DNA from: Gammaproteobacteria bacterium
GTDB lineage: Bacteria; Pseudomonadota; Gammaproteobacteria; JAJPIJ01
DNA length: 64,000 nt
Direction: 5' to 3'
NCBI GenBank assembly: GCA_022071965.1
Contig: JAJVIQ010000013.1
Location: 62,001-126,000 of the forward strand
The position numbers and the translations under genes are program-made. Each line of letters opens with the position of its first letter. The first letter of the stretch is position 1. Below, piece after piece: positions 1 through 64,000 of this stretch. Under the pieces are notes generated by a model. The model worked only from the letters and a program-made list of their open reading frames with translations. It did no database searches and was not told the origin of the DNA.

Positions 1-175
1 CACGCCCGCGGCGGCGCCAGAGGAAGGCCGGATCCTGTTCGGTCATCTGGTTGGCAGGGCGCGAACGTCACACCCTGCCGTGGCGACCGGAGTCTTCGGT
101 GCGCAGATGCGGCTCAGCCTTGTCAACGACGGGCCGGTAACGTTCTGGCTTCAGGTCTCTCCCGGCCGTCCCTGA
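1..175 (+). CDS. dtd: D-aminoacyl-tRNA deacylase, 3' end only
   Basis: Frame 2 is open from the window edge to a TGA at 173-175 and encodes the last 57 residues of a D-aminoacyl-tRNA deacylase. This enzyme hydrolyses D-amino acids (and misloaded glycine) from tRNA in the cytoplasm. The decisive piece is the C-terminal segment [14 protein letters not shown], which is essentially identical to the end of E. coli Dtd, where the family's second catalytic-loop motif (N-x-G-P-V-T) lies. It is preceded by a [10 protein letters not shown] stretch equivalent to the family's TGRFAADM. The protein has a short SPGRP extension after the usual end. The start and the SQF motif lie outside the window. The identification is firm despite the short length. 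Confidence 0.93.
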
Positions 176-358
176 CGGCGGTGATTCCTGCCGAGGGCGT
201 GGTTCCCCCTCCGCCCGGACAGGATTCGCTCCCCGATCCGCATGTCCCAGGCGCGCGCCCCGCCGGGCGCTGTAAGCCACGGTCCGGCCTGGCCTAAAGC
301 GCGCACCGCGACGGCCGCTACCCTCGTCGACAATCCCGACAAGAACAGAGTGTGCGAC

Positions 359-1159
359 ATGAACCCGGCCTCACTGCAGCGATCATCGGAGATTCCCGAT
401 CACGGCGCCCGCGCCGAGGAGCCCGTGCTGGTGTTCGAGTCAAATCTCGGCGGGCAACATGTCCGGGGGGTGTCATTGCTCGCGGAGAAATGCCACGGCG
501 CCGTCGATGGCAAGGGTTGGGGGCATCATGGAAACGCCTATGGCATCCCCACGCTGGACAGCGAGATGATGCCGCTCACCCGCGGCGTGCTCACTAACTA
601 CATCCAGGGCTTCCTCAAGTATGCCGCGGCTCATCCGCAACTGCAGTTTCGCGTGACCGCTTTCGGATACGGCAATCCGAATATCGGCATGGGCGAGATC
701 GTCGAGATGTTCCGCCAGGCGCCACGCAACTGCCTGCTTCCCGGGCGGTGGATGGCGACGCTCGGCCGCCTCGACGTGGTGCGCCTGCTGCTGCTGGATG
801 CAAGCGGCTCGATGCGGGAGACCGCGGCGCAGGACAGGCTCGATGAGTACTTCGCGATCAATGCCCCGCTGTGGTCGGAGAAGCCCGTGGAGATCGTGAG
901 CGTGGGCGCCGCCGTCTCCGTGGTGGCCAACGACAGGTACGCGCGCCGCCGAAATCATCGACATCGAATCATCAGCGTCAGAGAAGACTTTTACAGGAAC
1001 TATCTCAACCAGGCGCGCGAGGAGATGGCCGTGTGGTATTCGACCAGGATGGTGACGGTCCTGGAGCCGGATCAGACCTCCCAGGGCAACATGCTGCGCC
1101 TGCTCCAGGCCGCGACCCGCGCCGGCCTGGAGATGGACGAGATCCAGATCGGTGATTGA
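359..1159 (+). CDS. A1S_2505-like protein with a diverged SLOG/DUF2493-like C-terminal half
   Basis: This is a 266-residue protein of unknown function. The ATG at 359 was chosen because the frame upstream of it is low-complexity and unlike a protein. Residues 22-131 resemble the phage-associated A1S_2505 family: VFESNLGGQH at 25-34, GNAYGIPT at 58-65, a FLKYAAAHPQLQFRVT helix-strand at 85-100, and the closing APRNCLLPGRW at 121-131. Residues 139-264 follow the layout of the DUF2493/SLOG nucleotide-sensor fold: strand plus 'GSR'-like turn near 149-151, KPVEIVSVGAAVS at 175-187, DRYARRR at 192-198, EEMA at 221-224, and SQGNMLRLLQAATRAGL at 241-257. The expected GGxxGxD and SxGT ligand loops are altered (SVGAAVS, SQGN), so ligand binding may be lost. 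It sits between dtd and the convergent hemF with no obvious operon partner. The A1S_2505 assignment is moderately sure; the SLOG part is inference. Confidence 0.7.
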   Translation: MNPASLQRSSEIPDHGARAEEPVLVFESNLGGQHVRGVSLLAEKCHGAVDGKGWGHHGNAYGIPTLDSEMMPLTRGVLTNYIQGFLKYAAAHPQLQFRVTAFGYGNPNIGMGEIVEMFRQAPRNCLLPGRWMATLGRLDVVRLLLLDASGSMRETAAQDRLDEYFAINAPLWSEKPVEIVSVGAAVSVVANDRYARRRNHRHRIISVREDFYRNYLNQAREEMAVWYSTRMVTVLEPDQTSQGNMLRLLQAATRAGLEMDEIQIGD

Positions 1160-1210
1160 TTCGTCATGGACGTGCGGGCGCGTTCAGCCGCCGCGCCTGT
1201 CCGTGGCCGT

Positions 1211-2828
<1,618 letters not shown>

Positions 2829-2869
2829 TCCCCACACCGGCCGTGCCGGCGGCCGGCGGACCCTGCATC

Positions 2870-3517
2870 ATGCGGACCGTTGCCATCATCGACTACGGCA
2901 TGAGCAATCTGCGCTCGGTGGCCCGCGCCCTGGAGTTCGTCGCTGCAGGCCGCCACCGCGTCACGATCAGCGCCGATCCGGAAACGATTGCCGGCGCCGA
3001 TCGCGTCGTATTCCCCGGCCAGGGGGCCATTGGCCAGTGCATGGACAACCTGCGGTCGCATGGCCTGCTCGATGTCCTGCGGCAATGTCTGTGCGAGAAG
3101 CCGTTTCTGGGCATCTGTCTCGGGCTGCAATCGCTCATGGAGTGGAGCGCCGAGGACGGCGGGACGGCCTGCCTGGCGTTTCTGCCGGGCCAGGTCGTGC
3201 GTTTCCCGGACACCCTCACCGACCCGGCCTCGGGCCTGCGCCTGAAGATCCCGCACATGGGCTGGAATCAGGTGGATCCCGCGCGATCCCACCCGCTGTG
3301 GGAGGGCATCGACCGCGGCGAGATGTTCTACTTCGTGCACAGCTACCACGTGGTGCCCGATAACGAGGGCGACGTTGCCGCGCGCACGGTTTACGGGCCG
3401 GAATTCGTCTCGGCATGCTGCCGGGGCAACATCTTCGCCGTCCAGTTTCATCCCGAGAAGAGCCAGCGCGCCGGGCTCGCGCTCCTGGCGAACTTTCTCG
3501 CCTGGGCGGGCGACTGA
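2870..3517 (+). CDS. hisH: Imidazole glycerol phosphate synthase, glutamine amidotransferase subunit
   Basis: The 215-residue class I amidotransferase supplies ammonia from glutamine to HisF, making imidazoleglycerol phosphate and AICAR. The catalytic triad is readable: Cys83 in GICLGLQSL, and His194 and Glu196 in QFHPEKS. N-terminal VAIIDYGMSNL is the family start, which supports the ATG at 2870. AICAR released by this step feeds PurH, whose gene lies about 2 kb away on the other strand. The usual downstream partners hisA and hisF are not next to it; a universal stress gene follows instead, so HisF must be encoded elsewhere. Confidence 0.97.
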   Translation: MRTVAIIDYGMSNLRSVARALEFVAAGRHRVTISADPETIAGADRVVFPGQGAIGQCMDNLRSHGLLDVLRQCLCEKPFLGICLGLQSLMEWSAEDGGTACLAFLPGQVVRFPDTLTDPASGLRLKIPHMGWNQVDPARSHPLWEGIDRGEMFYFVHSYHVVPDNEGDVAARTVYGPEFVSACCRGNIFAVQFHPEKSQRAGLALLANFLAWAGD

Positions 3518-3602
3518 TGCGGCGGCGAGCCTTGATCGGCATCAGGCCGCCGATCGTGCGCTATGCTATAAAGCTGAACAACTGCTGGCGGGGGGAGCGT
3601 TT

Positions 3603-4052
3603 ATGCCGGACATTCGCCGAATCGTGTGCGCCACCGATTTTTCGGGAGCCTCGAAGCACGCTTACGAGTATGCCGTCGATCTGGCGGCCAAGCTCGGAGC
3701 GGCGGTCAGCGTGATTCATGCCTATCAGATTCCGGCTTACACGCTTCCGGACGGCATGGTCGAGGTGCCGGTGGAGGTCGAGTCCAGCGTGCGCGAGCGA
3801 CTCAACGAGCAGCTCCAGGAGTTCTCGCGGAGCATAGATACCAAGGGCGTGAGTATCGACGCGCATCTGCTCGATGGCGTGCCGTACGTGGAGATTACGC
3901 ATGCGGCGCGCGAGTTGAAGGCCGATCTCGTCGTGATCGGCACCCATGGGCGCACCGGGCTGGCGCATCTGCTGCTCGGCAGCGTCGCCGAGCGTGTGGT
4001 TCGCACGTGCGAGGCCCCCGTGCTGACCATACGCGGCCCCGGCAACGCCTGA
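3603..4052 (+). CDS. Universal stress protein (UspA family)
   Basis: The 149-residue single-domain Usp carries the ATP-binding signature G-2x-G-9x-G-S: GTHGRTG at residues 113-119 and GS at 126-127. The N-terminal IVCATDFSGAS (7-17) is the usual first strand and turn. This suggests a nucleotide-binding, UspA/UspF-like cytoplasmic stress protein; its partner is unknown. A strong purine-rich Shine-Dalgarno run (GGGGGGAG, about 3590-3597) lies just before the ATG at 3603. The 85 bp after hisH leaves room for its own promoter, so it need not belong to the his operon. It is convergent with purD, with 15 bp between the stops. Confidence 0.93.
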   Translation: MPDIRRIVCATDFSGASKHAYEYAVDLAAKLGAAVSVIHAYQIPAYTLPDGMVEVPVEVESSVRERLNEQLQEFSRSIDTKGVSIDAHLLDGVPYVEITHAARELKADLVVIGTHGRTGLAHLLLGSVAERVVRTCEAPVLTIRGPGNA

Positions 4053-4067
4053 CCGGCGGCGACCGGT

Positions 4068-5354
4068 TCAGGCCCGTTCGCGCGCAACGGCGCGAAATCC
4101 GATGTCGCGCCGGTACTGCATGCCGCTCCAGCTGATCCTGGCGACCTGCTCATAGGCACGCCGCTGAGCCTGGAGCGTCGTCTCGCCGAGGGCGCAGACG
4201 CAGAGGACGCGGCCGCCCGCCGTCACGATATCCTCGCCGCGCAGTGCGGTGCCCGCGTGGAATACCTTCACCGGCGGCGACGTCGCACCGTCCAGACCGC
4301 AAATCCGGTCGCCCTTGATTACCGTGCCCGGGTAGCCGTCGGCTGCGAGCACCACGCCCAGCGCGACGCGAGGATCCCACTCGGCCCGCGTGCCCGCCAT
4401 CCGGCCGTCGAGCGCCGATTCGCACAACTCGACCAGGTCCGAGCGCAGGCGCATCAGCACCGGCTGGGTCTCGGGGTCTCCAAAGCGACAGTTGAACTCC
4501 AGGACCCTCGGGCTGCCGTCCGGCGCGATCATCAGGCCCGCGTAGAGAAAGCCGCGATAGCGTCGACCCTCCGTCAGCATGCCGCGCAGGGTGGGGCCGA
4601 TCACCTCGCTCATGATGCGCGCATGAACCTCGGGGGTCACCACCGGTGCCGGCGAATAGGCGCCCATGCCGCCGGTATTCGGTCCGCGATCCGAGTCCAG
4701 CAGGCGCTTGTGATCCTGGGAGCTGGCGAGCGGCACCGCCTGCTCGCCGTCGGCGATGACGATGAAGCTCGCCTCCTCGCCTTCGAGGAATTCCTCGACG
4801 ACGACGCGGCTGCCCGCGGCGCCGAGCAGATTTCCGCTCAGCATCTCGCGCACGGTATCCTCGGCCTCCGCGCGCGTGAGCGCAATCACCACGCCCTTGC
4901 CGGCGGCCAGCCCGTCGGCCTTGATCACGATCGGAAGCGGTCGCGTGCGCAGATAATCCACGGCGGACGCGATCTCGGTGAAGGTCCCGTGCGCGGCCGT
5001 GGGGATGCCGTGCCGCGCGAGAAATTCCTTGGTGAAGGCCTTGGAACCCTCGAGCACGGCGGCGGCACGGGTCGGGCCGAAACAGCGCAATCCCGCGGCC
5101 TCGAATTCATCGACGATCCCGGCGACCAGCGGCGCCTCCGGCCCGACGATGGTCAGATCCACGCGCCGGTCTGCTGCGAACCGCAGCAACGCGGAAATGT
5201 CCTCGGCGCCAATGGCGACGTTCTCGACCCCCGGTTCGCGACCGGTGCCGGCGTTGCCCGGCGCCACGTAGACCCGCGCGACCCGCGGGGACTGGGCCAC
5301 CTTCCATGCCAGCGCGTGTTCACGGCCGCCGCCGCCGACGATCAGCACTTTCAT
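4068..5354 (-). CDS. purD: Phosphoribosylamine--glycine ligase (GAR synthetase)
   Basis: The 428-residue ATP-grasp enzyme joins phosphoribosylamine and glycine, the second step of purine synthesis. The N-terminal nucleotide-fold motif [16 protein letters not shown] (3-18) and APGNAGT are diagnostic. The central ATP-grasp shows [12 protein letters not shown], and the metal-binding end reads [13 protein letters not shown]. Length equals E. coli PurD (429). It lies 12 bp downstream of purH in the same direction, the standard gammaproteobacterial purHD pair, and is therefore probably under the same purine control. No PurR-like operator was recognised. Confidence 0.98.
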
Positions 5355-5366
5355 CGCGTGCGCCGG

Positions 5367-6959
5367 TCAGTGCCGGAAGTGGCGTATGCCCGTGAAGACC
5401 ATGGCGATGTCGTGCTCGTTCGCGGCGGCGATCACCTCCTCGTCGCGCGCGGAGCCCCCGGGCTGGATGACTGCCGCGGCGCCGGCCTCCGCCACCACGT
5501 CGAGGCCGTCGCGAAAGGGAAAGAACGCGTCGGAGGCGACCACCGTGCCGCGCAGACGCAGGCCTGCGTTCTCGGCCTTGATGCGCGCGATACGCGTGGA
5601 GTCCACGCGGCTCATCTGTCCGGCGCCGATGCCGATGGTCTGGCCGTCGCGGCAGTAGACGATGGCGTTGGACTTCACGTACTTGGCGACCCGCCAGGCG
5701 AACAACAGGTCCGCCTGCTGGGCCGCCGTCGGCTGTCTGGCGGTCACGACGCGCAGCGTCTCGGCGCTGACCTCGGCGTTGTCGGCAGTCTGGACGAGCA
5801 GGCCGGAGCCGACTCGCTTGACGTCGTGCGCGTTTCTACCGCGCTCCCAGGCGTTGCCGGCGGCCTTCACGTCGTCCAGTGGAATCTCCAGGAGCCGGAC
5901 GTGGGGCCTGCGTGCGAATTCCTCCATCGCCTCGGGCGAGAACGCCGGGGCGATCACCACCTCGACGAACTGCCGCGTCGCTGCCTGCGCGGCGGCGCCG
6001 TCGACGGCATGATTGAACGCGATGATACCGCCGAAGGCGGAGGTGGGATCGGTGGCGTAGGCGCGCGCATAGGCCGCGGCGGGCGTCGCGCCGAGCGCCA
6101 CGCCGCATGGATTGGCATGCTTGACGATGACGCAGGCGCAGGTGTCGAAACTTCTCACGCACTCCCAGGCCGCGTCCGCGTCCGCAATGTTGTTGTAAGA
6201 GAGCTCCTTGCCCTGGCGCTGCCGCGCCGTGACCAGCGATCCCGGGGCCGGGCCGAGGTCGCGATAAAAGGCCGCCCGCTGGTGAGGATTCTCGCCGTAG
6301 CGCAGGTCCTGAAGCTTGACGAATCGGCCGTTGGCCTGTGCAGGGAACTCGCCGCGGCTGCCATCGGGACGAAACGACGAGAGGTAGTCGCTGATCGCAG
6401 CGTCGTAGCTGGAGATCCGGTTGAACGCCGCCACGGCGAGCGCAAAACGCGTGGCCTCGGACACCTCGCCGGAACGCTTGATCTCGCTCAGCACCTGCTC
6501 GTATTGGGCCGGGTCGGTCAGCACGGCGACGCCGCGCCAGTTCTTCGCGGCCGAGCGCACCATCGCGGGGCCGCCGATGTCGATGTTCTCGATTGCCTGC
6601 TCCAGCGTGCAGCTGGGCTGGCCGACCGTCGCTTCGAAGGCATAAAGATTGACCACCAGCAGATCGATCACCGGAATGCCGTGGGCGGCGAGTGTCTCCA
6701 TGTGCGCAGCGCGGTCCCGACGGGCGAGCAGGGCGCCGTGGACCTTCGGGTGCAGCGTTTTCACACGGCCGTCGAGTATCTCCGGGAAGCCGGTGAATTC
6801 GGCCACCTCCACGACGGGGATGTCGTTGTCGCGCAGCAACCTCGCGGTGCCTCCGGTCGACAACAGTTCCACGCGGAATGCGCGCAGTTCGCGGCAGAGA
6901 TCGATGATCCCGCTCTTGTCGGTCACGCTGATGAGCGCGCGCTGGATCTTCGCAGCCAT
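5367..6959 (-). CDS. purH: Bifunctional AICAR transformylase / IMP cyclohydrolase
   Basis: The 530-residue enzyme performs the last two steps of IMP synthesis. The N-terminal half (about 1-200) is the cyclohydrolase domain, beginning [14 protein letters not shown] and with GTARLL and [13 protein letters not shown]. The C-terminal half is the formyltransferase, with the catalytic Lys-His pair in VKHANPCG and the conserved RYGENPHQ and SNAIVY segments. Length matches E. coli PurH (529). The ATG at 6959 (MAAKIQRAL) is preferred over an upstream in-frame start because homology starts here. It is followed by purD and preceded by fis, the same order as in Pseudomonas. Confidence 0.98.
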
Positions 6960-7011
6960 GGTTCGTTCCGTTGAGGGCGCAGAGGCGGGTGGCGCGGGCC
7001 TTCGGCCGCGC

Positions 7012-7335
7012 TCAGGCATCCGGGTCGCCGGTCTTCTCCAGTCCGTACTTGCGGAGCTTCTTGCGCAGGGTGGCGCGGTTGAGTCCGAGAACCTCCGAGG
7101 CGCGCGAGAGGTTGCCTCGCACCTGCGTCAGGACGACCTCCAGCAGCGGCGCCTCGATCTCCGAGAGCACCAGTTCATAGACCTCCCCGGTCGAATGCCC
7201 GTCCAGGTTGCGGAAATAGGCGCGCAGCGATCGGCGCACGCACTCGCGCAGCGGCGGAATATCACTGTCGGGATCGGTGAGGTCGCTCCTGGCCTGCTTG
7301 GGTCGTCGCCCCCGCCTGCGGGTCTTCGCGATCAT
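7012..7335 (-). CDS. fis: Nucleoid-associated DNA-binding protein Fis
   Basis: The 107-residue protein bends DNA and regulates rRNA/tRNA promoters, recombination and growth-phase genes. The C-terminal helix-turn-helix [20 protein letters not shown] and the following KYGL are the Fis hallmark. The dimerisation helix is centred on [17 protein letters not shown]. The N-terminus is longer and more basic ([13 protein letters not shown]) than that of E. coli Fis (98 aa). Its ATG at 7335 overlaps the dusB stop in an ATGA arrangement, so translation is coupled to dusB as in the classic dusB-fis operon. Confidence 0.95.
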
Positions 7336-8315
7336 GCGGCGAGCGCTCCCGTAAAACGGGCGAAGTGATTCCTCACCAGCGCCAGCTGCAGATCGGCCGA
7401 CTCGATGCGGTTGACGCGTTGCCAGAGGGACTCGCCGCCGGAGACGCGGCGCAGGTACCAGCCGAGGTGCTTGCGCGCGATGCGCGGCCCCAGCGGCTCG
7501 CCGTAGAAATCGTAGATTCCGCACAGGTGCTCCTCGAGCACCGTGCCGACCTCCCGGGGAGACGGGGGCGCCAAGGTCGTGCCGCTGGCGAGGAAATGAT
7601 TGATCTCGGCGAAGATCCACGGGTTGCCCTGCGCTGCCCGTCCGATCATCACCGCGTCAGCGCCCGTGTGCCGCAGGACCGCGCAGGCATCAGCCGGTGT
7701 CCGGATGTCGCCGTTGGCGATGACCGGCATCCCGACCGCATCCTTGATCGCGGCGATCGTGTCGTATTCGGCATGACCACGGAACGCGCACGCGCGCGTG
7801 CGCCCGTGCACTGCCAGCGAGCGTATGCCCGCGGCCTGCGCGATCCTCGCGATCGCCACGCCGTTGCGGCGGGCCGGCTCGGGGCCGGTGCGGATCTTCA
7901 GCGTGACCGGTACGTCGACGGCGCCGACGACCGCCCCGAGTATGCGCGACACCAGCCGCTCATCGTGCAACAGCGCGGAGCCGGCCATCCGATTGCACAC
8001 CTTCTTCGCAGGACAACCCATGTTGATGTCGATGATCTGCGCGCCCCGATCGACATTGTAGCGGGCGAAGTCCGCGAGCAGCGCCGGCTCGGCGCCCGCG
8101 ATCTGCACCACGCGCGGACCGGGCTCACCGCGATGATCGGTGCGGCGCCGCGACTTGATCGTGTCGCGCAGCAGCGGATTCGCGCTCACCATCTCCGAGA
8201 CCGTCAGACCCGCGCCCAGCCCTCGACACAATTGCCGAAAAGCCCGATCGGTAACGCCCGCCATGGGAGCGAGCACGGCGCGCGACGCCACTGTGTACGG
8301 TCCGATGCGCAGCAC
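7332..8315 (-). CDS. dusB: tRNA-dihydrouridine synthase B
   Basis: The FMN- and NADPH-dependent enzyme reduces uridine to dihydrouridine in tRNA D-loops. The family signature MGCPAKKVCNRMAGSALL contains the catalytic cysteine. LAPMAGVTDRAFR near the N-terminus, GDIRTP and GADAVMIGRAAQGNPW (FMN phosphate site) are all present. The start is uncertain: homology with E. coli DusB begins at LRIGPYTV, which favours the GTG at 8315 (327 residues). A TTG at 8363 in the same frame would add 16 unconserved residues; neither has a convincing ribosome-binding site. It overlaps fis by 4 nt. Confidence 0.95.
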   Translation of the reverse strand: MLRIGPYTVASRAVLAPMAGVTDRAFRQLCRGLGAGLTVSEMVSANPLLRDTIKSRRRTDHRGEPGPRVVQIAGAEPALLADFARYNVDRGAQIIDINMGCPAKKVCNRMAGSALLHDERLVSRILGAVVGAVDVPVTLKIRTGPEPARRNGVAIARIAQAAGIRSLAVHGRTRACAFRGHAEYDTIAAIKDAVGMPVIANGDIRTPADACAVLRHTGADAVMIGRAAQGNPWIFAEINHFLASGTTLAPPSPREVGTVLEEHLCGIYDFYGEPLGPRIARKHLGWYLRRVSGGESLWQRVNRIESADLQLALVRNHFARFTGALAA

Positions 8316-8403
8316 GGGAGAACGGTTCTGGATATGGGGAGGGGGCGAGGATGATAGCCGCAAACCCAGCCCCAGAAAAGCCGCGCGATAAGCCGTTAAG
8401 CGG

Positions 8404-9465
8404 TCAGAGGAATTTGAATTCGAAGCTCACGGCCTCGGCGGATGTCCCGGCGATCTCGAGCACGACGTAGATGGACTGCCGCGGCTTCATGCCCGCCGCG
8501 ACGTTCACGCTGGCGTCGAGATACTCCCGCGGCTGGAATCGACGCACGCCCAGCGCGGCACCGGCCTCGTCAAAAAGCGTGAGTTCGACCACCGGGAATG
8601 GCTGCGTGAACCCGGCGTCGTTGACGATGGTTGCATTGACGAGCAACGCATCCAGGTACTGGGGATGGTCGCGGACGTCGCGCGAGACGACATGGAGCAT
8701 CGCGACATCGCGGCGCGGCGGCAGCGCGCAGGCCTTGCCTTCGCACCATGCCTGCCAGTGGGTGCGCAATCCCGGCACATGATCGAGGATCCACCCGCGT
8801 TGATACCAAGCCGCCTGCCCGAGCATGGCGATGAGCAGGAGGGCCGCTGCGATGCCCCACCACGGAGAGCCGGCGCGTTCGCGCTCGTCACTTTCGCGCA
8901 GGTAGCTGCGCAACGCCTCGACGTCGTCGCGCTCGACGCTGACATGGGGCAGATCGGACAGCAGGATCGCATCGGCGTCCGGTTCTCGGCGCATCGAGTC
9001 CTCGCCGGGCTCCGCCCCGATCAGCGGCGGGGCTGCCTGCGCCGATCCGGCAGGCGTCTCCGGCCCGGCGGCGCGCTCTTCATGCGACTCCTCGGCGCGC
9101 TTGAGGGCCTCGAGCTCCTCCTCGAACGCCCGTATCGCCAGGTCCGCGTCACGCTCCTCCATCGCGTCGGCGGCCAGGCGCAGGGATTCCTCATCGACCG
9201 CTTCCGGAGGGCTAGGAGTCTGGGCTTCCGGAGGTGGCAGGTCGTCGTATGCCCACTCGGGCATCTCGGTCGTCGCCGGGGCCTCGGGCACGGGAGCGGC
9301 GCCTTCGGCGGCCGGCGCCGCCAACACTGCGGACTCCTCCAGCAGGTTCTCGATGGCGTCGAACTGCAGGTTGCACAATCCGCACTGCACCTGGCCGCGC
9401 GCCATCTTCAGGTGTTCCGCGGACAGGCGGAACACGGTCTGGCAGCCCGGACAGCGCGTGATCAC
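8404..9465 (-). CDS. Zinc-ribbon / DUF3426 membrane protein
   Basis: The 353-residue protein has an MJ0042-type zinc ribbon at the extreme N-terminus (Cys5, Cys8, Cys28 and Cys31 in CPGC...CGLC). A long acidic, Pro/Ala-rich linker (about 40-195) follows, then one transmembrane helix (about 207-226, WWGIAAALLLIAMLG) and a C-terminal DUF3426 domain ending VSFEFKFL. This layout is common next to prmA in Gamma- and Betaproteobacteria; its function is unknown. The zinc finger should face the cytoplasm and DUF3426 the periplasm. The GTG at 9465 overlaps the prmA stop (GTGA), so the two are translationally coupled. That overlap and the zinc ribbon fix the start. Confidence 0.9.
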   Translation of the reverse strand: MITRCPGCQTVFRLSAEHLKMARGQVQCGLCNLQFDAIENLLEESAVLAAPAAEGAAPVPEAPATTEMPEWAYDDLPPPEAQTPSPPEAVDEESLRLAADAMEERDADLAIRAFEEELEALKRAEESHEERAAGPETPAGSAQAAPPLIGAEPGEDSMRREPDADAILLSDLPHVSVERDDVEALRSYLRESDERERAGSPWWGIAAALLLIAMLGQAAWYQRGWILDHVPGLRTHWQAWCEGKACALPPRRDVAMLHVVSRDVRDHPQYLDALLVNATIVNDAGFTQPFPVVELTLFDEAGAALGVRRFQPREYLDASVNVAAGMKPRQSIYVVLEIAGTSAEAVSFEFKFL

Positions 9466-10364
9466 GGGATGCCCCCGGGGCAGGGTGCACGGCGTGTGCC
9501 GTGCAGCAACGCCCACTCATCGGCAATCCGCGGTGGCCGCATCCGAAAATGGGCGGCATAGGTCTCGAGGCAGGCCTTCGCCTGCGGCGCGAGCAGGCCT
9601 GAGAGCACGATATCACCGTTCGCGCGCACGTAGCGCGCGAAAGGGGCCGCCAGCTCATGCAGCGGACCGGCGAGGATGTTGGCGAGCAACACATCGACGG
9701 CCTCTTCGTGCCAGTCCCGAGCCAGGTGCGCGTCGATCCGATCATGGACGCCGTTGCGCCGGGCGTTCTCGCGCGTGACCTGCAGGCATTGCGGATCGAT
9801 GTCGACGGCGATGGCACGGCGGGCACCGAGCCGGACGGCCGCGATCGCCAGGATGCCGGAACCGCACCCGTAATCGAGCACGATCTTTCCCCCGAGCCCG
9901 GCGCCGTCCAGCCATTCCAGGCACAGGGCGGTGGTCGGATGCGTGCCGGTGCCGAACGCCATGCCGGGGTCGAGGACGAGGTTGACCGCGCGAGGCCGCG
10001 GCGGGGTGTGCCAGCTCGGCACCACCCATAGCCGCTCGCCGAACCGCATGGGCCCGAACCGATCCATCCAGGCGCGATTCCAGTCCTGGTCGGCCAGCAT
10101 TGAGACCTCGTATGCTGGCAGCGGCCACCCGCGGAGGTTTGCCTGCAGGCCGCTCAGCAATCGATCGACGTCCTCCTCGGCGCCGAACAGGGCGGTGAGG
10201 CTGGTGCTCGACCAAAGTGTCGGCGACTCGTCGATCTGGTCGAACAGGCTGTCGCTGCCCGCCCCCTGCAACGTCACCGCCTGCGCGCCCAGAACCTCCA
10301 GTGCATCGGCAAGCCTGGCGGCCGCGTCGCGGCCAACGGTGAAACGCAACTGCAGCCAGGACAT
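9462..10364 (-). CDS. prmA: Ribosomal protein L11 methyltransferase
   Basis: The 300-residue SAM-dependent enzyme methylates the N-terminus and lysines of ribosomal protein L11. The C-terminal Rossmann domain shows motif I LDYGCGSGILAIAA, the acidic AVDIDPQ strand end, and the substrate-side LLANILAGPL loop, the family's NI-L motif. DPGMAFGTGTHPTT is the diagnostic PrmA stretch. The ATG at 10364 follows an AAGGTGAC ribosome-binding site; the GTG three codons upstream is less likely. It follows accC after 67 bp and overlaps the next gene. Confidence 0.97.
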   Translation of the reverse strand: MSWLQLRFTVGRDAAARLADALEVLGAQAVTLQGAGSDSLFDQIDESPTLWSSTSLTALFGAEEDVDRLLSGLQANLRGWPLPAYEVSMLADQDWNRAWMDRFGPMRFGERLWVVPSWHTPPRPRAVNLVLDPGMAFGTGTHPTTALCLEWLDGAGLGGKIVLDYGCGSGILAIAAVRLGARRAIAVDIDPQCLQVTRENARRNGVHDRIDAHLARDWHEEAVDVLLANILAGPLHELAAPFARYVRANGDIVLSGLLAPQAKACLETYAAHFRMRPPRIADEWALLHGTRRAPCPGGIP

Positions 10365-10431
10365 AGAGGTCACCTTGCCAGGCGGCGCCCGCAGGCGCTT
10401 TCCACGGAGGCGGACATCGCGGAGCGGCCGG

Positions 10432-11775
10432 TCAGTCGATCCCGAGCTTCTTTTCCAGATAGTGATTGTCGATGCCGCCGGCCTGGAACGCGGCGTCGGC
10501 CATCATGTCACGATGCAACGGCAGATTCGTCCTGATCCCATCGACGACGATCTCGTTGAGCGCATTCTGCATCCGCGCTATGGCAAATGCGCGGTTCTCC
10601 GCGTGCGCGATCAGCTTGCCGATCATCGAGTCGTAGTAGGGTGGAACCTTGTAGCCCTCGTAGATGTGCGTGTCCAGGCGTATCCCCGGGCCGCCCGGCG
10701 GGTGATAGAGGGTGATGGTCCCGGGCGATGGCATGAAGGTTTCCGGGTCCTCGGCATTGATCCGGCATTCGATCGCGTGCCCGCGCTGCTCGACGTCCTT
10801 CTGGGAGAACGGCAGTTTCTCGCCGGCTGCAACGCGGATCTGGGTCTTCACCAGGTCGATGCCCGTGACCATCTCGGTCACCGGATGCTCCACCTGCAGG
10901 CGCGTGTTCATCTCGATGAAATAGAACTCGCCGTTCTCGTAGAGGAATTCGAAGGTGCCTGCGCCGCGGTAATTGATCTCCTTGCAGGCCTGGGTGCAGA
11001 TCTCGTACATCCTGTGCTTCAATTTCGCGTCGATGCCCGGCGCCGGGGCCTCTTCGATCACCTTCTGGTGCCGCCGCTGCGTGGAGCAGTCGCGCTCGCC
11101 CAGGCACACCGCGTTGCCATGGGTGTCCGCGATCACCTGGAATTCTATGTGGCGCGGCGCCTCCAGGAACTTCTCCATGTAGACGACCGGGTTGTTGAAG
11201 GCGGCCTGCGCCTCGCCGCGCGTCAGGCCGATCGCTCCGCGCAGCGCCGCCTCGGTGTGCACCACGCGCATGCCGCGTCCGCCGCCGCCGCCGGCGGCCT
11301 TGATGATGACCGGATAGCCGATTCGGTGCGCGATCTCGACGCAATCCTCGACGTCCTCCGGCAGCGGTCCGTCGGACCCGGGCACGCAGGGCACGCCGGC
11401 TGCGCTCATGGCCGCGATGGCGGAGATCTTGTCGCCCATCAGACGGATGGTCTCGGCCCGGGGTCCGATGAACACGAAGCCGCTCTTCTCGACGCTCTCG
11501 GCGAAATCGGCGTTCTCGGAGAGGAAGCCGTAACCGGGATGGATGCCGGTGGCATCGGTCACCTCCGCGGCGCTGATCACCGCGGCGATATTCAGGTAGC
11601 TGTCGACCGAGCGCGGAGGGCCGATGCAGACGGATTCATCGGCCAGCCGCACGTGCTTGAGATCGCGATCGGCGGTGGAATGCACGGCCACGGTCTTGAT
11701 GCCCATCTCGCGGCAGGCACGCAGGATGCGCAGCGCGATTTCGCCGCGATTGGCAATGACGATCTTGTCTAGCAT
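10432..11775 (-). CDS. accC: Acetyl-CoA carboxylase, biotin carboxylase subunit
   Basis: The 447-residue ATP-grasp subunit carboxylates biotin on AccB, the first half-reaction of malonyl-CoA formation for fatty acid synthesis. It starts at [16 protein letters not shown]. The Gly-rich ATP loop GGGGRGMR, the HIEFQVIAD stretch and the [15 protein letters not shown] active-site segment are intact. Length equals E. coli AccC (449). It lies 15 bp after accB in the standard accBC operon. The carboxyltransferase genes accA and accD are not in the window. Confidence 0.98.
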
Positions 11776-11790
11776 GGCGTTGCGGGGGAC

Positions 11791-12243
11791 TTAAGCGATC
11801 GTGAACAACGGCTGGTCGAATTCCACCGGCTGGCCGTTCTCGGCATGCACGGCCGTGATGGTGCCGTCGCGATCGGCCTGTATCTGATTCATGATCTTCA
11901 TCGCCTCGATGATGCAGAGCGTGTCGCCCTTTCTCACCGTGCTGCCGACGGCCACGAACGCGGCGCTGGCGGGCGACGCGGAGGCGTAGTAGGTCCCCAC
12001 CATCGGCGCCTTGAGGATGTGCCCCTCCTCTGCCGGCGCCGGCGGCGATGCGACCGCGCCGGCGGGGGCGGTAACGACGGGCGCAGGCGCCTGCGGCGCC
12101 GCGAAGGTCTGCACCGAGACCGCACTCGCGGCATTCGTCTGGCGGCTGATGCGTACGGATTCCTCACCCTCCTTTATCTCGATCTCGGCGATCCCGGTCT
12201 CCTGGAGCAGATCGATGAGCTTCTTGATTTTGCGTATGTCCAT
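11791..12243 (-). CDS. accB: Acetyl-CoA carboxylase, biotin carboxyl carrier protein
   Basis: The 150-residue carrier has the N-terminal [11 protein letters not shown] segment, an Ala/Pro-rich linker (about 45-75) and a C-terminal biotinyl domain. The biotinylated residue is Lys116 in EAMKIMNQ; the family usually reads EAMKMMN. The protruding thumb of type I carriers is present ([13 protein letters not shown]). The ATG at 12243 matches the conserved MDIRK start; another ATG eight codons upstream (12267) overlaps the end of aroQ by 4 nt and cannot be excluded. It lies between aroQ and accC in one operon. Confidence 0.97.
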
Positions 12244-12263
12244 CGTGGAACGGCCTTTTTCCT

Positions 12264-12710
12264 TCATGTGCTCTTTGCGATGTGACGTATTGCCGCCTGC
12301 AGCGCGAACTCGTAGCCCTGGGCGCCGAGGCCGGCGATGACGCCGACGGCGACGTCGGAAAGGTAGGAGCGCCTCCGGAACGCCTCGCGCGCGTGCACGT
12401 TGGAGAGGTGAATCTCGATGAACGGAACCTTCACGGCCAGTAGCGCGTCCCGGAGGGCGATGCTGGTGTGGGTGAGCGCTCCCGGGTTGATCAGGATGAA
12501 GCGGACGTCCTCGCGGCGTGCGGCGTGCAGGCGTTCGATGAGCGCGTGCTCGGCGTTGCTCTGGAACGCCAGGAGCTCGTGCCCCGCCGCCTGCGCGGCG
12601 GCTGCCAGCCGGCGATCGATGTCCTGCAGGGTATCGCGGCCGTAGATCTCCGGCTCGCGCTCTCCCAGAAGATTGAGGTTGGGGCCGTTGAGGACCAGGA
12701 TCCGGGGCAT
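12264..12710 (-). CDS. aroQ: 3-Dehydroquinate dehydratase, type II
   Basis: The 148-residue dodecameric enzyme converts 3-dehydroquinate to 3-dehydroshikimate in aromatic amino acid synthesis. The type II signature [21 protein letters not shown] (catalytic Tyr) opens the protein. [31 protein letters not shown] and [15 protein letters not shown] (catalytic His) are all present. A good ribosome-binding site (GGAGG, seven bases before the ATG) precedes the start. It is the first gene of aroQ-accB-accC-prmA, a conserved order. The 250 bp upstream, up to the TlpA-like gene, probably holds its promoter, but no clear box was recognised. Confidence 0.97.
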
Positions 12711-12962
12711 CGATCAGCCTCCGCAGGCGCAACGAGTTGACTGTTATTTCGGCGAAGTTGCCGGCAGACTAGCACGAATATCCGCGAAATTCGATCATTC
12801 CGGTGTGTTATTTCAAGTCCCGGCCGTCGGCTTCGCGGGTAGCCGCGACCGCGCCCGGTGTGCAGTGCGGATGGATTCTACAGCCTCCGAGTCGCGATGG
12901 GCCGCGAGCGAGGAACCTGGCGCCACTCGGGACCGCGCGCCCGCCACCGGGTCGCCCCGGCA

Positions 12963-13490
12963 TCAGAGCAGGGCGCGGAGGGTTTCATCGAGGTCGTCGT
13001 GGCGGAAAAGGCCGCGCCTGACCGCGGCAATGCGGCCGCTGCGGTCGATGACCACGGTATAGGGCAGGACGGCCATCTCGTTGCCGTACTGCCGGGTGAT
13101 CGTGCCGGTCTCGTCGCCGACCAGGACGAGGTAGTTGATCGGCGTCCGCTTCAGGAATTCACGCACGGCATCGACCCGGTCCATCGCCACGCCGATGAAC
13201 TGGACGTTGCTCGCGGCGTATTTCGCCTGCAGCTTTACGAAGTCCGGGATCTCTTCCCGGCAGGGCGGGCACCAGGTGGCCCAGAAGTTCACGACCACTA
13301 CGCGGCCGTCGAACTCGCTGAGCGATCGCGGCCGCTGCTCGAGGTCGGGGAGCGTGAAATCCACCCGCGTCCTGCCGGTGAAGCCGTCATCACCCCGGCC
13401 GCCGGCGATGTGGCGCTGGGCGTAAAAACCGACCGTGGCGGCAACGATCGCCGCCGCGACTAGCAGTAGGCTTGACCCGGGGCGCTGCAT
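12963..13490 (-). CDS. TlpA-like periplasmic thioredoxin
   Basis: The 175-residue protein has an N-terminal membrane anchor or signal (about 6-24) and a thioredoxin domain of the TlpA/ResA type. The active site is WATWCPPCREE, the strand before it is VVVVNFW, and the cis-proline loop reads LPYTVVIDR. It is expected to reduce disulfides in the periplasm, for example during cytochrome c maturation. Its start overlaps the 3' end of dsbD by 31 bp, so it would be made together with DsbD, its likely electron source. The specific client is not evident. Confidence 0.92.
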   Translation of the reverse strand: MQRPGSSLLLVAAAIVAATVGFYAQRHIAGGRGDDGFTGRTRVDFTLPDLEQRPRSLSEFDGRVVVVNFWATWCPPCREEIPDFVKLQAKYAASNVQFIGVAMDRVDAVREFLKRTPINYLVLVGDETGTITRQYGNEMAVLPYTVVIDRSGRIAAVRRGLFRHDDLDETLRALL

Positions 13491-15352
13491 CGGCCGATCG
13501 CGGTGGCGAGATACTTGATGAAGGGTTCGGGTCCGACGAATCCCTGCAGCCGATAGGGTCGCCGCTCCCGGCCGTTGGCGTCGAAGAAGAGGATGGCGGG
13601 CGGACCGAAAAGACCGAGCTCACGGAGCAGTGCCTGGTCCACCTCGTCGTTGGCGGTCACATCGGCGCGCAGCAGCACCGCGTCGCGGAGCGCGGTCCGT
13701 ACCTCCGGGTCCGTGAACGTCACCTTATCGAGTTTCTTGCACTCCACACACCAGTCGGCATAGACGTCGAGCAGCACCGGCTTGCCGCTGGCGGCCTGCA
13801 GGGCCGTCCTCAGCCCCTCGTTGCCGCGCACCGGCCGGAACGCGAGTTCCCCCGGCACCGAGGACGTGGCCGCGACCGCCAGCGTCGCTTCCCGCGGGGC
13901 GCCGAATTGCGCCAGCGGCTGCAGCGGGTCACCGTTGCCGCGCAGTGCCCCCAGCAGCAGCGCCGCGCCGTAGAGGCAGGCGGCCCAGCCCAACCCCTTG
14001 CCGAATCGGCGCAGGCCGGAACTGCTGTCCGCCAGGCGATGAAAGGCTCCGAGCAGGGTCGCGGCCACCACCGTGACGAGGGCATACAAAGCCAGTGTCA
14101 CCGGGCCGGGAAGAATGCGGGAGAGGAACCACACGGCTACCGCCAGCATCAGGACGCCAAAGAAGCGCTTCACGGCCTCCATCCAGGCCCCCGCCCGCGG
14201 CAGCAGGTGCCCGGCGGAAGCGCCGACCACCAGCAGCGGCATCCCCATGCCCATGGCCATGGCGAACAGCGCGGCGCCGCCGAGCAGCGCATCGCCGCTC
14301 TGGCCGATATAGACGAGCGCCCCGGCGAGCGGGGGCGCCACGCAGGGCCCCACGATCACCGCCGACAACACACCCATCACGGCGACGCCGCTCAGCGATC
14401 CGACGCGCTGCCGCTGGCTCAGGTGCGCGAGCCGGGACTGCCAGCTTGCCGGCAACTGCAGGTCATAGAGTCCGAACATCGACAGCGCCAGGGCCACGAA
14501 GACCAGGGCGAAGCCGACGAGCACCGCAGGCTGCTGAAACCAGGCCTGGAGGTTTTGACCGAAGAGTCCGGCAAGCACGCCGGCGGCCGCATAAGTCATT
14601 GCCATCGCGACGACGTACACGCTCGAGAGCAGCAAGCCGCGGGCGGCGGTCACCGTGTGCTTCTGGCCGACGAGTATGCCGGAGAGGATGGGCACCATGG
14701 GAAACACGCAGGGCGTGAGCGCCAGCAGGAGCCCTACCCCGAAGAACGCGGCGAGCATGCCGCCGCTGAAGCCGCCGCTCAGCAGCCCCGTGTAGCGGTC
14801 GGTCTCGGAGACGATGGGTATGCCTCCGCCCTCGGAGGTGGGCGGAGGCGGGGTGACCTGGTTCCCTGAATTCAGCGCGACCGGCACGGTCTTGGTGATC
14901 GGTGGATAGCAGATGCCGCCTTCGGCGCAGCCCTGGTAGCCGACGGTCAGCGCCACCTCCGCCGGCGCTGTCGCGCCCGCGCGGACGACCAGCGGCAGGT
15001 CGACCGCAAAGCCCTCGTGCATGATCTCCACCTTGCCGAAGTACTCGTCGTCTTTCATCTCCCCGGGTGGAACCGAGATCGCGCCGAGCGTGACGTCCTG
15101 GCCTTCGATCTTGAAGGTGAGCTTGTCGCGGTAGAGGTAGTAGCCCTCGGCGACCTGCCAGCGCGCCGTCAGGGTGCGCGCGTCCTTGGCCTCGGCAGCG
15201 AAGAGGAACGCGCGGTCGGGCTGGAGAAACTCCTTCCGGCCGCCCACCAGACCCTTCAGGGCCGCAAACGGGTCGTCGCCGGCGCCGGCTGCCGGTGCCC
15301 CGGGCGCGAAGGCCGAGAGCAGCAGCAACAGGGGCGCGACCAGGGTCTTCAT
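13460..15352 (-). CDS. dsbD: Thiol:disulfide interchange protein DsbD
   Basis: The 630-residue transmembrane reductase carries electrons from cytoplasmic thioredoxin to periplasmic thiol proteins. It has a signal peptide (about 1-25), an N-terminal DsbD-alpha domain ending near YQGCAEGGICYPP (redox Cys pair), a central eight-helix domain with TPCVFPMVP and GPCVAPPLAG (the membrane Cys pair), and a C-terminal thioredoxin domain with DVYADWCVECKKLD. The ATG at 15352 overlaps the cutA stop as ATGA; an ATG four codons upstream is less likely. The cutA-dsbD-tlpA order suggests one redox/metal operon. Confidence 0.97.
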   Translation of the reverse strand: MKTLVAPLLLLLSAFAPGAPAAGAGDDPFAALKGLVGGRKEFLQPDRAFLFAAEAKDARTLTARWQVAEGYYLYRDKLTFKIEGQDVTLGAISVPPGEMKDDEYFGKVEIMHEGFAVDLPLVVRAGATAPAEVALTVGYQGCAEGGICYPPITKTVPVALNSGNQVTPPPPTSEGGGIPIVSETDRYTGLLSGGFSGGMLAAFFGVGLLLALTPCVFPMVPILSGILVGQKHTVTAARGLLLSSVYVVAMAMTYAAAGVLAGLFGQNLQAWFQQPAVLVGFALVFVALALSMFGLYDLQLPASWQSRLAHLSQRQRVGSLSGVAVMGVLSAVIVGPCVAPPLAGALVYIGQSGDALLGGAALFAMAMGMGMPLLVVGASAGHLLPRAGAWMEAVKRFFGVLMLAVAVWFLSRILPGPVTLALYALVTVVAATLLGAFHRLADSSSGLRRFGKGLGWAACLYGAALLLGALRGNGDPLQPLAQFGAPREATLAVAATSSVPGELAFRPVRGNEGLRTALQAASGKPVLLDVYADWCVECKKLDKVTFTDPEVRTALRDAVLLRADVTANDEVDQALLRELGLFGPPAILFFDANGRERRPYRLQGFVGPEPFIKYLATAIGRCSAPGQAYC

Positions 15353-15696
15353 GAAGGCTCGCATACGGTCTGGTGTAGCCAGGACAGGTACTCGCCCGAA
15401 CCTGCCACGATAGGGACTGCTATGACCTCCGGGAGTTCATAAGGATGATTGGCCTCGATCACGTCCTGCAATTCCCGGTAACGGGCGGCGGCGGTCTTGA
15501 TGAGCAGCAGATGCTCGCCGGAGCTCTCGATCCGCCCCCGCCAACGGTAGATCGAACGGACCTGCGGTTGGATATTTACGCAGGCCGCCAGGTTACGCCT
15601 CACCAGGGTCTCCGCCAGCCGTTCGGCACTCACGGCATCCGGGCAGGCCGTCAACACCAGCCAGTACGCCGCCTTCGTGCCCAGGTCCTCAGCCAT
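15349..15696 (-). CDS. cutA: Divalent cation tolerance protein CutA
   Basis: The 115-residue ferredoxin-like trimeric protein was originally linked to copper tolerance; its molecular role is unclear. The family core is complete: [44 protein letters not shown] and the C-terminal [13 protein letters not shown]. It is divergent from groES across the heat-shock promoter region and translationally coupled to dsbD by a 4-nt overlap. The same cutA-dsbD-groES neighbourhood occurs in Pseudomonas and relatives. Confidence 0.96.
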
Positions 15697-15701
15697 TCAT
15701 C

Positions 15702-15729
15702 TTGACTCTATATCTTCCGCGCCTATACT
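15702..15729 (+). promoter_or_regulatory. Sigma70-type promoter of groESL
   Basis: A TTGACT -35 box (15702-15707) and a TATACT -10 box (15724-15729) are separated by 16 bp. The position, about 85 bp before groES and overlapping the CIRCE operator, fits a vegetative promoter under HrcA repression. I did not find a better sigma32-type promoter in the same gap. Confidence 0.8.
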
Positions 15730-15754
15730 GGCACTCACCGAAGGGGAGTGCTAG
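15728..15754 (+). promoter_or_regulatory. CIRCE operator (HrcA binding site)
   Basis: The inverted repeat CTGGCACTC, nine bases, GAGTGCTAG matches the CIRCE consensus TTAGCACTC-N9-GAGTGCTAA, with the GCACTC/GAGTGC core perfect (15731-15736 and 15746-15751). It overlaps the last bases of the -10 box, so bound HrcA should block transcription of groESL. hrcA itself is not in the window. Confidence 0.93.
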
Positions 15755-15812
15755 CAGCTGGCTCTCACAGCATACATCAACCCGAGAAGAATCCATCCAG
15801 GAGAACAGCATC

Positions 15813-16100
15813 ATGAAACTGCGTCCGTTGCACGACCGGGTCATCGTCAAGCGTTTGGAGGAGGAGAAGAAGAGCACCGGCGGCATCATCATTCCCGACA
15901 GCGCCACCGAAAAGCCCATCCGTGGCAAGGTCCTGGCGGTCGGCCCGGGCAAGGTCAACGACAAGGGCGAACTGTCGAAGATGAGCGTCAAGAAGGGCGA
16001 CACGGTCCTCTTCGGCAAGTACTCGGGCACCGAGGTCAAGGTGGAGGGTGATGACCTCGTCGTGATGCGCGAAGACGACATCATGGCGGTCATCGAATAG
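15813..16100 (+). CDS. groES: Co-chaperonin GroES
   Basis: The 95-residue Hsp10 subunit forms the heptameric lid of the GroEL folding chamber. It opens with [14 protein letters not shown]; the mobile loop [11 protein letters not shown] (21-31) contacts GroEL, and the roof loop and C-terminal DDIMAVIE are standard. The CAGGAGAA ribosome-binding site lies about eight bases before the ATG. It is the first gene of a two-gene heat-shock operon, 48 bp from groEL. Confidence 0.99.
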
Positions 16101-16136
16101 CGGTAGCCCCTCGCACAGCCAAGAACACAACTTTAA

Positions 16137-17792
<1,656 letters not shown>

Positions 17793-17840
17793 CGCGCTGC
17801 GCCCCCGGCTCGCTCGCGAGTCGGACGAGTGACCGCGAAG

Positions 17841-17864
17841 AGCCCCGCCTAGTGCGGGGCTTTT
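17841..17864 (+). terminator. Rho-independent terminator of groESL
   Basis: A perfect 8-bp stem AGCCCCGC / GCGGGGCT with a 5-nt loop (CTAGT) is followed directly by TTTC. It lies 49 bp after the groEL stop, in the sense direction of the operon. Confidence 0.9.
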
Positions 17865-18014
17865 CGTTGCGTCCTGCGCGGTCGTCGGCATCCACCACGG
17901 GGGCTTTCGCGCCCCCGGCGGGCGGCACACTCCGCTTGCGGCCGTTCTCGGCACGGTCGCGCCCGGCGGCCGTTTGCGCTAGGCTCTTCCGGCGCGGAAA
18001 TCCTCGCCATCGCC

Positions 18015-19079
18015 ATGAACGCCCCCCTCATCACGCGTTACGAGATCACCACCTGGATCCTCTTCGCCACGGGACTGCTGCTGCTGTTGCAACTGGCGCT
18101 CCTGCCGGCGCTTATCGCCGGTCTGCTGGTTTACAGCCTGGTGAACATGCTGGTGCCGACGCTGAAGGTGGCGGCCCTGGGCCGCGAGGGGCCGCGGCTG
18201 CTGGCGGTCACGCTCATCGCGGGGATCGTGATCGCGCTCATCACCTTCGCCGCTCTCGGTCTCACGTCGTGGCTGCGACACAGCGGCGAGAACCTGCCGG
18301 CGCTCATCCAGCGCATGGCGGAGATCATCGAGAATTCACGCGACCGTCTCCCCGCCTGGCTGCTGGTGTACGTACCGGAGGATACCGAGCAACTGCGCCT
18401 GGCCCTGGTGGAGTGGCTGCGCAAGCACGCTGCCACGTTCCAGGTCGCCGGCACCGGCCTCGGCCGCGCGCTGGCGCACATCCTGATCGGCATGGTGATC
18501 GGCGCCCTGCTCTCACTCGAGACCGCCGTGCCGGGACAACGGCGCGGGCCGCTGTCGGCCGCACTCGGGCGCCGCGCGCGCCGGCTGAGCATTGCCTTCC
18601 GCCGGGTGGTCTTCGCGCAGGTCTGGATCTCGGCGATCAACACCGTGTTTACCGCGCTCTACCTCGTGGTCGTGCTGCCCCTGTTCGGCGTCACCCTGCC
18701 CTTCACGAAGATGCTGATCTTCATCACCTTCGTCGCCGGGCTCATCCCTATCCTCGGCAATCTCATCTCCAACACGGTCATCTTCGTCGTCAGCCTGAGC
18801 CAGTCGCTGGTGGTGGCGGTGGGGTCGCTCGTGTACCTGGTGGTGATCCACAAGCTCGAATACTTCCTGAACGCGCGCATCATCGGCAGTCATATCAGGG
18901 CGCGCGCGTGGGAGTTGCTGACCGCGATGCTGGTCATGGAGGCGGCCTTCGGCATACCGGGACTCGTCGCCGCCCCGATCTACTACGCCTATCTGAAGGA
19001 CGAGCTGCGGGAGAAGGGGCTGATCGCGCAGGCCGGCGCCGCGGCGCTGGAACGCGACGAGTCGATCGCGGCCGGATGA
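18015..19079 (+). CDS. AI-2E family transporter (PerM/YdiK-like permease)
   Basis: The 354-residue membrane protein has the PF01594 layout: two N-terminal helices (about 13-50), a third near 65-85, a soluble middle region (about 90-160) and a C-terminal cluster of helices (about 200-340). Diagnostic segments are FVAGLIPILGNLISN and the closing FGIPGLVAAPIYYAYLKDEL. Members export AI-2 or act as Na+/H+ antiporters or permeases; substrate cannot be told from sequence. The region between helix 4 and the C-terminal half (PGQRRGPLSAALGRRARRLSI) is basic and probably cytoplasmic. It is separated from groEL by the terminator and stands alone. Confidence 0.9.
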   Translation: MNAPLITRYEITTWILFATGLLLLLQLALLPALIAGLLVYSLVNMLVPTLKVAALGREGPRLLAVTLIAGIVIALITFAALGLTSWLRHSGENLPALIQRMAEIIENSRDRLPAWLLVYVPEDTEQLRLALVEWLRKHAATFQVAGTGLGRALAHILIGMVIGALLSLETAVPGQRRGPLSAALGRRARRLSIAFRRVVFAQVWISAINTVFTALYLVVVLPLFGVTLPFTKMLIFITFVAGLIPILGNLISNTVIFVVSLSQSLVVAVGSLVYLVVIHKLEYFLNARIIGSHIRARAWELLTAMLVMEAAFGIPGLVAAPIYYAYLKDELREKGLIAQAGAAALERDESIAAG

Positions 19080-19123
19080 CGGCGTGACGGCGGGCAGCGG
19101 GCCGTCGCGAGCGCCCCCGGCCT

Positions 19124-19531
19124 TCAATTCGGGCGCTGGGCGGCGCCGGGCGCCGGCGCCTCGGGTGGCGGCACGTCAACCCTTCCCGCCTGATGATGCA
19201 CCATCCGCCAGCCGCCGCCGCCGCGCCGGAAGGCATTGGACGCGATCAGCACGGCGGAGGGCAGCTTCTCGTAGCAGATGATCAGCGCGATATCCCCGAG
19301 CAGATGCGGGTGCGCACCGTAGAAACCGATCGAGGAGGTGTCGCCGCTGCGGAATATGTCGCGCCAGGAGTCGATCACGGCCTGCCGCGTCGTCAACGCG
19401 CCCCAGCCCGGGTGTATGCAGGTGACGGGGCCCTCGCGTGCCCAGAGCGCGTCCATGGCCTGAAGGTCGGCGCGCGCAAAGGCCGAGTAGAACGCCTCGT
19501 TGGCGAACAGCACGGCCTCGCGGTCATTCAT
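19124..19531 (-). CDS. SnoaL/NTF2-like protein
   Basis: The 135-residue protein has the cone-shaped NTF2-like layout: NEAFYSAFARADLQAMDALWA (first helices), VTCIHPGWGALTTRQAVIDSW (first strand and loop) and a closing GGGWRMVHHQAG strand. This matches the SnoaL_3/'nuclear transport factor 2' proteins of proteobacteria, small oligomeric enzymes or binding proteins of varied function. The ATG at 19531 starts where the family similarity begins; the upstream extension in the same frame is not conserved. It is divergent from the PPK2 gene. Function unknown. Confidence 0.85.
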   Translation of the reverse strand: MNDREAVLFANEAFYSAFARADLQAMDALWAREGPVTCIHPGWGALTTRQAVIDSWRDIFRSGDTSSIGFYGAHPHLLGDIALIICYEKLPSAVLIASNAFRRGGGGWRMVHHQAGRVDVPPPEAPAPGAAQRPN

Positions 19532-19701
19532 GCAGGTCAGTTTACAGCGGCTTTCATGGCAGAACAGCCGCGTGGGGCGCGGGGTCACCGCGTTCGCGGC
19601 TTGCAGTGAGGGATTCCGATCAAGGATGATCCGTGGCGAGGCGCGATGCATGGCCGCCGCTGCCGGCCGGCGGGTTTCACTCCCCCGATGGAGGATGATG
19701 T

Positions 19702-20595
19702 ATGCAGGAACTCGTCAGGCTCGTGCGCAAATACCGCGTCACCAGCGGCAGGAAGTTCGACCTCGCGGACTTCGACCCCGCCGACACCAACGGACTGGAT
19801 GCGGATTTCAAGGACGACGCGCAGGCGTTGCTGCGCGAAGGCATAGAGCGGCTGGGTGAACTGCAGGAAAAACTGTACGCGCAGGACAGATGGTCGGTCC
19901 TGCTCATCTTCCAGGCCATGGATGCCGCCGGCAAGGACAGCACCATCAAGCACGTCATGTCGGGTGTGAATCCCCAGGGCTGCCAGGTGTTCTCGTTCAA
20001 GACGCCTTCCGAGGAGGAGCTCGATCACGACTACCTCTGGCGCACCACCAAGCGTCTGCCGGAGCGCGGACGCATCGGCATCTTCAATCGTTCCTACTAC
20101 GAGGAGGTTCTCGTGGTGCGCGTGCACGAGGAGATACTCGCCGGACAGCGCATACCGCCCGCGCTGGTGACCGCGGACGTCTGGGAGGAACGCTACGAGG
20201 ACATCAACGCCTTCGAACGCTACCTCAGCCGCAACGGCACGGTCGTGCGGAAATTCTACCTGCACATGTCCAGGGAGGAACAGAAGAAGCGCTTTCTCCA
20301 GCGCATCGAGGAGCCCGCCAAGCGCTGGAAGTTCGCCGCCGGTGACGTCGCCGAACGCGCGCACTGGGATCGGTACATGAAGGCCTACGAGAAGATGATA
20401 CGCCACACCGCGAGCGGCCATGCGCCCTGGCATGTCGTCCCGGCGGACAACAAGTGGTACACGCGGTTGATCGTCGCGGGCGTCATCGTCGACACGCTCC
20501 GCGACCTGGATCTGCACTTCCCGAAGTTCGACGCCAGGAAGAGAAAAGAACTGGAGGCCGCGCGGGAGGCACTGATGTCCGAGAAGGGCAGGTAG
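19702..20595 (+). CDS. ppk2: Polyphosphate kinase 2 family phosphotransferase
   Basis: The 297-residue cytoplasmic enzyme of the PPK2 family transfers phosphate between polyphosphate and nucleotides. A Walker A-like loop FQAMDAAGKDSTIKHV (70-85) and the lid/Walker B segment FNRSYYEEVLVVRVH (128-142) are conserved, as are RWKFAAGD and WHVVPADNKWYTR. Single-domain members of this length usually phosphorylate AMP and/or ADP with polyphosphate (class II/III), but the class cannot be fixed by eye. A GGAGG-containing leader precedes the ATG. The gamma-glutamyltransferase gene starts 2 bp after its stop, so the two are cotranscribed, an unusual pairing. Confidence 0.93.
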   Translation: MQELVRLVRKYRVTSGRKFDLADFDPADTNGLDADFKDDAQALLREGIERLGELQEKLYAQDRWSVLLIFQAMDAAGKDSTIKHVMSGVNPQGCQVFSFKTPSEEELDHDYLWRTTKRLPERGRIGIFNRSYYEEVLVVRVHEEILAGQRIPPALVTADVWEERYEDINAFERYLSRNGTVVRKFYLHMSREEQKKRFLQRIEEPAKRWKFAAGDVAERAHWDRYMKAYEKMIRHTASGHAPWHVVPADNKWYTRLIVAGVIVDTLRDLDLHFPKFDARKRKELEAAREALMSEKGR

Positions 20596-20597
20596 TC

Positions 20598-22313
20598 ATG
20601 CGCACCTGGGAGGCAGTGCGACCCGTGCTCCTCGGTTGTGTCGCCGTGGCGCCTCTGCTGCTGCCCCCGGCCGCCCCTGCGCGGGAGTTGCAGTCCGTAC
20701 CGCGCGCGGCGGCGATTGCGACCGCCAGCGAGCAGGCCACGGAGGCGGCCGCCGACGTGCTCCGCAACGGCGGCAACGCCTTCGACGCCGCCGTGACGGC
20801 CACGGCGGTGCTGGCCGTCGTGGAGCCGTTCAACTCCGGGCTGGGCGGCGGCGGGTTCTACCTCCTGCACCGGGCCCGTGACGGCCGGCAGGTCGTCATC
20901 GATGCCCGCGAGACCGCACCCGCCGCGGCCACCGCGGATATGTACCTCGACGCCCGCGGGCGGGTGATCGCGGACAGATCCACCGACGGGCCGATCGCCG
21001 CCGCCATCCCGGGGATCCCGGCCGCGCTCGATCATCTCGCGCGGAGCTACGGTCGGCTGCCGCTTGCGGTCACGCTGGCGCCGGCGGTCAACCTGGCGCG
21101 CAACGGCTTCCAGGTCGGGGAGGCCTACCGCCGTATGGCGCAGGTGCGCCTCGAGGCGCTGCGGCGCTCGCCGGCGGCCTCGGGCGCGTATCTCGTCAAT
21201 GGCGAGGTCCCTGCTGCCGGCTACGTCGTGCGGCAGATGGAGCTCGCGGACACGCTGGAGAGGATCGCGCAGTCGGGCGCGGAGGCCTTCTACAGCGGCG
21301 ATCTCGGCCGCCGTCTGGTCGACGGAGTGCGTTCGGCGGGAGGCGTCTGGACCGATCAGGACCTCGCCTCGTATCACATCGTCGAGCGGGCGCCGCTCAT
21401 CGGACAGTATCACGACGTACGCGTGGTCTCGGTCCCGCCGCCCTCATCGGGCGGCACGGTGCTCATCGAGACGCTGAACATCCTCGCCGGCATGACTTTC
21501 GATCCGAGGCAGCCAGCGGCCCGCAAGCACCTGATCGTGGAGGCGATGCGGCGCGCCTATCGAGATCGCGCCGAGTATCTCGGTGATGCCGATTTCGTGC
21601 AGGTGCCGGTGGACAGGCTGACGGGCGCGGCCCACGCCGATGCGCTGCGCGCGGGGATCACCCCGGGCCGTGCCACGCCCAGCTCCGCGTTGCCGTCGGT
21701 GGCGCCGCCGGGCGCGGCAGGTGCGGCTGGTGAGAACACCACGCATTTTTCCATCCTCGATGCGCAGGGGAATCGGGTCGCGGCCACGCTCAGCATCAAC
21801 ACGCCGTTCGGATCGGCCTACATGCCGCCCGGCACCGGTGTCGTGCTGAACAACGAGATGGACGATTTTGCCGCGGCGCCCGGTCAACCGAACTCCTACG
21901 GGCTCGTCGGTGGTCAGGCCAACGCGATCGCGCCGGGGAAGCGGCCCCTGTCGAGCATGACGCCGACCTTCGTGGAATCCTCCGATCGCGTCGGCATACT
22001 CGGGACCCCGGGCGGCAGTCGCATCATCAGCATGGTGCTGCTGGGGGTGCTGGAGTTCGAGGCCGGCCGGCCGCCGAAGACGTGGGTGTCCCAGCCGCGA
22101 TTCCATCACCAGTACCTGCCCGATCGGATCGAGGCCGAGGCCGGGGCATTGAACGATATTGAACGGGCGGCGCTGCGGCGCTGGGGGCACGAGGTCGTCG
22201 TCCTGGAGCGGCCGTACGGGAACATGCAGGCCATCCTCTGGGATCGCGCCAGCGGCGCGGTCAAGGCGGCCTCGGACCCGCGCGGAGAGGGCACTGCCGC
22301 GGTGCTGCAGTGA
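20598..22313 (+). CDS. ggt: Gamma-glutamyltransferase (glutathione hydrolase)
   Basis: The 571-residue Ntn-hydrolase precursor is secreted and cleaves itself into large and small subunits; it transfers or hydrolyses gamma-glutamyl groups of glutathione. The self-processing nucleophile is Thr381 in ENTTHFSILD. NSGLGGGGFYLLH (79-91), DARETAP (102-108) and the oxyanion/binding segments KRPLSSMTPT and GTPGGSRI are family motifs. The N-terminus is a signal sequence (about 1-29); LLGC at 11-14 could alternatively serve as a lipobox. The ATG at 20598 sits immediately after the ppk2 stop. Confidence 0.96.
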   Translation: MRTWEAVRPVLLGCVAVAPLLLPPAAPARELQSVPRAAAIATASEQATEAAADVLRNGGNAFDAAVTATAVLAVVEPFNSGLGGGGFYLLHRARDGRQVVIDARETAPAAATADMYLDARGRVIADRSTDGPIAAAIPGIPAALDHLARSYGRLPLAVTLAPAVNLARNGFQVGEAYRRMAQVRLEALRRSPAASGAYLVNGEVPAAGYVVRQMELADTLERIAQSGAEAFYSGDLGRRLVDGVRSAGGVWTDQDLASYHIVERAPLIGQYHDVRVVSVPPPSSGGTVLIETLNILAGMTFDPRQPAARKHLIVEAMRRAYRDRAEYLGDADFVQVPVDRLTGAAHADALRAGITPGRATPSSALPSVAPPGAAGAAGENTTHFSILDAQGNRVAATLSINTPFGSAYMPPGTGVVLNNEMDDFAAAPGQPNSYGLVGGQANAIAPGKRPLSSMTPTFVESSDRVGILGTPGGSRIISMVLLGVLEFEAGRPPKTWVSQPRFHHQYLPDRIEAEAGALNDIERAALRRWGHEVVVLERPYGNMQAILWDRASGAVKAASDPRGEGTAAVLQ

Positions 22314-22461
22314 GTCGGGCAGGCGCCAGCGCCCGAGGGGTGCCGCGCAGTCCGGTCACGGCGGCGGAGACCGGCCCCTCACCCATGAAGCAGGGCCTGC
22401 GCCCGGGAAATGCGCGAGCGCCGGCGTGTCGCTGCGGTCCGGCGCAGGTTCGCGATGACGC

Positions 22462-22569
22462 TGCGATATACGGAATGCCGGCCATGCACAGGTAGATCTG
22501 CACCTTCATGCAGAACGGGCTAGCGTTGGGCAGGCCGCAGACCGTGGGGAATGGATGCGGCGTGATCAC
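22462..22569 (-). pseudogene. GST N-terminal domain remnant
   Basis: The minus strand reads ITPHPFPTVCGLPNASPFC followed by MKVQIYLCMAGIPY, a good match to the N-terminal thioredoxin-like strand-helix of metaxin/Tom37-type glutathione S-transferases, whose pattern is hydrophobic-GLPnaSPFC-K-hydrophobic-LxMAGipYe. Beyond it the frame turns into unrelated low-complexity sequence, and no KxPxI continuation was found in the other two frames. There is no complete gene. The rest of this 323-bp gap between ggt and mutM (22314-22461 and 22570-22636) holds nothing I recognise. It looks like a deletion scar of a GST gene. Confidence 0.7.
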
Positions 22570-22636
22570 GCGCGGGACTCCCTGCCGATGGTGGTCGCGG
22601 GAATGCGCGCCGGACGCGGCCGACCGTGCCAATGTG

Positions 22637-23443
22637 CTAGCGCTGGCAGCGCGGACAATAGTAGCTGGCTCGGCCTACCATGACCAGCCGCTTGATGGCG
22701 GCGCCGCAGGTGCGACAGGGTTGGCCCCGGCGCTCGTACACGCCCAGGGTCCGGCGAAAGTATCCCGGCTCGCCGGTCGCCGAGACGAAATCGCGCAGGG
22801 TGGTCCCGCCCAGGCGTATCGAACGCTCGAGGACCTCGATGATGGCGGCGGCGAGCCGGGAGTACTCCTCGAGCGAGACACGGCCGGCCGCGCGCCGCGG
22901 TCGAATGCCCGCCTCGAACAGCGATTCCGAGGCGTAGATATTGCCAACGCCGACGATGGTGCGGCTGTCCATGATGAAGCTCTTTACGGCCTGACGCCGG
23001 CCTCGTGAACGCCTGTGCAGATACTCCGCGGTCGCATCCCAGGGCTCCGGTCCCAGGCCGCGCAGGAGGCGGTGCGCCTCCGGCCGCTCGCTCCAGAGCA
23101 CCGCGCCGAAGCGGCGCGGATCGTGCAGACGCAGGGCGCGGCCGTCGTCGAAGACAATGTCGAGGTGATCGTGACGGCCCGGTGCGTCGGACATGCGCAC
23201 GATGCGCAGGCTCCCGGACATGCCGAGATGCATGATGACGCTGCCGCCATCCGTCTCCAGCAACAGATACTTTCCGCGGCGACGCACCGCGCGCACGGTC
23301 CGCCCGCTCAGCCGCTCCGGGAGATCATTCGGAACGGGCCAGCGCAATGCCGGATTGCGAACGACGACGGCGCGTACCCGCCGTCCGGTCGCGTGCGCGG
23401 CGATGCCGCGCCGCGTCGTCTCCACCTCGGGCAGTTCGGGCAT
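22637..23443 (-). CDS. mutM: Formamidopyrimidine-DNA glycosylase
   Basis: The 268-residue base-excision repair enzyme removes 8-oxoguanine and formamidopyrimidines and nicks the abasic site. The catalytic N-terminal Pro-Glu is in MPELPEVETTRRG. The helix-two-turn-helix segment VGVGNIYASESLFEAGI and the C-terminal zinc finger (CRTCGAAI...YYCPRCQ) are intact. Length equals E. coli MutM (269). It lies 6 bp after the DUF4340 gene but is probably unrelated in function. Confidence 0.98.
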   Translation of the reverse strand: MPELPEVETTRRGIAAHATGRRVRAVVVRNPALRWPVPNDLPERLSGRTVRAVRRRGKYLLLETDGGSVIMHLGMSGSLRIVRMSDAPGRHDHLDIVFDDGRALRLHDPRRFGAVLWSERPEAHRLLRGLGPEPWDATAEYLHRRSRGRRQAVKSFIMDSRTIVGVGNIYASESLFEAGIRPRRAAGRVSLEEYSRLAAAIIEVLERSIRLGGTTLRDFVSATGEPGYFRRTLGVYERRGQPCRTCGAAIKRLVMVGRASYYCPRCQR

Positions 23444-23449
23444 CGCGCT

Positions 23450-24316
23450 TCAGCGTTGCGCGGCGCCCGCGGCCGGGCCGAGCGCCATCAGTCGCGCGGC
23501 GGTCTCCGCCGGGAATTCATAGACGATGCCGAGATCCCCGCGGCCGAGCCGCAGGGTGGGTTCGCGTGCAAGGATCGCGAATTCGATGACGCTGCCGTCA
23601 CCGGAAACGATGCGGGCGGTCTCCGTCGCGTTGACGTTTCGATCGCCTTCGGCCATGGCGCGTACCTCCATCGCCCGCGCGTGACGCCATTCCTCGATGA
23701 AGCGCGCAATCGTGTCCGCGGACTCGCCACCGGTCGATGCCGTCAGGCGGCCGTCGCGCTGCCCGACCGTCAGCCCAGGCACCGTGATGCCGGCGATTGC
23801 GAGGTCTTCGTCCAGCAGGCGCGGGTCGATATAACTCTCCACGCCGGAGTTCAGATGCTGGTTGACGATGTCCGTCACCAGGTGCACGGTATCGCCGCTG
23901 CGCACGTAGCGATTGGGCGCCAGGGGATGCTGGATCCCGAACTCGAAACGCCGGTCGTTCAGGATCAGAATCGAGTTGGGTTCCGCGAGGCCATACTTTG
24001 CGAGTTCTCCCTCGACCACCGGGAAGCGCGTAAGGCTGCGCGCGCCGAGGAAGTCCAGCAGCAGATTGATGCGATCGGCATCGGCCCGTATCGCGTAGGG
24101 CTGCGTCATCCGCCAGCGCGCATCCGACCGCTCCAGCACCATCGGCACCGATCGCGGATGGCGCAGCTCTATGCGCGACACCATGTCTTTTTCGAGCGTG
24201 GTGAGCAGTGGCTGCCCATCCGTGGTGCCGGGGCCTCCCGGTGGCCTCAGCACCAGCCACAGCAGCGCTGCGGCCACCAGCGTCAGCAACACGTTGAGCA
24301 CGGTACGGAGCTTCAT
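23450..24316 (-). CDS. DUF4340 protein of an ABC-2 type export module
   Basis: The 288-residue protein has one N-terminal membrane helix (about 7-24) and a periplasmic DUF4340 domain made of repeated beta modules (VSRIELRHP, WRMTQPYAIRADADRINLLLDFL, KYGLAEPNSILIL). DUF4340 proteins are the usual last member of the GldF-GldG-like ABC modules found in many Proteobacteria and Bacteroidetes. The ATG overlaps the GldG-like stop (ATGA). No enzyme motif is visible; a role in assembling or coupling the exporter is inference from context. Confidence 0.85.
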   Translation of the reverse strand: MKLRTVLNVLLTLVAAALLWLVLRPPGGPGTTDGQPLLTTLEKDMVSRIELRHPRSVPMVLERSDARWRMTQPYAIRADADRINLLLDFLGARSLTRFPVVEGELAKYGLAEPNSILILNDRRFEFGIQHPLAPNRYVRSGDTVHLVTDIVNQHLNSGVESYIDPRLLDEDLAIAGITVPGLTVGQRDGRLTASTGGESADTIARFIEEWRHARAMEVRAMAEGDRNVNATETARIVSGDGSVIEFAILAREPTLRLGRGDLGIVYEFPAETAARLMALGPAAGAAQR

Positions 24317-25668
24317 CGCCGTCGGCGCCGGTACCAGATCCGCGCGCCCGCGGCCAGCAGCAACAGGGGCAATACGAACAGGAAGCCGAAGCCGATGGCG
24401 AGGGTCGCGGCGCGCGAAAGATCCAGCGTGCCGTCGGGCGCGGTGCGCGCCGGGATCGCGATGAGCGCGTCATCGCCGGTCAACCAGGTGAACAGCCGCA
24501 GACCGAGGTCGAGATTGCCGCTGTTGCCGAGGTAGGTGTTGGAGAGGAAATCGCCGTCGCCGATCACCGCCACGCGCTGACTGCCCGGGCCGGACGCACC
24601 CGGCTTCTCCCGCGTCAGGGCGATCCCCACCGCGAGCGGCCCCCGCGTGTCGGCCGCCGCGTCGAACTCGACGTTGCCGCTCATCTCGCCGGTCTCCGCC
24701 CAGGCGCCCGCGGCGGTCTCGAGCAGCGGCGCGGGCCGCCAGCCGTCGGCCGGCTGCGCGCTCAGTCCCGCCGCATAGGGGAACAGGGTCAGGACTTTGA
24801 AGCCCCTCGTGGCCGGGTGATCGGGATAGTTCGCGATCAGCGTGAGCGCCGCGTTGTCCAGGCCGAGCTTCTGGCTGGTCGGATCCACGATGGTGCCGGC
24901 CTGCACGCCGATCCCCAGATCCTTGAGCAGGGAGTCCAGCCCGCGCTGCGGTCCGGGTTCGGTGAGCAGCAGCAGGTTGCCGCCGCGCCCGAGGTAATCC
25001 TGCACGACGCCGGTCTCGGCGGCGAGCCAGTCCGACTGCGGGCTGGCGATCACCAGCAAAGCGGCGTTGTCGGGAACGGCGGGGGTCGCGGCGAGCAGCA
25101 GCGGCTGCACCCTGAAACCTCGATGGGAAAGCTGCGCCCCGAACTGTCCCAGATCGCGATTGGCCTGGCCCTGTGGATCACGCTCGCCGTGACCCTGGGC
25201 GAAGGCAACCCATCGCTCGCCGCCGCGCGCGAGCGACTGCAGGGCGTTGGTCAGCGCCTCTTCGGTGACGCCGTCGACGTGCTGTTCACGCTCGCCGTAG
25301 CGCACGATCAGCTCGCCGTCGAAACGGACTCCGGCCTGGCGCGTGCGCTCCGGGTCCCGATCCGGATCCACGAACTCCAGCGATACGTCCGGCTTTACGC
25401 GCTGGTAGCGCTCGACAAGGAACCGGGCCTGCTCGCGCAGCGGGCTGGATTTCGCCATGTAGGCGCTCACGAGCACCGGCTTGTCGAGAGTGGCAAGCAC
25501 CGTCCGACTCGCCTCGGCGATCGTGTGCCGCCGCGCGGCCGTCCAGTCGTAGACGCGTTCGTGGCGCAGGCTGAGGTAAGCGGCGAGCCCGCCGATGGCG
25601 ATGATGAGCAACGCGCTCAGGTAGCCCTGCCACTTCCACCACAGGCGCCGGAAGAGGGGGTCGATCAT
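24313..25668 (-). CDS. GldG-like ABC transporter auxiliary protein
   Basis: The 451-residue protein has an N-terminal transmembrane helix (about 16-36), a long extracytoplasmic domain of the ABC_transp_aux/GldG type (RHTIAEASRTVLATLDKPVLVSAYM near 48-72, VAFAQGHGERDPQG, LLVIASPQSDWLAAE) and a C-terminal helix ending in an Arg tail. GldG partners GldA and GldF in gliding bacteria, but such proteins are widespread in non-gliding Proteobacteria. The ATG at 25668 (MIDPLFRRLWWKWQ) is preferred; it lies just inside the 5' neighbour's region, about 4 bp before its stop. Confidence 0.86.
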   Translation of the reverse strand: MIDPLFRRLWWKWQGYLSALLIIAIGGLAAYLSLRHERVYDWTAARRHTIAEASRTVLATLDKPVLVSAYMAKSSPLREQARFLVERYQRVKPDVSLEFVDPDRDPERTRQAGVRFDGELIVRYGEREQHVDGVTEEALTNALQSLARGGERWVAFAQGHGERDPQGQANRDLGQFGAQLSHRGFRVQPLLLAATPAVPDNAALLVIASPQSDWLAAETGVVQDYLGRGGNLLLLTEPGPQRGLDSLLKDLGIGVQAGTIVDPTSQKLGLDNAALTLIANYPDHPATRGFKVLTLFPYAAGLSAQPADGWRPAPLLETAAGAWAETGEMSGNVEFDAAADTRGPLAVGIALTREKPGASGPGSQRVAVIGDGDFLSNTYLGNSGNLDLGLRLFTWLTGDDALIAIPARTAPDGTLDLSRAATLAIGFGFLFVLPLLLLAAGARIWYRRRRR

Positions 25669-25672
25669 GCGC

Positions 25673-26431
25673 TCAGCCGTGCAGACGGTCCGCATCCAGG
25701 CGCCAGATCGCCAGCGCGAGGCTGACAAGCGTGAGGATCACGAAGTAGAGGATATCGCTCGAGGCGAAGCGGCCCGCCAGCAGCGGCTCGTAGTGCCGGC
25801 TCATCGACAGGTAGCGCATCAGGGCGCCGGTGCGGGTTTCAGTGGCGACCTCCGTGGACCAGTCGACAATCTTCAGCAGCAGCAGGGCTCCGAAGGTGAT
25901 CATCGCCGCGGCGATTGGCTCCTCCACCGCGCTGGAGATGAGCACGCCCATGGCCACGAAGGCGCTCAGCAGCAGGATCAAGGTCAGCACGCACGCTCCG
26001 AGGTGGCGCCAGTCGGGTACCGTGCCGAGCGCGAGGGAGGCGGGCATGGCCGCGATCAGCAGGGCGAGAAGGGCAAAAAAGGCGAGCAGGCCGAGGTATT
26101 TTCCCAGGACGATCTGCGTGGAGGAGACCGGCGCGGATTGCAGCAGCACGAGCGTGCCGGCGCGGCGCTCCGCGGCGATAGCGCGGTGCGTGAGCAGCGG
26201 GGCGACCAGCAGGAGTATCATCGCCGCGAACTCGAACAGCGGCGCGGCGACGATCTCGGTGACGCCGGGCGCGGACGGCAGCCCGGCCAGGCGCGGCTGG
26301 ATCTCCGTGAAAACCTGCACCTGCACCAGGAACGCGTAAGCGAGTATGAAGACGACCACCGCGAGGATCACCCACGCCAGCGGGGAGAGAAACAGCGAGC
26401 GCAGCTCGCGCGCGGCGATGGCTGCCGTCAT
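25673..26431 (-). CDS. ABC-2 type permease (GldF-like)
   Basis: The 252-residue protein has six hydrophobic segments (about 17-40, 60-82, 105-128, 140-165, 172-192 and 228-245) and the ABC2_membrane pattern: N-terminal ARELRSLFLSPLAWVIL and the RAIAAERRAGTLVLLQSAPVSS coupling segment. It forms the membrane channel of the module with the ATPase encoded immediately upstream (stop and start adjoin at 26431/26432). Substrate unknown. Confidence 0.9.
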   Translation of the reverse strand: MTAAIAARELRSLFLSPLAWVILAVVVFILAYAFLVQVQVFTEIQPRLAGLPSAPGVTEIVAAPLFEFAAMILLLVAPLLTHRAIAAERRAGTLVLLQSAPVSSTQIVLGKYLGLLAFFALLALLIAAMPASLALGTVPDWRHLGACVLTLILLLSAFVAMGVLISSAVEEPIAAAMITFGALLLLKIVDWSTEVATETRTGALMRYLSMSRHYEPLLAGRFASSDILYFVILTLVSLALAIWRLDADRLHG

Positions 26432-27370
26432 CTACGCCGCCTCCATGGCTAGATCACCGGTGGTCACGCGCAGGAAGACTTCTTCCAGCGATCGATCCTG
26501 CGGCGTGAGCTCGATGAGGCCCCAGTCCTCGCCCACGCAGCGGCGCGCCACGGCCTCGCTGTCGAGCCGCGGGCCGGCGATCAGGAAACACTGCGCGTCC
26601 AACATGTCGACCCGTTGCACGCCGTCGAGCAACTTCAGCGTCTCGATGGGCGGTGGCCGGCGCAGGCGGACGCGCCAGCCGCGGGTCGCCTCCGACAGCG
26701 CGGCAAGGGTGGTGTCCAGCACGATCCGCCCGGCGTTGATCAGCACCACGCGATCGCAGACGGCCTGGACCTCGGGAAGGATGTGCGTGGACAACAGGAC
26801 GCCGTGGTCGCTGCGCAGCTCGCGTACCAGTTGCCGGATCTCCCGGATCTGGATCGGATCGAGGCCGACCGTCGGCTCATCGAGGATCACCACCTCCGGG
26901 GAGTGGATGATCGCCTGCGCTATGCCGAGGCGCTGCTGAAATCCCTTGGAAAGGCTGCCGATCAGCCTTGCGCCGACCTCCCGCAGGCCGCATCGGTCCT
27001 TGACCCGGGCCAGCGCTGCCCCCGCCTCGGAGGTGGCCACGCGGTGCAGTCGCGCGCAATACCGCAGGTATTCATCGACGGTCAGCTCGCGATAGATCGG
27101 GGGCTGCTCGGGCAGGTAGCCGATGCGCCGCTTTGCCGCGATGGGATGCTCCAACAGATCGATGCCGGCGATGCGCACGGCGCCGCCGCTGGGGGCGAGC
27201 ACTCCGCTCAGGATGCGCATCGTCGTGGATTTTCCGGCGCCGTTCGGTCCGAGGAATCCGACCACCTCGCCACGGCGGACGGCGACATCGATGTCATGCA
27301 ATACGCGCCGCTCGCCGTACACGCGCGACAATCTGCTGGCGGCGATCAGGAGTTCATCGGGGCTGGCCAT
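26432..27370 (-). CDS. ABC transporter ATP-binding protein (GldA/CcmA-like)
   Basis: The 312-residue ATPase has Walker A GPNGAGKST, Q-loop YLPEQPPIY, signature LSKGFQQRLG (a variant of LSGGQ), Walker B VVILDEPTVGLD and the H-loop STHIL. The C-terminal 80 residues carry the usual DUF4162-like extension (ETLKLLDGVQRVDML, LTPQDRSLEEVFLRVT). It starts the four-gene ATPase-permease-GldG-DUF4340 module, all with adjoining or overlapping ends. Such modules export an unknown substrate or assemble an envelope structure. Confidence 0.93.
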   Translation of the reverse strand: MASPDELLIAASRLSRVYGERRVLHDIDVAVRRGEVVGFLGPNGAGKSTTMRILSGVLAPSGGAVRIAGIDLLEHPIAAKRRIGYLPEQPPIYRELTVDEYLRYCARLHRVATSEAGAALARVKDRCGLREVGARLIGSLSKGFQQRLGIAQAIIHSPEVVILDEPTVGLDPIQIREIRQLVRELRSDHGVLLSTHILPEVQAVCDRVVLINAGRIVLDTTLAALSEATRGWRVRLRRPPPIETLKLLDGVQRVDMLDAQCFLIAGPRLDSEAVARRCVGEDWGLIELTPQDRSLEEVFLRVTTGDLAMEAA

Positions 27371-27452
27371 GTTCGCGGGGTATTATTTCTTTTCACCCGC
27401 GCATTGCCAAGCCGCAGCCCGATCCGGATCGCTCGGCGCCGCCGCGCGGTGT

Positions 27453-28559
27453 TTATCGTCTTTCCGACAGCTCCGCCGCCAGGCGCGCTACGGCGCCGCG
27501 ATCCGGATGATCCGGGAAGCGCGCCGCGAAGCCCCGGAGCACGTGCGACGCCAGCTGGTCCTTGCCCATGGCGTGGGCGAGGCGTGCGATCGGCAATACC
27601 TGGCCGGCCTCCTCGACACGGAACTCCGGCGACAGCGACATGCATCGCTGATACACCTCGAGCGCTTCGGCGGGGCGCCGCGCCCGCACCAGCCGCGTGA
27701 TCAGCACCTGACCGTGCCGCAGGGCAGGCGCGGCCACGGGCCAGCTCAGCAGTTGCCGGTGCACGTACAGGTGATCGTCGAGGCGATCGCCGTGGCGCTT
27801 CATTCCCGCCTCCAGGGTCGCGATGGCGTCGCGGCTGCGATCGTAGCCGACGGCCCGATAGGCCTCGTCCAGCAGGTGATTGAGTTCCGCGCGCTGTCTG
27901 TCCCGGCGATCGGATTCGTCACGCTCCGGCGTGCGATCCGGCTCGAATCCCAGCGCGTCACGATGCTGGTAGAGCAGGCGCCCGGTCAGGTGGAAGGTCG
28001 CGATGACCGCGTACAGCATCAGTGCGAAGGTGAGCGCTGGCGCCAGGTGGTCGGCGGCGAAGTAGATCAGCACGCCCAGGAGCAGCGGCACCGCGGTGAC
28101 GATGGCGTAATCGTGCCCGCACGCACGCACCAGCCCGAGCAGAGCGGTGGGGTCCAGCGCCATCAGCAGATCGTCATCGAGCGCGATCTGGGCCGCCACG
28201 GCGGGCTGCAGCAGCAGTATGAGCACGAACAGCGTGGCGGAGGCCCACCGCCCGAGGATCGCCTCGCTCCAATAGCACAGGGCGAAGGCGGCCAGGAGAA
28301 GCACGAGGTGCTTGAGGGGTTGCTGACTGAGGGGATTCACCAGTTCGACCGTCATCGGCGGCGGCTCGAAATGGCCCTGCGCGGTGCGCTCGAGCACATG
28401 ATAGGCGTACTTCATCGGCCAGGAGACGGCGATGACCGCCGCGACCAGGCCCAGCGGCGATGCGCTGCCGATCCAGAACAGCACTGTGAACATGGCGATT
28501 ATCACCGCGGCATGACCCCTGCATGGAAAACTCAGGGCCGCGGGCAGCTGGTCCAGCAT
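27453..28559 (-). CDS. Hypothetical membrane protein with a helical C-terminal half
   Basis: The 368-residue protein has four or five hydrophobic segments in its first half (about 17-45, 75-100, 103-123, 145-165 and 168-190). A soluble Arg-rich C-terminal half from about 205 follows, which looks like TPR-type helix pairs (LNHLLDEAYRAVGYDRSRDAI, RPAEALEVYQRCMSL, LASHVLRGFAARFPDH). A DUF4013-like membrane part is possible but not certain. The ATG at 28559 has a strong GGGAGGG ribosome-binding site; an earlier in-frame start lacks one. It lies next to the ABC module in the same direction, 82 bp upstream of the ATPase start. No function assigned. Confidence 0.75.
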   Translation of the reverse strand: MLDQLPAALSFPCRGHAAVIIAMFTVLFWIGSASPLGLVAAVIAVSWPMKYAYHVLERTAQGHFEPPPMTVELVNPLSQQPLKHLVLLLAAFALCYWSEAILGRWASATLFVLILLLQPAVAAQIALDDDLLMALDPTALLGLVRACGHDYAIVTAVPLLLGVLIYFAADHLAPALTFALMLYAVIATFHLTGRLLYQHRDALGFEPDRTPERDESDRRDRQRAELNHLLDEAYRAVGYDRSRDAIATLEAGMKRHGDRLDDHLYVHRQLLSWPVAAPALRHGQVLITRLVRARRPAEALEVYQRCMSLSPEFRVEEAGQVLPIARLAHAMGKDQLASHVLRGFAARFPDHPDRGAVARLAAELSERR

Positions 28560-28738
28560 GCAACCCTCCCGGGATACGGCATCGCGCCGACCTGACGGCA
28601 TGGCCGAACCGGCGCGGCGCGGCGGGCGGCGGCCGTGCTGGGCGGGGACGCCGGATCGTGGAGTTCTGTGCGCATCCTCATTAGACCGCAGGATCGTCTT
28701 CAGCTACAGTTTAGTCGGAACTCGGGGGGGAGGTTCGC

Positions 28739-29911
28739 ATGTTCAATGGCCTGATCGGACTGCCGTGGTGGGGATACGTGCTGGCGACCCTAGCGTTGAC
28801 CCATGTCACCATCGTTTCGGTTACCGTTTTCCTGCACCGCCATCAGGCGCATCGGGCGATCGATCTGCACCCGGCCGCATCGCATTTCTTCCGGTTCTGG
28901 CTGTGGTTGACGACCTCGATGAACACCAGGGAGTGGGCGGCCGTGCACCGCAAGCATCACGCGCGCGTGGAAACCCCGGAGGACCCGCACAGTCCCCGCT
29001 TCTATGGCATCGCCACCGTGCTGTGGCAGGGCGCGGAGCTTTACCGGCGCGCGGCCAACGACAAGGTACTGGTGGAGAAATACGGCTATGGCACGCCGGA
29101 TGACTGGGTGGAGCGCAATGTCTACACTCGCCACAAGGATCTGGGCATCGTGGTGATGCTGCTGATGGACATCGCGTCGTTCGGGGCGATCGGGCTCACC
29201 GTCTGGGCGGTGCAGATGGCGTGGATCCCGTTCTTCGCCGCCGGCGTCGTCAACGGCCTCGGGCACTACCTCGGTTACCGGAACTTCGAGGTCGAGGACG
29301 CCTCGACGAACATCGTGCCCTGGGGGCTGCTGATTGGCGGCGAGGAGCTGCACAACAACCATCACGCCTTCGCCAGCTCCGCCAAGTTCTCACAAAAGCC
29401 CTGGGAGTTCGATCTCGGATGGGCCTACATCCGGACCCTGGTGCTGCTCGGTCTGGCGAGCGTTCGAAGGGTGGCGGCGAAGCCGGCGAAAATTCGCGAC
29501 AAGATAGGCATAGACATCGATACCGTGCGCGCCATCGCGAGGCATCGCATGCACGTGATGGCGGCCTACGCGCATGAGGTCGTCGGACGCGTCTACCGGG
29601 AGGAGATCCGGCGCGCCGGGCTGGAGTCCCGTTCCCGGCTCAAGCCCGTGAAGCGCTGGTTGAGCCGCGAATCCCTGCTCGACGAGGCCACCCGGGCCCG
29701 GCTGAGCCAGGCGCTGGAACACAGCCACGCGCTCGCTCGCGTGCATCAATTCAAGCATTCATTGCAGTCGCTTTGGTCGGCACGTTCCGTGGCCCCGGAG
29801 ACCCTCGTGGCCGCGCTGCAGGAATGGTGCCGGCAGGCGGAGGAAACCGGGATCAGCGCCCTGGCGGAATTCGCCGGCGGTCTGCGGAGGTACTCGCTGC
29901 GGACGGTCTGA
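28739..29911 (+). CDS. desA: Acyl-CoA/acyl-lipid delta-9 desaturase with a transposase-like tail
   Basis: The 390-residue integral membrane di-iron desaturase introduces a cis double bond into acyl chains. The three histidine boxes are intact: HRHQAH (33-38), HRKHH (70-74) and HNNHH near 205. Four helices flank them. Pseudomonas DesA has the same length. From about residue 265 on, the protein continues with a segment resembling the C-terminal end of ISL3-type transposases (RWLSRESLLDEATRARLSQA, HSHALARVHQFKHSLQSLW, LQEWCRQAEETGISALAEFA), which has no known part in desaturation. A GGGGGGAGG ribosome-binding site precedes the ATG. Gene symbol by analogy. Confidence 0.9.
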   Translation: MFNGLIGLPWWGYVLATLALTHVTIVSVTVFLHRHQAHRAIDLHPAASHFFRFWLWLTTSMNTREWAAVHRKHHARVETPEDPHSPRFYGIATVLWQGAELYRRAANDKVLVEKYGYGTPDDWVERNVYTRHKDLGIVVMLLMDIASFGAIGLTVWAVQMAWIPFFAAGVVNGLGHYLGYRNFEVEDASTNIVPWGLLIGGEELHNNHHAFASSAKFSQKPWEFDLGWAYIRTLVLLGLASVRRVAAKPAKIRDKIGIDIDTVRAIARHRMHVMAAYAHEVVGRVYREEIRRAGLESRSRLKPVKRWLSRESLLDEATRARLSQALEHSHALARVHQFKHSLQSLWSARSVAPETLVAALQEWCRQAEETGISALAEFAGGLRRYSLRTV

Positions 29912-29975
29912 TGAGACGCCGGCCCGGGATGGCGCTGTCAGGGCGCCGGCCGTGATCCGCCTGTGCCGATCGCAC

Positions 29976-31177
29976 TCATTCGTGGCGCAGGGCGTCTATG
30001 GGGTTCAGGCCTGCCGCCCGGCGCGCCGGGAAATAACCGAAGATCACGCCGATGGCGGCGGAGAACAGGAACGACAGCAGGTTGATGCCGGCATCGAACG
30101 TGTAGGGTACGTTCATCGTGCCTGCCAGGGCGATGGACGCCGCGGTCGCCATGGCGATGCCGATCAGGCCGCCCAGGCTCGACAGCACCACCGCCTCGAT
30201 CAGGAACTGCAGCAGTACCTCCCGCTCCAGTGCGCCGATGGCGAGCCGGATGCCGATCTCGCGGGTGCGCTCAGTCACCGACACCAGCATGATGTTCATG
30301 ATGCCTATGCCACCCACCAGCAGGCTGACCGCCGCCACCGCGCCGAGCAGCATGGTGAGGATCTTCGTCGTGCTGGTGAGGGTCTCGGCAATCTGGCGGG
30401 TGTCCATCACGCGGAAATCGTCGTCCTCGTTCTCCCCGATGTTGCGTCGCTCCCGCAACAGCAGCGTGATCTGGTGTTTGACCGCGTCGATCGAGGCGCC
30501 GTCCTTCACCGAGACGATCAGTCGGGTGATGTCCTGGCTGCCGGTGAGTCGTCGCTGCACCGTTCGCAGCGGCATTACCACGATGTCGTCCTGATCCTGC
30601 CCCATCGCCGATTGGCCCTTGGGCTTCAGCAGGCCGATCACCTCGCAGGCGAACTTCTTGATCCGGATCTCGCTGCCGACCGGGTTCTGCCTGCCGAACA
30701 GCTTTTCGCGCACCGTGTCGCCGATGACGCACACCGCCTTGCCCGCGCGCTCCTCGATCTCGCTGAAATTGCGGCCGGCCGCCAGCACCCAGTTGCCCGC
30801 GGGGAAGTAGTCGTTGCTGCTGCCGGTGACCACGGTGGACCAGTTGCTGGCCTGGAACACGGCGGTGGCAGTCTTGTTGGCGACCGGCGCAACCCTCTCG
30901 ACCCCGGATATCTGGGTGCGCACGGCATCGAGGTCGGCGCTCTTGAAAGCGGGCGCCGCCTCGGCACCCGGCCCGAAGCGCTGGCCGGGCAACAGCATCA
31001 GCAGATTGCTGCCCATGCTGGAGATCTGGTCGGAGACCGACCGGGTCGCTCCGTTGCCGAGGGTGACCATGGTGATGACGGCGGCAACGCCGATGACGAT
31101 GCCCAGTACGGTGAGAAAGGAGCGCATCAGGTTGCGCCGTATGGCGCGCAGCGCCAGCAGCAAGGTGTTCCACAGCA

Positions 31178-31178
<1 letters not shown>
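29976..31178 (-). CDS. macB: MacB-like ABC transporter permease
   Basis: The 400-residue permease has one N-terminal helix (about 18-42, SFLTVLGIVIGVAAVITMVT), a large periplasmic MacB_PCD domain (about 45-265) and three C-terminal FtsX-type helices containing GGIGIMNIMLVSVTERTREIG. MacB in E. coli fuses this with the ATPase at the N-terminus; here the ATPase is a separate gene that overlaps it by one base (TGATG). It works with the MacA-like adaptor to drive export of macrolides, peptides or lipoproteins; substrate unknown. Confidence 0.94.
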
Positions 31179-31881
<703 letters not shown>

Positions 31882-31885
<4 letters not shown>

Positions 31886-33189
31886 GGCGGTGCGCTCACG
31901 CTCTCCGTGATCACCTGCATGCCGGCCTCGAGCGGGCCGCCGACGACCTCGGTCACCCGGCCATTGGTGGCACCGGTCCGGATCTCGATGGCCACGGGCC
32001 GGCCGCCGCGCAGCGCCCACACGCGCGGTGTGCCGCTGGTGGTTGTAGGCTGGGCCTTCCGCACCGGCGCCGGAGGGCGGGGGATCAGGACACCGAGCAG
32101 CCCGCGGCCGGAGGTCTTCTTCGCGCCATCCGTTGACGCGGGCGGCGTGTAGCGCAGCGCCGCGTTCGGCACCAACAGCACGTTCTCGCGCGTGATCGTC
32201 GTGATCTCGGCGGTGCCCGTCATGCCCGGACGCAGGCTCAGGTCATCGTTCTCCACCTCGAGCACGGTCAGATACGAGATCACGCCGTCCTTCTCCTGCG
32301 AGCCGTAACCGACGCGGGTGATGACCGCCTCGTAATGCCGGCCGGGCCATGCATCCACGGTAAAGGTGGCCTTCTGGCCGGTTTCGACCTTTCCGACATC
32401 GGCCTCGTCGACGTCCACCTGCAGTTCCATCTTCGAGAGATCCTCGGCCAGCGTGAACAGCACCGGTGCCTGGAAGGAGGCGGCCACGGTCTGACCCGGC
32501 TCCACCCGGCGCGACAGGACGACGCCATCGATCGGCGAACGTATGCTCGCCTTCTCGACATCGGTCTCGTTTGACTGCAGCTCGGCGCGCGCCTGCGCGA
32601 CAGTCGCGCGGGCGCTCGCCTCGTTGGCCTGGGCACGTTTCAGGTTCGCCTCCGCCGTGTCCATCTCGGTGTTGGACGGCACCTTGCCGCCGGACAACTC
32701 CGCGACCTGCCGAAAGCGCGCCAGCGTGGCACGGGCTTCGGCGACCGTGGCCTGCGCCTGCAGCACCGAGGCCTCCGCGACCGCGAGACTCGCGCGCGAT
32801 CGGGCCACGGCGTCCTCGAGCTTGGAGAGATCGAGGCGGGCCAGCACCTGGCCCTTCCGAACGCGATCGTTGTCGTCGACGTAGACCTCGGCGACGATGC
32901 CGGAGAGCTCGCTGCCAACGTCGACCTGGTTGGTTGGCTGCAGGTTGCCGGTGGCCGAGACCTTGACCACCAGCGTACCGACGGTGGCCGCATCGGTGAT
33001 GTACCGCGGCGCCACGGTCTGCTCGTCCTCGCGGAAGTACACCAGCGCCGCCCCGGCAGCAACGATCAGGGCCGCGGCCGTCCAGAGTGCGCGCCGCAGA
33101 AACTGACCGCCGGATCGGCTACCCAGAATGCCGTCGACGCCCTCGCCCTGACCGGAGCCCGCCGGATCGATGGTGTTCGAGGTGTTCAT
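31882..33189 (-). CDS. macA: MacA-like periplasmic adaptor (membrane fusion protein)
   Basis: The 435-residue protein has an N-terminal membrane anchor (about 33-50), a biotinyl-lipoyl-like domain (VDVGSELSGIVAEVYVDDNDRVRKGQVLARLD), a long alpha-helical hairpin (about 128-210, rich in Ala and Arg/Gln), the second lipoyl half (ASIRSPIDGVVLSRRVEPGQTV) and beta-barrel domains. Near 350-388 there is a Pro/Lys/Thr-rich insert (KKTSGRGLLGVLIPRPPAPV) that interrupts the membrane-proximal domain, unlike E. coli MacA. It links the MacB-type pump to the outer-membrane channel encoded just upstream. Confidence 0.94.
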
Positions 33190-34634
33190 GGGGTGTCCTT
33201 TGCAGCCGCAGGGGACTCGGCCGTCGACCAGCCCCCGCCCAGGGCCTTGTACAAGCTTATGAGAGCCAGCACCCCGTCGGCGCGGTTGCGGGCGAGGCTC
33301 TCCTCCAGCAGCAGCACATTGCGCTCGCTATCGAGCACGGACTGGAAATCGATGAGACCAGTGCCGTAGCGCAGCCGTGCGAGTTCTGCGGCGCTGCGGG
33401 CGGCGTCGACCGCATTGGCCAGCGCCGCGTTCCGATCGCGGTTGCGGGAGAGATCGACCAGCGCGTTTTCCACATCCTGCAACGCGACAAGCACCGCACG
33501 CTGGTAGGCGAAGTACGCCTGTTCGCGCACCGCGTCCTGGATCTCCACCTGGGAGCGGAGGCGATCGGCGTCGAAGATCGGCGCGGTGATGCCCGCGAAT
33601 ACCGAGCTGGTCACGGCCTCGGAATTGCCGAGCGCCCCGAGCGCCAGCGCCTCCAGGCCGATCGAGCCGGAGAGGCTGAAGGAGGGGTAGCGCGCCGCCT
33701 CGGCAATGCCGACGCGGGCGGTTTCCGCCGCGAGCTCGCGCTCCGCCGCCCGCACGTCCGGGCGCTGTCGCACCGTGTCGGCGGGGATGCCGACGGCGAT
33801 CTGCGGGGGCACCGCCGGCAGATCGCCGGCGCCGGCCAAACGCTCGTGCAGCGCCCCGGGTGGGCGCGCGAGCAGGGACTCCAGGTCGTGTTCCGCGACG
33901 GCAAGGTTGGTCTCGAGGATTGGTATCTGCGCCCGTGTCTGCTCCCGGTTGCTGCGCGCCTGCGCGACGTCCTGGCTGCTGACCAGACCGGCCTGATCGC
34001 GCCATTCCGTCAGCTGCAGCGTCTCGGATTGCGTGGCGAGATTGCTGCGCGCGATCCCCAGCAGGGCCTGTTGCGCGCGTACCTCCACGTAGCTCGATGC
34101 CGCCTCCGCGGCCAGCGACACCCGGGTCGCCTGCAGATCGGCCTGCGAGGCCTCGAGGTCCGCTTCGGCCGCCTCGACGCCGCGCCGCACGCCGCCGAAG
34201 ACGTCGAGCTCCCAGCTCGCGTCGAAGCCGGCGCTGAACAGATCGCGACTCTCGCCGCTGCCGGTCTCCCCGCTGGACTCGGTGCGGCTGGCATTGCCGG
34301 CCGCGTCCACGGTCGGAAAGCGCGCGGAGGCGGCGACGGCACGCCGGGCGCGGGCCTCGCGCACCCTGGCCCGCGCGCTGCGCAGGTCGGGATTGGCCCG
34401 CAGCGCCTCGGCCACCAGTTCGGCGAGCAACGGATCGTTCAGACCGCGCCACCACTCGCTGAGATCACCGGCGGCCGCGGGCTGGACCACCCGCAGTGCC
34501 GAGGCGTCGAGCCGGCTCCAGCCAGGGGGCACCTTCGCGTCCGGCGGATGATAGTCCGGGCCGACGGCCGCGCATCCCGAGAGGCTGATTGCCATGAGGA
34601 ATAGCGGCGGTCCTGGGTATCGAGACGTGTACAT
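33186..34634 (-). CDS. NodT-family outer-membrane efflux lipoprotein
   Basis: The 482-residue TolC-like channel contains the two repeated OEP domains, with the paired helices seen in LVAEALRANPDLRSARARVREARAR and LARLRYGTGLIDFQSVLDSERN. The N-terminus MYTSRYPGPPLFLMAISLSGC is a lipoprotein signal, with Cys21 the lipidated residue (lipobox SLSGC), then AAVGPDYHPP, the usual NodT start. Its stop overlaps the macA-like start by 4 nt, so channel, adaptor, ATPase and permease form one tripartite export operon. Confidence 0.95.
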   Translation of the reverse strand: MYTSRYPGPPLFLMAISLSGCAAVGPDYHPPDAKVPPGWSRLDASALRVVQPAAAGDLSEWWRGLNDPLLAELVAEALRANPDLRSARARVREARARRAVAASARFPTVDAAGNASRTESSGETGSGESRDLFSAGFDASWELDVFGGVRRGVEAAEADLEASQADLQATRVSLAAEAASSYVEVRAQQALLGIARSNLATQSETLQLTEWRDQAGLVSSQDVAQARSNREQTRAQIPILETNLAVAEHDLESLLARPPGALHERLAGAGDLPAVPPQIAVGIPADTVRQRPDVRAAERELAAETARVGIAEAARYPSFSLSGSIGLEALALGALGNSEAVTSSVFAGITAPIFDADRLRSQVEIQDAVREQAYFAYQRAVLVALQDVENALVDLSRNRDRNAALANAVDAARSAAELARLRYGTGLIDFQSVLDSERNVLLLEESLARNRADGVLALISLYKALGGGWSTAESPAAAKDTP

Positions 34635-34672
34635 GCAGGCAGGCGTGCGGTCCTCGGGAAGGCCCAAATAAA

Positions 34673-34694
34673 AAAGCCCGCTGGCGCGGGCTTT
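34673..34694 (-). terminator. Terminator of the rpmB-rpmG operon
   Basis: A perfect 9-bp stem AAAGCCCGC / GCGGGCTTT with a TGGC loop is followed, on the minus strand, by a T-rich run. It lies 26 bp after the rpmG stop and 39 bp before the efflux lipoprotein start. Read on the plus strand it is also followed by T-rich sequence, so it could act in both directions. Confidence 0.9.
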
Positions 34695-34720
34695 ATATGT
34701 GGGCACGTCGGTAGGCGACG

Positions 34721-34876
34721 CTATTTGATCTTACCTTCCTTGTAGGCCACCCGCTTGCGAATGACCGGATCAAACTTCTTTATCTCCATCTTATCGGGAG
34801 TGTTCCGCTTGTTCTTGGTTGTCGTGTAATAGTGACCGGTGTCGGCAGTCGAAACGAGCTTGATCTTCTCACGCAT
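34721..34876 (-). CDS. rpmG: Ribosomal protein L33
   Basis: The 51-residue large-subunit protein reads [19 protein letters not shown] then [18 protein letters not shown] and ends YKEGKIK, the standard proteobacterial L33. It has no cysteines, so it is the zinc-independent form. It lies 12 bp after rpmB in the usual rpmBG operon and is followed by the terminator. Confidence 0.97.
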
Positions 34877-34888
34877 GGCCGCGCCCCG

Positions 34889-35125
34889 TTAGACCTTCTC
34901 GCCACGGGCGCGGATATCGGATAGCACCTGCTCGATCCCGACCTTGTCGATGATGCGCATGCCGTGGCTGCTGACCCGCAGGCTGACCCATCGGTTCTCC
35001 TTCTCCACCCAGAAGCGGTGGGTGTGAAGATTCGGCAGGAAACGGCGCCGCGTCTTGTTGTTGGCATGGGAGACGTTGTTCCCGGTCCGGGGGCGCTTAC
35101 CTGTGACCTGACAAACCCGCGACAT
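34889..35125 (-). CDS. rpmB: Ribosomal protein L28
   Basis: The 78-residue large-subunit protein has [20 protein letters not shown] at its start, [18 protein letters not shown] in the middle and [11 protein letters not shown] towards the end. Only one cysteine is present, so no zinc-ribbon form. The ATG at 35125 is chosen because the frame above it is not conserved and the promoter lies there. Confidence 0.97.
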
Positions 35126-35168
35126 GACGGACTCTCGCGCTCCGAAGTTCTTCAAAAAAGGGAGGGTG

Positions 35169-35197
35169 ATTGTACATACGATACCGACCCTCGCCAA
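35169..35197 (-). promoter_or_regulatory. Sigma70-type promoter of rpmB-rpmG
   Basis: On the minus strand, TTGGCG (35197-35192) and TACAAT (35174-35169) are separated by exactly 17 bp. The predicted start near 35162 leaves a leader of about 37 nt before rpmB. It lies in the short gap between radC (stop at 35225) and rpmB. Confidence 0.7.
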
Positions 35198-35224
35198 GCA
35201 TTTTCTCCCCCGCTGGGCCGCGCC

Positions 35225-35899
35225 CTAGACCAGGCCTCTCTCGGCGAGCGACACCGGCTCCCCGTCCCCGATGACGAAATGATCCAAAACTCTAATGTCT
35301 ACAAGGGCTAAGGCCTCCTTCAGACGGCTGGTCAGGAGCTCATCGGCGCGGCTCGGCTCCGCCACCCCGGAGGGATGATTGTGGGCCAGGATGACGGCTG
35401 CGGCGCGGTGCCTGAGAGCGGCCTTGACCACCTCGCGCGGGTGTACGGAGGCCGTATCTATGGTGCCGAAGAACAGCTCCTCGAAGGCGGTCACGCGATG
35501 GCGATTATCCAGGAACAGGCACGCAAAAACCTCGCGTTCGTAATGGCGCATGCGGGCCTTCAGATAGCGCCGGGTGGCGCCGGGGCTGGTCAGGGCGTCG
35601 GCGCGTTGCAGATCGGCAGCGAGATGGCGGCGCCCGAGTTCCAGCGCGGCGTGCAGTTGAACGTATTTCGCGATGCCCGCGCCGCGTTGCTCGAGGAAGG
35701 TCTCCGCGCTCGCATCGAGCAGGGCTCGCAGGCCGCCGAAGGCGGCCAGCAGGTCGCGTGCGAGGTCGACGGCGGATGCGCCGCGCAATCCCGAGCGCAG
35801 AAAGATGGCGAGGAGCTCGGCGTCGGACAGGGCCTGGGCGCCCTGGCGCAGCAGTTTCTCGCGTGGCCGCTCCCCGACCGGCCAATCCTTGATGGGCAT
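35225..35899 (-). CDS. radC: RadC/JAMM family protein
   Basis: The 224-residue protein has an N-terminal helix-hairpin-helix-like UPF0758 region ([28 protein letters not shown]) and a C-terminal JAMM metalloprotease-like domain with the metal-site motif HNHPSG (173-178) and Asp186. The DNA-repair role first given to RadC is doubtful; function is unknown. The ATG at 35899 is the homology start. It is divergent from coaBC with about 95 bp between starts, the standard neighbourhood. Confidence 0.94.
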
Positions 35900-35993
35900 T
35901 TGGGCCTCACGTCCATGTTGGGCTCGATGGCCGCGGAGTATAAGCGGGCACTTGCTTCCGGTAAAATTGCCCGCCCGAGGCCATGTCCGAAAC

Positions 35994-37211
35994 GTGAATA
36001 CACTCGCGCAAAAGAAGCTCCTGGTCGGCGTCACCGGCGGCATCGCCGCCTACAAGAGCCCCGAGCTCGTGCGCCGGCTGCGTGAGCGCGGCGCCGACGT
36101 GCGGGTCGTCATGACCGCCGCCGCGCGCGAGTTCATCACTCCGCTCACGCTGCAGGCCGTCAGCGGGTGGCCGGTGAGGGCCGATCTGTTCGATCCGGCT
36201 GCGGAAGCGGCGATGGGCCACATCGAACTCGCCCGTTGGGCCGATGCGATTGTCGTGGCACCCGCCACCGCGGACTTCATCGCCCGGCTGGCGCACGGCC
36301 GGGCCGACGACCTCCTCAGCACCGTCTGCCTGACGACCCGGTCCCGCTTGCTGGTGGCTCCGGCGATGAACCAGCAGATGTGGGCGGCGGCGGCGACGCA
36401 GGCCAACGTCGAGATCCTGTCCCGGCGCGGCGTACGGATGCTCGGCCCGGATGCCGGTCCGCAGGCATGCGGGGAGGTGGGCCCCGGCCGTCTGCTGGAG
36501 CCCGATGTACTGGCCGCCGCCATCGCCGGGCAATTCCGTGCGCCGAGGTTCGCCGGCGTGCGCGTGGTGGTAACGGCCGGGCCGACGCGTGAACCCATCG
36601 ACCCGGTGCGTTACATCACCAACCGCAGCTCCGGGAAGATGGGCTACGCGGTGGCCGAGGCGTTCGCCGAGGCAGGCGCAGAGGTGACGCTGGTGAGCGG
36701 GCCGGCCGGCCTTCCCGCGCCGTCCGGCGTGGCGCTGGTGAGGGTCGAGACGGCCGAGGAGATGGCGGCGGCCGTGTGCGCGCACATGGACGGCGCACAG
36801 GTCTTCGTGGGCGCGGCGGCGGTGGCCGATTACCGGGCCGCCGAGGTGGCCAGCCAGAAGATCAAGAAAACGGCCGAGGCGATGTCGCTCGCGCTGATCA
36901 AGACACCGGACATCCTGGCGTCGGTCGCAAGGCGGACTCCACGCCCCTTCGTGGTCGGATTCGCGGCCGAGACCGAGCAGCTGATCGAGAACGCCCGCAA
37001 GAAGCTCGAGAGCAAGCATCTGGACATGATCGCCGCCAATGACGTCAGCCTGACCGGGCTGGGCTTCGAAAGCGAGCGGAATGCGCTGCAGGTCATCTGG
37101 AAAACGGGTGAGGCAAGCCTGCCCGCGGCGCGCAAGGGCGAACTCGCCCGTGATCTGGTTGAATTGATCGGGGAGCGGTACTTTGAAAAAAATCGCGCTG
37201 AAAATTCTTGA
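35994..37211 (+). CDS. coaBC: Phosphopantothenoylcysteine decarboxylase / synthetase
   Basis: The 405-residue bifunctional enzyme makes 4'-phosphopantetheine from phosphopantothenate and cysteine for CoA. The N-terminal FMN decarboxylase (about 1-185) shows [11 protein letters not shown], catalytic His76 in GHIELA and Cys159 in ACGEVGPGR. The C-terminal synthetase has [24 protein letters not shown] and the KIKK loop (289-292). The start is a GTG at 35994; homology with E. coli Dfp begins here and no ATG fits. Its 3' end overlaps dut by 29 bp. Confidence 0.97.
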
Positions 37212-37638
37212 CCCGCGCCTGCGCGGGGAGTTTCCGCTGCCCGCGTATGCGACCGACGGCGCGGCCGGCCTTGACCTGCGTGCCTGTGTCGACGCGCCGC
37301 TCACCCTGTGCCCGGGCGACACACAACTCATCCGCACCGGCCTGGCCATTCACATCGGCGACCCGGGGCTGGCGGCGATCATCCTGCCGCGCTCAGGGCT
37401 GGGCCACAGGCACGGCGTCGTGCTCGGCAACCTGGTCGGCCTCATCGATTCGGATTATCAGGGCGAGTTGCTGGTCTCCTGCTGGAATCGGGGTAAGGAG
37501 TCTTTTAACATCCAGCCCGGTGAGCGCATCGCGCAACTGGTTTTTGTGCCGGTCGTGCGCGCGCACTTCGATGTCGTCGATGAGTTCGAGGGCAGCAACC
37601 GCGGCGCCCGCGGGTTCGGGCACACTGGACGGCAGTAG
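37183..37638 (+). CDS. dut: Deoxyuridine 5'-triphosphate nucleotidohydrolase (dUTPase)
   Basis: The 151-residue trimeric enzyme hydrolyses dUTP to dUMP, keeping uracil out of DNA and feeding thymidylate synthesis. All five motifs are visible: [37 protein letters not shown] and the C-terminal [10 protein letters not shown]. It starts with TTG at 37183 inside the 3' end of coaBC, with GGGAG seven bases ahead; the next in-frame start would remove conserved residues. Overlap suggests translational coupling. Confidence 0.96.
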
Positions 37639-37705
37639 GCGGATGTCGAGCGGGGGCGTCGAGGCCGGCAACAAGACGCCCTTGCGGACGGGGGAGAGAA
37701 CCGAC

Positions 37706-40225
37706 ATGCGTAAGTGCAGCAGGTGCTTCGATCACGCGCTGCTACCGATCGCGGCTCGCGGCCACCCAGGCGTACTGCTCGCGACCTTGCTGCTGCTGGC
37801 GCTGTCCCCCGTGTCGCCGCGGGCTGCCGAGAACGCGGAGAAGGCGGAGGCGCAGGCCGCGGCGAGCGCGGTGGAGGAGCGCGTGGCAGCTGCCGCGCAG
37901 CAGCTGGCGAGACTGGCCGCCCGGCCGGCGATCGCGGAGCTGCTGCGTACCGGCAGTCCCGGGCAGCTCGAGCCCAAGGCTGCCGAGCTGGCCGCCGGCA
38001 TCCAGGGCGCGCTCAAGCTGCGCCTGATCCCGCGGGGCAGCGCGAACACGGACACGGACCCGGCGGCTCCGCTCACCTTCGGGTCGCTGGCGATGATCAC
38101 CCGCGCGGAGACCGACGCACAGCCCGTCCCGGCCGAGGTACAGGTGTTTGGCACGCCCGGGCAACACCTGGCGCTGGTCCAGCGCGTGGAGGATGCGCAG
38201 GGGCTGGCCGGCGTCCTGCACCTGAGCCTGAACCTCGAGCCCATCGCGCAGGCGTTCAGCGCCAGCGGCGCGCAGGCGCGGGTCGAGCTGCGCCAGGACA
38301 CGGGCGGACCGAAGCCATGGGTGGTGGCGGTCACGAGCGAGGCGGCACCCCCGAGGGATCGCGCGGTCGCCTTCCTGCCGGTCGCGGGGACGTCGATGCG
38401 TGTGGCATATTGGCCGAAACTCGGCGCAGCCCCGGTGCCGGAGCCGGGTGTCGCACCGGCCGGCGGCGAGTGGGGGACGCTGCTGCTCACCGCACTCCTG
38501 GTGCTGGCCGCCGCCGCCGGGGCCGCCTGGTTTCTCCTGCGCCGGCGACCCCGCGTCGTGGCACCGAAGGCCGAGGCCGGGATGCAGTTCAAGGGCGCGA
38601 TCGCCGCGATCCTGCAGGGGGCATACCCCGGTGTGGAACAGTTTATCCCGGCATTGCCGCCGCGCGCCGCGAAGCTCGGTCCCGCCAATGCCGCCGAGCA
38701 GGAGATGCTGGCCAGCATTGCCGCGCGCGCGGCTGCCGCCGCCGGTGCGGCAAGACCCGCCAGCGGCCTGGAAGTCACCGAGCAGGAGCCGCCCACGACG
38801 ATCATGAAGGTGCCGCCGGTGCCGACACCGCCCGCGCCGGGGCCGGCCTCGCCGCTGGATGCGATCTTCCGCACCTACGACATACGTGGCGTGGTCGGCA
38901 AGGCTCTCACCGAGGAAACCGTCTATCTCATCGCCAAGGCGCTCGGCAGCGAGGCCGCTGCGCAGGGGCAACCGGTGGTCGTGGTCGGCCGCGACGGCAG
39001 GAATTCCAGTCCCGGCCTGGCGAAGGTGCTGATGCAGGGACTGCGTGACAGCGGCCGCGACATCATCGATATCGGCATGGTGCCGACCCCCGTGCTGTAC
39101 TTCGCCACCCATTATCTCGACACCGGCAGCGGCGTCATGCTGACCGGGAGCCACAATCCGCCGCAGTACAACGGCATGAAGGTAGTTCTGAACGGGCAGG
39201 CGCTTTCCGGCGATGGGATCAAGGCGATCCAGCGTCGCATGCAGAGCCGGGATTTCACCGCCGGCGACGGCGCGCTGGAGGTCACCGACATCGTTCCGGA
39301 GTACATACAGCGCATCACGGAGGACATCCCGATCGCGCTCGACAAGGCATTGCGCATCGTGATGGACTGCGGCAACAGCGTTTCCGGCGTGGTTGCGCCG
39401 CGCCTGCTGACCGCGCTCGGGCACGATGTCATCGAGCTTTACTGCGACGTCGACGGCAACTTTCCGAACCATCATCCTGATCCCAGCCAGCCGGAAAATC
39501 TCACCGATCTCATCCATGCGGTGCGCAAGAACCAGGCGGACCTGGGGCTGGCCTTCGACGGCGACGGCGACCGGCTGGGCGTAGTGGATGCCGAGGGCAA
39601 CATCATATGGCCGGACCGGCAGATGATGCTTTACGCCCGCGACGTGCTGTCACGCAATCGCGGCGCGGAGATCATCTTCGACGTGAAGTGCACTCGTCAT
39701 CTCCCCAGGGTCATCAAGGCGGCCGGTGGCAAACCGGTGATGTGGAAGACCGGCCACTCGCTCATCAAGGCGAAGATGCGGGAGACCGGATCACCCCTCG
39801 CCGGAGAGATGAGCGGGCACATCTTCTTCAAGGAACGCTGGTACGGTTTCGACGATGCGATGTACGCGGCGGCGCGGCTGGTCGAGATACTGGTGGGCGA
39901 CGGTCGTCCGCCGAAGCAGGTATTCGCAGGGTTGCCGGGCGGCGTGGCCACCGCCGAGCTGCGCATCGACATGCCCGAGAGCCGCCACACCGCCTTCATG
40001 CAGAAGCTGGTGAGCAGCGCGCAATTCGAGGGCGCCGAGGTCTGCACGATAGACGGACTACGCGTCGATTTCCCGGACTCCTGGGGCCTGATGAGGCCGT
40101 CCAATACCACCCCGGCGCTGGTGGCGCGCTTCGAGGGCGACGATGCCGAGGCCCTGGCGCGGATACAGGCGGAGTTCCGAACCCTCATCCAGAAGGTGGA
40201 CGGATCGCTGAAGATTCCATTCTGA
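37706..40225 (+). CDS. algC: Phosphomannomutase/phosphoglucomutase with N-terminal membrane-sensor region
   Basis: The 839-residue protein ends in a complete AlgC/PMM-PGM enzyme (from about 384, IFRTYDIRGVVGKAL). The phosphoserine is Ser482 in TGSHNPP, the metal loop reads FDGDGDRLGVV, and the sugar loop MSGHIFFKERWYGFDD is the family's GEMSGH motif. It interconverts mannose- or glucose-6- and 1-phosphates for polysaccharide and LPS synthesis. Ahead of it lie two membrane helices (about 22-38 and 256-278) flanking a periplasmic stretch of about 215 residues, then a Pro/Ala-rich linker. A similar long form is known in Pseudomonas. GGGGAGAG precedes the ATG at 37706. Confidence 0.94.
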   Translation: MRKCSRCFDHALLPIAARGHPGVLLATLLLLALSPVSPRAAENAEKAEAQAAASAVEERVAAAAQQLARLAARPAIAELLRTGSPGQLEPKAAELAAGIQGALKLRLIPRGSANTDTDPAAPLTFGSLAMITRAETDAQPVPAEVQVFGTPGQHLALVQRVEDAQGLAGVLHLSLNLEPIAQAFSASGAQARVELRQDTGGPKPWVVAVTSEAAPPRDRAVAFLPVAGTSMRVAYWPKLGAAPVPEPGVAPAGGEWGTLLLTALLVLAAAAGAAWFLLRRRPRVVAPKAEAGMQFKGAIAAILQGAYPGVEQFIPALPPRAAKLGPANAAEQEMLASIAARAAAAAGAARPASGLEVTEQEPPTTIMKVPPVPTPPAPGPASPLDAIFRTYDIRGVVGKALTEETVYLIAKALGSEAAAQGQPVVVVGRDGRNSSPGLAKVLMQGLRDSGRDIIDIGMVPTPVLYFATHYLDTGSGVMLTGSHNPPQYNGMKVVLNGQALSGDGIKAIQRRMQSRDFTAGDGALEVTDIVPEYIQRITEDIPIALDKALRIVMDCGNSVSGVVAPRLLTALGHDVIELYCDVDGNFPNHHPDPSQPENLTDLIHAVRKNQADLGLAFDGDGDRLGVVDAEGNIIWPDRQMMLYARDVLSRNRGAEIIFDVKCTRHLPRVIKAAGGKPVMWKTGHSLIKAKMRETGSPLAGEMSGHIFFKERWYGFDDAMYAAARLVEILVGDGRPPKQVFAGLPGGVATAELRIDMPESRHTAFMQKLVSSAQFEGAEVCTIDGLRVDFPDSWGLMRPSNTTPALVARFEGDDAEALARIQAEFRTLIQKVDGSLKIPF

Positions 40226-41145
<920 letters not shown>

Positions 41146-41146
<1 letters not shown>

Positions 41147-41760
41147 TGAGCGACGCACGCGTCAACGTCAATTCGGCGAGGCGGCAACAGATCCTCGAGA
41201 TGCTGGCGCGGGAGCTGGAGTCGCACCCCGGTTCGCGCATAACCACCGCCGGGCTGGCGCGCGCGCTTGGAGTCTCGGAGGCGGCGCTGTACCGGCACTT
41301 CCCCAGCAAGGCGCGGATGTTCGAGGGTCTGATGAGCTTCGCCGAGGAGACGGTGTTCGGTCTCATCACGCGCATCTTGGAGGAGCAGCCGCGGGTCGTC
41401 GAGCGCTGCGAACTCATGGTGCGCCTGCTGCTCGGCTTCCTCGCCCGCAACCCCGGCATCGCCCGCATTCTCGCCGGCGATGCCCTGGTGGGAGAGAGTG
41501 AACGCCTGCGTGAGCGCGTCGCGCAGTTCTTCGAACGGCTCGAGACGCAGTTCCGCCAGGTCCTGCGCGAAGCCGTGCTCACCGGCGATCCCGGGCTCGC
41601 GATCTCGGCAAACGCGGCGGCCAGCCTGATGTTGGCGTTCGCCGAGGGCCGGATGTCGCGATTCGTGCGCAGCGGCTTCGGCAGCGATCCGCTGGCGCAA
41701 TGGGAGGAAACGTGGCCGGCGCTGCAGGCGGCCTTGTTTTCCGGGCGCGCGCAGGGCTAG
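41146..41760 (+). CDS. slmA: Nucleoid occlusion factor SlmA (TetR family)
   Basis: The 204-residue DNA-binding protein inhibits FtsZ assembly over the chromosome. The N-terminal helix-turn-helix (about 30-66) reads SRITTAGLARALGVSEAALY then RHFPSKARMFEGLMSF, the SlmA pattern. FAEETVFGLITRILEE and the C-terminal helices FAEGRMSRFVRSGFGSDPL follow. Position next to argB/dut/coaBC/pyrE supports SlmA rather than another TetR regulator. Confidence 0.94.
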
Positions 41761-41790
41761 CGGCCCGGCCGCTGGCGCGCTGATGCCCGA

Positions 41791-42468
41791 TCAGGGACTG
41801 TCCGGTTTGGTGGCGTTGTTGGCCTGTGCGGCGCCGGTCCTCGTCTTCATCTCGCGATACCTGGCCAGATCGGAATCGAACTGTCTGCGTACCTCATCCT
41901 GCTCGGCGCGCTGGTCGGCGACGAACTGCTCCTGCTCCTTGATCTGACCGCGGACGTTCTCGATGTCCTTGGCGACGTTCTCGCCGGGAGCCTCGCCGCG
42001 CTTCTCCATGTCGGCGGCCTGCTGCACGATCTCGCTGAGATTGCGATTGAGCTTCTCGATGTGGTTGTTGGTGATCTTGATCCGCGACTCCAGGTCCGCA
42101 AGCCGGCTTTCGCGCGCGTGCAGGATGTCCTCCTCGGAGGTGTAGGTATCGAGAAGCTTGCGATCGGCGGCCAGCTGCTCCTGCGTCTTGCGCTCGGCCT
42201 CGGCCTTGGCCTGCGCCTCCGCCGCGGCGCGCTGGCGTTCCGCCTCCAGCTCCTCGGGCGTCTTCGCGCGCTCGATCTTGCCCGTGGTCACGCCGCCCTT
42301 GCTGATCTCGGTCTGTTCCTGCTGCGCGTACTCGGGCGGGACGACCGTTCCACACTCCCGTACGCCGTCGTTGTTGACCCAGCATTTGATCGCGGCGCCG
42401 ACCTCCGCGCCGTACCCGGCGGTCAGGATTGCACCCAATACGGCAGGCAGCAGAAATTGACGGCGCAT
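41791..42468 (-). CDS. Secreted coiled-coil protein with a DUF4124-like start
   Basis: The 225-residue protein has a signal peptide (about 1-25, MRRQFLLPAVLGAILTAGYG), a short DUF4124-like segment (IKCWVNNDGVRECGTVVPPEY) and then a long charged coiled coil (about 65-210) rich in Glu, Lys, Arg and Gln. The mature protein should be periplasmic and elongated. No enzymatic motif is visible and the function is unknown. It is convergent with slmA. Confidence 0.85.
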   Translation of the reverse strand: MRRQFLLPAVLGAILTAGYGAEVGAAIKCWVNNDGVRECGTVVPPEYAQQEQTEISKGGVTTGKIERAKTPEELEAERQRAAAEAQAKAEAERKTQEQLAADRKLLDTYTSEEDILHARESRLADLESRIKITNNHIEKLNRNLSEIVQQAADMEKRGEAPGENVAKDIENVRGQIKEQEQFVADQRAEQDEVRRQFDSDLARYREMKTRTGAAQANNATKPDSP

Positions 42469-42601
42469 GGCGGTAGTCCTCGGACTGATGTTTCCTTCGA
42501 CTGCAGATGTCCCGTTGGACGCATTGCCCCTGAGGAAAGTTTAGGCGCCGGTCGGGAAATCCGGCATGCCGGCCGTCACGGCAGCGCGGGCGCGCACGTC
42601 G

Positions 42602-43243
42602 TCACACGCCGTACGCCCGGCGGTAGGCCTGCACCCGCTCTGCAAAATCGGCCGATCCCGGGCTCGCCTTTAGGAACTCGAGCATGGTTTCCAGGTTTAT
42701 GACCGAAGCAACATCGATGCCATGGCGTTGCCGGACCTCCTGAACCGCGGACAGGGGGCCCGACCCGCGCTCCTGACGATCCACCGCGATGACGACGCCC
42801 GCCGGTGTGGCGCCGGAGGAGCGGATGATCTGGACGGACTCGTTCACGGAGGTGCCGGCCGACACCACGTCATCGATGATGAGCACGCGGCCGCTCAACG
42901 GCGAGCCGACAGTCATGCCGCCCTCACCGTGATCCTTGGCCTCCTTGCGATTGAAGCAGTACGGGACGTCACGGCCGAACAACCGGGCCAGCGCGATGGC
43001 AGCGGCGGTGGCCAGAGGTATCCCCTTGTAGGCGGGTCCGAACAGCATGTCATAGGCTATCCCGGATTCGACGATGGTGCGGGCATAATATTCGCCGAGG
43101 CGGCCGAGCGAGGCGCCGCTGTTGAACAGCCCGGCGTTGAAGAAATAGGGGCTCTTGCGGCCGGATTTCAGGATGAATTCGCCGAATCTGAGCACCTTGT
43201 GCTGAAGGGCGAATTCAATGAACTCGCGCTGGTAGTCGAGCAT
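42602..43243 (-). CDS. pyrE: Orotate phosphoribosyltransferase
   Basis: The 213-residue type I PRTase joins orotate and PRPP to give OMP in pyrimidine synthesis. The PRPP-binding motif [14 protein letters not shown] (119-132), the flexible loop [12 protein letters not shown] (98-109) and [11 protein letters not shown] (68-78) are all present. Length equals E. coli PyrE (213). It is divergent from xthA with about 100 bp between starts. No attenuator hairpin was recognised in front of it. Confidence 0.98.
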
Positions 43244-43344
43244 CTGGGGATCGTCACCCGTCGGGGGAATGGAGCGGCGATTCTACGGTGTCCGTCCGTC
43301 CCGGTGCGAGCGACGTACAGCGCGTAACGGGCGGGGCCGCGACA

Positions 43345-44121
43345 ATGAGAATCATCACCATCAATGTGAACGGGATCCGATCGGCCGCCCGCAAGGGTTT
43401 TTTCGAATGGCTGCCGAAGCAGCGCGCGGACGTGGTCTGCCTGCAGGAGACCAAGGCGCAGGAGTCGCAGCTGCCGCCGGAGATCGCGGCCCCGCGAGGA
43501 TTCCACGCCTATTACCACGACGCGCAGAAGAGGGGTTATTCGGGGGTGGCGCTTTACTCGGCGCGCAAACCCGACAAGGTCGTCGCAGGGCTGAACTGGG
43601 AGGACTTCGACCGCGAAGGCCGATACGTCGAGGCGCGATTCGGCAAGCTGAGCGTCGTTTCCATTTACCTGCCCTCGGGTTCCTCCGGGCCGGAGCGGCA
43701 GGCGGCGAAGTTCGACTTCCTGGACCGTTTTCTGCCCGTGCTCAGGAAGATGCGGCGTAGCAAACGCGAGTACGTCCTGTGCGGCGACTGGAACATCGCC
43801 CATCGGAACATCGACCTGAAGAACTGGCGCTCGAACCAGAAGAACTCCGGGTTCCTGCCGGAGGAGCGGCAATGGCTCACGCGGGTGTTCGATGAGCTGG
43901 GTTTCGTGGACGCGTTCCGCGTCGTCAACCCGGAACCGGAGCAGTACACCTGGTGGTCAAATCGCGGCCAGGCATGGACAAAAAATGTCGGTTGGCGGAT
44001 CGACTACCATGTCGTCACCCCCGGCCTGAGGCGCGCCATCCGGGCCGCTTCGATCTACAAGGCCGAGCGGTTCTCCGACCACGCCCCGCTCACCATGGAC
44101 TATGACTACGACCTCGGGTGA
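43345..44121 (+). CDS. xthA: Exodeoxyribonuclease III / AP endonuclease
   Basis: The 258-residue Mg2+-dependent enzyme nicks abasic sites and trims 3' ends. Motifs: NVNGIRSA (8-15), QETKAQ with metal-binding Glu35, GDWNIAH, WWSNRGQAW, WRIDYHVVTP, and the catalytic His in SDHAPL. The ATG at 43345 is chosen because homology starts at MRIITINVNG. It belongs to the ExoA/XthA group rather than the longer plant-like APE. Confidence 0.96.
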   Translation: MRIITINVNGIRSAARKGFFEWLPKQRADVVCLQETKAQESQLPPEIAAPRGFHAYYHDAQKRGYSGVALYSARKPDKVVAGLNWEDFDREGRYVEARFGKLSVVSIYLPSGSSGPERQAAKFDFLDRFLPVLRKMRRSKREYVLCGDWNIAHRNIDLKNWRSNQKNSGFLPEERQWLTRVFDELGFVDAFRVVNPEPEQYTWWSNRGQAWTKNVGWRIDYHVVTPGLRRAIRAASIYKAERFSDHAPLTMDYDYDLG

Positions 44122-44136
44122 GGCGGCAGCGGCGCG

Positions 44137-44580
44137 CTAGTCGGTGAAGAACTCCTGGTCGAATTGGGCCCTGATGCCCTCGGTCTGGCCCTCGGGCGTC
44201 GCCTCGATGTGAAACTTCAGCGTGTCCTGGTCGCTCACCGGAAACTCGCCGATGTAATAAACGGCCCCGCCGTCGTTCAGTTCGCGTACCGGGATCGTCT
44301 GTGCCTGTCCATGCAGGTTGGTGGCGGTGACCTTGACGTCCGCACGCACCGGCTGGCCGGCCGTTCCCATGAGCTTCTTGAGCACCGAGACATTGACCAT
44401 GCCACGCTTGCTGCTGCGCTCGATCTGGTAGGCCTTGGCGACCTCCGGCTGCAGGGTATCGGTGGTGAATGCGCTGTAGTGCACGGTGTAGTCGCCGTAG
44501 CTGCTGGACTGCTCGGCGTGCGCCGCCCCGAGGGCGCCAAACAGGGCAATCAGGCAGGCGATGCGTGATCGGCGCGGCAT
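44137..44580 (-). CDS. DUF4426 periplasmic protein
   Basis: The 147-residue protein has a clear signal peptide (MPRRSRIACLIALFGALGAAHA, cleavage near 22/23) and a DUF4426 domain (YGDYTVHYSAFTTDTLQPEVA, AYQIERSSKRGMVNVSVL). DUF4426 proteins are conserved next to proC-yggT-yggU in Gammaproteobacteria; function unknown. The ATG at 44580 gives the signal peptide directly; the upstream in-frame start would not. Confidence 0.92.
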   Translation of the reverse strand: MPRRSRIACLIALFGALGAAHAEQSSSYGDYTVHYSAFTTDTLQPEVAKAYQIERSSKRGMVNVSVLKKLMGTAGQPVRADVKVTATNLHGQAQTIPVRELNDGGAVYYIGEFPVSDQDTLKFHIEATPEGQTEGIRAQFDQEFFTD

Positions 44581-44658
44581 TGCGACCTCCCGGCGTTTCG
44601 TGATAACCGTAATCATAGACCGTCGGCGGCCGGCTTCATTCCCTCGCATCCCGCGGGA

Positions 44659-44958
44659 TCAGCCGCTCGCGACTGCGAGCCACTCGGGTGTGCGTGCGGG
44701 TCGGAGTATGCTCACGGTCTTGTCGCGACTGCCTGGTCCCGCAAGCAGCGTCACCTGGGCGCGCGGGACTCCGAAAGCCTTCGCCAGGAAGGCGCACAGC
44801 TCGGAGTTGGCGGCGCCGCCCTCGGGCACGGCCTTCAGGCGCATCTTAAGGCGATCCCCGTGCCGCCCGATGATCTCGGTCCTGTCCGAGCGCGGCTGAA
44901 CGTGCAGACGTAACCGCAATTCCTCGTCGCGGTGTTCGAGCCAGGGGGGGGTCGTCAC
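44659..44958 (-). CDS. yggU: DUF167 (YggU) family protein
   Basis: The 99-residue single-domain DUF167 protein shows LRLHVQPRSDRTEIIGRHGDRLKMRL, then EGGAANSELCAFLAKAFGV and VTLLAGPGSRDKTVSIL. Function unknown; conserved in all domains. It starts with GTG at 44958, overlapping the yggT stop (GTGA), so it is translationally coupled to yggT. Confidence 0.93.
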   Translation of the reverse strand: MTTPPWLEHRDEELRLRLHVQPRSDRTEIIGRHGDRLKMRLKAVPEGGAANSELCAFLAKAFGVPRAQVTLLAGPGSRDKTVSILRPARTPEWLAVASG

Positions 44959-45533
44959 ATCAACGCCAGGCCATAGCCCCGTATGGGAATGATGATGAGC
45001 CGCTCGGTCAGGTGCAGCAGCAGCAGGACCAGTATGGGCGACAGATCCAACCCACCCAACGGCGGAAGCAGCTGCCGCGCCGGGCGCAAGAGCGGTTCGG
45101 TGATCGCGTGTACGACTTCTATGGCGGGATTGTAGGTGCCCGGGGAGATCCAGCTCACGATTACCATAAACAGGATGGCGAAGAAGAACAGCTTCACCGC
45201 GACCGTCATCACCTCGGCGACGGCGAGGACGATGAGCGCCGCCGGCGAGGGCGACTGTCCCGCCAGGGTAAGAACGGTGGCCACGGCGACCATGGCCAGG
45301 AGGAGCATCAACAGCACGGCAGCCCAGTCGATGCCCTTGTAGCCCGGTACGAATCGGCGCAGGGGCACGAGCACCGGGTTGGTCGCCTTCATCAGGCCGC
45401 GGGCGACCGGATTGAACCGGAAGTCCGCACGCGCCCAGTGCAGCAGGAATCGCAGCATCACCGCTCCGATGTACAGCCGGAAGGCGAACAGGATGATGTC
45501 GCTGAAGACGCCGCTGAAATATCCGCTCGGCAT
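44955..45533 (-). CDS. yggT: YggT family membrane protein
   Basis: The 192-residue protein is a duplicated YggT (PF02325) membrane protein with about four long hydrophobic helices. Each half repeats the pattern hydrophobic-LRFLLHWARADFRFNP / VSWISPGTYNPAIEVVHAITEPLLRP, the second being the classic YggT motif. YggT has been linked to osmotic tolerance and to cell-division site factors in other bacteria. The ATG overlaps the proC stop by one base. Confidence 0.94.
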   Translation of the reverse strand: MPSGYFSGVFSDIILFAFRLYIGAVMLRFLLHWARADFRFNPVARGLMKATNPVLVPLRRFVPGYKGIDWAAVLLMLLLAMVAVATVLTLAGQSPSPAALIVLAVAEVMTVAVKLFFFAILFMVIVSWISPGTYNPAIEVVHAITEPLLRPARQLLPPLGGLDLSPILVLLLLHLTERLIIIPIRGYGLALM

Positions 45534-46360
45534 TACTTGTCGTCTCCGAATGCTGCCGCCATTTCCGCGGCCCGCTGGCGGGCCCCGGCGAGTGCCCGCT
45601 CGACGATGCCGCCCATGTCGTTCTCGTTCATGATCGCGAGCGCGCGCTCCGTCGTGCCGCCCGGGGAGGTCACCTGTTTGCGGAGACTGGCCGGGTCGAG
45701 GCTGGATTCTATCGCCATGCGGGAGGCGCCCAGCGCGGTCTGCAGCGTCAACAGCCGGGCCTGCTCGCGACTCAGGCCGAGCTGGGCCCCGGCATTCTCC
45801 ATCCACTCCATGAGCGCGAAGAAATAAGCGGGCCCGCTCCCGGAGACGGCCGTGACCGCATCCATGAGCGCCTCCGATTCGATCCACACCGCGAGTCCGA
45901 CCGCGCGCAATATCCCCTCGGCCTGCTCGCGCTCCTCATCGCTGACCCCCTCCCCGGCGTAGAGACCGGCGGCGCCACAGCCCAGCAGCGCCGGGGTATT
46001 GGGCATCGCGCGCACGATCGGCAGCTCGCCGATCCAGCGACGCAGGTCGGCGATTCTGATGCCGGCGGCGATCGAGACGATCAGCGGCCGGCGCGAGGCC
46101 AGCGCGGCGGAGAGCGGAAGGGCGACCGCCCGCACCTGTTGCGGCTTGACCGCCAGCACCACGATGTCAGCGTCGTGCACGGCCTCGAGATTATCGGCGC
46201 TGGTGCGCACCCCGGTCTCGGCGGAGACCCGGTCCCGTTGCAGCGCGTCGGCATCCGCCGCGCGCAGCTGCGTTGCCGGATAGCCGTCCTTCAGCAGCCC
46301 TCCGAGCAGGCACCGGCCCATGTTGCCGCAGCCGATGAAGGCGATGTTCGCAGGATTCAT
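45533..46360 (-). CDS. proC: Pyrroline-5-carboxylate reductase
   Basis: The 275-residue NAD(P)H enzyme makes proline from pyrroline-5-carboxylate. The Rossmann start IAFIGCGNMGRCLLGGLL (6-23), VLAVKPQQV, VRAMPNTPALLG and the signature SLRKQVTSPGGTTERALAIM are all present. It lies between yggS and yggT in the order seen across Gammaproteobacteria. Confidence 0.97.
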   Translation of the reverse strand: MNPANIAFIGCGNMGRCLLGGLLKDGYPATQLRAADADALQRDRVSAETGVRTSADNLEAVHDADIVVLAVKPQQVRAVALPLSAALASRRPLIVSIAAGIRIADLRRWIGELPIVRAMPNTPALLGCGAAGLYAGEGVSDEEREQAEGILRAVGLAVWIESEALMDAVTAVSGSGPAYFFALMEWMENAGAQLGLSREQARLLTLQTALGASRMAIESSLDPASLRKQVTSPGGTTERALAIMNENDMGGIVERALAGARQRAAEMAAAFGDDK

Positions 46361-46438
46361 TATTCTCGTTGGCCTGGCCGATGGGAGGAGCCCGCACAGC
46401 GTACACAGCGACGCGCCGGAGTTAAAGCGCGGGCGCGG

Positions 46439-47119
46439 TCATGTTCTCGGGCCGAACAGGGCCGTGCCGACGCGCACGAAGGTGGCGCCCTCCGCGATGG
46501 CGGCCTCCAGATCCGCAGTGGTTCCCATCGACAGCGTGTCCAATCCGTAGCGGTCGCGGCGCTCGGCGAACAGCGCGGCGAGTCGTCGAAAGGGCAGGCG
46601 CTGCCGCTGAAGGTCCTCCTCGGGCGCGGGCAACGTCATCAGGCCACGCAATTTCAGCCGCGGCAGGATCGCCACGGCCGCCAGCAGCGTGTCCAGTTCC
46701 GCAGGCTCCACCCCTGCCTTGCTCGCCTCGGCGCTGATGTTGACCTGCACGCAGACATTCAGGGGCGGCAATCCCATCGGGCGCTGCTCGCTCAGGCGCC
46801 GCGCGAGCTTCGTCCGGTCGACGGAATGGACCCAGGAGAATCGGGCGGCGACCTCGGCGGACTTGTTCGATTGCACGTGGCCGATGAAATGCCACGTCAG
46901 CGGCAGGTCCTCGAGTGCGGCCATCTTCGCGAGCGCCTCCTGCAGGTAGCTCTCCCCGAAGTGCCGCTGCCCGAGTGCATGCAGTGCCCGTACGCGGGCG
47001 GGAGGCTGGGTTTTGCTGACCGCCAGGAGCTCGGTGCTTCCCGGCCGGCGCCCATACCGGGCCTCGGCCCTGGCAATTTGCTCCCGTACAGCTTGAAAAG
47101 ACGCTGCGAAAGGGTTCAT
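46439..47119 (-). CDS. yggS: YggS family pyridoxal phosphate homeostasis protein
   Basis: The 226-residue single-domain PLP-barrel protein keeps free pyridoxal phosphate in balance. The PLP lysine is Lys36 in LLAVSKTQP. FGESYLQEALAK, LTWHFIGHVQSNKS, VNISAEASKAG and the phosphate-binding LSMGTTADLEAAI are the family motifs. Two Met codons (47119 and 47131) are possible; MNPFAASF at 47119 is closer to the family start. It is divergent from pilT, as in Pseudomonas. Confidence 0.96.
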   Translation of the reverse strand: MNPFAASFQAVREQIARAEARYGRRPGSTELLAVSKTQPPARVRALHALGQRHFGESYLQEALAKMAALEDLPLTWHFIGHVQSNKSAEVAARFSWVHSVDRTKLARRLSEQRPMGLPPLNVCVQVNISAEASKAGVEPAELDTLLAAVAILPRLKLRGLMTLPAPEEDLQRQRLPFRRLAALFAERRDRYGLDTLSMGTTADLEAAIAEGATFVRVGTALFGPRT

Positions 47120-47225
47120 ATTCTTCCACATACACCGGCGCGTGGGGCGCTGGAACCGACCTTGCATGGCATTTCCGGCTGCAACCGGACAACCAGAGCC
47201 GACCACCCAACACCCGGAGAAACGC

Positions 47226-48263
47226 ATGGACATCGGAGAATTGCTCGCGTTCGCCGTCAAGAACAACGCCTCGGACCTGCATCTCTCGGCGGGCCTGCCG
47301 CCGATGATACGCGTCGACGGTGACGTGCGCCGCATCAATCTTCCGGCGCTCGAGCACAAGGAAGTGCACGACCTTGTCTACGACATCATGAACGACAAGA
47401 ACCGCAAGGACTACGAGGAGTTCCTCGAGTGCGACTTCTCCTTCGAGATCCCCAACCTGGCGCGCTTCCGCGTCAACGCCTTCAACCAGAACCGGGGCGC
47501 CGGCGCGGTATTTCGCACGATTCCTTCGGTCATCAAGTCGCTGGAGGAGCTCAAATGTCCGAAGATCTTCAAGGAGATCTGCGAGTATCCGCGCGGGGTG
47601 GTGCTGGTCACGGGCCCGACCGGTTCGGGCAAGTCGACGACGCTGGCGGCCATGGTCAATCACATCAACGAGCACGAGTACGGGCATATCCTCACCATCG
47701 AGGACCCGATCGAGTTCGTGCACACCAGCAAGAAATGCCTCATCAACCAGCGCGAGGTTCATCGGGACACGCACGGCTTCAACGAGGCGCTGCGATCCGC
47801 CCTGCGCGAGGACCCGGACACGATCCTGGTCGGTGAAATGCGCGATCTCGAGACCATCCGGCTGGCTCTGACCGCCGCGGAGACGGGGCACCTCGTGTTC
47901 GCGACCCTGCACACCAGTTCGGCGGCCAAGACCATCGATCGCGTGGTCGACGTGTTTCCCGCCGAGGAGAAGGACATGGTGCGGGCCATGCTCTCGGAAT
48001 CGCTGCGCGCCGTCATCTCCCAGACCCTGCTCAAGCGGCAGGGCGGCGGGCGCATCGCCGCCCACGAGATCATGATCGGCACGCCCGCGATCCGCAATCT
48101 GATACGCGAGAACAAGGTGGCGCAGATGTACTCGGCCATACAGACCGGCGGAGCGTATGGCATGCAGACGCTGGATCAGAACCTGCTCGAACTCGTCAAG
48201 CAGGGGGTAATCGCCAAGCAGGAGGCGCGCATGGCGGCCCAGAACAAGGACCAGTTCAATTGA
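47226..48263 (+). CDS. pilT: Type IV pilus retraction ATPase PilT
   Basis: The 345-residue hexameric ATPase drives pilus retraction and twitching. N-terminal DIGELLAFAVKNNASDLHLS is the PilT start. Walker A is GPTGSGKST (130-138), the Asp box IEDPIEFVH, Walker B ILVGEMRDLETI and the His box GHLVFATLHTSSA are intact. The C-terminal AIRNLIREN motif (AIRNLIRE), diagnostic of true PilT, is present. The ATG follows a CCCGGAGAAACGC leader. Two PilT paralogs follow in the same direction. Confidence 0.97.
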   Translation: MDIGELLAFAVKNNASDLHLSAGLPPMIRVDGDVRRINLPALEHKEVHDLVYDIMNDKNRKDYEEFLECDFSFEIPNLARFRVNAFNQNRGAGAVFRTIPSVIKSLEELKCPKIFKEICEYPRGVVLVTGPTGSGKSTTLAAMVNHINEHEYGHILTIEDPIEFVHTSKKCLINQREVHRDTHGFNEALRSALREDPDTILVGEMRDLETIRLALTAAETGHLVFATLHTSSAAKTIDRVVDVFPAEEKDMVRAMLSESLRAVISQTLLKRQGGGRIAAHEIMIGTPAIRNLIRENKVAQMYSAIQTGGAYGMQTLDQNLLELVKQGVIAKQEARMAAQNKDQFN

Positions 48264-48295
48264 TCACTCATACGGTGCGATAAGAGGATACAGGT

Positions 48296-49462
48296 ATGGA
48301 ACGCGAACAAGCCATCAAGTACATGCGCGACCTGCTCCGCCTCATGGTGGAGAAGAAGGGCTCCGACCTCTTCATTACGGTGGATTTCCCGCCGGCCATC
48401 AAGATCGACGGCAAGATCTCCCCGGTGTCCAAGACCAAGCTCACGGCAGAGAATACCAAGGCCCTGGTCTACGGCATCATGAACGATCGGCAGTTGAAGG
48501 AATTCGAGGCGACCAAGGAATGCAACTTCGCCATCGCTCCGCCTGGCATCGGCCGCTTCCGCGTCAATGCCTTCATACAGATGGGCTACACCGGCATGGT
48601 GCTGCGCACGATCGAGACTACCGTTCCGACCATCGACAAACTCGGTCTGCCGCAGATTCTCAAGGAGATCGCGCTGACCAAGCGCGGGCTGGTCATTTTC
48701 GTCGGCGCAACGGGCTCGGGCAAGTCGACCTCTCTGGCGGGGATGATCGACTGGCGCAATGAGAACACCTACGGCCACGTCATCACCGTGGAGGATCCCA
48801 TCGAGTACGTGCATGCGCACAAGAACTGCATCATCACCCAGCGCGAGGTCGGCGTCGACACTGAGGACTGGGACATCGCGCTGAAGAACTCGCTGCGCCA
48901 GGCCCCGGATGTCATCCTCCTCGGCGAGATTCGGGATCGCAAGACCATGCAGTTCGGAATCGAGTTCGCCGAGACCGGCCATCTGGCGCTCGCGACGCTG
49001 CACGCCAACAATTCCAATCAGGCGATGGACCGTATCATCAACTTCTTCCCGGAGGATCGGCATCAGCAACTGTTCATGGATCTCTCGCTGAATCTCAGGG
49101 CGGTCATTTCGCAGCGACTGCTGCGGCGGGCAACCGGCAAGGGCCGTATCGCCGCCTTCGAGATCCTGATCAATACGCCGTACATCTCGGATCTGATACT
49201 CAAGGGCGACATACACGAGCTGAAGACGGCAATGGCGCAGGCCAACGAACAGGGCATGAAGACCTTCGATCAGGCGCTGTTCGATCTTTACGAGGCGGAT
49301 CAGATCACTTACGAGGACGCCTTGCGCAATGCCGACTCGATGAACGAACTGCGCCTGCGCATCAAGCTGGAGGGCAAGTCCGCGAAGAGCAAGGACGTCA
49401 TGGATGGCCTCGGACACCTGCAGATTGAGCAGAACAAGCAGGAGCAGGGATTCATGCGTTAA
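48296..49462 (+). CDS. pilU: PilU-type pilus ATPase
   Basis: The 388-residue paralog has Walker A GATGSGKST (137-145), Asp box VEDPIEYVH, Walker B ILLGEIRDRKTM and His box GHLALATLHANNSNQAMDR. In place of AIRNLIRE it has YISDLILKGD, the PilU pattern, and the C-terminal tail is longer and charged. PilU assists PilT in forceful retraction. It starts 32 bp after pilT with an AGAGGATACAGGT leader, so all three ATPase genes probably share one transcript. Confidence 0.93.
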   Translation: MEREQAIKYMRDLLRLMVEKKGSDLFITVDFPPAIKIDGKISPVSKTKLTAENTKALVYGIMNDRQLKEFEATKECNFAIAPPGIGRFRVNAFIQMGYTGMVLRTIETTVPTIDKLGLPQILKEIALTKRGLVIFVGATGSGKSTSLAGMIDWRNENTYGHVITVEDPIEYVHAHKNCIITQREVGVDTEDWDIALKNSLRQAPDVILLGEIRDRKTMQFGIEFAETGHLALATLHANNSNQAMDRIINFFPEDRHQQLFMDLSLNLRAVISQRLLRRATGKGRIAAFEILINTPYISDLILKGDIHELKTAMAQANEQGMKTFDQALFDLYEADQITYEDALRNADSMNELRLRIKLEGKSAKSKDVMDGLGHLQIEQNKQEQGFMR

Positions 49463-49510
49463 GGCGCATTTCACTCATTTCACGACAAATCCGGGGCCGG
49501 GGAACCGTTG

Positions 49511-50569
49511 ATGGACATCTCGCCGTATCTGAAACTGCTTGTCGACAAGAAGGGTTCGGACCTTTTCTTCGCCGCCAACTCGCCCGTGAAGATCAAGATC
49601 GAGGGCGTGATCTCCTCCGTGGGCAAGACCGTTCTCACCGGAGAGCTCTCCAAGAATGCCGCCTACGGCATCATGAACGACAGGCTGATCCGGAAGTTCG
49701 AGGACAACATGGAGGCGGATTTCGCCATCTCGCTGCCCGATCGCAGCGCGCGCTTCCGCGTCAACGTGTTCCGGCAGCGGGGCGAGGTCTCCATGGTCGT
49801 CCGCCTGATTCCAACCCAGATACCGACGCTGGAGGAGCTCGGCCTGCCGGAGGTCCTGAAGACCCTGGTCATGCACAAGCGCGGCCTCATCCTCATGGTG
49901 GGGGCGACCGGATCAGGCAAGTCGACGACGCTCGCGGCGATGATCAACCACCGCAACAGTCAGATGGCCGGCCACATCCTTACGATCGAGGATCCGATCG
50001 AGTTCTCCCATCCCAATCTGAAATCGGTGGTGAATCAGCGCGAAGTCGGCGTCGACACGTTCTCGTATTCGGACGCACTGCGTAGCGCGATGCGTGAGGC
50101 GCCCGACGTCATACTCGTAGGCGAGATCCGGGACCGCGAGACCATGGAGGCAGCCCTGCAGCTCTGCAACACCGGCCACCTGTGCCTGTCGACGATGCAC
50201 GCCAACAACGCCAACCAGGCCATGGAGCGCATCATCAACCTCTTCCCGCAGAACCTCTACAAACAGCTGTACATGGACCTGTCGCTGAACATCCGCGCCG
50301 TCATCTCGCAGCGCCTGGTCATGGGGCTGGACGGCCGGCGAGTGGCGGCGATGGAGATCATGATCAATACGCCGCACATCGCGGATCTGATCCTCAAGGG
50401 CAGTATCGGGGAGATCAAGGCGGCCATGGAGCAGAGCGGCGCCAAAGGCATGCAAAGCTTCGACATGGCGTTGCACGATCTCTACCGCGAGGATCACATC
50501 TCGCTCGAGGAAGCGCTCAGTAACGCCGACTCGCGCACCAACCTGGAAGCGAAGATTAACTTCGGTTAG
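49511..50569 (+). CDS. Third PilT/PilU-family ATPase
   Basis: The 352-residue protein is again complete: Walker A GATGSGKST (131-139), Asp box IEDPIEFSH, Walker B ILVGEIRDRETM, His box GHLCLSTMHANNANQAMER. It starts MDISPYLKLLVDKKGSDLFF, and the C-terminal motif is HIADLILKGSIGEIKAAMEQ, again PilU-like. It is closer in pattern to PilU than to PilT but lacks PilU's long tail. The ATG at 49511 directly follows an in-frame TTG (49508). It comes 48 bp after pilU and is not part of the textbook pilTU pair. Its role may be redundant or tied to a second pilus system. Confidence 0.9.
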   Translation: MDISPYLKLLVDKKGSDLFFAANSPVKIKIEGVISSVGKTVLTGELSKNAAYGIMNDRLIRKFEDNMEADFAISLPDRSARFRVNVFRQRGEVSMVVRLIPTQIPTLEELGLPEVLKTLVMHKRGLILMVGATGSGKSTTLAAMINHRNSQMAGHILTIEDPIEFSHPNLKSVVNQREVGVDTFSYSDALRSAMREAPDVILVGEIRDRETMEAALQLCNTGHLCLSTMHANNANQAMERIINLFPQNLYKQLYMDLSLNIRAVISQRLVMGLDGRRVAAMEIMINTPHIADLILKGSIGEIKAAMEQSGAKGMQSFDMALHDLYREDHISLEEALSNADSRTNLEAKINFG

Positions 50570-50577
50570 GAGCGGCG

Positions 50578-50772
50578 ATGCCCACGTCGGGGGCGGCGAG
50601 ACGCCCGAGCGAACTGCCGCCACGACCCGAGCCGCCGGTGCCCGGGGAGTGCTGCGGACGCGGGTGCGAGAACTGCGTGTGGGTGTACTACGAGCGCGCG
50701 TTGCAGCGTTGGAAGGAAAAGGTCGCGGCGGTCGAGGCGACGAGCGACGGCGATCCCACTGTCTGCGACTGA
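50578..50772 (+). CDS. Small oxidoreductase-like domain protein (OXLD1-like)
   Basis: The 64-residue protein carries the 'Oxidored-like' core: PPRPEPPVPGECCGRGCENC followed by VWVYYERALQRWKEK. The CCxxxCxxC cysteine cluster suggests metal binding or redox activity, though none has been shown. It starts 8 bp after the third PilT-like gene with the purine-rich TTAGGAGCG as ribosome-binding site, so it is cotranscribed with the pilus ATPases. Function unknown. Confidence 0.85.
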   Translation: MPTSGAARRPSELPPRPEPPVPGECCGRGCENCVWVYYERALQRWKEKVAAVEATSDGDPTVCD

Positions 50773-50784
50773 CCGCGCAATGAT

Positions 50785-51672
50785 CTAGCCGAAGACGACC
50801 GTTCGTGCCTCGAAGACCGGTCCGTCCACGCAGACCCGTTTCATCGCCGGCCCGGTCTCCGTTTCGATGCGCACCGCGCAGCCGGCGCAGCCTCCTACGG
50901 CGCAGGCCATGTACTCTTCCAGCGAAATCTGACAAGGAAGCCCGTAGTCGGCGGCGATCCCCTGCACGGCCCTGAGCATCGGTGTCGGTCCGCAGGCGAA
51001 GATCTCTACGTCGCTCGCGCGCCGAGCCGCCGGCAGCGAGTCCAACCAGCAGCGGGCGAGGTCGGTGACGTACCCATCGTGACATCCCTGGTAACCCTGC
51101 AGGCTTGCGAGGCGGCTGGCTATTCCCCAGTCCTCCAGCAGCGGCATCGCCGCGATGACACCGCCGGGGAGGCCTGGAACCATGATCCGCGATGGCCGCG
51201 CGGTGAACGGGAACGGCGCCTCCGAGCCCATGATGACGAACGGCGCGGATCCGCTCCCGCAGCCCTTGATATGCTCGGCGAGAAACACCATGGGGGGGAT
51301 GCCCACCCCGCCCCCGACGAGCAGCGGCCTGGGCCGAAATCCGCCGAGTTTGAACGTGACCCCGACCGGCCCGACGAGGCTGAGTGTCTGACCCACCTGC
51401 CGCCGTGCGAGCAGATCGGTCCCCAGCCCGTGAGCCTTGTACAAGATGTCGATCCATTCCTGCGCGGGGCTCGCACGCATGACGGACATCGGACGGCGCA
51501 TGGGCAATAGCGGGTCGCACTGCAGGTGCACGAAGGCCCCGGGTCGCGCATGCCGCGCGATGCGTGGGGCATGGAGACGCAGCAGGTGCTGATCGCCCGA
51601 ATATGCCTCGTGGCCCAGCACTCGCCCATCCTCGACGTGGATGGTGCCGCGTTGGGAGTTTGTATAAGCCAT
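50785..51672 (-). CDS. PyrK-like dihydroorotate dehydrogenase electron transfer subunit
   Basis: The 295-residue FAD/NAD/[2Fe-2S] reductase resembles PyrK. The FAD motif RRPMSV is at 59-64, the NAD-binding GGGVGIPPM at 120-128, ACGPTPML at 226-233, and the cluster cysteines are Cys257, Cys262, Cys265 and Cys281. PyrK partners the class 1B PyrD in Gram-positives; no pyrD is adjacent here, so the electron acceptor is unclear. The start is uncertain: ATG 51672 matches the family's beginning, while ATG 51735 would add 21 residues. It is divergent from the MscS gene. Confidence 0.88.
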   Translation of the reverse strand: MAYTNSQRGTIHVEDGRVLGHEAYSGDQHLLRLHAPRIARHARPGAFVHLQCDPLLPMRRPMSVMRASPAQEWIDILYKAHGLGTDLLARRQVGQTLSLVGPVGVTFKLGGFRPRPLLVGGGVGIPPMVFLAEHIKGCGSGSAPFVIMGSEAPFPFTARPSRIMVPGLPGGVIAAMPLLEDWGIASRLASLQGYQGCHDGYVTDLARCWLDSLPAARRASDVEIFACGPTPMLRAVQGIAADYGLPCQISLEEYMACAVGGCAGCAVRIETETGPAMKRVCVDGPVFEARTVVFG

Positions 51673-51759
51673 TGCAGTCCGAGAGGGGGCGGGCGCCAGG
51701 ATTCGCAGCGGCCAGTCTAGCACATGGCCGATCATTGCCTTCGCCGGTTGCGTAGCACC

Positions 51760-51765
51760 TATAAT
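51760..51765 (+). promoter_or_regulatory. Perfect -10 box immediately before the MscS gene
   Basis: TATAAT lies 8 bp before the ATG at 51774, with a partial TTGCCT -35 box at 51735-51740 (19-bp spacer). Transcription would start near 51772, giving an almost leaderless mRNA. I see no Shine-Dalgarno sequence, which agrees. Confidence 0.5.
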
Positions 51766-51773
51766 CGCCCACC

Positions 51774-54158
51774 ATGGATCGACGCCTTCTTGCACGTTCC
51801 CCTTGGTTGTGGCGGCTGACGCTGGGTGCGATGTTGTGCGCCTGCCTGTTCGCCGTCCATGCCGCGGACGCGCCGCTGGAGTCCGGCTTCCGTCATCTCG
51901 CGGCGCAATGGGACAAGGCGCTGACGAATGCCGAGTCCCGTCTGGACACCGGCACGCTCGGAGCGACGGCCGCGGAGCGATTGCGCGCCGAGATCGACAA
52001 CGTACGCGGGCAGGCACAGAGGCATGGACGCGCGGCCCAACGCAAGGTCGATCAGTTCGCGGCACGGGTGGAGGCGCTGGGCCCGCAACCTCCCGAGGGC
52101 GCGCCGCCGGAATCCCCGGATGTCAAGCGTGCGCGCGCCGAGCTGAATGCGGCACTTGCCGATCTTGCCGGGCAGGTCAGGCAGAGCGATCTCATGATTA
52201 CCCGCACGGATGCCTTGCTGATCCGGATTTCCGCCCTGCAGTTCGAGCGCCGCAAGGCCGATCTGCTGGTGCGTGGCCCCCTGCCTTATCTGCCGAAGAC
52301 CCTGGAGCGCGCCGGCTCGCAGCTATGGGTAACCCTGCAGGCGATCCACGCGCGCGAGGTCGTGGGCGGCAGCAGGAAGCGATGGGTGGTCCTGCCGCTG
52401 GTGGCGCTGGGAACGTATGTCGCGATCATCGCCGGCCGGATAGTCCGGCAGCGCATGTTGGTACGATGGGGACGCGACCCTGCGGTGCCGCATCCGAGCT
52501 ACGGGCGCCGGCTGATCGCGGCGGTCGTCGACGGGATCAGCCGCGGACTGGTCCCGGTCGTCGTCATCGCCATCGTACTGGCCGCGGCATGGTGGCTGTT
52601 CGTGCGGCCCTTTCTCGATCCATCCATCGGGGCGCCGCTCTGGCTGCTGTATGCGATCGTCTTCTACCTGCTCGTGGCCGCCCTGATCCGGGCCGCATTC
52701 TCTCCCGAGCAGCCCAACTGGCGGCTCACACCCGTATCCGCGTCCGCTTCGGAGAAGATTGGCAAGCGCCTGCACCTGCTCGCGGCGATCATCGCCATTC
52801 AGATGGCCTTGTCGGCGTTCATGAAGCGGTTCGGCGAGCCGGTCGATCTCGCCTCTTTGCACTCCTTCGGCATCAACCTGCTGCTGGCGATACTGCTGCT
52901 GTCGATGTCGTGGAAGAGGCTCTGGGAGGTCGAGGAATCCACGGAGTGGTTCGAAGAGGCGCCGCGTCGGCGGCTGCCCGCGCTATCGGCCTATCTGCGC
53001 GGGGCGCTGGCGCTGGTTGCCGTCGCTTCCGTCGCCTGCAATCTGATTGGGTATCACGCGCTCGCGGACTACGTGCTGCGCAACACCATCCTCACGATGC
53101 TGCTGGTGGGCGCGATGTTCGCGATCCGCTTTCTGGCTCGGGAATCCTGTTCGCACCTGCTGCTGACGGCAGCGGGTCCGGCGGCGGTGCGACAGGCCCT
53201 CGGTTTGACCGACCAGGGCGGCCGCGCTCTCGGCTTCTGGGCCATGGCCGTGATCGACCTGCTCTCGATCGTGGTGGGCACCTTCATCGCCCTTTGGCTG
53301 TGGGGGATTCCACCGCGCGACGTGGCCGACTGGATGCTCGGCATTTTCGGCAGCTTCAGCATCGGTACGCACAAGTTCTCACTGACCGACCTGCTGATCG
53401 CGATCGTCATGTTCGGCGCAATCATCGTGTTCACGCGGCTGCTGCAGCACTTCCTGGACTTCCGGTTGCTCCCGAACACGCGGCTGGACATCGGTGTGCG
53501 CACGGCCATCACGTCCACCGTCAACTACCTCGGTGTGGGCATCGCGATCCTGGTCGCGATCTCCACCCTCGGAATCAATCTCACGGGCCTAGCCGTCGTG
53601 GCTGGCGCACTGTCCGTCGGCGTAGGCTTTGGGCTGCAGAACATCGTGAATAATTTCATCTCCGGCATCATTCTGCTCATCGAACGGCCGGTGAAGGTGG
53701 GCGATATGGTCGTCGTCAACAATTACGAAGGTGTGGTGCGGAAGATCCGCGTGCGATCGACCGAGATCGAGACTGGTCTGCATGCCTCGGTGATCATCCC
53801 GAACGCGGACCTGTTGCAGACATCGGTGCTTAACTGGACGCACCACAACCGCGTCGGGCGGGTGGAGGTGAGGGTGGTGGCGCCGTTCATGGTCGAGCCC
53901 GGGCGCATCGAGACCCTGTTGCTCGCATGCGCCGCGGATCATCCTCAGGTCGTACGCGTGCCGGCGCCCTCGGTATCGCTAATCAATTTCAACGATCGCG
54001 GTGCCGAATATCAGTTGAGCTTTCAGCTCGATGACCTGGATGACAAAGGGCGTGTGTCCAGCGACGTGCGCAAGGCTATTCTGTCGAAATTCCGCACGGC
54101 CGGCATCGAAATCCCGTCGATCCGCGGTGCCGGTGCCCAACCCGCGTCGCCCGCGTAG
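51774..54158 (+). CDS. Large MscS-family mechanosensitive channel (DUF3772-type)
   Basis: The 794-residue protein has a signal peptide (about 1-31), a periplasmic coiled-coil/DUF3772-like region (about 35-170), about ten transmembrane helices and a C-terminal MscS domain. The pore and beta domains are recognisable: GLAVVAGALSVGVGFGLQNI (Gly/Ala-rich TM3-like helix), NNFISGIILLIERPVKVGD, IPNADLL and VLNWTHHN. Such large channels (MscK/MscM-like) release solutes during hypo-osmotic shock. The GST gene follows after 27 bp. Confidence 0.92.
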   Translation: MDRRLLARSPWLWRLTLGAMLCACLFAVHAADAPLESGFRHLAAQWDKALTNAESRLDTGTLGATAAERLRAEIDNVRGQAQRHGRAAQRKVDQFAARVEALGPQPPEGAPPESPDVKRARAELNAALADLAGQVRQSDLMITRTDALLIRISALQFERRKADLLVRGPLPYLPKTLERAGSQLWVTLQAIHAREVVGGSRKRWVVLPLVALGTYVAIIAGRIVRQRMLVRWGRDPAVPHPSYGRRLIAAVVDGISRGLVPVVVIAIVLAAAWWLFVRPFLDPSIGAPLWLLYAIVFYLLVAALIRAAFSPEQPNWRLTPVSASASEKIGKRLHLLAAIIAIQMALSAFMKRFGEPVDLASLHSFGINLLLAILLLSMSWKRLWEVEESTEWFEEAPRRRLPALSAYLRGALALVAVASVACNLIGYHALADYVLRNTILTMLLVGAMFAIRFLARESCSHLLLTAAGPAAVRQALGLTDQGGRALGFWAMAVIDLLSIVVGTFIALWLWGIPPRDVADWMLGIFGSFSIGTHKFSLTDLLIAIVMFGAIIVFTRLLQHFLDFRLLPNTRLDIGVRTAITSTVNYLGVGIAILVAISTLGINLTGLAVVAGALSVGVGFGLQNIVNNFISGIILLIERPVKVGDMVVVNNYEGVVRKIRVRSTEIETGLHASVIIPNADLLQTSVLNWTHHNRVGRVEVRVVAPFMVEPGRIETLLLACAADHPQVVRVPAPSVSLINFNDRGAEYQLSFQLDDLDDKGRVSSDVRKAILSKFRTAGIEIPSIRGAGAQPASPA

Positions 54159-54185
54159 AAGCAGACTCCGAAGAAAGGGGGGACC

Positions 54186-54845
54186 ATGGCAGTGGAGGTG
54201 TTCTGGGGAAGCGGCAGCCCGTTCGCCTGGCGTGTGCTGCTGACGCTGGAGGTGAAGCAGCTTCCGTATGAGTCGCGGCTCTTGGAGTTCTCAAGGAAGC
54301 AGCACAAGTCGCCCGAGTTCCTCCGCTTGAATCCGCGCGGCAAGGTCCCGGTGCTGAAAGACGGCGACTTCGTCGTGTACGAATCCCTGGCAATCATGAA
54401 ATACCTGGATGACAGGTACCCGGCCGTTCGAATATTCGGGGAGGACCCGGAATCCTCGGCGCGGATAATGATGAGCGTCTGTGAATGCGCGTCCTATATC
54501 GAGCAGCCGACGGAATCCATCGTGCGGCCGATCTTTGCGCGAGTCGCGGCAGAACAGCGCGATGCCATCATGAGCGCGGCGAACACGCTTCGCGATGAAT
54601 ACGCCCTGCTCAATGCCAGGCTCACCGCCCGGCAGTGGCTGGTTGGCGATTCGATCACCGCTGCGGACATCGTCCTTTATCCACAGGCGGCGATACTGCT
54701 GCGGGCACTCGGGAAGGACGAGGCGGCTCCACTGGGTCTGAAGCTAGCGCCGTTCGCGGACTATTTCCCGGCAGTCGGGCAATGGATGCGCGCCGTGGAG
54801 GCGGTGCCTGGATTCGAGAAGACGTATCCGCCGCACTGGCGCTGA
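54186..54845 (+). CDS. Glutathione S-transferase family protein
   Basis: The 219-residue cytosolic GST has an N-terminal thioredoxin-like domain (EVFWGSGSPFAWRVLLTLEV, then LNPRGKVPVLKDGDFVVYES with the GSH-binding VPVL and ES) and an all-helical C-terminal domain (WLVGDSITAADIVLYPQAAIL). The active-site Ser/Cys region is GSGSPFAW, so a serine or no catalytic thiol is likely. Its substrate is unknown. Unrelated to the GST remnant at 22.5 kb. Confidence 0.93.
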   Translation: MAVEVFWGSGSPFAWRVLLTLEVKQLPYESRLLEFSRKQHKSPEFLRLNPRGKVPVLKDGDFVVYESLAIMKYLDDRYPAVRIFGEDPESSARIMMSVCECASYIEQPTESIVRPIFARVAAEQRDAIMSAANTLRDEYALLNARLTARQWLVGDSITAADIVLYPQAAILLRALGKDEAAPLGLKLAPFADYFPAVGQWMRAVEAVPGFEKTYPPHWR

Positions 54846-54867
54846 GCGCTGAGCAGGCAAAAAAAAA

Positions 54868-54891
54868 CCGCGATGCGGGTCCGCATCGCGG
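54868..54891 (-). terminator. Terminator after the phasin gene
   Basis: A perfect 10-bp stem CCGCGATGCG / CGCATCGCGG with a 4-base loop is followed, on the minus strand, by a run of T. It lies about 33 bp after the phasin stop, between the convergent GST and phasin genes. Confidence 0.92.
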
Positions 54892-54923
54892 CTATCGTGG
54901 CCAGCTCTCCCCTGGCCTGTCGG

Positions 54924-55280
54924 TCAGGCGACCTTGAAGAGCTTGGTGAAGCTTTCCGGGGCGAACTTCTCGGCGCTCTCGCTGAACAGCGCCTTGATCT
55001 CGGCGCCCGCGTCCTGCTGGATCTGCAGCAGGTTCTTCGTGGTGGTCGTGAAGCTGTCGCGGAATGACTCCATCATCGCGGACTGGGCGGCGACCAGGTC
55101 TTTGGGCTGCTCGACCTTGGTCAGCGGCGCAAACTGGCCGACCGTCAACTCGACGAAGTGCAGGTGCTCACGCAACGAACGCTCGACGGCGTTCTGCACG
55201 ACCTTGCCGGTACGCAAGCCAAGCTCAACGGCATTGCTGTAATAGCTCAACATGTCACTGTAATTCAGGGTGGGTTGCAT
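54924..55280 (-). CDS. Phasin family protein
   Basis: The 118-residue all-helical protein follows the phasin_2 pattern: NYSDMLSYYSNAVELGLRTGK, LVAAQSAMMESFRDSFTTTTKNL and LFSESAEKFAPESFTKLFK. Phasins coat polyhydroxyalkanoate granules. The ATG at 55280 has an AGAGGAGAA ribosome-binding site. A likely PhaR operator lies about 65 bp upstream. No PHA synthase is visible in the window. Confidence 0.92.
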   Translation of the reverse strand: MQPTLNYSDMLSYYSNAVELGLRTGKVVQNAVERSLREHLHFVELTVGQFAPLTKVEQPKDLVAAQSAMMESFRDSFTTTTKNLLQIQQDAGAEIKALFSESAEKFAPESFTKLFKVA

Positions 55281-55341
55281 CGCGGTTCTCCTCTTTACGT
55301 TGACTACCGCTGGGTAGGCGTCGGTTCATCTTTCAGCGTGC

Positions 55342-55371
55342 TGCTGCAATGCAGCATGTTGCGTTGCAGCA
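55342..55371 (-). promoter_or_regulatory. PhaR-like operator upstream of the phasin gene
   Basis: Two adjacent 15-bp imperfect palindromes: TGCTGCAATGCAGCA (55342-55356) and TGTTGCGTTGCAGCA (55357-55371). The first contains CTGC-AAT-GCAG, the CTGC-N3/4-GCAG form that I recall being reported for the PHA repressor PhaR/AniA. Position before a phasin gene makes autoregulated control by PhaR likely. Inference, not shown. Confidence 0.6.
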
Positions 55372-55520
55372 TAGTCCACGTCGATGATGCTGTCAAGGCC
55401 AGAGCCCCCGGCCAAACCTCGGGCTTTTGGATGCGCTCGAAGATGATCGCCGGGGGTGGTGGAGTCGACCTCGTATATCAATCAAATCAGATTGTTATCA
55501 AGTCTGGACGGAGTGATGTG

Positions 55521-55964
55521 TTAAACACGGGGCCTTACGTTCAGCATGGCGCCGTCGGTCGATACGACCTCGACCACCGTGCCGGATGGACAGTCGGGGC
55601 CCTGAATGCGCCACATCGAATCGTCCACCCTGACGGTGCCGAAGCCGTTGACGATCGGTTCGCTCAGCGTGAGCGCCCGGCCCACGTACTGGGCGGCGCG
55701 CCGGTTCAATTGCGGCAGGTCCGTAGGCAACGGGTTGCGCCGCAGGTAGGTGCGGGCGAGCAGAACGGTCACGATCGACAATACGGCGAAGGCCGCGATC
55801 TGTGCCTGCAGACCTAACGCCGGCATCAACAACACGGCAAGGCCGACGACGCCCGCTGATATGCCCATCCACAGGAAGAATGCGCCTGGAATAAACATCT
55901 CCACGACGAGCAGGAGCACCCCCAGGACCCACCAATGCCAGTAGTTCGGCTGCCACTCACCCAT
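55521..55964 (-). CDS. NfeD family membrane protein
   Basis: The 147-residue protein has three membrane helices (about 9-30, 33-50 and 55-72, VLGVLLLVVEMFIPGAFFLW first) and a C-terminal OB-fold NfeD domain (about 88-147, GRALTLSEPIVNGFGTVRVDD, GTVVEVVSTDGAMLNVRP). The short NfeD1b type pairs with stomatin-like proteins. Its start overlaps the QmcA-like stop by 8 bp, so the two are one unit. Confidence 0.93.
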   Translation of the reverse strand: MGEWQPNYWHWWVLGVLLLVVEMFIPGAFFLWMGISAGVVGLAVLLMPALGLQAQIAAFAVLSIVTVLLARTYLRRNPLPTDLPQLNRRAAQYVGRALTLSEPIVNGFGTVRVDDSMWRIQGPDCPSGTVVEVVSTDGAMLNVRPRV

Positions 55965-56889
55965 TACCGCCGCCTCCTTTCAACTGCGCGGCCTTCGCGA
56001 GTTCTGCAACTCCGCTGATCGCGCCGATCACGTTGGCGGCCTCCAGGGGAACCATGATCACCTTCTGATTGGGCGCCGCGGCAATATGCTGAAGCGCCTC
56101 AATGTATTTCTGCGCGACAAAGTAGTTGACAGCCTGCACGTCGCCTTTGGCGATGGCCTGGGAGACCATCATCGTGGCCTTCGCCTCGGCCTCGGCGGCG
56201 CGTTCGCGCGCCTCGGCATCGCGGAAGGCAGCCTCCCTGCGGCCTTCGGCTTCGAGAATGGCGGACTGCTTGTCGCCCTCGGCGCGCAGGATTTCCGCGG
56301 CGCGCTGCCCCTCTGCCTCGAGGATGGCGGCGCGCTTGTCGCGCTCCGCCTTCATCTGACGCGCCATCGAGTCGACTAGGTCTTTCGGAGGTGAGATGTC
56401 CTTGATCTCGATACGGGTTACCTTGATGCCCCACGGTGTGGTCGCGGCGTCAACCACGTGCAGCAGGCGACTGTTGATGTCGTCGCGCTTGGAGAGCAGT
56501 TGATCGAGATCCATGGATCCCATCACGCTGCGGATGTTGGTCATCGTCAGGTTCAGCACTGCCTGTTCCAGATGCTCCACCTCGTAGGCTGCCTTGGCCG
56601 CCTCCAAGGCCTGGAAGAAGACGATCCCGTCGACGCGCACCATTGCGTTGTCCTGGGTGATGACCTCCTGCGACGGGACGTCCAGCACCGTCTCCATCAT
56701 GCTGATGCGCCGCCCAATGCGCTGCACCCAGGGCCAGATCCAGTGCAGCCCGGGGCCAAGTGTGCGCGTGTACTGTCCAAAGGTCTCCACGGTGTATTCG
56801 TAGCCCTGCCTGACCGTGATGACTCCGCGCCAGAGATAGATGGCAGCGAAGACGAGCAACACGACGACGAACGAACCAGCGCCTTCCAT
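55957..56889 (-). CDS. qmcA: SPFH/stomatin-like protein (QmcA-type)
   Basis: The 310-residue membrane-anchored SPFH protein has an N-terminal helix (about 3-22), a PHB domain (RQGYEYTVETFGQYTRTLGPG, IKVTRIEIKDISPP) and a C-terminal charged coiled coil (AAILEAEGQRAAEILRAEGD repeat). It probably forms rings or lattices with NfeD in detergent-resistant membrane areas. The ATG at 56889 has a GGAGG ribosome-binding site; the longer upstream reading is not conserved. Gene symbol by analogy with E. coli. Confidence 0.93.
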   Translation of the reverse strand: MEGAGSFVVVLLVFAAIYLWRGVITVRQGYEYTVETFGQYTRTLGPGLHWIWPWVQRIGRRISMMETVLDVPSQEVITQDNAMVRVDGIVFFQALEAAKAAYEVEHLEQAVLNLTMTNIRSVMGSMDLDQLLSKRDDINSRLLHVVDAATTPWGIKVTRIEIKDISPPKDLVDSMARQMKAERDKRAAILEAEGQRAAEILRAEGDKQSAILEAEGRREAAFRDAEARERAAEAEAKATMMVSQAIAKGDVQAVNYFVAQKYIEALQHIAAAPNQKVIMVPLEAANVIGAISGVAELAKAAQLKGGGGNG

Positions 56890-56972
56890 TGTTTGCCTCC
56901 GGTTGAATTCGAGCGGAAAAAAAGAGTATATCCGCGATCCGGCATTGTGGCCCGCGCCGGCGTTCAGCCCAC

Positions 56973-57761
56973 TCACCGCTCGGTGGAATGCCGCAGATCC
57001 ATGATCAGACCGTCCTGCAGCCAGCGCTTGAGCAGGCTTGCCGCGTGCAGCGCCGCATTCTCGCAGAGCTCGTCAAGGCGTTCACACGACTGCCCGAATG
57101 TGCCGCCTGCGGCGAGGACCTCGAGCGCCACGGCCTCCTCGGGCTCCAGCGTGCGGAAAGAGGTCTCCAGTCCCTGGCGCCAGATGAGCCAACGCCCGGG
57201 GTACGCGCGCGGCCTCCGCCCGAAGACGTCCTCGCCGGCCTTGTGGGCCTTCCACAGCTTCGGAACCTCGAATTCGAGCCGCAGCATGCGCACGCATGGC
57301 TGCAGGACGAGCTGCATTGCGGGCCACCGCTCCGGGGCCAGCGCCGCGAGATCCTCAACCCGCAGGCTGTTACTCTCCGCGGAATCGAAGGCCGCCATCA
57401 GCGCCCATTCGAAGGCCGCCACCTCAGCCAGCCAGGGCTCCGCCGCCGTATCGGGGCTGGACTTCAGATGTCTGTCCAACCCGCCGCCGTACCAGCGCAG
57501 GTTGAAATAGGGACTTGGGGTGCTCGCCGTGTACTCACGTCCGATGCGGGTGAACCTCTCTTCACCCAGCGCCGCGAGCAGGGCGGGATAGTCGGCCTTC
57601 AGTGCCCCGACAAGGCGCAGGCGGTAGGCGTCAAGATAGACACCCCGCCGCACCGCGACGTCGGCGCCACCGCTGTCGGCGAACATGCCATCGACGGCCT
57701 TTTCGTCCGCGTCCAGCAGGTAACGCTGGAAACGCTCTTGCAGCTCACGCAGCCGATGCAT
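56973..57761 (-). CDS. DUF2063 partner protein (HvfC/BufC-like)
   Basis: The 262-residue protein starts with the DUF2063 'putative DNA-binding' fold ([62 protein letters not shown]) and ends in a longer helical domain. In hvf/buf operons this protein partners the DUF692 enzyme and helps recognise its precursor peptide. It overlaps the DUF692 gene by 17 bp, so the two act together. The ATG at 57761 begins the homology. Confidence 0.9.
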
Positions 57762-58584
57762 GACCGAGCACGCGCGCGGCGATGGCGCGCGCCTTGTCGA
57801 GTTCACCCACCAACTCCCCCAGCGCCGGAATGTGGTCGTCGCGCTCGATCATGGTCGCAACCGGTCCGAAGCGCCGGATTGCCGCCTCATAGAGGTCCCA
57901 CACCGGATCCGCGATCGGATGGTCGTGCGTGTCGACGATGTAATCGGCATGACGGCTGTGACCGGCAAGGTGGATCTGGCGCACGCGTCCGACCGGGATC
58001 GAATCGATGAAGGTTGTCGGTTCGAAGCCGTGATTGAATCCGCTGACGTAGACGTTGTTGACGTCAAGGAGGATCTCGCAATCGGCACGCTCGGCGACCT
58101 CTCGCAGGAACTCCCATTCCCTCATCACGGACGCGGAGTAGCTCACGTAGCTGGATACGTTTTCCAGCAGAATGCGGCGCCCGAGAAAATCTTGCACCGC
58201 GCCGACGCGCTCCACGACGTGCGCCAGCGCTTCCTCCGTGTAGGGCAGCGGCATCAGGTCATGAAGATTGGTATGCGCCACCCCGGTCCAGCAGAGGTGG
58301 TCGGAGATCCACCGCGGCCGACAGCGCAGCGCCAGGGCCTTCAGCCTCCCCAGGTACTGGCGATTGAGCGGGTCGGTGCCACCTATGGACAGTGAAACGC
58401 CGTGCATGACCACTGCGTATCGCTCTGCGATGCGGTCCAGGAAATAAAGTGGCTTGCCACCGTCGACCATGTAATTCTCGGAAAGAACCTCGAACCAGTC
58501 GACATCGTGGTCTCCGGCGAGCACGGCTTCATAATGCACGGTGCGCAGGCCGAGACCAAAACCCAAGGAGGGGGCTGCTTCCAT
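57745..58584 (-). CDS. MNIO-type iron enzyme (DUF692, HvfB/BufB-like)
   Basis: The 279-residue TIM-barrel protein of the multinuclear non-heme iron oxidative (MNIO) family carries the expected iron ligands and neighbours: EN at 36-37, His61 in HGVSLSIGG, Asp95-His96 in SDHLCW, Glu141 in ENVSSY, Asp174 and Asn176 in DVNNVYVSG, His205/His209 in IHLAGH, and D218xHDH at 218-222. MNIO enzymes oxidise Cys (and other residues) in ribosomal peptides. A DUF2282-type precursor would normally lie upstream; none is found here. The ATG at 58584 has no clear ribosome-binding site. Confidence 0.92.
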
Positions 58585-58709
58585 CGACGCAAGGATAACG
58601 CAATCGGCTGGGTTACCGGCATGGATGCCCGGCGCCCCGCCACGATTACACCCACGCGCCGCGATCGCGCCGAGCCGCCAGTCTGCAGCCCCGCATCCTG
58701 CGGGCGTTC

Positions 58710-59603
58710 TCAGGCGGCGAGCACGGCGAGGGTCTCGGCAAGCAAGGCCCCGGCCTCGCCGGTGATGGCGTCCTGATCGTTGACCGCGAGCGTTCCTATG
58801 AGGGCGACCGCCGCCGGGTCTATCTCCGCCGTGGGGCTGGTGGTTTCGCAGAAGCCGGCAATTCCCGAGCGGTTCGCCAGCACGTCGGCCACGTGCACGA
58901 CGGCGGCCTCCAGCCTTGCCGCCTGGGCCTTGCCCGGCTCGTGGTGCCATGTGGTCGCTTCGCACAGCGTTTCGGGAAGATTCCATGTTGCGAGCAGTAA
59001 CCCCCCCAGCTCGGCGTGCGTGAACCCCAGCACGTCGCTCTCGGCATGGCATAGCACCTGTTCGTCACCCTGCGCGGTCAACAGCAGTTCGCCGGCTACT
59101 TCCGGCAGGTTGCGATAAAGCACGAGGCTGCCGACATCGTGCAATAGCCCGGCGATGAACAGCCGTTCCGGGTGCAGGACCCCGCAGTGCTTGCCGAGGA
59201 GCCGGGCGAGCAGGCCGGTGTAAATCGCGTGACGCCAGAACACGTCCATGCTCACCAGCTTGCTCGGCAGGTTGCGGAACGTGCGGACCGCCGAGATCGC
59301 CAGCACCATGTTGTGCAACTCGCGCGTGCCGATGACGGTGATGGCGCGAGAGACGGTGTCCACGCGGGCGCGCAGTCCCACCGCGGCGCTGTTGACCAGC
59401 CGCAGCAGCCTGGCGGTCAGATTCGGGTCGCGCAGGATCACCTCGCCGAGGTCGTGGATGGAGCAATCCGGCGACTGCAACAGCTCGGTCACCTTGATGC
59501 AGATGTCCGGTGGAGAGACCAGCCCCTTTACCGATGCCACCAGCCCCTGAGCCGTCGGCCGACCGGTCGGTACCTGGTGCACAGCCGCGGATGCATGCCC
59601 CAT
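58710..59603 (-). CDS. HDOD domain signalling protein
   Basis: The 297-residue protein is a full HDOD domain: [20 protein letters not shown] at 30-49, the HDOD core [20 protein letters not shown] (57-76), and [14 protein letters not shown] with His155-Asp156. Metal ligands are incomplete, typical for HDOD, which binds partners rather than nucleotides. It often modulates c-di-GMP, stress or motility pathways. It is transcribed with the MNIO pair (126 bp ahead) and follows the DUF1631 gene. Confidence 0.92.
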
Positions 59604-59641
59604 TTATGGATCCTCGTTGGAAAATCGGTGTCTTGTCGTCA

Positions 59642-62299
59642 TTAGCGGCGGCGTGCGACCCAGGTTGAGGGGTCGAGCAGGCGGGTGAAGGCGCGGTCCA
59701 GAAGTGCCGCCGGCTGCTGCGTCACGCACGCCGTACCTCGGCGGAAGTCCGTCACAAGTCCGTTACGCGTGCGATCGGTGAGTCGACGGCCGCTGCGGTC
59801 GGAGAATACGTAAGTCTCGGTCTCCGGAGTGTAGTATGTGTACCGGCCGGCAATGGTCGTGCCGTCCGGCTGTTTGAATTCCAGCCAAGTGCCCGGCTCG
59901 AGCGACATCACCTGCAGAAGATGTGCGTCCTCCTGCTGGGCGACCACCGGGTTGCGGGTGTCCCCGAGGGTGAGCTCCTCGAACTCGAGATCCTGGGTCG
60001 CCGCGGCCTTCGCCTCCCTGCTGGCGTCCTGCGCGAACAGGCGATAGAAGGTGTTGGCCGTCATCTCCAGCACCGAGCGCTCCTTGCGCGCGGCCTGCAC
60101 AGACGGCGGGGGCAGATCGGATGCCGGCGGCATCACCTCTGAGAGTTTCACTTCCTCTGACATGGCAAGTCGCTCCCGTAGTTCCTCAGCGGCGCTCCGC
60201 GCGTTTCCCGGCAACTGCAGGGCAGATTCCGGCACGGGTTCCTGGCTTTCGACGGTCTCGGGCGGCCGCATGAGGTCCACCGGCATGGGTTGAGGATGGG
60301 CGGCCGGCTCCGATTCCGAAGTGGCATCGATGTCGAAGTCGCCCGTATCGGGGATCAGGGCGGTGGCGAGCGGCTCGGTGATCTCGCGCGATGCCGGCGG
60401 TTCCGGCGGCGATTCCCCGGCGATCATCTCCTCCACGTCGCCGCTCATCTCGCCCGTTGTGATGTCGAGGACGCTCGGTTCCTCGTTCACCAGAGGCGGC
60501 GGATCCTCGGCGGTCGTGGCGAGAAGTCCGGTCAGCACGGGCGCGCCATTCTTCGCCGCCGCGGCGGATTCACCGCGCATGGCCTCGGCATGCGACTTCT
60601 CGAGTTTCAGGAGGAAGCCGTTGCGTGCGACAGCGGGCATCGATACCTGCTCCATGCCCTTCTTGAGGTTGGCGAGCAGCTTCGGCAGCAGGCGGCCCAG
60701 TTTCTGCCGCTCCTCGCTGCCGCGCTTGGGCAGCGTGCTCCAGACCAGCTCGTCCATGGTTCGAACCGCCGTGCGCCAGGCGTCACTGTCGGCCCCGTCG
60801 GTGGTGAAGTGGGTAATGAGCAGTCGGCGCCAGTGCATCAGCAGAAAATTCCTTACGACATCGGGTATGCCGTCCGGGCGCAGCCGCGTGTCGAGAAGAT
60901 TGCGCACCTGCTCCTTGGCCTGCTCCAGGCGCGCCCGGCCGTCGAGCATCTTGGCCGTGCGGGAGGCGCGAACTGTGGCCTCGCGCTTCAGTTCATCGAA
61001 GGCCTTTGTCAGCGCCTCCACGCTGCGCGTGAAGATGGCGACGTCCTGGTCGAAATCGGTCACGATGCGTTGCACGACCTCGTCGACCAGCTCGGCGACC
61101 TTCGCCTCCATGATGGCGTCGCCGCCAATCTCGACTGCGGTCTCGGCGATGTGATTGAGCAGGCGTCGTGCCGGGTGGGTCTTGCGCGAAAAAAATTCGC
61201 GGTCGATGAGCGCCACCTTGAGTATCGGGATCTGCAGTCTCGCGAGCTTGGCGCGTATCCCCTCGGGAACGTTCTTGTCCTCGAGGACGTAATCGAAAAG
61301 CATGGCGACGATGTCGATGGTCATATCGCCGGCCGGCCCCATCGCCGGCAAGTCCCCGGAGCGCTGCAGATCGACCAGCAGGTGCGCCGCAACGCCGGAA
61401 GGTCCTCCGCCACCGCCATTGCGCTGTAGGTGCGTCAGCATGCCCATGACCCCCGTATCGAGCGGGATCAACGGCACGGTCCCATGCACGGAATCCGGCT
61501 CGCCGCCGCCGCGCAGCAGCTTCTCCAGCATTACCATGATCTCGGCCTGAGAGGCCGGTGTTCCGGCGCTGTGCGCCGCGCCAGTTCCGCCGCGCCCGCC
61601 GCCGGGCGGCCGGCGGCGGACCTCGGTCTGGATGGTCGGTAGCACGCCCTGCTGGATGAGGTGCTGATTTACCGCGCCGTAGATCTCGGGGATGCCGCTG
61701 ACGACGTAACGGTCGAACAGCTTCAGAACGATTAGCCTGGCCTTGAAATCGACGTCCAGGCCGTTGGCGGCATCTCGTGCGGCCTCGGCGATGCAAGTAG
61801 GACCGAGCGGATTGTCCTCGGAGCTCAGTTCCGGAATCTCGAGCAACACGGAGAGGCGCCTGTTGAGCGCAAAAAGCTCCTCACGACAGGCAGTTGCTAT
61901 CCTCTCGGCCAGGCCGGCGGTCGTAATGTCCTGTTCCATGGTCGCGTCGTCGAGCAGCGAGAGCTTGGTCGGCATGGCGGCGACGGAGCCACGCGAACCG
62001 GACCCGCGACGCCGGCGTGCGTCGAAACCGGTGCCGAAGCGGTCCACGAACACCGCGTTCATCTGGTTGTGCTTGAGCCGCAACTCGCGCATCGCGTCGA
62101 AATACAGCGTCTGCTGCGCGTTCGTCTCGGCCTTCTCGGCAAATTCGAAGAGCACGTCGTCCGCCCGTTCGAGCATCTGCCGGAAGGCCTCCCCGAGCAG
62201 GCGCGAGGCGCATTCCCTGACCGAGCCAAGCAGTTGCGCCCGTCGCGGCGAGGCAGCGGAGGCTATGGCGTCGCGGTCGTTGATTGAGATCACGTTCAT
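59642..62299 (-). CDS. DUF1631 family protein
   Basis: The 885-residue protein spans the full DUF1631 family: N-terminal ECASRLLGEAFRQMLERADD, a central Gly-rich break (about 231-240), LLVDLQRSG and THPARRLLNHIAETAVEIGGD, and a C-terminal PilZ-like beta segment (WLEFKQPDGTTIAGRYTYYT). A long acidic, Pro-rich linker (about 600-745) precedes the end. It has no signal or membrane helix, so it is cytoplasmic. Function is unknown; a link to c-di-GMP signalling is suspected because of the C-terminal part. Confidence 0.9.
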   Translation of the reverse strand: MNVISINDRDAIASAASPRRAQLLGSVRECASRLLGEAFRQMLERADDVLFEFAEKAETNAQQTLYFDAMRELRLKHNQMNAVFVDRFGTGFDARRRRGSGSRGSVAAMPTKLSLLDDATMEQDITTAGLAERIATACREELFALNRRLSVLLEIPELSSEDNPLGPTCIAEAARDAANGLDVDFKARLIVLKLFDRYVVSGIPEIYGAVNQHLIQQGVLPTIQTEVRRRPPGGGRGGTGAAHSAGTPASQAEIMVMLEKLLRGGGEPDSVHGTVPLIPLDTGVMGMLTHLQRNGGGGGPSGVAAHLLVDLQRSGDLPAMGPAGDMTIDIVAMLFDYVLEDKNVPEGIRAKLARLQIPILKVALIDREFFSRKTHPARRLLNHIAETAVEIGGDAIMEAKVAELVDEVVQRIVTDFDQDVAIFTRSVEALTKAFDELKREATVRASRTAKMLDGRARLEQAKEQVRNLLDTRLRPDGIPDVVRNFLLMHWRRLLITHFTTDGADSDAWRTAVRTMDELVWSTLPKRGSEERQKLGRLLPKLLANLKKGMEQVSMPAVARNGFLLKLEKSHAEAMRGESAAAAKNGAPVLTGLLATTAEDPPPLVNEEPSVLDITTGEMSGDVEEMIAGESPPEPPASREITEPLATALIPDTGDFDIDATSESEPAAHPQPMPVDLMRPPETVESQEPVPESALQLPGNARSAAEELRERLAMSEEVKLSEVMPPASDLPPPSVQAARKERSVLEMTANTFYRLFAQDASREAKAAATQDLEFEELTLGDTRNPVVAQQEDAHLLQVMSLEPGTWLEFKQPDGTTIAGRYTYYTPETETYVFSDRSGRRLTDRTRNGLVTDFRRGTACVTQQPAALLDRAFTRLLDPSTWVARRR

Positions 62300-62567
62300 G
62301 GTCGCTGTCGCCTCTGGTTGATGGTTCAGGACACCCGCGCAGGGCGCGTCGCGGGCGCCTCGGACCCCGGGTCGACGCGGGCGGCGGGAATCGCGGCGCG
62401 CGCGGGCCAGAGTCAGGGTCTGCGCTGTGGAGAGCGGCTCCGAGAGGGGAAACTTTAATGGCCAGATCCGGGATACGTGAACGGATTCGCGAAAGCGCTC
62501 AACTCATTGACGAGTACGGCGAGGGCCGGACGACAGGCGCGCCGGCGCGGGCAGCGCAGCCGCCGAT

Positions 62568-63434
62568 TCAGTGGCCGATGATGGGGCCGTTTCCGTTCTC
62601 CTTCTCGATCTTCTCCAGTTCGGCGATGAACTGAGCGCCGAGCAGCAGGATGATGGCGGCCGCCTCGAAGCTCAGCAGCAGGACGACGATGGTGGCGGCG
62701 GAGCCATAAATGGTATTGACCATGGAGACGTTGGCGAAGTACCAGACGATGGTTCGCCGCACCACCTCCCAGAGCAGGGCGGCGACCAGTCCGCCGATGA
62801 GCGCGCGTCGCAGCGAGACCTTCGCCGCCGGCATGATCCAGTAGATCGCCGCAAACAGGACGACCAGTCCCACGAACCCCCCGTAGCTGACAATCTGCGT
62901 GGAGGCGTCGGGAACAACCCATCGGTGGCCGAGCAGCTGTACCCCGTGTGCGGCCGCCGCCTCCATTAGCATTGTTGCCCCGGTGATGGTGAGCAGACCG
63001 CCCATCAGCAGGAGGATGAATAGCAGCGGCAGCAACGCCGAGACCCAGAAATGCCGCCGTGCGGGCGCGTGCGCGAAGATGATGGCGAAGGATTCCTCGA
63101 TTGCGCGAAATGCGAAAGAGCTGAAAAACAGAAGCACTATGCCGCCGACGCCTCCGATGAGATCTCGGTTTTCCCACAGCGCACCGACATCCTCGGCGAA
63201 TCCGGCGGCCCCCGGCGCCAACATATCCAGTTCGTCGTTGATGATGGATACGAGCAGGTTGCGGTCGAAGAAGAAGGCGGTCAGCGCGAACAGCACTGCG
63301 ATCAGCGGCAGCATCGACAGCAGGGCGTTGTAGGCGATCGCGCCGGCGAGCAGCAGCCCCTTGTTGCGGCGAAAGTCGCGAAGTACGCTGCGCGTGACCA
63401 TCCATGCGCCGCGCACCCAGCCTGTCATCTGCAT
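62568..63434 (-). CDS. YihY/BrkB family inner-membrane protein
   Basis: The 288-residue protein has the YihY/virulence-factor BrkB layout with six hydrophobic segments (about 27-52, 92-110, 130-150, 175-200, 208-225, 240-265). Diagnostic stretches are GLLLAGAIAYNALLSMLPLI, FFSSFAFRAIEESFAIIF and IYGSAATIVVLLLSFEAAAI. Once misnamed RNase BN; real function unknown. Two ATGs (63434 and 63428) are possible. It starts 15 bp after mgtE. Confidence 0.92.
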   Translation of the reverse strand: MQMTGWVRGAWMVTRSVLRDFRRNKGLLLAGAIAYNALLSMLPLIAVLFALTAFFFDRNLLVSIINDELDMLAPGAAGFAEDVGALWENRDLIGGVGGIVLLFFSSFAFRAIEESFAIIFAHAPARRHFWVSALLPLLFILLLMGGLLTITGATMLMEAAAAHGVQLLGHRWVVPDASTQIVSYGGFVGLVVLFAAIYWIMPAAKVSLRRALIGGLVAALLWEVVRRTIVWYFANVSMVNTIYGSAATIVVLLLSFEAAAIILLLGAQFIAELEKIEKENGNGPIIGH

Positions 63435-63449
63435 GCCGGCAATCCGGTG

Positions 63450-64000
63450 CTAGAGCACGAACAGTTTGGCCAGCGAAAGGAAGAGCCCCATGCTGGTGAC
63501 GTCGGTGGCGGTCGTGAGGAAGATGCTGGAGGCGGTAGCGGGGTCCGCACCGAGGCGCTTGAGGGTAAGCGGCACGAGCACGCCAGTGACTCCGCTCGCA
63601 ACACAGGCGCCGATCATTGCCAGCAGCACGACCAGCGCCAGCTTCAGCGCCTCGGCGGATTGGCTGTGGGAGGCATAAAAGTACATCGCCGCCGCGGCTA
63701 CCACGCCGACCAGCAGGCCATTCATCAGCCCGAGCAGCGCCTCCTTCATGACCACCTTGCGCTGCATGCCGTTGGTGAACTCGCCGAGGGTCAGTCCGCG
63801 CAGCGTGACCGCCAGTGCCTGGCATCCGGTGTTCCCGGACTGTCCCGCCAGGACCGGCAGGAACGCGGCCAGTACCACCACTTGCGCGATCGTGTCCTCG
63901 AAGGTGCCGACGACGGCCGCGGCGAGAAATGCCGTCACCAGATTCAGTTGCAGCCATGGATGCCTGAATCGCAGGGAGAGCGGCCACGGGGTGGCGAGGC
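63450..64000 (-). CDS. mgtE: Magnesium transporter MgtE, C-terminal part (cut by window end)
   Basis: The 3' part of an MgtE-type Mg2+ channel runs off the right edge; the frame is open to 64000. The visible about 182 residues are the membrane domain: entry helix RFRHPWLQLNLVTAFLAAAV, then PVLAGQSGNTGCQALAVTLRGL (the family's GN-G-Q motif), three more helices and the closing ATDVTSMGLFLSLAKLFV. The cytosolic N- and CBS domains lie outside. An internal GTG at 63938 is not the start. Confidence 0.93.
   Translation of the reverse strand, partial: LATPWPLSLRFRHPWLQLNLVTAFLAAAVVGTFEDTIAQVVVLAAFLPVLAGQSGNTGCQALAVTLRGLTLGEFTNGMQRKVVMKEALLGLMNGLLVGVVAAAAMYFYASHSQSAEALKLALVVLLAMIGACVASGVTGVLVPLTLKRLGADPATASSIFLTTATDVTSMGLFLSLAKLFVL

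Follow-up and report, generated by a model that had tools for sequence, protein, structure and literature searches.

A bufferin-2-type MNIO–DUF2063 enzyme pair with a probable precursor encoded elsewhere in a gammaproteobacterial genome

The enzyme pair and its surroundings

The stretch of DNA analysed here (the window; 64 kb, G000:C8:62001-126000) belongs to a 3.56-Mb draft genome in 39 contigs, the near relatives of which are gammaproteobacterial metagenome-assembled genomes, and carries an MNIO gene followed by a gene for a DUF2063 partner (Table 1). From its likely ATG, the partner gene overlaps the end of the MNIO gene by 17 nt. The MNIO is a full-length member of its superfamily, as positions 2-262 of the 263 of PF05114 are covered. 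Its iron ligands, assigned by motif and spacing against those of TglH (His71, His107, Glu151, Asp184, Asn187, His216, Asp229, His231 and Glu258; PMC10880893), are H61, H96, E141, D174, N177, H205, D218, H220 and E247, and each of the nine is invariant in all of the 119 aligned homologues (119/119). The catalytic-base position is occupied by D249, and D250 is the residue that corresponds to the Cys-Lys class (both within the motif IERDDHIP). A plasmid search yielded only MNIOs of up to ~61% identity.

The partner combines a DUF2063 domain with an RRE fold, the composition of a PME-type 1 (BufC) protein. Its AlphaFold model (pLDDT 94.5) retrieved NGO1945 (3dee; Z 15.6) and TglI (8hci; Z 14.6) in a fold search, and in the model the RRE fold extends over residues ~150-258 and matches RREs such as TbiB1. 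A likeness to bacteriophytochromes, suggested by a sequence search of the PDB, amounted to chance matches only and was discarded, the fold search being decisive.

Table 1. Features of the enzyme locus (window coordinates) and of the precursor locus (contig coordinates)
Feature	Position	Strand	Remarks
bufB2-type MNIO (PF05114)	57745..58584	-	279 aa; Pfam 370.6 bits, E 5e-111
bufC2-type partner (DUF2063 + RRE, PME-type 1)	56973..57761	-	262 aa; PF09836 58.5 bits
Gap between HDOD gene and bufB2	58585..58709	-	125 bp; usual precursor site in bufABC, empty here
BufA2 gene	~G000:C9:97319-97576		extent read from the sequence
Match to Buf2 precursor within BufA2 gene	G000:C9:97328-97573		E 1.7e-20

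When the 64-kb window was scanned with HMMs in all six frames, from stop to stop (E<10), no Buf1 or Buf2 precursor emerged, the best matches having E-values of 0.6 and 1.2, and no decayed remnant of a precursor gene was found upstream of the pair or on the opposite strand. The original prediction, made from the window alone, was that of an MNIO–DUF2063 pair with all of its iron ligands and with no precursor nearby; the Pfam match, the ligand alignment and the scan of the window agree on each of these points, so that the observation holds. No gene for DoxX was noticed next to the pair. On the same strand, the pair is preceded by an HDOD-domain gene and a large gene with DUF1631 (window 58713-62299). 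A functional tie of the pair to its HDOD, DUF1631, SPFH or NfeD neighbours was considered and rejected, because the layout is common only to the sister species and is absent from the other genus of the family as well as from every other locus fetched.

A second MNIO in the same genome

Searches by family across the genome yielded MNIO and DUF2063 genes in two copies each and a single DUF2282 gene. The second MNIO lies on contig C3 in a textbook buf1 operon, formed by a DUF2282 precursor with four Cys, the MNIO, a DUF2063 gene and a DoxX-like gene, the last of which was assigned by where it lies and by the layout known for such operons, not by a Pfam match. The C3 MNIO has the signature EWDT (in IEWDTALP) and is 52% identical to the window MNIO. 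The window pair has no DUF2282 gene beside the MNIO, the hallmark of a bufferin-1 system, and the sole DUF2282 gene of the genome is the one on C3, with an MNIO of its own. It had been anticipated that a DUF2282 gene in a standard operon elsewhere could reveal the window pair as a decayed copy. Such an operon exists, but the window pair is not its decayed copy: both genes are intact, all ligands are conserved, and identity of 52% between the MNIOs marks the pair as a distinct paralogue.

The window MNIO belongs to the Cys-Lys class

A tree built from 116 MNIOs places the window MNIO among the Buf2-linked enzymes; a separate group holds the Buf1-linked enzymes and with them the C3 paralogue, and a third is formed by ERDF enzymes, several of which have EGKCG repeats nearby. 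Many inner forks of this quick tree are weakly supported, but as far as the window sequence is concerned, the three groups are securely separated. A single active-site residue tells the same classes apart. The Cys-Lys (Buf2) MNIOs have an Asp beside the catalytic Asp, at the position where the Lys-Cys enzymes have a Phe, and this Asp has been modelled in contact with the Lys of the substrate (PMC13097082). Among the 78 MNIOs of the fetched loci labelled as Buf2, the signature is ERDD in 74, ERDE in 1 and ERDF in 3; these last three belong to an adjacent operon and received the wrong label because of distance. The Buf1-linked MNIOs show EWD[TSQN] in 11 of 11 cases. The MNIOs of the EGKCG group are uniformly ERDF, a result that is partly circular because sequences in which no repeat was detected were placed in that group by the motif itself.

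The surroundings of related enzymes point in the same direction. Outside the family, 79 ERDD/ERDE loci have at least 1.3 kb of upstream sequence; a Buf2 precursor is found no more than 900 bp from the MNIO at 71 of them, and at three more a Cys-rich lipoprotein takes its place. Most relatives at 58-70% MNIO identity have, directly upstream, a secreted peptide with six Cys of the form HCYGVNxCKGxxDCxTxxxxCKGxxSCKGxGFV, which is of the Buf2 type. Thus, both its position in the Buf2 clade and the Asp that follows the catalytic Asp identify the window MNIO as an enzyme of the bufferin-2 kind.

Other arrangements were seen around ERDD-type MNIOs. Small lipoprotein-like peptides with 10-12 Cys are encoded directly upstream of such enzymes at loci L015 (1087-1383), L018 (1185-1394) and L021 (987-1244); none of them matched the BufA2 model, and they possibly represent a separate precursor subtype. 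ERDD-type pairs in a Steroidobacteraceae metagenome-assembled genome (L085) and in Legionella nautarum (L091) have no Buf2 precursor, as judged by the model, in the fetched flank of ~6 kb upstream of the MNIO. At six further loci (L084, L093, L094, L099, L104 and L117), BufA2 is divergent from the MNIO, on the opposite strand, an arrangement intermediate between the operon and the full split.

A BufA2-type precursor on another contig

The genome was searched for precursors by family and by known precursor types. With the Buf2 precursor as query, one strong match was obtained, on contig C9 (Table 1), corresponding to the sequence MSVSSKKLTGASLATTAAMLFAFTPAATVHA/EEGAVSCLGINACKGQGSCKTAENACAGQNACKGHGVSLVSAAECSEKGGTIAK, with the slash at the cleavage site, which was placed by eye. 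As read from the sequence, a signal-peptide-like N-terminus is followed by six Cys within CKG, CKT and CAG motifs; the genome therefore encodes a Sec-type precursor with the six conserved Cys of BufA2. The search for an EGKCG/oxazolin precursor in this genome gave no match better than E 0.59, and the presence of such a precursor was rejected.

The BufA2 gene stands alone, with thiamine-synthesis-like genes on one side and a gene for a small membrane protein on the other (neighbours named by eye). The pair is at 120 of 175 kb on C8 and BufA2 at 97 of 167 kb on C9; since both loci are deep inside their contigs, at least ~120 kb must separate them. The usual bufA-bufB-bufC order is thus not found, with the pair on C8 and the precursor on C9. 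A single-operon order is, however, not a necessary feature, because stand-alone Buf2 precursors have already been described (PMC12452194). Simple promoter scans were empty at both loci and thus revealed no promoter or regulator shared by them, which counts against a link between pair and precursor. With two MNIOs (ERDD and EWDT), one BufA2 and one DUF2282 precursor, the enzymes and precursors of the genome match one to one.

We conclude that the window pair is very probably the BufB2/BufC2 modifying complex of a bufferin-2 system (Cys-Lys captophorin type) in which the precursor is encoded at an unlinked site. The original prediction had proposed that the enzyme may act on a distant peptide, and the BufA2-type precursor on another contig of the same genome supports this part of it. 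It had also envisaged an unusual peptide or a full protein as the substrate, which is at odds with a peptide of the described Buf2/Cys-Lys class. A substrate other than BufA2, either an unrecognised peptide or a full protein, would fit with the missing adjacent precursor, with the proposal that long proteins may be substrates of MNIOs elsewhere (PMC12452194) and with the Cys-rich lipoproteins, unmatched by the BufA2 model, that adjoin its close relatives at L015, L018 and L021. We nevertheless regard such a substrate as improbable, as the clade and the ERDD signature predict a Cys-Lys substrate, and the genome, searched by family and by known precursor types, holds one such peptide, which has no other matched enzyme.

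Conservation of the split arrangement

The pair and BufA2 are kept apart in all four genomes of the family (G000-G003), at different places in the two genera. The sister species (G001) shows the same split in the same neighbourhoods as G000, with 92% identity to the window MNIO and 78% to the partner. In G002 and G003, which belong to another genus of the same family, the two loci are also split and lie in other neighbourhoods. G003 lacks DUF2282, and its only other MNIO adjoins an EGKCG-like precursor, which leaves BufA2 for the orthologue of the window MNIO. Co-occurrence in the class as a whole is strong: among 185 genomes, this MNIO type and BufA2 occur together in 35; 15 carry the MNIO only, 3 BufA2 only (these three being without an MNIO above the strict cut-off) and 132 neither (Fisher p 2e-22, kinship between genomes being uncorrected).

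G002 has a second BufA2 gene, in a mixed operon (L066, G002:C4, 4144-6896) where it is followed in turn by a DUF2282 precursor, an EWDS-type MNIO, a DUF2063 gene and a DoxX-like gene. Judged from this gene order, a Buf1-type enzyme may serve both precursor types, and enzymes of this type may thus act on BufA2 as well. Together with the possibility that one MNIO pair modifies several precursors (PMC12452194), the mixed operon would be consistent with the C9 BufA2 being modified by the buf1 enzymes of C3, leaving the window pair redundant or non-functional. This seems very unlikely to us in view of the intact state of the window pair, which retains all of its ligands and the identities in the sister species given above, of the presence of the split BufA2 and pair in G003 in spite of the absence of DUF2282, and of the different signatures of the two enzymes (ERDD versus EWDT). 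It is also conceivable that pair and precursor are both leftovers and that BufA2 works unmodified, roles of this kind having been considered possible for lone precursors (PMC12452194). However, four genomes retain both halves intact in spite of their unrelated locations, which points to selection acting on each of them, and we give hardly any credence to this explanation.

Proposed function of the BufB2/BufC2 pair

If the window pair is BufB2/BufC2, its likely role, by analogy with characterised systems, is the thiooxazole-type modification of Cys residues of BufA2, in trans, for the handling of copper. The RRE of BufC2 would capture the precursor in the cytoplasm by its leader/signal peptide and present it to the MNIO. 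The iron cluster of the MNIO would act together with Asp249 in oxidising Cys residues, with 5-thiooxazoles as the most likely products, and Asp250 would contact the Lys that follows the target Cys. Thiooxazoles are the products formed from Cys in Buf1 and in fontiphorin (PMC12452194). The modified peptide would then be exported through Sec and would bind copper in the periplasm. Possibly, the pair serves as a general trans-acting modifier, of the distant BufA2 and of one or more additional secreted Cys proteins as yet unrecognised; we think this unlikely, though, if true, it would explain the release of the pair from the precursor operon.

Relation to known systems

The view that this locus is the best candidate in the window for an undescribed system finds no support, in view of the Buf2 clade and signature of the MNIO and of earlier reports of stand-alone Buf2 precursors (PMC12452194). 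Most likely, the locus represents a known system in relocated form, rather than a new system, and it adds no new chemistry. New here are the link drawn between an orphan pair and an unlinked peptide, and the persistence of the split across the family. An orphan-looking MNIO pair can thus be assigned to a peptide by its clade and one active-site residue even though the genes are unlinked, and with this arrangement nature provides a setting in which trans action of bufferin enzymes can be examined.

The closest counterpart is bufferin-2 itself (Buf2, Buf_6/12Cys; bufA2B2C2; PMC12452194, PMC13097082), with which the genome shares the MNIO clade, the Asp signature of the Cys-Lys class, the DUF2063-RRE partner and a Sec-type six-Cys precursor with CKG motifs; the difference is that the precursor is alone elsewhere on the chromosome, instead of upstream of the MNIO, and that no DoxX gene is seen beside the pair. 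A six-Cys precursor with DUF692 and DUF2063 has also been noted in Antarctic soil bacteria (PMC8692599). Stand-alone Buf2 precursors, and their modification by the enzymes of another locus, have been described or proposed (MNIO landscape study; PMC12452194), and there too BufA2 is a single-gene unit with its enzymes encoded elsewhere; in our case, however, clade and signature identify the matching orphan pair, and a whole family keeps the split. The bufferin-1 operon of C3 (DUF2282-MNIO-DUF2063-DoxX) has the same enzyme and partner families, but its more distant MNIO carries EWDT in place of ERDD and its four-Cys DUF2282 precursor is adjacent. Lastly, the oxazolin and fontiphorin systems (EGKCG, Lys-Cys; hvf, fon) likewise combine an MNIO with a PME-type 1 partner and have secreted Cys peptides as substrates, whereas their MNIOs have Phe at the position of Asp250 and their precursors contain EGKCG repeats.
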